In this document: positions 1 to 34,573 of the stretch, piece after piece
Layout: each line of letters begins with the position of its first letter
Position numbering within the stretch: the first letter of the stretch is position 1
Virus record (IMG/VR): IMGVR_UViG_3300042526_000224
Location: 1-34,573 of that record
DNA from: a virus
Reading direction: 5' to 3' (one strand)
Length of the DNA stretch: 34,573 bases
Program-made: the position numbers and the translations under genes
The notes under the pieces: model-generated
What the model was told of the DNA's origin: nothing
The model's database searches: none
The model's input: the letters and a program-made list of their open reading frames with translations, nothing else

Positions 1-18
1 TAAGCGATAGTGAAGTTC
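1..18. other. Inverted tip, probable assembly artefact
   Basis: These 18 bases are the exact reverse complement of 55-72 and do not match the sequence expected upstream of 34448 at the other end of the window. They also introduce a stop (11-13) into the otherwise open tail-fibre frame. A fold-back chimera at a contig end explains this better than biology. Confidence 0.7.
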
Positions 19-143
19 CGATGGCGCCGATATCACCATTACCGGCACTTATCCGAACTTCACTATCGCTTATAGTGGAACCGGCGGCGCTTTTCTACCA
101 CTCGCTGGCGGCACAATGACCGGCAACATTGTTTTCGATGGAA
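18..143. repeat. Terminal direct repeat, left copy
   Basis: This segment is identical to 34448-34573 (126 bp). The tail-fibre frame runs through both copies in the same phase, so the repeat marks circular closure of the assembly (offset 34,430 bp). A length near 127 is also what a de Bruijn graph assembler leaves when it closes a circle, so it should not be taken as a physical terminal repeat of the virion DNA. Confidence 0.9.
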
Positions 144-2047
144 CCAGTGGGCAATTTATCGGCAAGGGAACCTTCGACACCGCACGAAGCGGCAATTATG
201 GCATCTCAATCGTTTGCTCCGTTGGCTACGAATTTAACTGGCAAGCTGGCTGGCTGGTAACTACAGAGCAAAGCTCGGCAACACCACGACCTCTTTATCT
301 AGATTCGCTCGCTGGAACGACGCTACGAGCATGGGATTCTTCAGCGTCAACAGGCACCGAAGTTACGCATTTAGGAATAACTTTCGCAGACACCACGGTG
401 CAGACTACAGCGTACACCGGAGGCGCAGGCGTTTCCTCGCTCACCGCTGGCACTGGTATTTCTCTTGATGTGACCACCGGCGATATTACCGTCACAAACT
501 CCGAGCCAGACCAGACTGTAACGCTCACGGACGGAACAGGGATTACGGTTACTGGTACTTATCCATCCTTCACGATTACCTCTAGCATCACACAATACAC
601 CGACACTGACGCTAGACTTGCACTCTCGGCAGGCACCGGCATAAGCTACGACAATACCACCGGAATCGTTACTAATGATAATCCAGACCAGACTGTAACG
701 CTCACGGATGGAACTGGCATTACGGTTACCGGAACTTATCCATCGTTTACGATTACCTCTAGCATTACTCAGTACACCGACACCGACGCAAGGCTTGCGA
801 TCTCCGCAGGCACTGGTATCAGCTACGATAACGCAACCGGCATCGTCACAAACTCCGAACCAGATCAGACGGTCACGCTGACGAACGGCACTGATATTAG
901 CATCACTGGAACTTATCCATCGTTTACGATTGCTTACAGCGGAGCAGGCGGCGGCAGCGGAACAGTCACCAAGACTTCCGTAGTATCGGCAAACGGCTTT
1001 GCTGGATCGGTAGCAACGGACACCACGACACCAGCGATCACGATAACAACAAGCATCACCGGACTCTTAAAAGGCGATGGCACCGCAATAAGCGCAGCAA
1101 CTTCTGGAACTGATTACGCCATACCTAGCGGCAACATTACCGGCACCGCAGCAGGCCTTTCGGCAACGCTTGCCGTAACTTCTGGCGGAACTGGCTTGGC
1201 AACTTTAACGGCTGATAATGTAATCCTTGGCAACGGCACTAGCTCACCAACTTTCGTTGCGCCGTCTACCTCTGGAAATGTTTTAACATCTAACGGCACA
1301 ACTTGGCAGAGTGTCGCACCGGCAGGCGGCGGCTCTGGAACAGTAACGAGCGCAAGCGTAGTCTCTGCGAATGGATTTGCCGGTACCGTGGCAACAGCAA
1401 CGACAACGCCAGCGATTACTATCTCGACTTCCATCAACGGAGTGTTGAAGGGGAATGGCACCGCACTAAGTGCGGCCACCGCAGGAACGGATTATGTAGC
1501 ACCAGCAGGCGCACTTGGTACACCTTCAAGCGGTACGCTCACCAGTTGCACCGGCCTACCGATATCGTCAGGTGTTTCTGGTCTCGGTACTAGCGTTGCC
1601 GCATTCCTTGCTACACCATCCAGTGCAAATTTAGCAGCAGCTTTGACGGATGAAACTGGCACCGGGCTTGCAGTTTTTAATGGGTCACCAGCGATTACAA
1701 CCCCAACGATTACCGGACTTAATGAAACCAAAACAGCACCGACTATAGCCTCTGGTGTGTTAGCTTTGAATTGCGCCTCTGGCAATGTGTTTCATGTGAG
1801 CTTAAACGCAGCAATCACAAGTTTGACCTTCTCGAATATACCGGCCACCGGTTCCGCTTTTGGCCTCACATTAATTCTAGCAATGACAGGCACAGCCTAC
1901 ACAATAACTTGGCCAGCGAGTGTAAAATGGCCGAGTGGAACGGCACCTACACTTACCTCTACCAATTTAAAAAGTGACATAATAATTCTTACGACGGTCG
2001 ACGGCGGCACAGTATGGTTTGCAATGGTTGGAGGCCAGAATCTATAA
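20..2047 (+). CDS. Tail fibre / host-recognition protein, C-terminal part
   Basis: This is the downstream portion of the gene that begins at 34141; the frame is continuous through the terminal repeat, and the intact protein would be 778 aa. An ATG at 116 is internal. The protein is rich in Thr, Gly and Ser and is built from repeats: 59-residue units containing PDQTVTLT...GTYPSFTI, then SANGFAG / TTTPAITI modules of the kind common in phage tail fibres. The last ~110 residues form a non-repetitive beta-rich cap ending in WFAMVGGQNL. The TAA overlaps the next start (TAATG). It should form an elongated trimeric fibre that contacts the host surface. The receptor is unknown. Confidence 0.85.
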   Translation, partial: DGADITITGTYPNFTIAYSGTGGAFLPLAGGTMTGNIVFDGTSGQFIGKGTFDTARSGNYGISIVCSVGYEFNWQAGWLVTTEQSSATPRPLYLDSLAGTTLRAWDSSASTGTEVTHLGITFADTTVQTTAYTGGAGVSSLTAGTGISLDVTTGDITVTNSEPDQTVTLTDGTGITVTGTYPSFTITSSITQYTDTDARLALSAGTGISYDNTTGIVTNDNPDQTVTLTDGTGITVTGTYPSFTITSSITQYTDTDARLAISAGTGISYDNATGIVTNSEPDQTVTLTNGTDISITGTYPSFTIAYSGAGGGSGTVTKTSVVSANGFAGSVATDTTTPAITITTSITGLLKGDGTAISAATSGTDYAIPSGNITGTAAGLSATLAVTSGGTGLATLTADNVILGNGTSSPTFVAPSTSGNVLTSNGTTWQSVAPAGGGSGTVTSASVVSANGFAGTVATATTTPAITISTSINGVLKGNGTALSAATAGTDYVAPAGALGTPSSGTLTSCTGLPISSGVSGLGTSVAAFLATPSSANLAAALTDETGTGLAVFNGSPAITTPTITGLNETKTAPTIASGVLALNCASGNVFHVSLNAAITSLTFSNIPATGSAFGLTLILAMTGTAYTITWPASVKWPSGTAPTLTSTNLKSDIIILTTVDGGTVWFAMVGGQNL
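506..925 (+). repeat. 177-bp tandem repeats in the tail-fibre gene
   Basis: Units start at 506, 683 and 860, exactly 177 bp (59 codons) apart, with high nucleotide identity; the third is partial. A diverged related unit lies in the 5' part of the gene near 34432. Such repeats allow fibre length to change by recombination. Confidence 0.85.
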
Positions 2048-3054
2048 TGCCGATTTATCGCAGTTTGATGGGTGTGGCTAGAGGCAGCGCAGCACCAGGC
2101 GCACTAAGCGGTACTACTACAATAGCGACTGGGTCTACTCCTTACGGCATTTGCATTTCTGCCAATGGTACAAGCGTATACGCAACTAATTCCATATCCA
2201 ACACAGTTTCGATTTTTACACGCAATACAACTAGCGGCGCACTAAGTGGCACGACCACAATTGCGTCTGGAAGTAGTCCCTACAACGTTTGCATTTCTGC
2301 CGATGGAAAGAACGTTTACGCAGCTAACGCCGGTGGCGCCACAGTTTCTATCTTTACTCGCAATACGACAACTGGTGCATTGAGTGGCACATCAACTATT
2401 GCTGCGCCTGGTCCAAGAAACGTTTGCATTTCTGCCGATGGAAAGAACGTTTACGCAACTAATTGGTTTAATGCCAAAGTTTCGATTTTTACACGCAACA
2501 CAACTAGCGGCGCACTAAGTGGCACGACTACAATAGCGACTGGCGCAAACCCCTACGGTGTTTGCATTTCTGCCGATGGAAAGAACGTTTACGCAACTAA
2601 TTTTGTATCAAGCACAGTTTCGATTTTTACACGCAACACAACTAGCGGCGCACTAAGTGGCGGGACTACAATAGCGACTGGCGCAAACCCCTACGGTGTT
2701 TGCATTTCTGCCGATGGAAAGAACGTTTACGCAGCTAATAACAGCGGCAACACAGTCTCGATTTTTACACGCAATACAGCTACCGGCGCACTAAGCGGCA
2801 CTACTACAATAGCGGCTGGGTCTAGTCCAAGAAGCATTTGCATTAGTGCAGATGGTGCAAGCGTTTACGCAACTAATACCACCTCCAGCACAGTTTCGAT
2901 TTTTACACGCAACACAACTAGCGGCGCACTAAGTGGCGGGACTTCAATAGCGACTGGTTCTAGCCCATACGGAATTTGCATTTCCGCAGATGGTACTAGC
3001 GTTTACGCAGCTAATCAAAGCTCTAACACAGTCTCAATCTTCACTCGGAGTTAA
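2047..3054 (+). CDS. Seven-bladed beta-propeller protein, fibre-associated
   Basis: After a short leader (MPIYRSLMGVARGS), residues 18-335 are seven near-identical units of 45-46 residues, each starting GALSG and containing ISADGxxVYAxN and VSIFTRN. This is the YVTN / lactonase-like beta-propeller pattern, and seven blades make exactly one closed ring. The start at 2047 overlaps the fibre stop (TAATG) with GGAGG upstream; an in-frame start at 2014 would overlap the fibre gene by 34 bp and is less likely. Directly after the fibre, it could be a receptor-binding or fibre-tip module. Enzymatic activity cannot be inferred, because propellers of this class are often only binding scaffolds. Confidence 0.85.
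   Translation: MPIYRSLMGVARGSAAPGALSGTTTIATGSTPYGICISANGTSVYATNSISNTVSIFTRNTTSGALSGTTTIASGSSPYNVCISADGKNVYAANAGGATVSIFTRNTTTGALSGTSTIAAPGPRNVCISADGKNVYATNWFNAKVSIFTRNTTSGALSGTTTIATGANPYGVCISADGKNVYATNFVSSTVSIFTRNTTSGALSGGTTIATGANPYGVCISADGKNVYAANNSGNTVSIFTRNTATGALSGTTTIAAGSSPRSICISADGASVYATNTTSSTVSIFTRNTTSGALSGGTSIATGSSPYGICISADGTSVYAANQSSNTVSIFTRS
2098..3051 (+). repeat. Seven ~138-bp repeats coding propeller blades
   Basis: Seven consecutive units each encode GALSG...VSIFTRN. Long stretches are identical between units at DNA level, for example the codons for CISADGKNVYA in blades 2-5. This indicates recent unit duplication or gene conversion. Confidence 0.9.
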
Positions 3055-3060
3055 TCAATC

Positions 3061-3423
3061 ATGCAATACGCAAAAATAAACGGTGACACAATCTTAGAGT
3101 TTCCATCCTATCCACACACCAACCACCCGCAGACATCGTTTGCCGAAGGCTGGCAGGGTGGCGAGATTGAAGGCAGCACTTATGTGCTTGTCGAAATTGA
3201 GGACACACCAGCCACCGACTACCTGACACAAGACACGGAAGTTGAACCACCGAAAAAGGTGAAGGGCAAATGGTCAGTGAAAACCAAAGTCAAAGATATT
3301 TCGCCAGAGGAAAAAGCGAAACGCAAAGCCGAGAGAGCAGAGCGAGACGCAGAGCAAGAGGACAACTTTCTCAGCAAAGCAGAAATTAAAGCGATACGAA
3401 AACTTCTTAAAGCGCAGGCGTAA
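3061..3423 (+). CDS. Small tail-fibre-associated / assembly-like protein
   Basis: This 120-aa protein has an N-terminal MQYAKINGDTILEFPSY segment, a middle VEPPKKVKGKWSVKTKVKD segment and a charged Lys/Arg/Glu helix (SPEEKAKRKAERAERDAEQE). The layout, a short beta-rich start followed by a charged helical tail, resembles small proteins found directly after fibre genes in many tailed phages (tail-fibre assembly or chaperone-like). That role is inferred only from layout and position. No strong ribosome-binding site precedes it, so expression may depend on coupling to the upstream gene, which ends 7 bp before. Confidence 0.6.
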   Translation: MQYAKINGDTILEFPSYPHTNHPQTSFAEGWQGGEIEGSTYVLVEIEDTPATDYLTQDTEVEPPKKVKGKWSVKTKVKDISPEEKAKRKAERAERDAEQEDNFLSKAEIKAIRKLLKAQA

Positions 3424-3425
3424 AC

Positions 3426-3722
3426 ATGGAACCAAACATTATTACCATTGCGGAACGCCTTGGCGTTTCGTTTGCGTTCTTAATTCTTATCCTGTTTTTC
3501 TTTGCCAAAGCCGCTTATTGGTTTGGCGATAAGGTAATTATTCCTTTGACTAGTAAACACATCTCATTTATAGATAGATTAGAAGTAGCTTTGGAAAAAG
3601 TGGTAGATACGCAAGTTGAACTTACCAAAGCCTGCAAGCAAATTTTGAATAATACCAGAGTCGACTTGCCAGTTTTAGAAACACGAAATAAGGAGCAGAA
3701 GAATGACCGACCTACCAGTTGA
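3426..3722 (+). CDS. Small single-span membrane protein, holin candidate
   Basis: This 98-aa protein has one strongly hydrophobic segment at about residues 15-31 (FAFLILILFFFAKAAYWF), followed by an amphipathic, charged cytoplasmic-type tail. Its family is not recognised. It starts 3 bp after the previous stop and overlaps the next gene by 20 bp, so it belongs to a translationally coupled cassette that also contains a protease. A holin-like or other membrane role in lysis is a reasonable guess from topology and position; a single-span accessory membrane protein is equally possible. Confidence 0.55.
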   Translation: MEPNIITIAERLGVSFAFLILILFFFAKAAYWFGDKVIIPLTSKHISFIDRLEVALEKVVDTQVELTKACKQILNNTRVDLPVLETRNKEQKNDRPTS

Positions 3723-4023
3723 TTTTCCAACGGAAGCGATTTTAAACATTGTGGACGCAATCCGCAAAGGCGAAGTGAAAAATAGATTGTTTGCGCAATC
3801 GCTTTGGGTTCTTGCTGGCTTTGCCATTGGCCAATCACTCGAAGAAAAAAAGCCATACGGTGAAAGTAATCCAGACGCAAGCGATGGCAGCGAAATTTCA
3901 ATGGAAGACTTTACGGCAATCCTAGAGCAGATTACCAGTAAAGGCTATGGGCCGCAATTCGGTATGGTTCCTTGGTTTCTGATTGCTAGGGTGGCATTGC
4001 GACTTATCGCAAATTTTTTCTAA
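3703..4023 (+). CDS. Small hydrophobic protein, upstream partner of an HNH frame
   Basis: This 106-aa protein has a weakly hydrophobic stretch near residues 34-46 and a hydrophobic C-terminus (MVPWFLIARVALRLIANFF). GGAG (3692-3695) precedes the ATG. The gene ends just after a run of six T. The -1 frame opens exactly there into a well-formed HNH domain (see 3990-4310), so a longer product, hydrophobic helix followed by HNH, may be made by frameshifting at 4011-4017. It was not matched to a known family. Confidence 0.6.
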   Translation: MTDLPVDFPTEAILNIVDAIRKGEVKNRLFAQSLWVLAGFAIGQSLEEKKPYGESNPDASDGSEISMEDFTAILEQITSKGYGPQFGMVPWFLIARVALRLIANFF

Positions 4024-4310
4024 GCGGATACCAGCGCAGCGGCGCATGGCCTTCTGTCCGCAAAAAACACCTTGCCGCATTTCCAGCTTGCGAAGTCTGC
4101 GCTTCCAAGAAGGATTTGCAAGTACACCATCTGAAAAGCGTTTCAAAAAATCCAGAGCTGGAACTATGCGAAAACAATCTTTTCACGTTGTGCGCTGGTC
4201 AAGCCTGCAACTGCCATTTTGTTTTTGGACACGCTTTCGATTGGAAACGAACAAACAACGATTGCGTTGCCGATTCAAAAAACTTCAGGAGGAAACAAGA
4301 AAATGATTAG
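3990..4310 (+). CDS. HNH endonuclease-like domain, start unresolved
   Basis: This frame is open from 3990 to 4310. It encodes, after a short hydrophobic stretch, GAWPSVRKKHL, a CxxC knuckle (CEVC), VHHLK, ENNLFTLC and CNCHFVFGH, which are the His-His, Asn and His positions of a small HNH nuclease with zinc-binding cysteines. No ATG or GTG precedes the domain. The only in-frame starts are a rare ATT at 3996 or a TTG at 4116 that would delete half of the domain. The best explanation is a -1 frameshift from the 3703 gene. A sequencing indel in the T6 run would give the same picture. It overlaps the next start by 8 bp. Confidence 0.7.
   Translation, partial: GGIATYRKFFLSGYQRSGAWPSVRKKHLAAFPACEVCASKKDLQVHHLKSVSKNPELELCENNLFTLCAGQACNCHFVFGHAFDWKRTNNDCVADSKNFRRKQEND
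4011..4017 (+). other. Candidate -1 frameshift heptamer A AAT TTT
   Basis: In the frame of the 3703 gene the codons read gcA AAT TTT TTC TAA, which contains a canonical X XXY YYZ slippery heptamer two codons before the stop. A -1 slip joins the hydrophobic C-terminus to the HNH domain without a gap. A downstream stimulatory structure was not worked out. Confidence 0.45.
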
Positions 4311-4953
4311 CTTAATTCTAGCCTTGGCATTTAATCAAAGTATTATCTTGCCGGAAAACATCAGCGGCAGGCCTGGCAGCTTTATTCAAGTGGAAGCCAA
4401 AACGGAATGTAAACTAGTGGAATGGGTCTTGCTCGATGCAGGCTTGGAATTATTTCCAATCAATCTTTTGGCAAACACTCGCACCGCAGTAGTTACCAGT
4501 ACCACGCCAGGCGTTTACAGGCTTCTAGCTTATGGCGCAACTGGCGATATTCCGACCAAGCCAGCAATCGTAAGCATCACCATAGGAACACCACCAGCAC
4601 CGGAACCGACGGATAAAAGCGAAATCTTCCGACGTATTGAAACATTGTTCAAGGCGGATACCGACGCGGAAAAGATCACGCAGGCGAAGGCATACGCAGG
4701 AGTTTTCCGAGCGCTGGCGCAAGCCGCAGGCGATGAGAAAATTAAAACATCTGGCGAACTCTTCCGCATTGGATCGTTAGCGGCAAGCAACGTATTAACG
4801 GAAAAACAAATTACCTCCATCCGTGACGAGATTGGCGGTTATTTGAATTCAAAACTTAACACCGAAGTTGCGCACCTTCTCACAGCAGAAGACCGTAGGA
4901 AATGTGCTAGCGAATTTCTGACAATCGCAAAAATACTGGAGGCCCTGAAATGA
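4303..4953 (+). CDS. Putative exported protein with helical C-terminus
   Basis: This 216-aa protein begins with a short hydrophobic segment (MISLILALAFNQS) that could be a signal sequence or anchor, although it lacks clear N-terminal basic residues. Residues ~17-105 look like one beta-sandwich domain (ISGRPGSFIQVEAKT...GVYRLLAYGATGD). After a proline-rich hinge (GTPPAPEPTD) the rest is helical. The ATG at 4303 has an excellent ribosome-binding site (AGGAGG); an upstream in-frame ATG at 4219 lies inside the HNH frame and was not chosen. It overlaps the protease start by 4 bp. A partner of the protease or an envelope-acting protein is an inference from the operon. Confidence 0.65.
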   Translation: MISLILALAFNQSIILPENISGRPGSFIQVEAKTECKLVEWVLLDAGLELFPINLLANTRTAVVTSTTPGVYRLLAYGATGDIPTKPAIVSITIGTPPAPEPTDKSEIFRRIETLFKADTDAEKITQAKAYAGVFRALAQAAGDEKIKTSGELFRIGSLAASNVLTEKQITSIRDEIGGYLNSKLNTEVAHLLTAEDRRKCASEFLTIAKILEALK

Positions 4954-5939
4954 CTGATAGCTTTGAAGAAAACTACGACTTGTTAAAGTCTGTTGGCGGC
5001 AGTCGAATTGCTCTTGGTCGACATCCTACCGTATCGAGGATGTGGAACTTTGGCTACACCGGCGCACCTATCGATGATCCTTTTTTAAATGCCATGCCAG
5101 AGTTTAAAATCATTGGCTATGAGGAAGACAAGAGACAAGCCTTCCTTTGGGATTTCTCCTTGCAGGCAAACGCAGGCAAGCACTTTCTAACCTTTCGCCA
5201 AGAAACCGGTAGTTGCGTAGGTAACGGACTGGGCCAGGCTATTTGGTACTTATCAGCGGTAGAGGTGTTCAGACTCAAAGATCCGGAGCAAGTTTTATTA
5301 CCCTTCTGGCTATTGCCTTACGGAAAATCTCGCCAGATTGCAGGCATGAGAGGCCAAGGCGAAGGGAGCTTTGGTAGCGCAGCTGCTGAAGCAATGCGTA
5401 CCGAAGGCATTTTATCAGCAAATTGCGAAGGCCTGCCAACCTACACCACGAACGACGGCATTTGTTTTGGTGCTAAAACGGAACTAACTTGGTCAGATGG
5501 CGCCAAGATTCCGGAGAAATGGCTTACGGAATCACGCAAGCACCTTGTAAAAACAGCATCGAAAGTTAGAAATGCAGGCGAAGCCAAGGCGGCGCTTAAG
5601 AATTATTACCCTTTAACTTGTGCAAGCAACTTCGGCACAAAGCAAATGAATCCGCCAATGGTTGGTTCGCCAGGCGTAAAGATAGCCAAACGGACAGATA
5701 CTTGGGGCCACCAGATGTGTTGCATCGGATGGATGGAACACGAACAGTTTGGCGATTTGTTTTACATTCTAAATTCTTGGGGCCCTGACGCACACGGCGC
5801 CGAGACAACCAATTTTAATGAACCGCCAGGCGGATTCTGGATTACCTCGGAGAGCATGGATTTTATGTGTAAGGATGAGGTTTTCGCCTTTAGTCAATTT
5901 AACGGATTCCCTGCGCAGAATTTTTCATGGAGGCTTTAA
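4950..5939 (+). CDS. Papain-family (C1-like) cysteine protease
   Basis: In this 329-aa protein the catalytic elements appear in papain order: Gln84 and Cys89 in RQETGSCVGNG, His254 in TWGHQMCCIGW and Asn275-Trp277 in ILNSWGP. No signal peptide or pro-domain is obvious. It overlaps the previous gene (ATGA) and is followed after 2 bp by a 41-aa peptide. Phages rarely encode papain-like enzymes. Here it lies where a lysis module would be, and no lysozyme, amidase or lytic transglycosylase is recognisable anywhere in the genome. It could act on protein layers of the host envelope during lysis or entry, or process virion proteins. The assignment to the fold is firm; the biological role is open. 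Confidence 0.85.
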   Translation: MTDSFEENYDLLKSVGGSRIALGRHPTVSRMWNFGYTGAPIDDPFLNAMPEFKIIGYEEDKRQAFLWDFSLQANAGKHFLTFRQETGSCVGNGLGQAIWYLSAVEVFRLKDPEQVLLPFWLLPYGKSRQIAGMRGQGEGSFGSAAAEAMRTEGILSANCEGLPTYTTNDGICFGAKTELTWSDGAKIPEKWLTESRKHLVKTASKVRNAGEAKAALKNYYPLTCASNFGTKQMNPPMVGSPGVKIAKRTDTWGHQMCCIGWMEHEQFGDLFYILNSWGPDAHGAETTNFNEPPGGFWITSESMDFMCKDEVFAFSQFNGFPAQNFSWRL

Positions 5940-5941
5940 AT

Positions 5942-6067
5942 ATGGATCTGATTTTCATCTTAAGTTTGCTGGCAGTGGAGCAGGCCAAGGCGTTAGTTTT
6001 AGCGCCTCCTATTCCTTTGACTTCTAAGGCACCAGAGAAGCCGGAAATTTGCATCGGCGGAACATGA
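5942..6067 (+). CDS. 41-aa hydrophobic-leader peptide
   Basis: The short ORF runs from ATG 5942 to TGA 6067. It has GGAGG (5929-5933) at good distance and starts 2 bp after the protease stop. The product begins MDLIFILSLLAVEQAKAL, a hydrophobic helix or signal-like segment, followed by a proline-containing tail with one cysteine (APEKPEICIGGT). Size, position at the end of the cassette and the hydrophobic start suit a small membrane or secreted accessory of lysis (spanin-like partner, holin modulator). No family is recognised, and a lipobox is not evident. Confidence 0.55.
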   Translation: MDLIFILSLLAVEQAKALVLAPPIPLTSKAPEKPEICIGGT

Positions 6068-6079
6068 GGAGTAACGAGC

Positions 6080-6117
6080 CGCCGCCGTCGCTAGTTAGCG
6101 TTTTAGGTGGCGTTTTT
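6080..6117 (+). terminator. Probable rho-independent terminator of the late operon
   Basis: CGCCGCC (6080-6086) pairs with GGTGGCG (6106-6112) with one G-U pair, enclosing a smaller hairpin (6089-6100), and is followed by TTTTT (6113-6117). It lies just after the last gene of the fibre/lysis cassette. Confidence 0.55.
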
Positions 6118-6246
6118 AGGGGTGGAGGAAAAGCCCCATACTGAACAAAAACATCGCATGGCGAATGGCTTATTTAATAGGCTTTTGCCATTTGATAACG
6201 AAACGAATTTCATGATCAAATCTTAGTTAAGGGAAATGGCTTTGCG

Positions 6247-6271
6247 TGAACTAAGAGCGCTCCTTAGTTCA
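6247..6271. promoter_or_regulatory. 25-bp near-perfect palindrome, operator candidate
   Basis: TGAACTAAG (6247-6255) and CTTAGTTCA (6263-6271) are perfect inverted 9-mers around a 7-bp centre. Further CTTAGTT boxes occur nearby (about 6222 and 6282). This suits a dimeric regulator or recombination-directionality binding. Confidence 0.55.
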
Positions 6272-6340
6272 TGATGCTGGACTTAGTTAATTATTGAATT
6301 ATTATCTAGATTTACAACAGATATTTATACTCTTTTATCC

Positions 6341-6384
6341 TACCCTGTTTTACCCTAAAGTTAGTTTTAAGGGGTAGTTTTAAG
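6341..6384. repeat. Phased TACCCT boxes and TAGTTTTAAG repeats
   Basis: TACCCT occurs at 6341 and 6351, exactly 10 bp apart, with the inverse GGGGTA at 6371. TAGTTTTAAG is repeated at 6362-6371 and 6375-6384. Helical phasing suggests protein binding on one DNA face. Confidence 0.5.
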
Positions 6385-6601
6385 TATTTTTTAGTAGTGT
6401 TAAATTTTGTTTGAAATAGCTACAAAACAAGGCATTTCATAGCGTTTGAAGACAAAAATATTTTTTATCGTAAAATGTGCCTATAGGCCTAATTTCGCTA
6501 ACTGTAAAGTTAAATCCGCTTCTGACCACAAGTCATAAGCCCTTTACTGCCAATTGCTTACACCTTTTATTTTTCACTTCTTTTCAGTCTGAAAGTATTT
6601 C

Positions 6602-6620
6602 TAGGGTACAAATTACCCTA
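6602..6620. promoter_or_regulatory. Inverted repeat TAGGGTA-N5-TACCCTA upstream of int
   Basis: This perfect 7-bp inverted repeat with a 5-bp spacer lies 92 bp before the integrase start. It uses the same TACCCT word as the boxes at 6341-6376, so one regulator or the integrase arm domain may bind both clusters. Confidence 0.5.
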
Positions 6621-6712
6621 ATTACCTCCTGCCGACCTACCACCGCCTCATATCCTAGAATAACCTACGGAGTTATTAAAAACACTCAAGAAAAATCCAA
6701 GGAGGAATTATC

Positions 6713-7756
6713 GTGAGAAAGCTTCCGCAAATGCACCACCACCGCGCCAGCAATCGCGCGCGCGTTTACTTCAAAGGAAAACATATCTACCTTGGCGAAT
6801 GGGCTTCGCCTGAAGCAAACACCAACTACCAAAATTTCCTTCGGCAGATCGACGAAATAAGCGCTCCGATTGCTAAGGGTGGCGGTCTGCCTGCCAGCGT
6901 TGCCGCTGGTAAGTATCTGGACTATGCCAAAGATTACTTCGGAGGAAAAGGCGAGTATAACAATCTTAAGTCCACACTAGGCGTTTTCATTGAATATTTC
7001 CAATGGCAACCAATAACAGAAATTGGGCCTTTGAAAATTACAAAGTTCATGGAGGATTTGGCGAGCAAGAAGCTTCCACGCATCCGAATTAATCGAATCC
7101 TTCAACACATTAAGAGAATGAATACTTGGCTAGTCGAACGTGAACTTGTTGGCGGAGAGAAATTTGCAGCTATCCAAGCCGTTAAAAGTTTAAAGGCTGG
7201 CCGAACTCCTGCGGTAGAAATGGTACCGGTGGCGGCGGTTAAGATTGAGGTAGTGGAACAAACATTAAAGCTAATCCGAAAGCCTCTTTGCGATATGATC
7301 CAGATTCAATTGCTAACGGCAATGAGGCCTAATGAAGTTTGCAATCTGAATTTCGATGAAATCGACCAGGCAAAAGCCGTTTGGATTTACAGCCCTGCAA
7401 AACACAAAACATCCTACCGAGGACACAAACGGCAGATTTTGATTGGGCCAGAGGCGCAAGCATTACTTCGGCCTTACTCGTTCCTTCCAAAGGATAAGCC
7501 TATTTTTTACACCACTAAAGAGGAACCGTTTACCGCTGGAACCTACGGAAGAGCGATTCTAGAACATAACAAAGCGCACTCAATCCAGCACTGGATGCCG
7601 AACCAATTAAGGCACGCCGCCGCTACTCGCTTGGTAAAGGAATTTGGCTGGCAGGCTGCCAGGATCATTTTAGGGCATAAGTCTTTTGACATTACCGCAA
7701 TTTATGCCGAGGAAAATTTAGAGAAAACAGCGGAGATTATCGGAAGGATTGGCTAG
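6713..7756 (+). CDS. int: Tyrosine recombinase, phage integrase
   Basis: This 347-aa protein has an N-terminal small beta domain (ARVYFKGKHIYLGEWAS), a core-binding helical domain (~60-160) and a catalytic domain. Catalytic residues are Arg205 (TAMRPNEV), a Lys in the 230-240 beta-hairpin, Arg300 in PNQLRHAAAT, His322 (ILGHKS) and nucleophile Tyr331 (ITAIYAEEN). The usual box II His before LRH is Asn297. The GTG start is set by AAGGAGG 8 bp upstream. It catalyses site-specific integration and, with an accessory factor, excision. The NQLRHxxAT box and the N-terminal domain are, to my knowledge, typical of planctomycete integrases. A strong terminator follows 19 bp after the stop. Confidence 0.93.
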   Translation: MRKLPQMHHHRASNRARVYFKGKHIYLGEWASPEANTNYQNFLRQIDEISAPIAKGGGLPASVAAGKYLDYAKDYFGGKGEYNNLKSTLGVFIEYFQWQPITEIGPLKITKFMEDLASKKLPRIRINRILQHIKRMNTWLVERELVGGEKFAAIQAVKSLKAGRTPAVEMVPVAAVKIEVVEQTLKLIRKPLCDMIQIQLLTAMRPNEVCNLNFDEIDQAKAVWIYSPAKHKTSYRGHKRQILIGPEAQALLRPYSFLPKDKPIFYTTKEEPFTAGTYGRAILEHNKAHSIQHWMPNQLRHAAATRLVKEFGWQAARIILGHKSFDITAIYAEENLEKTAEIIGRIG

Positions 7757-7774
7757 GAATAGTCATTTGACAAG

Positions 7775-7806
7775 AGGCCGCAGGCATTACGCTTGCGGCC
7801 TTTTTT
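7775..7806. terminator. Rho-independent terminator between convergent genes
   Basis: AGGCCGCA (7775-7782) pairs with TGCGGCCT (7794-7801), followed by six T (7801-7806). It ends integrase transcription; the opposite strand lacks a comparable U-run immediately after the stem. Confidence 0.85.
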
Positions 7807-7808
7807 CG

Positions 7809-7991
7809 TTAATCCTTCCTTGGCCTGCCCCTGCCCTTCCTGCGCTGCGCTTTGATCAGTTCGGAAGGCTGAATGAAAAACACGCCAGAGTGTTTCCGCG
7901 CAATAATAACACCGTTAGCAATCATTTTGTGAACGGCTTGCACCGTAACATTTAATAATTCTGCAAATTCTTTGACGCTCAAAAGTTCCAT
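7809..7991 (-). CDS. Small HTH (excisionase/MerR-like) protein with AT-hook
   Basis: This 60-aa protein is a winged-helix excisionase-type domain (LSVKEFAELLNVTVQAVHKM...GVFFIQPSEL) followed by a basic KGRGRPRKD tail that matches an AT-hook core. The second of two in-frame ATGs (7991) is preferred because AGGA sits 6 bp before it; starting at 7997 would leave no spacing. It is a paralogue of the 8212-8397 gene and lies convergent to and immediately after the integrase. Likely roles are recombination directionality factor or Cro/repressor-type regulator of the nearby repeats. Which of the two paralogues does what cannot be told. Confidence 0.8.
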   Translation of the reverse strand: MELLSVKEFAELLNVTVQAVHKMIANGVIIARKHSGVFFIQPSELIKAQRRKGRGRPRKD

Positions 7992-8077
7992 TTTCATTCC
8001 TATTTTGGTCTTACCATTTTAGGAATTATTCGGAAGATATGATAGAAACTTGCACTTTTTGCGGATAAATGCACTAA

Positions 8078-8137
8078 TTAAATAGTTTAAATCAAAATAA
8101 TATAAATCAAAATAGTATTTGAATTTAAACTATTTAA
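8078..8137. repeat. 15-bp inverted repeats enclosing 15-bp tandem repeats
   Basis: TTAAATAGTTTAAAT (8078-8092) and its exact reverse complement (8123-8137) flank a spacer. The spacer carries two tandem copies of AAATCAAAATARTAT (8089-8103, 8104-8118). The dense symmetry in a non-coding interval (7998-8211) argues for a regulatory or recombination complex. Confidence 0.7.
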
Positions 8138-8211
8138 GCAATAAAAAGATTAAAGTTATGCCCCATACTAATTCACGCCTAGGATTTGTTATGAAAAGAA
8201 ATGCCTGCCTG

Positions 8212-8397
8212 TTACGTGCCTCTTGGCCTACCCCTGCCTTTTCTCAATTCGGCTTTCGCAAGCTCCGACTTTGGAATAATCCAGAAGCCGCTAAGCCTTT
8301 CCGATTTGATTGTTCCGGCTTTCATCAAAGCATGAACGCCCTGCGCCGTTAAGCCTATCAGATCTGCAAATTGTTTTACTGAGTAATAATCATCCAC
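8212..8397 (-). CDS. Small HTH (excisionase/MerR-like) protein with AT-hook
   Basis: This 61-aa paralogue of the 7809-7991 product has the same architecture: YSVKQFADLIGLTAQGVHAL, then FWIIPKSELAKAE, then an AT-hook-like KGRGRPRGT tail. The GTG start at 8397 is supported by AGGAGG at 8407-8412 (minus strand) with 9-bp spacing. It is the first leftward gene from the divergent region with two 23-bp direct repeats, the position of a lambda cI/rex-type immunity gene. It may therefore be the lysogeny regulator itself or one half of a two-protein switch. No larger CI-like repressor is present. Confidence 0.8.
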   Translation of the reverse strand: MDDYYSVKQFADLIGLTAQGVHALMKAGTIKSERLSGFWIIPKSELAKAELRKGRGRPRGT

Positions 8398-8423
8398 GAA
8401 ATCAATCCTCCTGATTAATTTTC

Positions 8424-8429
8424 ATTGTA
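8424..8429 (-). promoter_or_regulatory. Leftward extended -10 promoter
   Basis: On the minus strand the sequence reads TGCTACAAT, an extended -10 element, about 27 bp before the GTG at 8397. The -35 match is poor. It would express the HTH/AT-hook genes. Confidence 0.45.
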
Positions 8430-8452
8430 GCAGGTTTTCACATAAAAAGGAA

Positions 8453-8511
8453 TATTCGGAAAAGTTTAAACAATTTCTATTGACTGATTATTCGGAAAAG
8501 TTTAAACAATT
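8453..8511. promoter_or_regulatory. Two 23-bp direct repeats, operator pair
   Basis: Identical copies at 8453-8475 and 8489-8511, 36 bp apart, contain TTCGGAAAAGTTTAAACAA. The second overlaps the -10 of the rightward promoter. A fragment, TATTCGGA, recurs at 8027-8034 upstream of the other HTH gene. This is the best candidate operator of the lysis-lysogeny switch. Confidence 0.75.
8480..8508 (+). promoter_or_regulatory. Rightward early promoter
   Basis: TTGACT (8480-8485) and TAAACA (8503-8508) are 17 bp apart and about 80 bp before the first rightward early gene. The -10 lies within the second 23-bp repeat, so binding there should block RNA polymerase. Confidence 0.6.
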
Positions 8512-8589
8512 AATTGTACTGCAAATTTTAGATTTCTAAGCTTGCAGAATTTAAGACCAGAATTACATTAGGTGAAAGGATGTACACTA

Positions 8590-9018
8590 ATGAACAACAC
8601 GCCCAGTCAGAATGAAGCAATTCAAAAGATCCGCCAAAAACTCTACTTTTGCGCAGCCCTTGCGCTTCGGCACAATCTCGATTTGTCAGCTGAGTTATTC
8701 AGGATCTTCGGAAGCGAAGCGCCAGCGACTCCGCACAGCATGATTGAAACGAAGATTGAAACGAAAGGATCAATCGGCAAATTTAAACTTGAAGGGCGAG
8801 ACCTTCTAGTATTTGAAACAATTTACACGGCAACAGAACCGATAAGCATCGATGAAATGCTTGATAAATTCAAAGGTAACAGAGATACTAGATGTAGTAA
8901 AACAACGCTTACAACAACAGTTAAAGTTTTGAGAGCGCTGGAGCTTATAAGCTACACAGAAGAAAACGGTAAATTTGGCTACCTGAGAAAGCAAAGCAAT
9001 GGAGCTTTTGACTCTTAA
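8590..9018 (+). CDS. Early protein of unknown function, wHTH-like C-terminus
   Basis: This is the first rightward gene, 142 aa. The ATG at 8590 has AAAGGA at 9-bp spacing; a GTG at 8572 has no site. The N-terminal half is helical. Residues ~70-140 read like a small winged helix (DLLVFETIYTATEPISIDEM...TTLTTTVKVLRALELISY), the pattern of a DNA-binding regulator that senses nothing obvious. No family was recognised. Being first after the presumed switch promoter, it may act as an early regulator. It overlaps the next gene by 20 bp. Confidence 0.65.
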   Translation: MNNTPSQNEAIQKIRQKLYFCAALALRHNLDLSAELFRIFGSEAPATPHSMIETKIETKGSIGKFKLEGRDLLVFETIYTATEPISIDEMLDKFKGNRDTRCSKTTLTTTVKVLRALELISYTEENGKFGYLRKQSNGAFDS

Positions 9019-9505
9019 AAAGTTTGCCGGCAATGTCATGCGAAACAAGCAGGGCCTTCTTTACGCTTACTACTTCCAGAGAGTTTCCGAGACAATGAAA
9101 AAGTATCTGGCTGGCGAAATCACAACGCCATTGTCTGACGCACCAACCGCAATCGTAGCAATATCCGGTTGCAGTTTACCGGCAGCAGTATTCCGAGAGC
9201 GAGCCAACGGCGATTTTCCAATGGAATCATTATTGATAACTGGCATCTTTGAAAAAGATTTAAACAAAGCGTTCTCCGATGTAATCAATCTGGACTTTGG
9301 GCCAGTTGATGAGAAAAAAGGAATTCCAGTTCTTATTGTTTACCGTGGCGGAGCTGCGGTACGCCACCTTGATTTTGATATTAGCCAAGAAGGCTTTGAA
9401 GACTTTTACAACAGGCTTAAGGAAGATAATCAAGAAGACCAAATCAACGAAATAGTCGAATCTTTTCGTGCGTTTATGTTAATTAAAGACAAACAAGGTA
9501 GCTAG
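8999..9505 (+). CDS. Conserved-looking early protein, unknown
   Basis: This 168-aa acidic protein mixes alpha and beta segments, has no transmembrane segment, and shows no motif I can name. Hydrophobic strand-like stretches occur at TAIVAISGCSL and GIPVLIVYRGGAAV, and the C-terminus is acidic and helical (LKEDNQEDQINEIVES). It overlaps the 8590 gene by 20 bp, which implies coupled translation and a linked function. Confidence 0.6.
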   Translation: MELLTLKKFAGNVMRNKQGLLYAYYFQRVSETMKKYLAGEITTPLSDAPTAIVAISGCSLPAAVFRERANGDFPMESLLITGIFEKDLNKAFSDVINLDFGPVDEKKGIPVLIVYRGGAAVRHLDFDISQEGFEDFYNRLKEDNQEDQINEIVESFRAFMLIKDKQGS

Positions 9506-9518
9506 ATAGCAATATAAT
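9490..9518 (+). promoter_or_regulatory. Possible promoter with consensus -10
   Basis: A perfect TATAAT (9513-9518) lies 17 bp after CAAACA, a weak -35, at the end of the previous gene. It would drive the 9564 gene, the structured RNA and csrA. Confidence 0.4.
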
Positions 9519-9563
9519 AACGATTTGATTTTGCATCTAGAGATTTTTAAACTACGTGATTAA

Positions 9564-9791
9564 ATGAACTACATGAAGACAACTAAACACAACTTGTTAC
9601 AGCCCTTGAGAAAGTTCCAAGGCGCTATTCTAGGCTCAAGAAACCCTGAAGGAGCATCTTTGGAATGGCTTCGCAGGATGTGCCGTAAGCGTGATCTGCG
9701 CGCGGTAAAAGTTTCTAGCGATTGGTTCACTACCAAGGAATGGGTAGAAGAATTCAATCGCTCACGTATTGGCGAGCCAGCAGCTCGCTAA
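9564..9791 (+). CDS. Excisionase-like HTH protein
   Basis: This 75-aa basic protein has SLEWLRRMCRKRDLRAVKV followed by SSDWFTTKEWVEEF, which fits the winged-HTH layout of excisionase / MerR-type small DNA-binding proteins (recognition helix, wing, then WxxTxEWVEEF). The ribosome-binding site is weak, and an alternative ATG lies at 9573. It sits between a candidate promoter and the structured leader of csrA. It is unrelated in detail to the two leftward HTH proteins, having no AT-hook. It could be the true recombination directionality factor or an early regulator. Confidence 0.6.
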   Translation: MNYMKTTKHNLLQPLRKFQGAILGSRNPEGASLEWLRRMCRKRDLRAVKVSSDWFTTKEWVEEFNRSRIGEPAAR

Positions 9792-9801
9792 CCAAGTCAA
9801 C

Positions 9802-9894
9802 ACGTAGGCTTTCATCGGTATAGTTGCGCCATCTAGGCCGGCGCAAGTAACACACTACCGGCGGCTTGTTGCTGTGAGATGTGAAAGCCTATGT
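9802..9894 (+). ncRNA. Nested structured RNA / leader upstream of csrA
   Basis: Three nested stems are visible: an outer 13-bp helix (9802-9814 with 9882-9894, one G-U), a middle CGGTA/TACCG helix (9816-9820 with 9856-9860) and an inner 7-bp TTGCGCC/GGCGCAA hairpin (9824-9830 with 9840-9846). It lies in a 135-bp gap and ends 18 bases before the csrA ribosome-binding site. It does not fold as a tRNA and contains no GGA CsrA-binding motif. It could be a cis-regulatory leader or a processed small RNA. Confidence 0.6.
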
Positions 9895-9926
9895 TGTTGT
9901 TTATTAATCATCAAGGAGGATAGAAA

Positions 9927-10100
9927 ATGTTGGTATTAGCTCGCAAATTGCACGAATCCATTATTATCGGTGACATCACCATTACCGTTGTAACTCTTTC
10001 CACTGGGAAAGTTTCGTTAGGTATTAAAGCGCCGCCTGACAAGAAAATCTTGCGCGCTGAACTTCAACAAAAGGAGGCTCTTGAGCCATGCAAAGCATAG
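9927..10100 (+). CDS. csrA: CsrA/RsmA-family translational regulator
   Basis: This 57-aa protein begins MLVLARKLHESIIIGDITIT and continues SLGIKAPPDKKILRAEL, aligning without gaps over the CsrA core. The RNA-contact residues Leu4, Arg6 and Arg43 (equivalent to E. coli Arg44) are kept; Arg7 is Lys. CsrA dimers bind GGA in leader loops and block or alter translation. The AAGGAGGA ribosome-binding site itself holds two GGA triplets, so autorepression is possible. The end overlaps the next gene by 13 bp. CsrA is uncommon in phages; here it may redirect host mRNA use, quench host CsrA, or time phage translation. Confidence 0.93.
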   Translation: MLVLARKLHESIIIGDITITVVTLSTGKVSLGIKAPPDKKILRAELQQKEALEPCKA

Positions 10101-10471
10101 AAGAAATCGTAGCCGATGCCATAGAAAAAAAGCGTATTCAAGACGCAGAGCATGAAATTAAATGCCAAAAATACGCAGATGAGTTCATCCAGTCATTGCA
10201 ACCAGCGATTGCGCAATGCCTTATTGACCGATCCAATCATCCATCTTGGATATGGTTTGATTTTCAACTTCCTACCGGTGAAAAGTTTCAAGCTGAAGTC
10301 AATCTGTATTCAGATGCAAACAGCGTTCAATGGCGCCCTTACGTCTTTAATCCGGTAATGGGTTGGATGGAATACGGCAGGCGATACCAATCTTATAGCG
10401 AGGTAATCGCACAGGCAATAGACGCAAAGAACTTACAAAACTTTTTAGCATCAAAGGAGATTAAGATATGA
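10088..10471 (+). CDS. Unknown protein coupled to csrA and sak4
   Basis: This 127-aa protein has a helical, charged N-terminus, then a beta-rich middle with aromatic residues (PSWIWFDFQLPTGEKF, WRPYVFNPVMGWMEYG) and a helical end. AAAGGAGG precedes the ATG. It overlaps csrA by 13 bp and the ATPase by 4 bp (ATGA). Its family is not recognised. Its place directly before the recombination ATPase suggests an early DNA-metabolism or CsrA-related accessory, but this is context only. Confidence 0.6.
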   Translation: MQSIEEIVADAIEKKRIQDAEHEIKCQKYADEFIQSLQPAIAQCLIDRSNHPSWIWFDFQLPTGEKFQAEVNLYSDANSVQWRPYVFNPVMGWMEYGRRYQSYSEVIAQAIDAKNLQNFLASKEIKI

Positions 10472-11379
10472 GTAACTTTGAATTTAAGAAAGCACAAGTC
10501 AGCAATCGTAAGCTTCGCCTGGCAATCCTCGGCCCTGCCGGATCTGGCAAGACTTACACCAGCCTTTTATTAGCCAAAGGCATTGGCCAGCCAATAGCTT
10601 TGATTGACACCGAACACGGAAGCGCTGAGATGTACGCTTCAGAGTTTGAGTTTTCAACGCTTAAGCTTAAAGATTTTCATCCTAACAACTACATCGAGGC
10701 GATTGCCTCCGCTGTAAAAGGCGGCTTTAAAACTATCGTAGTGGACTCCTTAAGCCATGCGTGGACAGGCAAAGGCGGTGCCTTGGAATTGGTCGACCAA
10801 GAAACTTCAAGAGGTAAAGGCAACAGTTTTACCGCCTGGCGCAACGTAACGCCGCTTCATAATCGCTTAATCGATTCCATTGTTGGCGCTGGCGCTCACA
10901 TCATTTGCACGATGAGAACGAAAACGGATTACGTCATGGATAAGGACAAGAACGGCTCGACACAGATTAAGAAAGTTGGCTTGGCAGCTATCCAGCGCGA
11001 CGGCATGGAATACGAGTTTGACTTTGTTGGCGAGCTGGACGTTGACCACAAGTTAGCCGTTACCAAATCCAGAATCAAAAGCTTGGCGGACAAAGTTTTC
11101 ACTAAGCCAGGTGCAGAACTTGCCAATGAGTTTAAGAACTTTTTGCAGGCTGGCGAAGCCGCCGCATTAGTTGCGGAGGCGATGGAAGTTTTAGACGCAA
11201 CGATCATGATTTCCGGCGTACAGCAAACGCAAATCCTTTCACTCATTGACCAATTGAATCTTGGCCAAGACTACTTGCCAAAGATTTACGGCCATTACCA
11301 AGTACCAGCCTTGAAGGACTTGACCGGAGCGCAAGGCTCGGCAGTTCTTTCAAGATTGCAATCCAAAGTTTCAGTTTAG
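10468..11379 (+). CDS. RecA-fold ATPase, Sak4-like recombinase
   Basis: This 303-aa protein has Walker A GPAGSGKT (22-29), followed by IALIDTEHGSAE and Walker B TIVVDSLSHAW (Asp93), a motif set typical of phage AAA/RecA-like Sak4 single-strand annealing proteins. The middle part carries VTPLHNRLIDSI and IICTMRTK...EYEFDFVGEL, also typical. The protein would load on ssDNA with the DUF669 SSB-like protein encoded directly downstream. Gene order ATPase-SSB is the usual Sak4 arrangement. The C-terminal ~60 residues are helical and variable. Confidence 0.85.
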   Translation: MSNFEFKKAQVSNRKLRLAILGPAGSGKTYTSLLLAKGIGQPIALIDTEHGSAEMYASEFEFSTLKLKDFHPNNYIEAIASAVKGGFKTIVVDSLSHAWTGKGGALELVDQETSRGKGNSFTAWRNVTPLHNRLIDSIVGAGAHIICTMRTKTDYVMDKDKNGSTQIKKVGLAAIQRDGMEYEFDFVGELDVDHKLAVTKSRIKSLADKVFTKPGAELANEFKNFLQAGEAAALVAEAMEVLDATIMISGVQQTQILSLIDQLNLGQDYLPKIYGHYQVPALKDLTGAQGSAVLSRLQSKVSV

Positions 11380-11407
11380 TTTTTTAACCTTTTAGGAGTT
11401 TTTAGTT

Positions 11408-11890
11408 ATGGATGAGAGTTTTACATTGGATCTTTCAACAGATCGACCAGCCTTTAAACCTATGTTGGAGCAGCTTCAAGCAGGCACTTACAACTTCAAA
11501 ATCGTTGCGGCCTATCCGCATGAAACGAAATCGAAGAAGAAGGCCTTCAAGTTTGAACTTCTTGCACTTGATGCGGACTCTCCGATTAATGGCAAGACCG
11601 TTCACAAGCTGAACTTTCTTTCTCACGCAGTTGGCAAGAATATCCTCATGCGAGAGCTTAAAGTTGTTGGCGTGAAGGTAGAATCTTGGGCCGATCCAGC
11701 AACCGGCGTGATTGAAGCGGCAGAGCTGGAGGCGCAGCTTGCCACCGTTGGCGCAGAGGTCATTGGCAAAGTTGTTACCGCTTTGAAGTCAAAGCGAACA
11801 AATCCAAACGGCCAAGATTGGCATGAACTACAGATCAACGGCTTATCTAATCTGGTTTCACCAACCAGCAACGATGATTTGCCCTTCTAG
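11408..11890 (+). CDS. DUF669 SSB-like single-stranded DNA-binding protein
   Basis: This 160-aa protein has an N-terminal acidic strand, a beta-barrel-like core (GTYNFKIVAAYPHETKSKKK, FKFELLALDAD), and a KSKRTNPNGQDWHELQING segment characteristic of DUF669. It ends in DDLPF, matching the acidic SSB tip (DDDIPF) that recruits partner proteins. TTAGGAG precedes the start. The functional pairing with Sak4 upstream is a strong contextual argument for ssDNA binding. Confidence 0.85.
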   Translation: MDESFTLDLSTDRPAFKPMLEQLQAGTYNFKIVAAYPHETKSKKKAFKFELLALDADSPINGKTVHKLNFLSHAVGKNILMRELKVVGVKVESWADPATGVIEAAELEAQLATVGAEVIGKVVTALKSKRTNPNGQDWHELQINGLSNLVSPTSNDDLPF

Positions 11891-11903
11891 TTTTCAATCG
11901 TTT

Positions 11904-11987
11904 CTTTGCCTGGCATGGTGCCAGCCGTTTTACACCGCAAGTGATCCCGAACGGTTGGCGCGGTTAAACTTGTCAGGCAAAGTTTTT
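11904..11987 (+). ncRNA. Nested hairpin before the methyltransferase gene
   Basis: CTTTGCCTGGCA (11904-11915) pairs with TGTCAGGCAAAG (11971-11982) with one G-U. Inside it, GCCAGCCGTT (11920-11929) pairs with AACGGTTGGC (11950-11959). TTTTT follows (11983-11987) and then AAGGAGG. It may be a terminator for the sak4-ssb unit or a leader structure like that of csrA. Confidence 0.6.
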
Positions 11988-12004
11988 AACAAGGAGGTAG
12001 TTCA

Positions 12005-13231
12005 ATGTCAACGCTTCTAACCAGTCTATCCAAATTAAAGATTCATCCAGCCGCCGAAATCTTTCCAATGCTTTCCGATGTAGAAATCAGAGACTTGGCC
12101 AAAGACATTACCGAGCGTGGACTACAAAACCATATCGTCACTTACGAAGGCCAATTGTTGGACGGAAGGAACCGTCTGGCGGCTTGTATCCTTGGAGGCA
12201 TCGAGCCAAAGTCTGTAGAGTACGGCGGCGATTCGCCAGTTGGCTTTGTGATCAGCGCCAACCTAAGACGGAGACAACTTGACCCAAGCCAAAGAGCAGC
12301 GGTTGCCGTGGAGATTGAACCGATGTTTGCAGCGGAGGCGAAGGAGCGACAAATCCGAAAGCCTATAGATTCTGTTAAGGTAAATTTGCCTAAACAGAAT
12401 AAAGAACCTCAAGCTAGAGATCAAGCCGCTTCAGTAGTTGGTGTTTCTGGCAAGATGGTAAGTGATGCCAAAGCAATCAAGAAGAATAACCCAGAAGCCT
12501 TTGAGCGCATCAAGTCCGGTGAGGTTACCGTTCATGAAGCCAAGAAGGAAATACGAGGCGAGGAAATCAAGGAAATTCGCGCCAAGATGGTTCAAGAAGC
12601 CGCCGCGGTTCCAAAGGATCACAGATATAAGGTGAGCGTAGGCAATATCGAAACCTACGAAATGCCTGACGAAAAGCAATTTGATTACATAATTTCCGAT
12701 CCTCCGTATATGGAAGAATTTTTATACCTTTACGAAACTCTTGCAGAAAGAGCAGCGGATGATTGGCTCAAGCCTGACGGGCTATTAATCGTGATGTGTG
12801 GTCAATCTTATGTAAATCGTATTTATACGCTCATGTCCAGGCACCTTGATTACTATTGGACGGCAGCATATTTGACACAAGGCCAGCCAACACCACTAAG
12901 GACACGCCAAGTCAATTCAACTTGGAAACCTTTATTGTTCTTTGTTCCAAAGGGTAGCAAGTACAAAGGAAAAATTTTTGGCGATGTGTTTGTTTCCGAT
13001 GCGAACGATAAAAGCTTTCATGAATGGGGCCAGAGCGAAAGCGGAATGCTTTCCATTATCTCAGGCGTTTGTTTACCAGGGCAAACTATCTTTGACCCGT
13101 TCCTAGGAGCAGGCACCACTGGCGTTGCAGCTCTGAAGCATGGTTGCCTATTCGAAGGTATTGACCTTGAATCAAACAATGTTGAAATGGCTAAGACAAG
13201 AATCCACGGTACACGCTGGAGGAGTTTATAA
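12005..13231 (+). CDS. ParB-like domain fused to DNA adenine methyltransferase
   Basis: In this 408-aa protein residues ~8-110 form a ParB/sulfiredoxin-like domain (LDGRNRLAAC, VISANLRRRQLDPSQRA), followed by a ParB-type HTH region (~115-190). Then comes a class-beta methyltransferase: motif IV DPPY (232-235) precedes the AdoMet motif I DPFLGAGTTG (364-373), and FEGIDLE follows. DPPY points to N6-adenine modification. AAGGAGG and the structured leader precede the start; the stop overlaps the next ATG. It could protect phage DNA from restriction or mark the origin. The ParB part probably aids DNA targeting and gives no evidence of partitioning. Confidence 0.88.
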   Translation: MSTLLTSLSKLKIHPAAEIFPMLSDVEIRDLAKDITERGLQNHIVTYEGQLLDGRNRLAACILGGIEPKSVEYGGDSPVGFVISANLRRRQLDPSQRAAVAVEIEPMFAAEAKERQIRKPIDSVKVNLPKQNKEPQARDQAASVVGVSGKMVSDAKAIKKNNPEAFERIKSGEVTVHEAKKEIRGEEIKEIRAKMVQEAAAVPKDHRYKVSVGNIETYEMPDEKQFDYIISDPPYMEEFLYLYETLAERAADDWLKPDGLLIVMCGQSYVNRIYTLMSRHLDYYWTAAYLTQGQPTPLRTRQVNSTWKPLLFFVPKGSKYKGKIFGDVFVSDANDKSFHEWGQSESGMLSIISGVCLPGQTIFDPFLGAGTTGVAALKHGCLFEGIDLESNNVEMAKTRIHGTRWRSL

Positions 13232-13623
13232 TGACAATTGAACGAAGAGATGGAAAAGGTACGCCATTTTCAAATTGGCTTCGAGTAGTTAAAAAACTGG
13301 ATTCATGGAAAGGATTCTATACCACAGATCTGGATTTTATTTGGCACTGCGACCAAGGAATTAACTCCGCAGGCAAGTATTTTTTTATTGAAGCTAAGAA
13401 TAAAATGGCAACACCAAAATACAAACAACACAACTTGCTAAGTAAAGTTGCTAGGAATTGCCAAAATGATCCGTTTTTCAAAGGCTTAGTCTATCTGCAA
13501 TTTGAAAACACTAGCCCAGAGGATGGTAAAATCTTCTGGAACTCAGTAGAGATAAACGCAGAGCAATTGATTGATTTTCTCGCATTTGAGAAAGATGCGC
13601 CAGTGCCTACCAAATATGTTTGA
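13231..13623 (+). CDS. PD-(D/E)XK nuclease-fold protein
   Basis: In this 130-aa protein the sequence TTDLDFIWHC (Asp35) is followed by KYFFIEAKNK (Glu54, Lys56), the metal-binding D...ExK pattern of the PD-(D/E)XK superfamily, with a helix after it. It starts in the last base of the methyltransferase gene. A nuclease coupled so tightly to a methyltransferase recalls restriction-modification pairing, but in this early region a role in recombination or replication intermediates is at least as likely. Confidence 0.7.
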   Translation: MTIERRDGKGTPFSNWLRVVKKLDSWKGFYTTDLDFIWHCDQGINSAGKYFFIEAKNKMATPKYKQHNLLSKVARNCQNDPFFKGLVYLQFENTSPEDGKIFWNSVEINAEQLIDFLAFEKDAPVPTKYV

Positions 13624-13662
13624 TAGTTAGCATTCCATTCCACAACCTCAAGAGCAAAGAAA

Positions 13663-14073
13663 ATGAAAATACTAGAATTTCGACGAGTTACTTTCAGTAT
13701 TCCAGTAAACAATAGATATCTTAGAAATCGCAAGGAATGCTATCACGCTTGGTATTATTGCAATAATGCTTATTGGCAGGATGACAGCGGACAGGTAACG
13801 CAACGCTCTTGGATCGATTTATACACCGAATTTTTACCGATCTCCAAGCAGACGGCGCCTTTGGTCATGATGTTTCTTAATGATCATTCAGAGGCATTCA
13901 AGAGCCACGAACTGACCTTGATTAATGATCAGTATCCGCCAGATTTCCAAGGCAATTCCTACGCCAGAAAAGTCTGGGAAAGCCAAGAATTTGAAATGCT
14001 TAAATCCATTGCGGAAACGGTGTTGAAGAACATGAAGAAATACGAAGAAATGGCACAGGTGAAAAATGGCTAA
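13663..14073 (+). CDS. Unknown early protein
   Basis: This 136-aa protein is rich in aromatic residues (ECYHAWYYCNNAYWQDD) with a helical C-terminus, and no motif was recognised. It sits between the nuclease gene and the replication initiator, whose ATG overlaps its 3' end by 8 bp. Coupled translation suggests a link to replication. Confidence 0.6.
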   Translation: MKILEFRRVTFSIPVNNRYLRNRKECYHAWYYCNNAYWQDDSGQVTQRSWIDLYTEFLPISKQTAPLVMMFLNDHSEAFKSHELTLINDQYPPDFQGNSYARKVWESQEFEMLKSIAETVLKNMKKYEEMAQVKNG

Positions 14074-14947
14074 TGATTGGATTAAATTCCGTTCCGGCCT
14101 GTTTGAATCACCGAAATTAATTGGCATGGCCAAGTATTTGGCGCGCTCAATTAACTTCCTTAACTGGCTTACTCCGGAAGTCTGCGAAGTTTGCACAGAT
14201 AATGTAACTTCAGAAAAAGCGTTACGTTTGGTAACGGGTGCGTTACTTTCCGTTACCTGGTCACGGTTACGCCAGTTTGGTAAGGCGTTACCTAATGGCG
14301 ATTGCTTCCTAGAATTTTTATCATTATCCGACCTCGACGGCATCGCAGGCGCTCCAGATGTTGGCGCAGCTATGGAGTATGTTGGATGGGCTGAATACAG
14401 CGAAGAAATGCAGGGTGTAATAATACCTAAGTTCTTTCTGGAGCATAACGTTGCGTTAAGTTCAGCCGAGAAACAAAGCGCCTATCGAGAACGAAAAAAC
14501 GTTCAAAAAAGAACTGAAAAGCGTTACCAAAGCGTTACCGAAGCGTTACCAGACGATGGTAACAAAACGGTAACTAGAGTAGAGGAGAGTAGAGTATTAG
14601 TAGAAGTAGTAGAAAAAGCAGAAAAAATATTCCAGCCTGAGATAATTTTTAAATGTCATGGCAAAGAAAAAGCTTGGATTCTGACCGAACAATTCTTGGC
14701 AACGGCTCGAGAAGCCTTTCCAGCCCTTCCAGTTCTTGAGATTATTCGAGGTGCTTGGTTCTGGACGGAAAACAATCCAGAGCGCAGGAAGACGGCAAAA
14801 GGAATGCCGAGATTCTTAAGCAATTGGATTGCTAACGAAAACAACAAAGCGCCTACCGCAAATCTACCACGGACACGACCGGTCAAAGCTTCGCCTGTTG
14901 ATGTAGATGAATACCTAAGAAACAAATTTGCGGAGGTGCAGTCATGA
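14066..14947 (+). CDS. Replication initiator (lambda O-like role)
   Basis: This 293-aa protein starts NDWIKFRSGLFESPKLIGMA, the opening of many phage replication-organiser proteins. An N-terminal wHTH-like domain (~1-130) is followed by a charged linker (~140-190) and a C-terminal domain (PEIIFKCHGKEKAW...) with a basic tail. The linker coding sequence holds an iteron array (14521-14574), and a further array lies at 14203-14291. This is the arrangement of lambda O, whose origin is inside its own gene. The next two genes start in ATGA overlaps and may include the helicase loader. Confidence 0.75.
   Translation: MANDWIKFRSGLFESPKLIGMAKYLARSINFLNWLTPEVCEVCTDNVTSEKALRLVTGALLSVTWSRLRQFGKALPNGDCFLEFLSLSDLDGIAGAPDVGAAMEYVGWAEYSEEMQGVIIPKFFLEHNVALSSAEKQSAYRERKNVQKRTEKRYQSVTEALPDDGNKTVTRVEESRVLVEVVEKAEKIFQPEIIFKCHGKEKAWILTEQFLATAREAFPALPVLEIIRGAWFWTENNPERRKTAKGMPRFLSNWIANENNKAPTANLPRTRPVKASPVDVDEYLRNKFAEVQS
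14203..14291. other. GTTAC iteron cluster 1 (origin-associated)
   Basis: GTTAC or its complement GTAAC begins at 14204, 14221, 14231, 14242, 14252, 14266 and 14287. Most neighbours are 10-11 bp or two turns (21 bp) apart, so the boxes lie on one helical face. Confidence 0.65.
14521..14660. other. Putative origin: 11-bp-spaced iterons plus purine/AT-rich tract
   Basis: GCGTTACC occurs at 14521, 14532 and 14543, and inverted GTAAC at 14559 and 14570, all pairs except the central one 11 bp apart. A purine-rich then AT-rich stretch follows (about 14575-14660), like the unwinding element of lambda ori. Five of the boxes are inside the initiator linker. Confidence 0.7.
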
Positions 14948-15258
14948 GGCAATCAACGAACTGCCTTAAATGCGGTAGGGAAGTTGTCAAAATGTATGGC
15001 CACAAAGACCTTTGCAATCTGTGCTACACACGGAATTTAAATCTTAGCGCAAGAGGTGCTGCGGAAATGAAAAAGTTGAAGGATGAGCTAAAGAAAGTTA
15101 AAGCCACGTTGAAAAGTTTACGAACCACCTTAAGCAATCACAGGATTTCATTGAAGACCGCAGCACGAAACAACGAAAAGCTTAAAGCTACAAACAATGA
15201 ACTCGAAGCCTTTTTTGCTGTCACGTTCAAAGAAATAGGAAAGAAGGTGCAATCATGA
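14944..15258 (+). CDS. Zinc-ribbon / coiled-coil protein
   Basis: This 104-aa protein has an N-terminal zinc ribbon (CLKCG at 7-11 and CNLC at 27-30) followed by a long lysine-rich coiled coil (~40-95). It starts in an ATGA overlap with the initiator and ends in one with the next gene. The same design recurs at 15880-16155. Likely a DNA- or protein-binding adaptor of the replication module; no specific family was identified. Confidence 0.7.
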   Translation: MRQSTNCLKCGREVVKMYGHKDLCNLCYTRNLNLSARGAAEMKKLKDELKKVKATLKSLRTTLSNHRISLKTAARNNEKLKATNNELEAFFAVTFKEIGKKVQS

Positions 15259-15989
15259 AGCCAACTTTATCCGAGCTATTAGCCTGGACGAAAAAACACG
15301 CCAGCCGTTTCGCCTGGACAGCTCCAGCGGATTTGGAATGTCTTGCGGAATGGGCAACAATCCAAACCAAATACGGCGTAACACTCCAGGAGCTTGAGGA
15401 AGTTTCTGAGCGAATGGTAATGAATACGCGCGATGTTTTTGGAAAGGAAAATCACTTGAAAACGCTTAACACGATTTTACACGGACTACGAGAGCGAAAA
15501 GTCTACGCAGTTATTGAAGACGACCAGCGAGGAACTTGTACCACGTGCGGAGCTGGCGTTGGATTGGTATCCGTTCCAGAGCCAAGGCAAATCGTTCATG
15601 GCGATTGGGTTGGCGTTCAATTTACTTTTGTTTGGTGCAGTTGTACCGATGGCTACCGGTACAAAACTACAAAGAATCTTAAAGACCAACCGCTTATGGG
15701 CTTGGCCGAATACGAGCGCCGAGTTAATCCATTTTGGCGTAAACACGTCAAAGACTACTGGGCCAAGGCGGTAAGCGAAAACGCAGTGTTTGCTTTCGCA
15801 AGAAATCTAGATGGCAAAGTTGGCGCTAATCTTTCGGTGTTGGATAAATTGCAACTCAAAATCATAGGAAGGATGAACGATGAAATCGATAACGGATTTA
15901 TCGCAGAGCGTGCTGGAAGTACCCAAGGAAATCTGCCAAAAATGCTTACGAGCAACGATAACCAGATTTACGAGAGGACGAATATGTAA
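15255..15989 (+). CDS. Possible helicase-loader-position protein with Cys cluster
   Basis: This 244-aa protein has a helical N-terminus (~1-90), then CTTCG...WCSC (residues ~94-131), a probable zinc site, then a helical domain (YERRVNPFWRKHVKDYW). Sequence does not identify a family. It directly follows an O-like initiator and a zinc-ribbon gene, the place of lambda P, so helicase loading is proposed by position alone. The last 110 bp overlap the next gene in another frame. Confidence 0.6.
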   Translation: MKPTLSELLAWTKKHASRFAWTAPADLECLAEWATIQTKYGVTLQELEEVSERMVMNTRDVFGKENHLKTLNTILHGLRERKVYAVIEDDQRGTCTTCGAGVGLVSVPEPRQIVHGDWVGVQFTFVWCSCTDGYRYKTTKNLKDQPLMGLAEYERRVNPFWRKHVKDYWAKAVSENAVFAFARNLDGKVGANLSVLDKLQLKIIGRMNDEIDNGFIAERAGSTQGNLPKMLTSNDNQIYERTNM

Positions 15990-16155
15990 GCGCTGTTTAG
16001 GTCAAAGCCTTGAAGGCAATGTAAACAAGTATTTGCGAATGGCGCAGAAAGTTAAACGCCTTTTAGACGAGAAAAACAAAGAAGCAATAAAGAATAAAAG
16101 ATTGCTCGAAGAAATTAGAAGATTAGAAAAAATAATTAAGGCTTTGACATTGTAA
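15880..16155 (+). CDS. Second zinc-ribbon / coiled-coil protein
   Basis: This 91-aa protein has CQKC and CKRC knuckles (residues ~19-39) followed by a coiled coil of Lys/Glu/Leu (~50-88). The architecture matches the 14944 product, so the two are probable paralogues. It overlaps the 15255 gene by 110 bp, unusually long here, but the cysteine pairs and coiled coil are in this frame, and AGGA precedes the ATG. Confidence 0.65.
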   Translation: MKSITDLSQSVLEVPKEICQKCLRATITRFTRGRICKRCLGQSLEGNVNKYLRMAQKVKRLLDEKNKEAIKNKRLLEEIRRLEKIIKALTL

Positions 16156-16216
16156 ATCCAAACATCTGAATTAATATTTGTGCAGCTGAACGCATTTTTA
16201 AAAGGAGTTTTGATAA

Positions 16217-16507
16217 ATGCAGCATGAAAAAATACTGGATAAACTTGATGGCCTTGCAGATTTTCCTTGGAGTTTTAAAGCTTCAAAGGATCTCGACCGA
16301 GTGTTTGACAAATACGGCAACTGCCTTATCTGGCTTGCCACGGACAAAGAACACGACAAAAGGCATGGTGAATTTATTGCAGCGGCTCCGATGCTAATCG
16401 TAAAGCTTCTTGAAGAAATCGACCAGTTAAAGGAGCAGGTTTCAAAGGGCAAAAAAGAATGCAAGAAGAACGCCAGGACGGCGAAGAAAACATCGAGGAA
16501 CTCTTGA
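16217..16507 (+). CDS. Small unknown protein, helical basic tail
   Basis: This 96-aa protein is preceded by AAAAGGAG. Its core contains WSFKASKDLDRVFDKYGNCL and LIVKLLEEIDQLKEQ, and the last 25 residues are mostly lysine and arginine. A TTGACA lies at 16144-16149 but a -10 at proper spacing is poor. Function unknown; the basic tail hints at nucleic-acid contact. Confidence 0.6.
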   Translation: MQHEKILDKLDGLADFPWSFKASKDLDRVFDKYGNCLIWLATDKEHDKRHGEFIAAAPMLIVKLLEEIDQLKEQVSKGKKECKKNARTAKKTSRNS

Positions 16508-16746
16508 TACGAACGCAAATTTCAGCGTTTACCGGACTGCCTTTTAATCATAGGCAAATTCCGAAAGAGCTTGCTAGATGCCAGGAATTAGGCCGAGAGA
16601 ATTTTCGCAAGCCAACGCAGACTTATCCAGGCACCGAGGAACGCATTCAAATTTATATGAGGCGTTCTGAGTTAAACTTACCAATCTTTAACCACCTAGA
16701 TAAAAAGGTTAATCATGGATTCGAAAACGATCCCGAAGTTTCTTGA
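16459..16746 (+). CDS. Small unknown protein with conserved-looking Pro-Gly-Thr-Glu motif
   Basis: This 95-aa protein overlaps its upstream neighbour by 49 bp and the downstream one by 32 bp. The segment YPGTEERIQIYMRRSEL followed by LPIFNHLD resembles short proteins I associate with planctomycete mobile elements (PGT/S-E-KI...R...G..LFHPLD). That resemblance is from memory and weak. Function unknown. Confidence 0.55.
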   Translation: MQEERQDGEENIEELLIRTQISAFTGLPFNHRQIPKELARCQELGRENFRKPTQTYPGTEERIQIYMRRSELNLPIFNHLDKKVNHGFENDPEVS

Positions 16747-16990
16747 ATCAATCCAATCGACCATCGACCAAAGAGGCTCCGACTATGGAACGCCTGAGGA
16801 TAATTTGAAAAGGATTTCAACTCTTTGGTCAATGCACCTAGAATTTGATATTGGCGAGTATGACGTTGCAATCATGATGGTATTATTAAAACTCGCAAGG
16901 AATATAAACGAACATAAAGACGATAATCTCTTGGATGCCGCAGCATACTTGGCGTTGGCAGACTCGGTAAAAGAAACGGCAAGGTGCTAA
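16715..16990 (+). CDS. DUF6378-like phage protein
   Basis: In this 91-aa protein RGSDYGTPEDNLKRISTLWS, then VAIMMVLLKLARN and DDNLLDAAAYLALA, fit the DUF6378 pattern of small helical phage proteins (R..YG......W....dva.mM.llKlaR......D..aYa). The biochemical role is unknown. The TAA overlaps the next start (TAATG). Confidence 0.75.
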   Translation: MDSKTIPKFLESIQSTIDQRGSDYGTPEDNLKRISTLWSMHLEFDIGEYDVAIMMVLLKLARNINEHKDDNLLDAAAYLALADSVKETARC

Positions 16991-17313
16991 TGGGCTATTC
17001 CGAGCGCCCGAAATACAGAGCGAAACGAACTACCGTTCACGGACAGACTTTCGCCTCAAAAAAAGAGGCGAAGCATTATCTAATCTACCGAGCGCTTGAA
17101 GAGTCCGGCCAAATCAAAGATTTAAAAACACAAGTACCATTTAAAATAGTTATCAAAGGAAAGTTAATTTGCAGTTACTTTGCAGATTTTACTTTCACCG
17201 ATTCAAAAGGAGTTTATTGCGTTGTTGATGTTAAGGGTTTCAGGACACCAGTTTACAAGATCAAAAAGAAACTGGTTGAGGCCTGCCACCTAATCCAAAT
17301 CATCGAGGTATAA
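16990..17313 (+). CDS. DUF1064 nuclease-like protein
   Basis: This 107-aa protein has FASKKEAKHYLIYRALEESG, then FADFTF and VVDVKGFRTPVYKIKKK, the DUF1064 signature: Glu after SKK, Asp in the ADF strand and DVKG carrying Asp-x-Lys, as in PD-(D/E)XK nucleases. Such genes often stand where other phages carry a RusA-type Holliday junction resolvase. The ATG at 16990 in the TAATG overlap was chosen over the GTG at 16984. Confidence 0.85.
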   Translation: MGYSERPKYRAKRTTVHGQTFASKKEAKHYLIYRALEESGQIKDLKTQVPFKIVIKGKLICSYFADFTFTDSKGVYCVVDVKGFRTPVYKIKKKLVEACHLIQIIEV

Positions 17314-17316
17314 ATC

Positions 17317-17817
17317 ATGGATGAGTTTTATAATCTGCGTGATATTGCAAAAGAATTAGGCATAACTTATCAGACTGTAAAAAGCCGAACCGAACAGTTA
17401 GATATCGATGTAGTGCAAACACAAAATGAAAAGAATATGTACCTTAGTTCCATCCGAGCCGCTGACCTCGCAAAGTTGAAGGACTCACTTACAAACAAAT
17501 CACACAGCGAAAACGGATTCTTTTATATGATCGCATTGGTGCCTGAATACAACAGAGGCAGGATCAAGCTAGGTTTTGCAACGAACGTTGAAGAACGATT
17601 AGGCAATCACCGCACAGCGGCACCAACTGCCGAGCTGGTGCGCTGCTGGCCCTGCAAACGCTCGTTTGAAAAGACAATCATCGCAGCGTTATCCAGTCTA
17701 GGCAAACAGGTAAGGAATGAGGTTTACGACTTTGATAACGTGGATTTGATCGTATCTAAGGCTGAGACATTGTTTAGCCTGTTGAACATCACGCCGCCAA
17801 ATTCGTTTGATAATTAA
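17317..17817 (+). CDS. HTH plus GIY-YIG-like (T5orf172/MUG113) protein
   Basis: In this 166-aa protein residues 1-50 form an HTH (YNLRDIAKELGITYQTVKSR). From residue 68, FFYMIAL...RIKLGFATNVEERLGNH and RCWPCKRSFEKTI follow the GIY-YIG-related MUG113/T5orf172 fold, with Arg94 and Glu118 in the places of catalytic residues. Such proteins can be phage homing-type or regulatory nucleases. It overlaps nothing upstream (3-bp gap). Confidence 0.75.
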   Translation: MDEFYNLRDIAKELGITYQTVKSRTEQLDIDVVQTQNEKNMYLSSIRAADLAKLKDSLTNKSHSENGFFYMIALVPEYNRGRIKLGFATNVEERLGNHRTAAPTAELVRCWPCKRSFEKTIIAALSSLGKQVRNEVYDFDNVDLIVSKAETLFSLLNITPPNSFDN

Positions 17818-17842
17818 AGAGTATGCCGATATTATAAATAGC

Positions 17843-18166
17843 ATGAATAGCCACAAGCCAAAGCAATTGTTTCCTTCAGGTGATGCGCCTAAACACCGCA
17901 GACGAATCCAGCTTTATCCAAAGAACTGGACGAAGATACGTAAGGAATTCATTAGTAAACATCCATTGTGCCGATCATGCGAATTGTTTGGCATCATTGC
18001 CTCGGCCTGCGAAGTTGATCACATAAAGCCGCTTGCTAAAGGCGGCGAGCCAGCAGATGAAAACAATCTGCAAAGCCTTTGCCGACCTTGCCACGTGCGG
18101 AAGACGGCAGCAGATAACAAGTATGCACCAGGTAGAGGCCGAAGGATGCCGAATAGGCAGGGATGA
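17843..18166 (+). CDS. HNH endonuclease next to terminase
   Basis: This 107-aa protein (119 aa if the TTG at 17807 is used) has CRSC and CRPC zinc knuckles and the HNH core CEVDHIKPLAKGGEP..ENNLQSLC..CH. In HK97-like phages an HNH protein encoded beside the terminase genes stimulates cos cleavage by the large subunit. The start is uncertain: neither candidate has a clear ribosome-binding site, and ATG 17843 is preferred by codon type. Confidence 0.85.
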   Translation: MNSHKPKQLFPSGDAPKHRRRIQLYPKNWTKIRKEFISKHPLCRSCELFGIIASACEVDHIKPLAKGGEPADENNLQSLCRPCHVRKTAADNKYAPGRGRRMPNRQG

Positions 18167-18240
18167 TTTTTTTTTTACTTAGCCAGAATAAGCAAAAATT
18201 TTTTTTTGCGTTAGTCAGGATAAGGAATTTTTTTTTTGCG
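18167..18240. repeat. Three phased T-tracts, candidate packaging-site DNA
   Basis: Runs of 10, 9 and 10 T end at 18176, 18207 and 18237, that is 30-31 bp (about three helical turns) apart, within imperfect ~31-bp units (TTAGYCAGRATAAG core). The 235-bp gap between the HNH and small-terminase genes has no gene. Phased tracts should curve DNA, as at some cos/pac or IHF-dependent sites. Confidence 0.55.
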
Positions 18241-18401
18241 TATCGAACCACTAAAAAGGACGAAAATGAGCCATTTTGGCAGGGCGAAGGGTAGGCGGGG
18301 TCTTTGGAGCCATCCATAAACGCCGGCATCTACTTGGCGCGCCAGCAGTTTACGAACTAATTTTTTCAAAATCCATTCAAGTTTTACAAAAGGAGTAGGA
18401 A

Positions 18402-18860
18402 ATGACACTGAAGAGCAAGACCGGCCCTAAAACGGCACCGATACAAGGCGAACTCTTTCATTACGCACCAGAGGCCACCTTTGCAGACTTCGCAAATGCT
18501 GGCCTTCAGGAGACTGAGAAACGAATCGCTCAAGCTATCCTGAATAGCGCACCGGCTACGCTTATTGCCAGGCACGAAACGCAACCGGTAATTAGCCTGG
18601 CGAATACTCTTGGCATGATCGCAGGGCTTCAGCGAGAACTTGCAACGCATGGATTGGTAGACGAACTTGGCGAGCCTTCGCCGATCATTCCAAAAATAAT
18701 TGCACTAGAATCATTAGCGTTGAAACTTGCGAACGCTCTTCGCCTGACACCATCAACCAGGCACGAACTAACAAGAATTGGAACGCCTTCGGATTATCCT
18801 TCTGAAGTTCCGATGATGGGCAATAACGATGACCTATTTACGGACATGAGCAATGAGTAG
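18402..18860 (+). CDS. Terminase small subunit (P27-like)
   Basis: This 152-aa helical protein contains LALKLANALRLTPSTRHELTRIG, close to the LxLTPSSRxRL ending of P27-family small terminases. It overlaps the large subunit by 8 bp and is preceded by AAAAGGAGTAGG. It should recognise the packaging site, for which the T-tract region immediately upstream is a candidate, and load the large subunit. Confidence 0.85.
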   Translation: MTLKSKTGPKTAPIQGELFHYAPEATFADFANAGLQETEKRIAQAILNSAPATLIARHETQPVISLANTLGMIAGLQRELATHGLVDELGEPSPIIPKIIALESLALKLANALRLTPSTRHELTRIGTPSDYPSEVPMMGNNDDLFTDMSNE

Positions 18861-20421
18861 TAGCAAGAAAGCTATTCACTTCATTGAACAGTATTGCAGC
18901 CATGCAAAGGGTAAGCTTGCTGGCGAAAAGTTTACGCTTGCGCCGTGGCAAAAGGATTTACTTGTCAAGTTTTACGACACTTTAACACCAGATAAGCAAA
19001 GGCAATACCAACAAGTTTGGCTAGAACTTGGCCGTAAGAATGGTAAATCAACGCTCGTAGCAGCTCTTGGCCTATTCGCATTATTGGGCGATGGCGGCCA
19101 AGCTGAAGTTATTAGCGCCGCAAGTACAAGAGATCAAGCAAAAATCATATTCGACTCCGCCAAAACAATGGTGTTAAGCTCCGAAATCCTTTCTAGAAGG
19201 TGCAAGGTATTACGAAACGAAATCGCAGTTCCTTCAACGAATTCAATTTACCGAGTGATTAGCGCAGATGCCAAGCGCCAACATGGATTAAATCCAAGCT
19301 TTTGTATCCTCGACGAAGTCCATTGCCTTGGTAACGATGAACTCTATACCGCACTCCGCACCGCTGGCGGATCGCGCGAAAACTTTGCTTTCTGGATGAT
19401 TACCACCGCAGGCACACAAGCAAGCTTCGGGTACTCGCAACACTCCTACGCTCGCAAGGTAATGGACGGATCGATTAAAGATCCAACTTTCCTACCGGTT
19501 ATTTATGCCGCAGACCAAGGCGCAGATTGGAAAGATCCGGTGCAATGGCTCAAAGCGAATCCAAATATCGGAATTTCCTTGAATGAAAAGTTTCTTGAAG
19601 ACTCTTGCCGAGAAGCGCAAACAAGTATTTCCAAAGAAATGGATTTTAAAAGGTATCATCTGAATTTATGGGAAGGCTCCGCAGAACAGAACTGGATTCA
19701 AATCGATAAATACCTGAAATGCGAAAAGATTAATAAACAGGAAATGATCGAGAAATACAAAGGGCGTGTTTGTCATGGTGGTTTAGACTTAAGTTCAAAG
19801 AGAGATTTAAGCGCATTTTCTTTATACTTTCCTCCAACCTATGGCGAGGATATTGGAGCTTTCTTGGTTTGGCATTGGTGTCCGAAGTACGCCACCGAAT
19901 CACGCAGAGAATCTATTGGCGCACAAGTCTTAGACGATTGGATTCGAGATGATTTTATTACCGAACACTCTACCGAGTGGATCAATCAAGAGCTAATCGT
20001 TAAAGATATCGCAGCACTTGCCGAGGAATTTCAGATTCAAAGTATTGGCGTCGATGAATGGAACGCATCCGAAACACTACGGAAGTTAAAAGATGATCAT
20101 AATATTGAAGTTCTAACTTTTCGCCAGACGCTAAAAAACTTGAACAATCCGACCAAAGTTTTAGAAGAGTGGATTAATTTTCAAAGAATAATCTTGCCAG
20201 ATGATCCTGTTTTGCAATGGGAGTTTTCGAACGCCGTTTGTATTTCTGATCGAAATGGAAATATAGCGATATCTAAATCACGAGAAAAGGATAAAGTGGA
20301 TGGGGTAATGTCCATGATTATGGCTCTTGGCCGATGGCAAGCATCTACAGCAACGGAAACAGATTTCAGCTACCTAGAAGACGGCATAACAATAATAGGG
20401 GATAATTATGAATTTTCTTGA
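18853..20421 (+). CDS. terL: Terminase large subunit
   Basis: In this 522-aa protein Walker A-like GRKNGKST (60-67) and Walker B CILDEVH (151-157) form the packaging ATPase. GGLDLSSKRD (Asp312) begins the RNase H-like nuclease domain, with a further acidic site at GVDEWN. The length and order match HK97-type (Terminase_1) large subunits. Together with the HNH protein upstream it cuts and packages concatemeric DNA through the portal. The gene overlaps portal by 14 bp. Confidence 0.95.
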   Translation: MSSSKKAIHFIEQYCSHAKGKLAGEKFTLAPWQKDLLVKFYDTLTPDKQRQYQQVWLELGRKNGKSTLVAALGLFALLGDGGQAEVISAASTRDQAKIIFDSAKTMVLSSEILSRRCKVLRNEIAVPSTNSIYRVISADAKRQHGLNPSFCILDEVHCLGNDELYTALRTAGGSRENFAFWMITTAGTQASFGYSQHSYARKVMDGSIKDPTFLPVIYAADQGADWKDPVQWLKANPNIGISLNEKFLEDSCREAQTSISKEMDFKRYHLNLWEGSAEQNWIQIDKYLKCEKINKQEMIEKYKGRVCHGGLDLSSKRDLSAFSLYFPPTYGEDIGAFLVWHWCPKYATESRRESIGAQVLDDWIRDDFITEHSTEWINQELIVKDIAALAEEFQIQSIGVDEWNASETLRKLKDDHNIEVLTFRQTLKNLNNPTKVLEEWINFQRIILPDDPVLQWEFSNAVCISDRNGNIAISKSREKDKVDGVMSMIMALGRWQASTATETDFSYLEDGITIIGDNYEFS

Positions 20422-22051
20422 AATCGTGCAGAGAATGTTTAGGCCTACTGGACGGTATTCGAGCAATATGCTTGTCGATGGTACTTCAAACTATTCAGGC
20501 GTTGCAGTTACGGAACAAACTGCGCTTGGAAGTTCAGCCGTATGGGCTTGTATAAATTTGATTTCTCAGACCGTGGCAACACTTCCATTCAGGCATTATC
20601 TAAAAACAAAAGACGATAACAGGATTCGCTTAGATTCAAAGCTTGATTTTATTTTGAACAACGAGCCAACGCAGGATTATTCCGGCTTCACTTTTAAAGA
20701 AATTATGACAGCAGCAGCGGTGTTGCATGGAAACGCCTACGCAGAAATTTCAAGAGATGCAAACGGAGAGTGTAACGGCCTTTGGTACATACCTACGCAG
20801 AATGTTCAGCCTTATTTCGACACCGATACCGAGAGCGTTTGGTACGCAATTTACGCAGGCGACTACCGAGGTAGTAAGCCGTATATGGGCATACCAGCAA
20901 GAAATATGCTTCACATCCTTGGGCTTTCCTACGATGGCTTGGCAGGCTATTCGCCTTTGTACTTACAGCGCGAAACCTTCGCCTTACATCTCGCAAGCCA
21001 GAGATACGGCGCAAGTTTCTTTCGGAATGGTGCAAGGCCTGCCGGCATAATTAAATTTCCTAATAAGCTTTCGCCAGAAGCCAAAGACGGTTTAAGGCGT
21101 TCATGGGATTCTTTTCATAGTGGCGCAGGAAATACCGGACGCGTTGCGATCCTCGAAGGCGGCTTGGAGTTTCAAAAGTTGCAGCTCGACCCTGAGGAAG
21201 CCCAATTCCTTCAAACACAACGGTATTCAAGAGAAGAAATCGCAAGCATCTTCAGAGTACCACCTTCGCTCATAGGTGCCGCAGATGCAAGCGACAACAT
21301 CGAAGCGGTAAGCCTGCAATTCTTGCGAAGCCTCCAACCGTGGCTTTGCCGATGGGAGCAGGAGATTTCAAGGAAGTTAATTTATAATATGGCGGAATAT
21401 GTCGAGGTAGACACGAAAAGCGTATTACGCACCGATATTAAAACACGGTACGAATCTATGGCTATTGGCCGCCAATGGGGCTGGTTGAGCGCTGGCGATT
21501 GCAGGAAGTTGGAGAATCTTAATAGTGATATCGCAGGCATGGAAGACTACCTTAAGCCGATGAATATGGAAACCTTGGACAGCAAGCCAGCACCGGCACC
21601 AGCACCAGTAAAGGAACTTATACCTGGCGGCCCTGCCGTTACAGCTCCAGGCGTGGATACTCCAGATTCCGCCTTACCACCAAACCGCAGCGATAACAAA
21701 ATCTTAGAGCGTGTTTTAATCTTGAAGGTGTCGCAGCTCCGAGCCATTGAAGCCACCGCATTGAAACGAATTTCCAAAGACAAGCTATTTGTTTCAAAGT
21801 TGGACGAACTAACCGAACAAACCAAGAAAAGGCACTATATGGCATTTGATGAAATCCTCGAAGCCTTCGAAATCAAAGGCAAAGAAAAGATTGCGGAGTT
21901 CATTGCAACCACCGCAGCGACTAATTTAAAAGAAAAGTTTCTGGATGTAGCAGGCGCAACAAATTTTGCTGGCCTGCCTGCCGCTGTCGAAAACGCTTTG
22001 CCAAGCTATCTTAATTCGAATTTACTTCCATCCTTCACAACGGAGCAATAA
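20408..22051 (+). CDS. Portal protein (HK97 family)
   Basis: This 547-aa protein's features SSAVWACINLISQTVATLPF, HGNAYAEI, and a later SREEIASIFRVPPSLIGA are diagnostic of HK97-type portals. The ~400-aa core is followed by a proline/alanine hinge (APAPAPVKE) and an extra helical C-terminal part of about 130 residues that makes it longer than HK97 gp3. It forms the dodecameric DNA channel. It starts inside terL and is followed after 2 bp by the protease. Confidence 0.95.
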   Translation: MNFLEIVQRMFRPTGRYSSNMLVDGTSNYSGVAVTEQTALGSSAVWACINLISQTVATLPFRHYLKTKDDNRIRLDSKLDFILNNEPTQDYSGFTFKEIMTAAAVLHGNAYAEISRDANGECNGLWYIPTQNVQPYFDTDTESVWYAIYAGDYRGSKPYMGIPARNMLHILGLSYDGLAGYSPLYLQRETFALHLASQRYGASFFRNGARPAGIIKFPNKLSPEAKDGLRRSWDSFHSGAGNTGRVAILEGGLEFQKLQLDPEEAQFLQTQRYSREEIASIFRVPPSLIGAADASDNIEAVSLQFLRSLQPWLCRWEQEISRKLIYNMAEYVEVDTKSVLRTDIKTRYESMAIGRQWGWLSAGDCRKLENLNSDIAGMEDYLKPMNMETLDSKPAPAPAPVKELIPGGPAVTAPGVDTPDSALPPNRSDNKILERVLILKVSQLRAIEATALKRISKDKLFVSKLDELTEQTKKRHYMAFDEILEAFEIKGKEKIAEFIATTAATNLKEKFLDVAGATNFAGLPAAVENALPSYLNSNLLPSFTTEQ

Positions 22052-22053
22052 TC

Positions 22054-22608
22054 ATGGAACGCAGAAACGCAGTAGAATACCGCACCGAAAACGAAGGTAA
22101 CACCATTACCGGATACGCAGCCGTCTTCACCGACTCTAGCGGTAAGCCTTCACTCTCGGAAAACCTCGGAGGCTTCAGGGAGATAGTTGCGCCAACCGCA
22201 TTTGATAAACGAAGCGGCAAAGTCTTGGCGTTTTATAATCATGACAGCTCGCAAGTCTTAGGTAAGGAAGGAACGAATCTGGAGCTTTCCGTTGATGCCA
22301 GAGGCCTAAAATTTTCATTGGTGTTACCAGATACCAGCACCGGCCGAGATGTTAAGGAGCTAATTCGCTCTGGAATTCTATCCGGCGTTTCGTTTGGCTT
22401 CACCGTAGATAAGGATTCTTGGACAGTGGTAGGCAAGGAGAAAATAAGAACGCTCGAAAGCGTTACGCTTTATGAAATCTCACCAACTGCAAACCCTGCG
22501 TATCCAGATACTAGCGTAGCGCTTCGAAATCTTGCGGAGGTTGAACGCTCCGAATCACGGAGAAAACAAGCGATTGCAAGAATTAAGTTGATGAAATGGA
22601 ATTTTTAA
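22054..22608 (+). CDS. Prohead maturation protease
   Basis: This 184-aa protein is an HK97 gp4/U35-type serine protease. It has GYAAVF near the N-terminus, catalytic His63 in FYNHD, catalytic Ser113 in SGVSFGF and the downstream LYEISPTANPAYP strand. It cleaves the delta domain of the capsid protein and itself inside the prohead. It is the last gene before a promoter/attenuator element that precedes the capsid gene. Confidence 0.94.
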   Translation: MERRNAVEYRTENEGNTITGYAAVFTDSSGKPSLSENLGGFREIVAPTAFDKRSGKVLAFYNHDSSQVLGKEGTNLELSVDARGLKFSLVLPDTSTGRDVKELIRSGILSGVSFGFTVDKDSWTVVGKEKIRTLESVTLYEISPTANPAYPDTSVALRNLAEVERSESRRKQAIARIKLMKWNF

Positions 22609-22638
22609 TTGACATAACTAAGATTCTGTAAGTATATT
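22609..22638 (+). promoter_or_regulatory. Strong sigma70-type promoter before capsid gene
   Basis: TTGACA (22609-22614) and TATATT (22633-22638) are separated by 18 bp, immediately after the protease stop. This is the best promoter match in the window and should start transcription about 80 bp upstream of the capsid ATG. Confidence 0.75.
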
Positions 22639-22655
22639 AATATTAATTAGATCAC

Positions 22656-22715
22656 CACGCTTTTGCGTGAACAGCTTCCGAAATCGTTTTCGAAGCCGTT
22701 CACGCATTTTTTTTT
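22656..22715 (+). terminator. Terminator with overlapping antiterminator hairpin
   Basis: TGCGTGAAC (22664-22672) pairs with GTTCACGCA (22698-22706), with inner GCTT/AAGC and CGAAA/TTTCG pairs, followed by nine T (22707-22715). CACGC (22656-22660) can instead pair with GCGTG (22665-22669), removing part of the terminator's left arm. The capsid ribosome-binding site (GGAG) starts right after the T-run. Confidence 0.75.
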
Positions 22716-22725
22716 GGAGTATGAA

Positions 22726-24066
22726 ATGAATAAAGTTGAACTTCGCGCCGAGCGCACCAGATTGATTGCCGAAGGCGAATCCATGACCATCGACCAACGC
22801 GCATGGACACCAGAAGAAGAAGCCAAATTCGCTGACCTTGAAGCCAAGGTTAACGAAATCGATGCAATGCTTAACGCAGACTCTGCCGCTGATGTTACTG
22901 CCTCCGCAGACTCAGCAAGAAACAAATTGCAAGCTTGGAAATCCTCCGCACCAGTTGCGCCGACTGTCCAACGCTCCAAGGTTTATTCCAGCGCGCCTAA
23001 TTTCGTGAGAGATTTTGGCGATAAGAACGACCGCCAAAAGCGAAGCCTAGCAATCAAAGGCTGGCTTGCTGGTGGTTCGCGCTCTGAATTGGTCAACGAT
23101 GAAATTCGAAGCGCAGCAAATGAAACAGGCCTTAACATCGATGCCGATAGATTGACCTTGGATTTGTTTAGAAGCGCACCTAAGAAAGCCGAAGAAATCC
23201 GCGCCAATCTTTCCGTTGGCACGAACAACGCCGGTGGTTATTTAGTTCCTACTGAATTTATTGCTTCGCTTGAAAAGGCGATGCTTACTTTCGGTGGCAT
23301 TCGTGAAAAGGCTTCCATTATCCGCACCGCTGGCGGAAATCCTTTGCAGATGCCAATGGTAAACGACACCAGTTCCGTTGCCTCAATCGTTGGCGAAGGC
23401 TCCGCAATCACTGCGGCTAATACTACCTTTAGCCAATTTACCTTGGGTGCTTATAAATACGCTGCTGCGGTGCAAGCATCTTGGGAATTAATCCAAGATT
23501 CTGGCATCAATCTTGAGTCTGAACTTGGAAACATCCTTGGCGAAAGATTGGCTCGAGGACAAGGCGCACACCTAGCAACTGGCACCGGCTCAAGCCAGCC
23601 AGCCGGCTTGGTTACGGGTTCGACTTTGGGCGCAACTCAGGCCACTAACAATGTTTTGGCTTACCAAGATTTAATCAATCTTTACCATTCCGTTGATGTT
23701 TCTTATCGACGAAATGCAAGCTGGGTCTTCCATGATAACTTCCTTGCGCTCTTGCGCGGTCTTACCGATGACGCTGGTTATCTGATTTTCGGCGGGCCTA
23801 ATGTTGGCGAGCCTACGACTTTACTAGGCGCACCAATCGTTATTTGTAACGACATGGCCAGCGATATGACCACCGCAGCAGGCAAGATTGCTTTGTTCGG
23901 TGATATCTCAGCCTATAAGATTCGCGAAGTTAGTAACATCGAATTGACCAGGCAATCAGAATTGTATTCCAGTTCTGGACTCGTTGGCTGGGTGATTCAT
24001 CACCGATTAGATGCGAAGCTTGCAAACGCTGGAACTAATCCAGTTAAGCACTTTGTGACCATCTAG
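22726..24066 (+). CDS. Major capsid protein (HK97 gp5-like)
   Basis: In this 446-aa protein the N-terminal ~110 residues are a helical delta/scaffold domain (EEEAKFADLEAKVNEIDAM) to be cut by the protease. Then comes the HK97 fold: NNAGGYLVPTEF, GGNPLQMPMVNDTSSVASIV, FTLGAYKYAAAVQASWELIQ and the late FGDISAYKIRE. The ATG at 22726 is fixed by GGAG at 22716; longer in-frame readings would run through the terminator. A separate promoter and a terminator on each side make this gene a distinct expression unit. Confidence 0.95.
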   Translation: MNKVELRAERTRLIAEGESMTIDQRAWTPEEEAKFADLEAKVNEIDAMLNADSAADVTASADSARNKLQAWKSSAPVAPTVQRSKVYSSAPNFVRDFGDKNDRQKRSLAIKGWLAGGSRSELVNDEIRSAANETGLNIDADRLTLDLFRSAPKKAEEIRANLSVGTNNAGGYLVPTEFIASLEKAMLTFGGIREKASIIRTAGGNPLQMPMVNDTSSVASIVGEGSAITAANTTFSQFTLGAYKYAAAVQASWELIQDSGINLESELGNILGERLARGQGAHLATGTGSSQPAGLVTGSTLGATQATNNVLAYQDLINLYHSVDVSYRRNASWVFHDNFLALLRGLTDDAGYLIFGGPNVGEPTTLLGAPIVICNDMASDMTTAAGKIALFGDISAYKIREVSNIELTRQSELYSSSGLVGWVIHHRLDAKLANAGTNPVKHFVTI

Positions 24067-24088
24067 TCAGTGGTTTTGATCCTACCCC

Positions 24089-24130
24089 AATCACCCTAGC
24101 TTTATCCTCCTTTTGCTAGGGTGATTTCTT
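24089..24130 (+). terminator. Terminator after the capsid gene
   Basis: A perfect 12-bp inverted repeat, AATCACCCTAGC (24089-24100) with GCTAGGGTGATT (24115-24126), has a 14-base loop and a short T-rich tail (TCTT). It lies 22 bp after the capsid stop and may be partial, or serve mRNA stability. Confidence 0.7.
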
Positions 24131-24144
24131 AAAAAGGCCTTATC

Positions 24145-24726
24145 ATGCTACCATCTTGGACAACTAAAATATTATCGGAGCCAGCAACCGAGCCAATTAC
24201 CTTGGCGCAGGTGAAGCTTCATAGCCGTATATCTCATTCAGATGATGATTCTTGGCTGGCAATGGCCATAATAGTTGCTAGACAGTATGTCGAAAAGACT
24301 TGCGAACTTAGTTTAATCACGCAAACACGCAGAACGACCTTTGACGGATTCCGCAAACCTTGGCTAACGCTCGCCTACGGCCCTACGGTTTCGATTAGCG
24401 AGATACAATATTACGATCAGACGAACGCAGCGCAAACACTCACAGACTATCAGGCGGCATTAGAATCGAATCCTTGCCTTATCGTTCCGGCCGCTGGAAT
24501 GCCTTGGCCTTCGACAATGCCTAATCGAATCGATGCGGTAAAAGTTACTTATGTTGCAGGCTTTGGCGATGCCGAGGATGTACCAGCAGCATTGAAACAG
24601 GCGATTCTTTTGCTAGTCGATTTTTGGTATTCGAACAGGTCAGCGGTTGACATGGGTTCGCCTGGTCCGATTCCTTTTGGCGTTGATAGCTTACTAAATC
24701 TATTCGCTTCAGGAAACTACCGATAA
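24145..24726 (+). CDS. Head-tail connector, gp6-like
   Basis: This 193-aa protein has PITLAQVKLHSRISHSDDD, then ARQYVEKTCELSL, PWPSTMPNRIDAVKVTYVAGFG and AILLLVDFWYSNR, the standard pattern of HK97 gp6 adaptor proteins that ring the portal. It is followed with 1-bp overlap by the head-closure gene, the usual order. Confidence 0.9.
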   Translation: MLPSWTTKILSEPATEPITLAQVKLHSRISHSDDDSWLAMAIIVARQYVEKTCELSLITQTRRTTFDGFRKPWLTLAYGPTVSISEIQYYDQTNAAQTLTDYQAALESNPCLIVPAAGMPWPSTMPNRIDAVKVTYVAGFGDAEDVPAALKQAILLLVDFWYSNRSAVDMGSPGPIPFGVDSLLNLFASGNYR

Positions 24727-25049
24727 TGATTACCTCCGGCGCAATGAATAAAGTTTGCGTAGTGGAACGATCAACATCAACGGCAGACGATGTAGGCCAG
24801 CCAATTAAATCTTGGACTACCTTAGAAACCTTCTTCGCCAAGGTGGCAAGCTTTCCAGTAGGCGAGCAGCTCATTGGCGAACAGACCGGCGCTTATATGA
24901 ATTACACGATTACCACTAGGAAGACTACCGCAGCACCAGGCGATAGGATTGTAACGGAAGGCCACACCGTAGAAATCAAAAGCATTGGCATACGCAACTT
25001 TACGGATGGAATCGAAGCAACCATTGAAGGCGTAGAAAGGGTGGCGTAA
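24726..25049 (+). CDS. Head-closure / head-tail joining protein
   Basis: This 107-aa beta-rich protein opens with MNKVCVVERSTSTADDVGQP and continues WTTLETFFAKVASFP, with a late TEGHTVEIKSIG, as in SPP1 gp16 / HK97 gp7-type joining proteins. It follows the connector and overlaps the next gene by 1 bp. Confidence 0.85.
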   Translation: MITSGAMNKVCVVERSTSTADDVGQPIKSWTTLETFFAKVASFPVGEQLIGEQTGAYMNYTITTRKTTAAPGDRIVTEGHTVEIKSIGIRNFTDGIEATIEGVERVA

Positions 25050-25606
25050 TGGCAGGAAATAGCGCAGAAAAAAGCATTTACAAGCAAGCCGGTATCACGA
25101 TTGATGTTACCGAAATCAAGACGCTTCTTGCGAAGTTCGGAGATATCACGCCAAATCTGATGAGAAAGAGTTTGCGACGCGGATTTGCGGCAATCGGAAA
25201 GGAAGTAAAGGCGATTCAGAAAAGCAAGATTAAGTCCATTGATGGCAAGCGCAAAGTTGGAATCGGATTCAACAAAAAAGGAAAGCCGATCAAGAACGGA
25301 CTAGAAAAAAGCATCACAGTTAAAACGAATGTTGACATAAAAAAAGGTAAGGCTTATATGTTCGTAGGGCCAAAGCGCAAAGCTACAGACCTTGGCACAC
25401 CTTCCAAGTATGCGCACTTTGTCGAGAGCGGAGTTAAGCCGCACTTAATCGATGTTAAAAAAGGTCAAAACCAAGGCCGCACCTTTAGCCATCCAGGCTA
25501 CAAGAAAAGGCCGTTTGTCGCTCCGAGTTACGACACCGTAAGAGCGAAAGCGCAGCGAATGATGCTAGATGCAATGGAAACCGCTATTAAGGAATCTCTT
25601 AAATAA
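25049..25606 (+). CDS. HK97 gp10-like tail-completion protein
   Basis: This 185-aa strongly basic protein has an N-terminal helical stretch ending KSLRRGFAAIGKEV and a C-terminal SKYAHFVESGVKPH...KRPFVAPSYDT block, which is the gp10 family hallmark (HxxExG...PFxxPA). It stands between the joining protein and the tail terminator, as in HK97. Confidence 0.88.
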   Translation: MAGNSAEKSIYKQAGITIDVTEIKTLLAKFGDITPNLMRKSLRRGFAAIGKEVKAIQKSKIKSIDGKRKVGIGFNKKGKPIKNGLEKSITVKTNVDIKKGKAYMFVGPKRKATDLGTPSKYAHFVESGVKPHLIDVKKGQNQGRTFSHPGYKKRPFVAPSYDTVRAKAQRMMLDAMETAIKESLK

Positions 25607-26001
25607 TGACAATCTCCGCAGCAGTAACAAGCCGATTAAAAACAGTAGCGGCATTTAATTCGAATGTCTTTCCAGATTCGGCACCGGAAAGCGTTCCGTA
25701 TCCGTTTTGCGTATACAAAATGCAAAGCGTAGAGCGAACTTATCTTCTGGATGGAAGTACGAACGGCCTACCGGTGGCAAGCTTCCAATTCATGATCTTT
25801 GGCACCAACAAAATAGCGGTTGAAGAACTATCTGTAGAGGTAGGACAACTATTCAGCGGATACCGTGGAACGGTAGCCGGTACAGAGATCGCAAGCAGCG
25901 TTTGGAATAATCAAGAAACCAATGATGTTTTCATTGAAGGAAATGATATTCCAGTCTATAGTTATATTAATAGTCATCTTATCCAATTTGTAGAGGAGTA
26001 A
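25606..26001 (+). CDS. Tail terminator (DUF3168 type)
   Basis: In this 131-aa protein the order FPDSAPESVPYPFCVYKMQS, FQFMIFGTNKIAVEELSVEVGQLF and a C-terminal SYINSHLIQFVEE strand agrees with DUF3168 / gpU-like proteins that cap the tail tube at the head-proximal end. It starts at the stop of gp10-like. Confidence 0.85.
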   Translation: MTISAAVTSRLKTVAAFNSNVFPDSAPESVPYPFCVYKMQSVERTYLLDGSTNGLPVASFQFMIFGTNKIAVEELSVEVGQLFSGYRGTVAGTEIASSVWNNQETNDVFIEGNDIPVYSYINSHLIQFVEE

Positions 26002-26005
26002 TGTT

Positions 26006-26410
26006 ATGGCAGCATTTTCTGGAATGGGTACCACGGTCTTGATAGGCGCAACCGCACTGAAAGCAACTTCGATTTCGGCGCCATCGATTAAGCGCGGAAG
26101 CATCGATGTTACTAACCTTGAAAGCCCTGGCAATTTGAAAGAATTTGTTCCTGGTATGCTGGAAGCTGGCGACTTTTCATGTGACTTCTTTTATCCAGAA
26201 GGCCACGCATTAATTGCCACAATGGATTCTGCCGTTGAAGCAACCTATGAACAAGAAATCGTTATTACCTTTCCTAACGGCGGCTCTGTAACCTTTGATG
26301 GATTTATTACCGAGTTTACCGTTGATGCCGTAGCGGTTGGCGACAATGCAGTAAAAGGCAAAATGACTGCAAAAGTAGTTACCAAGCCTGTGTTTGTAGC
26401 TGGCGCTTAG
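26006..26410 (+). CDS. Major tail tube protein
   Basis: This 134-aa protein reads like a small tube protein: GMGTTVLIG, IKRGSIDVTNLESPGNLKEFVPGML, GDFSCDFFYPEGHALI and a VTFDGFITEFT strand. AGAGGAG precedes the ATG at 26006; an out-of-frame ATG at 26001 is ignored. It polymerises into the tail tube around the tape measure. Confidence 0.88.
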   Translation: MAAFSGMGTTVLIGATALKATSISAPSIKRGSIDVTNLESPGNLKEFVPGMLEAGDFSCDFFYPEGHALIATMDSAVEATYEQEIVITFPNGGSVTFDGFITEFTVDAVAVGDNAVKGKMTAKVVTKPVFVAGA

Positions 26411-26435
26411 TTTTTTTATTCTAAAGGAGGATTTC

Positions 26436-26783
26436 ATGGAAGTTTCAAAAGACAGTTTCTTGGCATTTGCCAAAGGCACGATTCGCAAGCAAGAAGTTTC
26501 AATTGAAGGCTATGGCAAGGTGTTTATCCGAGTCTTAAAAGCCAGAGATAGAGACAATTACGAAGGCGCAATTGCAGGCGGCGACAAGTTTAATTTTGAT
26601 AACTTCAGAAGCAAACTCGTTGCGCTCTGTTTTTGTGATGAAAAAGGCAACCGCATTTTTACCGATGCCGAAGTTCCTTTAATTGGCGAATTGCCTGCCG
26701 ACCTGGTTAATCAATTGTTTACGGTGGCTCAAGAGCTTAACGGCTTTACCACAAAATCGGTGGAGCAGGCGGAAAAAAACTAA
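26436..26783 (+). CDS. Tail assembly chaperone, G-like
   Basis: This 115-aa protein has the TVIVRVLKARDRDNYE-like and KLVALCFCDEKGNRIFTD elements usual for tail chaperones encoded before the tape measure. It ends EKN at a slippery run from which ribosomes can shift into the 26780-27115 frame to make the 226-aa fusion. AAAGGAGG precedes the start. It binds and holds the tape measure during tail assembly. Confidence 0.88.
   Translation: MEVSKDSFLAFAKGTIRKQEVSIEGYGKVFIRVLKARDRDNYEGAIAGGDKFNFDNFRSKLVALCFCDEKGNRIFTDAEVPLIGELPADLVNQLFTVAQELNGFTTKSVEQAEKN
26774..26780 (+). other. -1 frameshift site A AAA AAC
   Basis: In-frame codons read gaA AAA AAC TAA. A -1 slip continues as CTA AGG into an uninterrupted frame to 27115. 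Position and product are exactly those of the lambda G/GT shift. Confidence 0.88.
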
Positions 26784-27115
26784 GGTCACAGCCAGCGAAA
26801 AGATTCTTATTTCGGCTGGCTGGACACCTTAAGAAGACGGTTGGCGAAATCCTCGAGACAATGGATTCAGACGAACTAACGGATTGGATGGCTTTCGCAC
26901 GAATCGAGCCGCTTGATGGTTACCGCAACGATATTAATTTCGCAAGCTTACAAAGTTTACTAGGCAACTGCAACCGAGGATCTAGTCAAAAAGCTTTCAC
27001 CGTTGAAGACTTCTTACCGGATTACTTTCGAGAGAATAAACCGGAACAGACTTCTGAGGACATGGAAAAAAGCTTAATGGCATGGGTCAAAGCCGCAGGC
27101 GGAGTAATTAAATAA
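26780..27115 (+). CDS. T domain of the GT tail chaperone, frameshift-expressed
   Basis: This 111-residue extension is joined to the G-like protein. It contains LAGHLKKTVGEILETMDSDE then LTDWMAFARIEPLDG, the classic ending of T-type chaperone domains (LA..l..tv.el......E...W.a..r.EPf). An internal ATG (26861) has no ribosome-binding site, so independent translation is unlikely. The stop overlaps the tape-measure ATG. Confidence 0.85.
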   Translation, partial: LRSQPAKRFLFRLAGHLKKTVGEILETMDSDELTDWMAFARIEPLDGYRNDINFASLQSLLGNCNRGSSQKAFTVEDFLPDYFRENKPEQTSEDMEKSLMAWVKAAGGVIK

Positions 27116-29700
27116 TGGCAACATCAATTTCTAAAACTTCCGTCGCGGTTGGCATGGATGCCAGCGCCTTCAAAACCGGCGCCGAATCGCTCAAAGGTTA
27201 CTTCAAAGACATTGGCGCCAGCGCAGGAAAATTAGTTGGCATATTAGGCCTTACAGCCTTTACGATTGGCGGCATCAAGGCAGGCATTGAAGGCAGCCTT
27301 GGAAAAGTTGTTGCCTTTGAAAAAACACAAGCAATCTTGGAAGCGATTGGCACGAGTGCAGGCAGCTCCAAAGAATCAATAGCTAATTTAGTTAGTACCC
27401 TTTCCGCCATCACCGGACGCAACGACGAAGCCGGAAAAGCACTTGGCGACATGGCACGTAAGATGATGAGCGTTGGTTTCTCCGCAGCAGAAACCGAAAA
27501 ACTAGTTACAAGCTTTTATAAGACCGCTAAATCCGTACCTGGCGAAATCGGCCAGACTGTTGGTATGCTTGAAAAAATGTCTATTCAAATGGACGAAATG
27601 GGCTTTGTTGAGTTTGGACAATTCAAAGCGCTTGCGGAACTAGGCTTGCCGATTATAGATATCTTTGCGGAAAAGATTTCTGAAATGCGCGGCGTTGTGG
27701 TTAGCACCGAGGAAGTTGTAGCGCAGTTGAAGTTGGCTCAGCAAACCGGCGGAGCAAGCGGTATTACCACGCAAGAACAATTGCAAGTATTCGCTGGGCT
27801 TGGCGATTCTAAAAAAGTTCAGGCGCAGGCCGAGGCGGTTGGAAACACTTTTGCCGGTGCTATGGGCAAAGCCAAAGGCGAAATCTCTTTAATGTTTTTT
27901 GAAATCGGCAAAGCAATCAATGCTTTCTTTGGCGGTACGAAGACTTATGTTTCTTTATTTAGGATGATCACCGCAGGCGTAAAAGCGGCGCGCGAGCAAG
28001 TGGAGCTGCTTGCAGGCGTATTTGCAAATAATAGCCAATGGATTGAAGACTTTAAGAACGGTATCGATATTTTGGTAGTTGCCTTCTTCCGTGGCTTTGA
28101 AGTCATGGGCGGCGCGCTGGTTGAAAGTATTCGCCTTCTAGGTAGTTGGTTCGATGCGTTTACGGAAAACATTCCGGCAATGGAAAACGCAATTGGAAGC
28201 TTCTTTAGTTCCGCCGCCGCTATGGCATCTGATTTCTTTTCTTCTATAGGCTCCGGCTTTACTTCTGCGCTATCTGGAATAAAGAACGCATTTTACGACA
28301 CAATAAGCGGCGGCGCTGGATTGATTACCGGCTCGCTTTCAATGGTTGGCGGTCTATTCGTGTCTATTGCAGGCGGATTCAAAAGCTTGTTGAATACTTT
28401 GACCTTTGGCTTATCCGATGCAATCGGCGGCTTCTCCGTATCGGTAATGAAATTCGCTGGTTGGCTCACGGCTAGATTTTTTGAAGCCTATTACAATATT
28501 TTCAAAGGCCTTGCAAGCTTCGTAGGCAGTGGCATTTCCTATGTAGTATCAAGCTTTGCAAGCTTATTTGGTAAAATCGTTTCCGGTTTGGCTAGCGTAA
28601 TTGGATCGGTAGTTGGGCCGGTTGTTAAGTTTGCTGGTTGGATCGGCGCAAAGTTTGCTGAAGCTTACTACAACATTTTTAAAGGCCTGTTGAATTTTAT
28701 AACAATGGGCTTCTCAAATAAGGTTATTGATTCAATCACCGGCATTGCTTCAGCGATGACCAGCACATTTACCGGTGTAGTAAGCAGCGTAGTTTCTGCA
28801 ATCTCCGGTTCAACCTCCGCAATTGGCGGCTTTTTTACTTCTGCCACTAAGCCAGTAGAAGACACCACCGGTGCAATTAAAGGCATGGCAACGGCAACGG
28901 ATACCGGCACCGAGCGTGTTAGTTATATGCAAGAAATCTTTAAAGGCTTTGGCGAATACATGACCGATTTCGCCGACAACTTCCAAGCCATCTTTAAAGT
29001 ATGGGATGTCATCGTAGCTTCCTTTGGCGATGGTGTTTCCAATGTTACAAATATCTGGGAAGGAATGTACGAAATAATCCAAACCATTAAGACCGCAGCG
29101 CAAGTAGGGTTCTTAGTTATCTACGAGCTAGGCGTAAAGTCAATCAATGGAATATTAAAAGTATTCGAAGACATGGCGGCTTTTACAACGAAATGGGTCG
29201 ATAAGTTTTCCTATGGATTGACCAACATTCTTGAATCGATTGGCCTTGTATCCAAAGGTACTACCGATGCAATGATGGCGCAAGACAGAGCTAGAGGCAA
29301 TGTGAGCTACAACCTTGGCCGAGCCGATGCGGTTTCACCTTCCGAGGCTCGGCAGAATATCCAGAATCAAGCCGAAGAAGAACGGCGAGCTAGAATCAAA
29401 ATGTATAACGAACGAAAATTAGGATTAAACAAAGATATTCCAACCGCAGAGAATCCAGATTTCGCCAGAGGCAAAGGCGGAGCTGGTGGCGCAGGCTCGC
29501 AAGTTGCAGCGCCTACGCTGTTGAGCCAAGGCGGAGCAGAAGAATATAAGATGATCGTAGAGCGCAATAACGCCAAGCTAATGGATGGAAGCAAAGAGCA
29601 ATTAGAAGAAACAAGGCGCACAAACGCACACCTCCAAGATATCAAGGATAAGCCAGAGGCTCGACCACAAACAAATACCGTAATGGCATTAGCAAGGTAA
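27115..29700 (+). CDS. Tape measure protein
   Basis: This is the longest gene, 861 aa. The N-terminal ~270 residues carry ALSAITGRNDEAGKALGDM-type tape-measure sequence (MASFSAAETEKLV-like helices). Hydrophobic segments with many Gly/Phe occur from ~310 to 600 and include an internal duplication (FAGWLTARFFEAYYNIFKGL and FAGWIGAKFAEAYYNIFKGL). The C-terminus is charged and helical. It sets tail length: at about 1.5 angstrom per residue, near 130 nm. It is coupled to the GT frame by TAATG. Confidence 0.93.
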   Translation: MATSISKTSVAVGMDASAFKTGAESLKGYFKDIGASAGKLVGILGLTAFTIGGIKAGIEGSLGKVVAFEKTQAILEAIGTSAGSSKESIANLVSTLSAITGRNDEAGKALGDMARKMMSVGFSAAETEKLVTSFYKTAKSVPGEIGQTVGMLEKMSIQMDEMGFVEFGQFKALAELGLPIIDIFAEKISEMRGVVVSTEEVVAQLKLAQQTGGASGITTQEQLQVFAGLGDSKKVQAQAEAVGNTFAGAMGKAKGEISLMFFEIGKAINAFFGGTKTYVSLFRMITAGVKAAREQVELLAGVFANNSQWIEDFKNGIDILVVAFFRGFEVMGGALVESIRLLGSWFDAFTENIPAMENAIGSFFSSAAAMASDFFSSIGSGFTSALSGIKNAFYDTISGGAGLITGSLSMVGGLFVSIAGGFKSLLNTLTFGLSDAIGGFSVSVMKFAGWLTARFFEAYYNIFKGLASFVGSGISYVVSSFASLFGKIVSGLASVIGSVVGPVVKFAGWIGAKFAEAYYNIFKGLLNFITMGFSNKVIDSITGIASAMTSTFTGVVSSVVSAISGSTSAIGGFFTSATKPVEDTTGAIKGMATATDTGTERVSYMQEIFKGFGEYMTDFADNFQAIFKVWDVIVASFGDGVSNVTNIWEGMYEIIQTIKTAAQVGFLVIYELGVKSINGILKVFEDMAAFTTKWVDKFSYGLTNILESIGLVSKGTTDAMMAQDRARGNVSYNLGRADAVSPSEARQNIQNQAEEERRARIKMYNERKLGLNKDIPTAENPDFARGKGGAGGAGSQVAAPTLLSQGGAEEYKMIVERNNAKLMDGSKEQLEETRRTNAHLQDIKDKPEARPQTNTVMALAR

Positions 29701-29705
29701 ATAAA

Positions 29706-30701
29706 ATGGCAATCACCGATGTTAAAGAAACCTTTGGAAATCGCACACTTGCGCAAGATTCCAAATATCAAGTTACCATCAATCGGCAGTTCCGTGTAAT
29801 CTCCGACATCATCAACGAGTTTATGGCGAATGTCACGCAGGCCGATGGCATACCAACGATGTTTGATGTTCATCCAGAATATGAAACCGCCGTAATGGTT
29901 GGAGCATCAGCGAAGCAAGACAGCAGCGAACCACGGTCTTGGATTGTCGATTGCAATTATAGTACGAATCCAGACGCAGCATCACCGAACGGAGCTGGTG
30001 GCGGCGTTGAACAATCGCCAGAAGTGGCAAGCCAGCAAAAGGGCAGCGATCCGGCGAACAGAGTTGAAAATCCTTTGCTCCGCCCTGCCGACATTCAATT
30101 AAGTACAGGCTTTCAAAGCTATGTCATGGAGAAAAGTTTTTCGCCGAGTGCAACAAAAGTTTGCAACACCGCTGGCGAAATGTTCGCTACGCCTTTAATG
30201 TTTCGCTTTCCATTCCTTATAGTCAATTGCTCAAGAAATGTACTGAACTTCAACATCTCGAATCTGAATTACTTCGTTGATCGCACGAATAACGCAAGCG
30301 TTACGCTCTTTGGTGGCACCACCGGAATTGCTTCAAAGGTAATTCAAGCAGGCGATTTATTGATAGAGAACATTTCAGCGAATCGAGTACTTGAAAACAA
30401 TGTTTCTTATTGGCGTGTAGCTATGGTTCTTCATGTTATCGTACCAAATTCATGGGTGAATTTACCGGAGAACGCTTCGCCAGGCTTTGATGCTAGATTA
30501 AGGAATGTTGGATTCAATGAGAAGCTTTCCGGCGGTGGTACTGCGCTTAAGCCGATTGTACCAGGCGCCAAGATTCCAAGCGATCTAGACGAAAACGGCT
30601 ATAAGCTTGGCGATGTCGATCCTATTTACCTAAAGTTTAATGTTCATCCAAGAGGCAATTTGGCTTGGGTGAATACCTTCCTTTCTGCCGGAGCGTTCTA
30701 A
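29706..30701 (+). CDS. Tail-tip / baseplate structural protein
   Basis: This 331-aa protein is mostly beta, without repeats; segments include LMFRFPFLIVNCSRNVLNFNI, VSYWRVAMVLHVIVPNSW and LAWVNTFLSAGAF. The family is not recognised. Its place right after the tape measure is that of the distal tail or hub protein, so a tail-tip role is inferred from order. Confidence 0.7.
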   Translation: MAITDVKETFGNRTLAQDSKYQVTINRQFRVISDIINEFMANVTQADGIPTMFDVHPEYETAVMVGASAKQDSSEPRSWIVDCNYSTNPDAASPNGAGGGVEQSPEVASQQKGSDPANRVENPLLRPADIQLSTGFQSYVMEKSFSPSATKVCNTAGEMFATPLMFRFPFLIVNCSRNVLNFNISNLNYFVDRTNNASVTLFGGTTGIASKVIQAGDLLIENISANRVLENNVSYWRVAMVLHVIVPNSWVNLPENASPGFDARLRNVGFNEKLSGGGTALKPIVPGAKIPSDLDENGYKLGDVDPIYLKFNVHPRGNLAWVNTFLSAGAF

Positions 30702-30702
30702 T

Positions 30703-31614
30703 ATGGAAAATGTTTCATTTACTTTTGAAGACGCTCAAAGAATTTCCGATTCTGTTTTAGCAAACGAGCGCAGCAAGTACGCTGTGAAGCCTGTCGATTA
30801 CACCAGCCAAGGCGATGAGTTTGTTGTAATCAATGTAACAGCAACTACGAAATTTTCAGACGATACGCAAGATGGCAACTTAAGTTATTGGAATGAATCA
30901 ACAAAATTATACGCTGCTTACGATCCAGTTCAAACGGTACGAGTACGAGCCGCAAACACAGCGGACACACTTCCAACAGGCTATGTTTTCGCAAGGTTCC
31001 AAGGTAACACCACAAGAAGCGGCGTAGTAGGGCCGTTGTATATTGCGGTATCGGTTCGGCCAGCTTCCGGCGGAAATGCGGTAATCGAAGTAGTTACCGA
31101 TGTTATTTGTACGCCAACAGGAATTGAAGTTTCAACAGTTACGCTCTCAGGTGCCGATTATGATAACGCAGTAATAAGGCAATTTCTAGGCTTATCTGAT
31201 GTTACACCATCAAGCTATTTAGGTAATCAAAACAGAATTGTAATGGTGAACGCCGCGGCAACTGCTCTGGAATTTGGGCCTAGTTTTGCTGGAACACCTA
31301 GCGCCGTTGATTTTCTTGGCCTTACCGATACACCAGATAATTATTCAGGTGCTAACCTAAAGTCAGTAACTTGCACCGCCAGCGGTTTGGTATTCACGAC
31401 TCCAAGCGTAACAACCACAAACAGCATTACCGGCGGCGGTAATCCAAATAGCGGTTTTACTACGATGCAACTAATAAACGACTCGGCAACGCCTGGCAAT
31501 AATAAATATTACGGCACCAGCGCCAGCGGCGTTAAAGGCTGGCAATCGATTCAGGCTTTACTAGATGCGATTGATGATCTGACTACAAGAGTTGAACTGT
31601 TGGAAGCACCTTAA
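30703..31614 (+). CDS. Tail-tip / fibre-base protein
   Basis: This 303-aa protein has an N-terminal ~140-residue beta-rich domain and a C-terminal part with phage-fibre motifs (FLGLSDVTPSSYLG and FLGLTDTPDNYSGANLKSV, an internal repeat). It ends in a heptad-like DAIDDLTTRVELLE coiled coil, suggesting trimerisation. It begins 1 bp after its neighbour and overlaps the next gene by 1 bp. Confidence 0.7.
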   Translation: MENVSFTFEDAQRISDSVLANERSKYAVKPVDYTSQGDEFVVINVTATTKFSDDTQDGNLSYWNESTKLYAAYDPVQTVRVRAANTADTLPTGYVFARFQGNTTRSGVVGPLYIAVSVRPASGGNAVIEVVTDVICTPTGIEVSTVTLSGADYDNAVIRQFLGLSDVTPSSYLGNQNRIVMVNAAATALEFGPSFAGTPSAVDFLGLTDTPDNYSGANLKSVTCTASGLVFTTPSVTTTNSITGGGNPNSGFTTMQLINDSATPGNNKYYGTSASGVKGWQSIQALLDAIDDLTTRVELLEAP

Positions 31615-33710
31615 TGCTACTAACAAATCTTACCTATGGAAGCGTTACGAATGTCACCTCAACAGGCGAGCTAGGCGGTTTATTTTTACCTAGTGCTGTT
31701 GGCTATCGGCCAGATGCTTACACATCAGCAGGCTTCTCTAAAGCAACTTACGCCACCTACGATGAGGCAAGCAATCTTTCCAACCCTTACATTAATAAAG
31801 TAATGGTAACACCGCCAGCGTTTGGCACTCCATGCCGAGCAGCTACCACCGCTAACATCAGCTTAAGCGGATTGCAGACGATTGATGGCATCGCTTTAAT
31901 TGCTGGCGATAGAGTGTTGGTAAAGAACCAAACCACGGCAACGCAAAACGGAATTTACACCGTAGCATCTGGATCATGGACTAGGCCTTTTGATAGCGAC
32001 ACCGGAACAGAGCTACAGGTCAGATCGTTTTTTAAGATAACATCTGGCACCGTAAACGCAGACTATTACGCAGTAATACAAAACACCGGAACGATTACCG
32101 TAGGCACGACAGCGATAAACTATGATCTTGTTTTAGATCCTGTTTTGTTAGAAAGTCAAACGGTGTACTGGTTACGGTTTAAGGACTTTCCGACAGGCGC
32201 ACAATGGTATGCAACGACCACCGATTACAGCACAGTTTTTGCAAAACTTGCCACCACCGCCAATATAAGCTTAAGCGGCAACCAAACGATTGACGGTGTT
32301 TTAACGGTTAATAATGATATTGTAATCGTGAAAAATCAAACCACAACAAGTGAGAATGGCTTGTATTATGCGTCCTCTGGAACATGGACTATTTATCCTT
32401 ACCTATTTAGTTATGAAGCCCTACCTTGGTTGCTCTATGTGTCTTCTGGTACGGTGAACGGTGGCAAAACTTTTGCATCTAGTCGTACTGTTGCCTACGC
32501 TCCTTTCGCAGTTTTTACAAATGTTTACACCTTAGTATCTATGATCCTTTACCCTACTTTGGAAGACGCCACCGCAGAAACTAACGCATTGATACCAGCA
32601 TACAAAACCGCCTTTAATGTCGAGTGGATTACAAAACCTTACACCCCTATAGCATGTATCGAGATGGCAGCAGCAGATGTAGAGGATATCTATTGCTGTC
32701 CTGAGCCTACGCCATTGCTGCAAACTTTCCCTGACCATGTAGAGATTATATTTGGAACCTATGGTTCACTAGCAGCGAGAACAGTAGTTGCCAGGTTGTT
32801 TGATCCGACCAACACTTATGTAAGCACCTATAATGGCGCAACCTACTCAGGGGTAAATGGTGTAAATTTCTTTCATTACGAATATGACGCAACCATTTCT
32901 TGCAGTGGCGTTCCAAGAACGAACCTAAGAAGTTCTTTCTGGTTTCGCATTGCAAGTTTTGGAAGCGGCTTGCAGGCGCAAATTATGCGTTATGAACTGT
33001 CTACTGGTGCAAGTGCTTGCGCATCATCTTATTCTTACTATTCAGATTATATGTATTATGTCTGGCGCAGCAATGAACCATATTATTACGACATTGGGCC
33101 GACAGCGCCTTTTACCTTTTACCAAACTTTGCCTCACTCATGGGCCAGTTATGACTGGACTGTTTCACCAAGTACATTTAATTCTGGCTTTATAGATCCA
33201 AAGCAACCACAGTTAACAAGCTTTGATATCCAATACGGCCAAACGATACCACCAACAATCACTTGCTATTTGATTGATGCAGTATTCCAACGCACGACTG
33301 TAGACCTGCCTTCAGGCGATGATATTGCTTTAGGCACTATCAGTGTTACCTTAACTTACGATGCAGCAAGCAGCACCTACTATGGGCCTGTTGCGAACTA
33401 TTACAACATACCAGGCAGATTATCCATGCCAGCAGGGCTATTGCCTACGGTTGCAAGTGGAGGAATGTTTCTAAATACGACACTACCTAACTGGAAAGTG
33501 AACTCTTCTAACCAAATTTACTATGAAAAGTATCTAAGCGCAGGCGCACCGAGTAACGAAATTACGCTTTTCTACAGCAGTTACGCAGACGCAAGAAAAC
33601 CGCAGGCATCAACACTAAACTTTTACAAAACAAACTCCTACAGCGTTTACACCAATACCAATGGCTCGCTGTTGCGATCCGATCCGACAACGCAAACTGC
33701 AACATACTAG
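31614..33710 (+). CDS. Large tail fibre / appendage protein
   Basis: This 698-aa protein has two copies of a fibre domain, around residues 77-125 (TTANISLSGLQTIDGI...RVLVKNQTTATQNGIY) and 214-262 (TTANISLSGNQTIDGV...IVIVKNQTTTSENGLY), a pair seen in many tailed-phage fibres. The C-terminal ~400 residues are rich in Tyr, Ser and Thr and may be the binding part. A gap with a possible promoter follows. Confidence 0.75.
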   Translation: MLLTNLTYGSVTNVTSTGELGGLFLPSAVGYRPDAYTSAGFSKATYATYDEASNLSNPYINKVMVTPPAFGTPCRAATTANISLSGLQTIDGIALIAGDRVLVKNQTTATQNGIYTVASGSWTRPFDSDTGTELQVRSFFKITSGTVNADYYAVIQNTGTITVGTTAINYDLVLDPVLLESQTVYWLRFKDFPTGAQWYATTTDYSTVFAKLATTANISLSGNQTIDGVLTVNNDIVIVKNQTTTSENGLYYASSGTWTIYPYLFSYEALPWLLYVSSGTVNGGKTFASSRTVAYAPFAVFTNVYTLVSMILYPTLEDATAETNALIPAYKTAFNVEWITKPYTPIACIEMAAADVEDIYCCPEPTPLLQTFPDHVEIIFGTYGSLAARTVVARLFDPTNTYVSTYNGATYSGVNGVNFFHYEYDATISCSGVPRTNLRSSFWFRIASFGSGLQAQIMRYELSTGASACASSYSYYSDYMYYVWRSNEPYYYDIGPTAPFTFYQTLPHSWASYDWTVSPSTFNSGFIDPKQPQLTSFDIQYGQTIPPTITCYLIDAVFQRTTVDLPSGDDIALGTISVTLTYDAASSTYYGPVANYYNIPGRLSMPAGLLPTVASGGMFLNTTLPNWKVNSSNQIYYEKYLSAGAPSNEITLFYSSYADARKPQASTLNFYKTNSYSVYTNTNGSLLRSDPTTQTATY

Positions 33711-33742
33711 CCTCCAAAATATTAACATTGCTTATCCATCCG

Positions 33743-33771
33743 ATTCGTTTAAACTAGTTAAATAGTATAAA
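33743..33771 (+). promoter_or_regulatory. Possible promoter with switch-like motif
   Basis: TATAAA (33766-33771) lies 17 bp after ATTCGT in the 80-bp gap. The interval contains TTTAAACTAGTTAAATAGT, close to the inverted-repeat arms at 8078-8137 (ATTTAAACTATTTAA), so one regulator may act at both. Confidence 0.35.
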
Positions 33772-33790
33772 CATCTTAAAGGAAGCTAAT

Positions 33791-34141
33791 ATGGCAGCAG
33801 CAACCTATAACATCCTCGCAGAACAGGGCGCGACTTTCGCCTTAAATCTACTCTATAACGATTCCGCAGGCGATCCAATCGATTTGACCACCTACACCGC
33901 TGCAATGCAAGTCCGCTTAAAGGCTGCAACGGTTACGACCATCCTAGAATTGAACACAGGCGATAGCAGCATAACGCTTGGCGGAGCCGCTGGCACGATC
34001 CTTTTAGCGATTGATGCGGCAACAATGGAAACTTTCACCGCTGGAAAATATGTCTACGACCTTGAACTTTATAACGGCGCAATCACGACACGACTTATTG
34101 AAGGAACTTTCACGATTAAGGCGGAGGTGACAAGAATATAA
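33791..34141 (+). CDS. Small fibre-base protein (BppU-like N-domain)
   Basis: In this 116-aa beta-rich protein YNILAEQGATFALNLLYNDSAG, then PIDLTTYTAAMQVR and KYVYDLELYNGAITTRLIEGTFTI, follow the immunoglobulin-like BppU N-terminal domain found just before fibre genes in tailed phages. AAAGGAAG precedes the ATG. Its stop overlaps the fibre start (TAATG), so fibre and base are co-translated. Confidence 0.75.
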   Translation: MAAATYNILAEQGATFALNLLYNDSAGDPIDLTTYTAAMQVRLKAATVTTILELNTGDSSITLGGAAGTILLAIDAATMETFTAGKYVYDLELYNGAITTRLIEGTFTIKAEVTRI

Positions 34142-34573
34142 TGCCTGACATCGTCATCGTTTCTGAAGCTGGAATTGTAACTGTTGTTGACTCTGGAGCC
34201 GATTCGCTTACTATCGTAGAAGGCAGCGGCACCGTATACGGCGTAAGCATTGTATCCGCAAACGGCTTCGCTGGCAGCGTCGCGAAAGATACCACCTTAC
34301 CAGCCATCACGCTTTCAACATCGATTAACGGATTGCTTGCAGGCGATGGTACTTCCATCTTCGCAGCTACCGCAGGCACCGGAATAAGCTACGACGACAT
34401 CACCGGAATATTAACCAACTCGGAGCCAGATCAAACCGTAGTCTTAACCGATGGCGCCGATATCACCATTACCGGCACTTATCCGAACTTCACTATCGCT
34501 TATAGTGGAACCGGCGGCGCTTTTCTACCACTCGCTGGCGGCACAATGACCGGCAACATTGTTTTCGATGGAA
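34141..34573 (+). CDS. Tail fibre / host-recognition protein, N-terminal part
   Basis: This is the start of the fibre whose remainder lies at 20-2047; the window end cuts the gene. It begins MPDIVIVSEAGIVTVVDSG and carries the same SANGFAG / PAITL and NSEPDQTV...GTYPNFTIAY repeat types as the downstream part. The Ala-Phe-LPLAGGTMTG segment just before the junction is common in fibres and often precedes receptor-binding regions. Confidence 0.88.
   Translation, partial: MPDIVIVSEAGIVTVVDSGADSLTIVEGSGTVYGVSIVSANGFAGSVAKDTTLPAITLSTSINGLLAGDGTSIFAATAGTGISYDDITGILTNSEPDQTVVLTDGADITITGTYPNFTIAYSGTGGAFLPLAGGTMTGNIVFDG
34448..34573. repeat. Terminal direct repeat, right copy
   Basis: This segment is identical to 18-143; see the left copy. 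It shows that the window is a closed genome with the fibre gene across the join. Confidence 0.9.

What the first reader, a model, noticed from the sequence alone, without database searches (positions are those of the whole stretch)
14203..14660. Lambda-like replication origin inside the initiator gene
Twelve GTTAC/GTAAC boxes occur in two clusters (14204-14291 and 14523-14574) of the initiator gene. About 0.7 would be expected by chance in 370 bp counting both strands. The spacings are mostly 10-11 bp, with 14 and 21. The second cluster is three GCGTTACC in tandem, then two inverted boxes, then a purine-rich/AT-rich tract. Lambda places iterons and an unwinding element within gene O in the same way, but the iteron sequence here is different and the protein is not an obvious O homologue.
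Basis: partly seen in the sequence, partly recalled or inferred. Interest (0 to 1): 0.85.

Follow-up and report, generated by a model that had tools for sequence, protein, structure and literature searches.

The report
Phage replication origin inside initiator gene
This phage gene for a DNA-replication starter protein also carries, inside its own coding sequence, two groups of short repeated landing sites for (most likely) that same protein; many related phages have the same layout, but some lineages have switched to a different landing-site word in both groups together, which makes the recognition code testable.

Summary
In detail: exactly 12 GTTAC/GTAAC boxes, 7 at 14204-14291 and 5 at 14523-14574, inside gene 14066-14947 (PHROG 2509, replication initiation protein). 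With the protein held fixed and the window's codon usage, 4.2 are expected and at most 9 appeared in 20,000 simulations.

In two 90-92% relatives, box third-codon positions vary at 1 of 29 sites and the tract after them at 0 of 16, against 93 of 247 elsewhere.

In 150 non-redundant relatives the layout recurs: one cluster in the codons of the DNA-binding domain, one in the linker, then usually AGAGAAGAGAAGAGAA. The box word differs by lineage (CGTTAC, GCGGAC, CGTGAC, CGTCAC, GTAGAC), but both clusters of a gene use the same word in 129 of 131 callable genes, and the spacing grammar (13-bp diverging pair, 11-12-bp tandems) is shared. Two E. coli Rac prophages swap N-domain plus boxes as one block while keeping the C-terminal domain and helicase-loader gene.

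Best reading: a lambda-like (also RepA_N-like) iteron origin within its own initiator gene, in a family without lambda-O sequence similarity. Binding and origin firing are inferred, not shown.

The parts
14066..14947 (+). Initiator gene, 293 aa; winged-helix N-terminal domain about residues 6-130, helical linker about 129-190, C-terminal domain about 190-290
   Evidence: PHROG 2509 E 1.5e-12, PHROG 9474 E 4.5e-5; AlphaFold2 model; no Pfam or NCBIfam hit
14204..14291 (.). Box cluster 1: seven GTTAC/GTAAC boxes (plus GTCAC at 14260) within the codons of the DNA-binding domain
   Evidence: all kept in L002 and L003
14523..14574 (.). Box cluster 2 in the linker: GCGTTACC x3 (GTTAC at 14523, 14534, 14545), then two inverted boxes GGTAAC (GTAAC at 14559, 14570)
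   Evidence: all kept in L002 and L003
14575..14631 (+). Purine/A-rich tract directly after cluster 2 (one C in 57 bases); the probable unwinding element; degenerate counterpart of the family's AGAGAAGAGAAGAGAA tract
   Evidence: sequence; 0 of 16 third positions vary in three genomes; family tract
14081..14455 (+). Codons of the N-terminal winged-helix domain, the presumed box reader
   Evidence: AlphaFold2 model of the window protein and of the family domain, mean pLDDT 88.6; DNA-binding function inferred
14636..14944 (+). Codons of the C-terminal domain, probably the part that recruits the host replication machinery
   Evidence: weak similarity to C-terminal parts of Vibrio and Ruminococcus phage initiators, E 5e-5 to 1e-3; DnaT domain at the same place in other members; function inferred

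Best explanation
The gene encodes a phage replication initiator whose N-terminal winged-helix domain binds short boxes carried inside the gene itself. In this phage the box is about CGTTACC. Boxes one helical turn apart let several protomers line up on one face of the DNA. The linker array, next to the purine/A-rich tract, is probably the origin core: the nucleoprotein complex strains and melts the tract, and the C-terminal domain brings in the host replicative helicase or primosome. The second array, in the codons of the DNA-binding domain about 250 bp upstream, probably enlarges the complex by looping or controls initiation or expression. Shown here: the boxes, their selection at DNA level, the layout and spacing grammar, co-variation of the two clusters, and exchange together with the N-domain. 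Inferred: protein-box binding, melting at the tract, helicase loading, the role of cluster 1.
For: (1) Excess over a protein-fixed null. (2) Silent-site freeze in boxes (1/29) and tract (0/16) against 93/247 elsewhere. (3) Boxes lie in all three reading frames, so the protein is not the reason. (4) Of 150 non-redundant relatives, GTTAC boxes are significantly enriched in 70, GCGGAC in 43, both in none; most of the others that were looked at use CGTGAC, CGTCAC or GTAGAC. (5) Box word in cluster 1 equals that in the linker in 129 of 131 callable genes. (6) Same spacing grammar for different words: diverging pair at 13 bp (116, 80, 6 and 3 cases), tandem at 11-12 bp. (7) Boxes 5.7-8.6 per kb in the gene, 0.2-0.8 per kb in flanks. 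(8) A purine run starts a median 7 nt after the start of the last linker box; Arg codons in it are AGA in 292 of 296, against 275 of 2414 elsewhere. (9) Rac prophage of E. coli 442/2 against K-12: unrelated N-domain plus linker, then 92% DNA identity through the C-domain and ydaV; Rac has an active origin, oriJ (PMC3945230). (10) Family annotated as replication initiation proteins, several with DnaT domains.
Against: No binding, footprint or replication data. No skew turn at the site. The window protein has diverged (19-32% identity to most of the family), so the family's exact palindrome is not conserved here: the window's linker array is +++-- with 14 bp between the facing boxes, most relatives have a diverging pair at 13 bp. 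Its tract is interrupted by T. No helicase or loader gene was recognised among the window genes searched. On the tree, independent pairs for co-switching number only 4 (4 of 4, sign test p 0.125). I could not find where oriJ maps within Rac in the library.
Confidence: 0.88

Rival explanations
1. The boxes are operators: the initiator (or another phage regulator) binds them to control transcription of the replication operon, and the origin lies elsewhere.
For: Cluster 1 is early in the gene, where a bound protein could block transcription; two arrays some 250 bp apart suit looping; many initiators also self-regulate (general knowledge). No tool result supports it over the origin reading.
Against: The conserved purine tract abuts the linker cluster, not a promoter; the arrays are deep in the gene in practically all relatives and the flanks are poor in boxes; the gene sits next to DnaC-like loaders in several relatives.
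Confidence: 0.08
2. The boxes are a by-product of amino-acid repeats (V-T, A-L-P) favoured in the protein.
For: The residues do favour the word: expectation with protein fixed is 4-5, not 0.7.
Against: Observed 12; three reading frames; silent sites frozen; in relatives residue 51 mostly follows the box (N with CGTTAC, H with CGTGAC, D with CGTCAC).
Confidence: 0.01
3. The boxes are target sites of a phage DNA methyltransferase (GTNAC is a near-palindrome, and a ParB-methyltransferase fusion is encoded at 12005-13231).
For: The neighbouring gene matches N6_N4_Mtase, E 1.6e-13; GTNAC is self-complementary apart from its centre.
Against: Box words switch with no need for palindromy (GCGGAC, GTAGAC); several relatives with the same arrays show no methyltransferase in the stretch read; the spacing grammar points to a multimeric binder.
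Confidence: 0.02

Closest known systems
oriLambda within gene O (lambdoid phages)
   Same: Iterons and an AT-rich tract in the middle of the initiator gene (PMC7466680; also PMC6022878)
   Different: Protein not in O-like PHROGs and no HTH_36. Boxes of 5-7 bp at 11-12 bp steps instead of 4-6 long iterons; a second array in the codons of the DNA-binding domain; purine AGAGA tract
RepA_N plasmid initiators (pSK41)
   Same: Winged-helix N-domain binds Rep boxes centrally within the rep gene; linker is encoded by the origin; C-domain is host-specific (PMC5703833). RepA_N-type N-domain structures 4pql, 5kbj and 4pt7 are among the top fold matches, Z 5.0-5.1, rmsd 3.1-3.2, 80-81 residues (their identity as RepA_N proteins is from own knowledge)
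   Different: No Pfam RepA_N match; Z of about 5 is tied with unrelated CRP-type winged helices; no second array in the account read
Rac prophage ydaU (E. coli 442/2) and epsilon15-type replication proteins
   Same: Same family; two GTTAC clusters and a tract in 442/2 ydaU; GCGGAC arrays in epsilon15 and PAT1
   Different: GCGGAC word in epsilon15-type phages; C-terminal domains differ (DnaT-like in epsilon15)
K-12 Rac YdaU (DUF1376)
   Same: Same C-terminal domain and ydaV neighbour as 442/2 YdaU; several GTTCA boxes around the linker
   Different: Unrelated N-domain (PF07120) and unrelated box word

Membership tests
PHROG 2509 replication initiation proteins | Profile match of the protein | tested here: met
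   E 1.5e-12, 48.7 bits, residues 79-188
PHROG 2509 replication initiation proteins | Initiates phage replication | not testable with these tools
   Annotation only; no assay
Lambda O / oriLambda | Sequence match to O-like families | tested here: not met
   No O-like PHROG at E 0.1; no HTH_36 at E 1
Lambda O / oriLambda | Repeats and AT-rich or purine-rich tract inside the initiator gene | tested here: met
Lambda O / oriLambda | Initiator binds the repeats and melts the adjacent tract | not testable with these tools
   Needs footprinting and a melting assay
RepA_N plasmid initiators | Pfam RepA_N domain | tested here: not met
   No Pfam family at E up to 1
RepA_N plasmid initiators | N-domain fold of RepA_N initiators | tested here: inconclusive
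   Z 5.0-5.1 to 4pql, 5kbj, 4pt7, tied with CRP-type domains
RepA_N plasmid initiators | Origin inside the rep gene between N- and C-domains | tested here: inconclusive
   Position of cluster 2 and tract fits; origin function itself not tested
Iteron array | Repeats under selection at DNA level with regular spacing | tested here: met

The most novel reading that the evidence does not exclude
A widespread family of phage initiators writes its own recognition word twice into its own gene, once in the codons of the very domain that reads it. N-domain plus boxes then moves between phages as a unit that sets origin identity.
Probability: 0.6. Interest if true: 0.75.

Novelty: new variant of a known kind. 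Interest (0 to 1): 0.62.

Why it matters
Origins inside initiator genes are known from lambda and RepA_N plasmids, but I found no description of one for this large family in the open library. The family includes epsilon15-type phages and a Rac prophage variant matched in about 680 of 5,426 complete E. coli genomes (at least 80% of its N-domain stretch). The natural switches of box word, some between close proteins (L094 and L095 are 86% and 88% identical to L068), give ready-made pairs for finding which residues read which base, and the shared grammar lets origins be located by eye in many uncharacterised phages.

Tried and rejected
Close relatives of the window protein by simple search: only two, so I moved to the P. 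juntendi plasmid homologue and PHROG relatives. NCBIfam and Pfam gave nothing for the window protein. Foldseek against PDB gave no match below E 0.001; VIA-align gave middling Z only. GC skew was uninformative. Searching papers for the box or tract sequence returned unrelated papers, and no paper describing iterons in this family was found in the open library; subscription papers are not held. Clear specificity residues could not be named: 10 alignment columns separate the two large classes, but they also separate the two large clades. K-12 ydaU turned out to have a different N-domain and no GTTAC array in the linker, so oriJ itself is not direct proof for this box type. The L007 translation request failed on coordinates.

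Full report
Observation. They form the two densest clusters in the window. The boxes fall in all three reading frames.

The gene. 14066-14947 encodes 293 aa matching PHROG 2509 and 9474, replication initiation proteins. The window is a virus record of 34,573 bases with an integrase at 6713-7756 and a large terminase at 18853-20421, so probably a temperate phage. AlphaFold2 gives a confident winged-helix N-domain, a long helix, and a less certain C-domain. The family N-domain alone is predicted at mean pLDDT 88.6.

Selection on DNA. Two relatives at 90-92% protein identity keep all 12 boxes. Third codon positions vary at 1 of 29 inside boxes, 0 of 16 in the tract, and 93 of 247 elsewhere.

Family. 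A plasmid homologue from Pseudomonas juntendi at 28% identity has the same two clusters of GTNAC and a following purine tract in a 63% GC gene. Relatives at 30-37% identity, L230, L234 and L235, carry dense GTTAC boxes (with GTCAC in L230 and L235) in both places and AGAGAAGAGAAGAG tracts. Phages of Escherichia, Xanthomonas and an environmental phage have CGTTAC boxes at about gene positions 149-196 and 341-390, while epsilon15, PAT1, BUCT711 and phiPSA1 have GCGGAC boxes in both places.

Large sample. From 217 genes I kept 150 non-redundant ones. With synonymous shuffles GTTAC is enriched in 70, GCGGAC in 43, both in none. Most of the genes with neither that were inspected use CGTGAC (L061, L064, L146), CGTCAC (L058, L094, L135) or GTAGAC (L063); L236, found later, has CGGGAC boxes in the linker only. 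The search patterns used to fetch relatives do not cover the box-coding residues, but the seeds came from the two main clades, so the ratio of classes is not a census.

Co-variation. Calling the box word separately in the N-terminal part and in the linker, 129 of 131 genes with both calls agree; the two exceptions (L053, L082) hold mixed words. On a tree of the N-domain the word changes about 9-12 times, including GTCAC/GTGAC and GCGGAC members nested among GTTAC ones; many forks are poorly resolved. Independent pairs on well supported branches number 4, all co-switching, which alone is not significant (p 0.125). Residue 51 mostly follows the box: N in CGTTAC, H in CGTGAC, D in CGTCAC members; L065 and L094 are exceptions.

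Grammar. Whatever the word, boxes stand as a diverging pair 13 bp apart, with further copies at 11-12 bp (the single GTAGAC gene shows only 12- and 14-bp steps). Density is 5.7-8.6 per kb in the gene and 0.2-0.8 per kb in the 3-kb flanks. A purine run of at least 14 is present in 125 of 150 genes, against 3 for pyrimidine runs; it starts a median 7 nt after the start of the last linker box, and 87 genes begin it with AGAGAAGAGAAGAGAAGAGA. Arg codons there are AGA in 292 of 296, against 275 of 2414 elsewhere. Part of the purine run is also favoured by the E/K/R-rich peptide: synonymous shuffles give 13.7 on average against 21.2 observed, and only 36 genes pass p 0.01 singly. In the window the tract is A/purine-rich but interrupted by T.

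Natural exchange. YdaU of the Rac prophage of E. coli 442/2 belongs to the family and has both GTTAC clusters and an AGAGGAAGAGGAAGAGG tract. In K-12 the same prophage has a DUF1376 N-domain and no GTTAC array in the linker, with several GTTCA boxes instead. DNA identity is 87% through ydaT, absent over the N-domain and linker, then 92% from about codon 143 through the C-domain and ydaV, a DnaC-like gene. So N-domain and boxes travel together, apart from the C-domain. [quoted passage not shown] its position inside Rac was not found.

Mechanism. Inferred: protomers bind boxes spaced by one turn, the linker complex melts the adjacent tract, and the C-domain recruits the host machinery. In several relatives the C-domain is DnaT-like or a DnaC-like gene follows; in the window neither was recognised. 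The function of cluster 1 is the weakest part of the model.

Comparison. Lambda: origin with iterons and AT-rich tract in the middle of gene O (PMC7466680). RepA_N: Rep boxes inside rep, winged-helix N-domain, host-specific C-domain (PMC5703833). The window works like both but matches neither by sequence; structural similarity to RepA_N N-domains is middling (Z 5.0-5.1). Verdict: a new variant of a known kind, strongly supported as a DNA element, well supported as an origin by inference.

Noticed in passing
window 12005-13231: ParB-like N-terminal part fused to an N6/N4 DNA methyltransferase just upstream of the initiator.
   Followed up: no
window 10468-11890: Recombination module: AAA_24/Sak4-like protein (PHROG 1366, 124) followed by a weak single-strand-binding match (PHROG 378).
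   Followed up: no
L237:1228-2016 and L238:5120-5977: Rac prophages of E. coli 442/2 and K-12 carry unrelated N-domain plus linker in ydaU but share the C-domain and ydaV: a natural origin-module swap. The two versions are matched in about 680 and 851 of 5,426 complete E. coli genomes.
   Followed up: partly
L005:2434-3402: Vibrio phage VPBES initiator (PHROG 1032, HTH_36) has tandem copies of a 24-bp unit containing GAAAACGGTACTTTGAATAGG in its linker codons, another apparent in-gene iteron array.
   Followed up: no
L236:2501-3295: Distant relative with CGGGAC boxes in the linker only, directly before a 29-base AGAGA tract; no N-terminal cluster found.
   Followed up: partly
L062:1809-2513: Akkermansia homologue branching among GTTAC-type proteins yet using GCGGAC boxes in its linker, a possible convergent switch.
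   Followed up: partly
window 14944-15989: Two genes after the initiator (zinc-finger/coiled-coil-like 104 aa and 244 aa with no clear family) have no recognised replication function; they occupy the place where some relatives keep a helicase loader.
   Followed up: no
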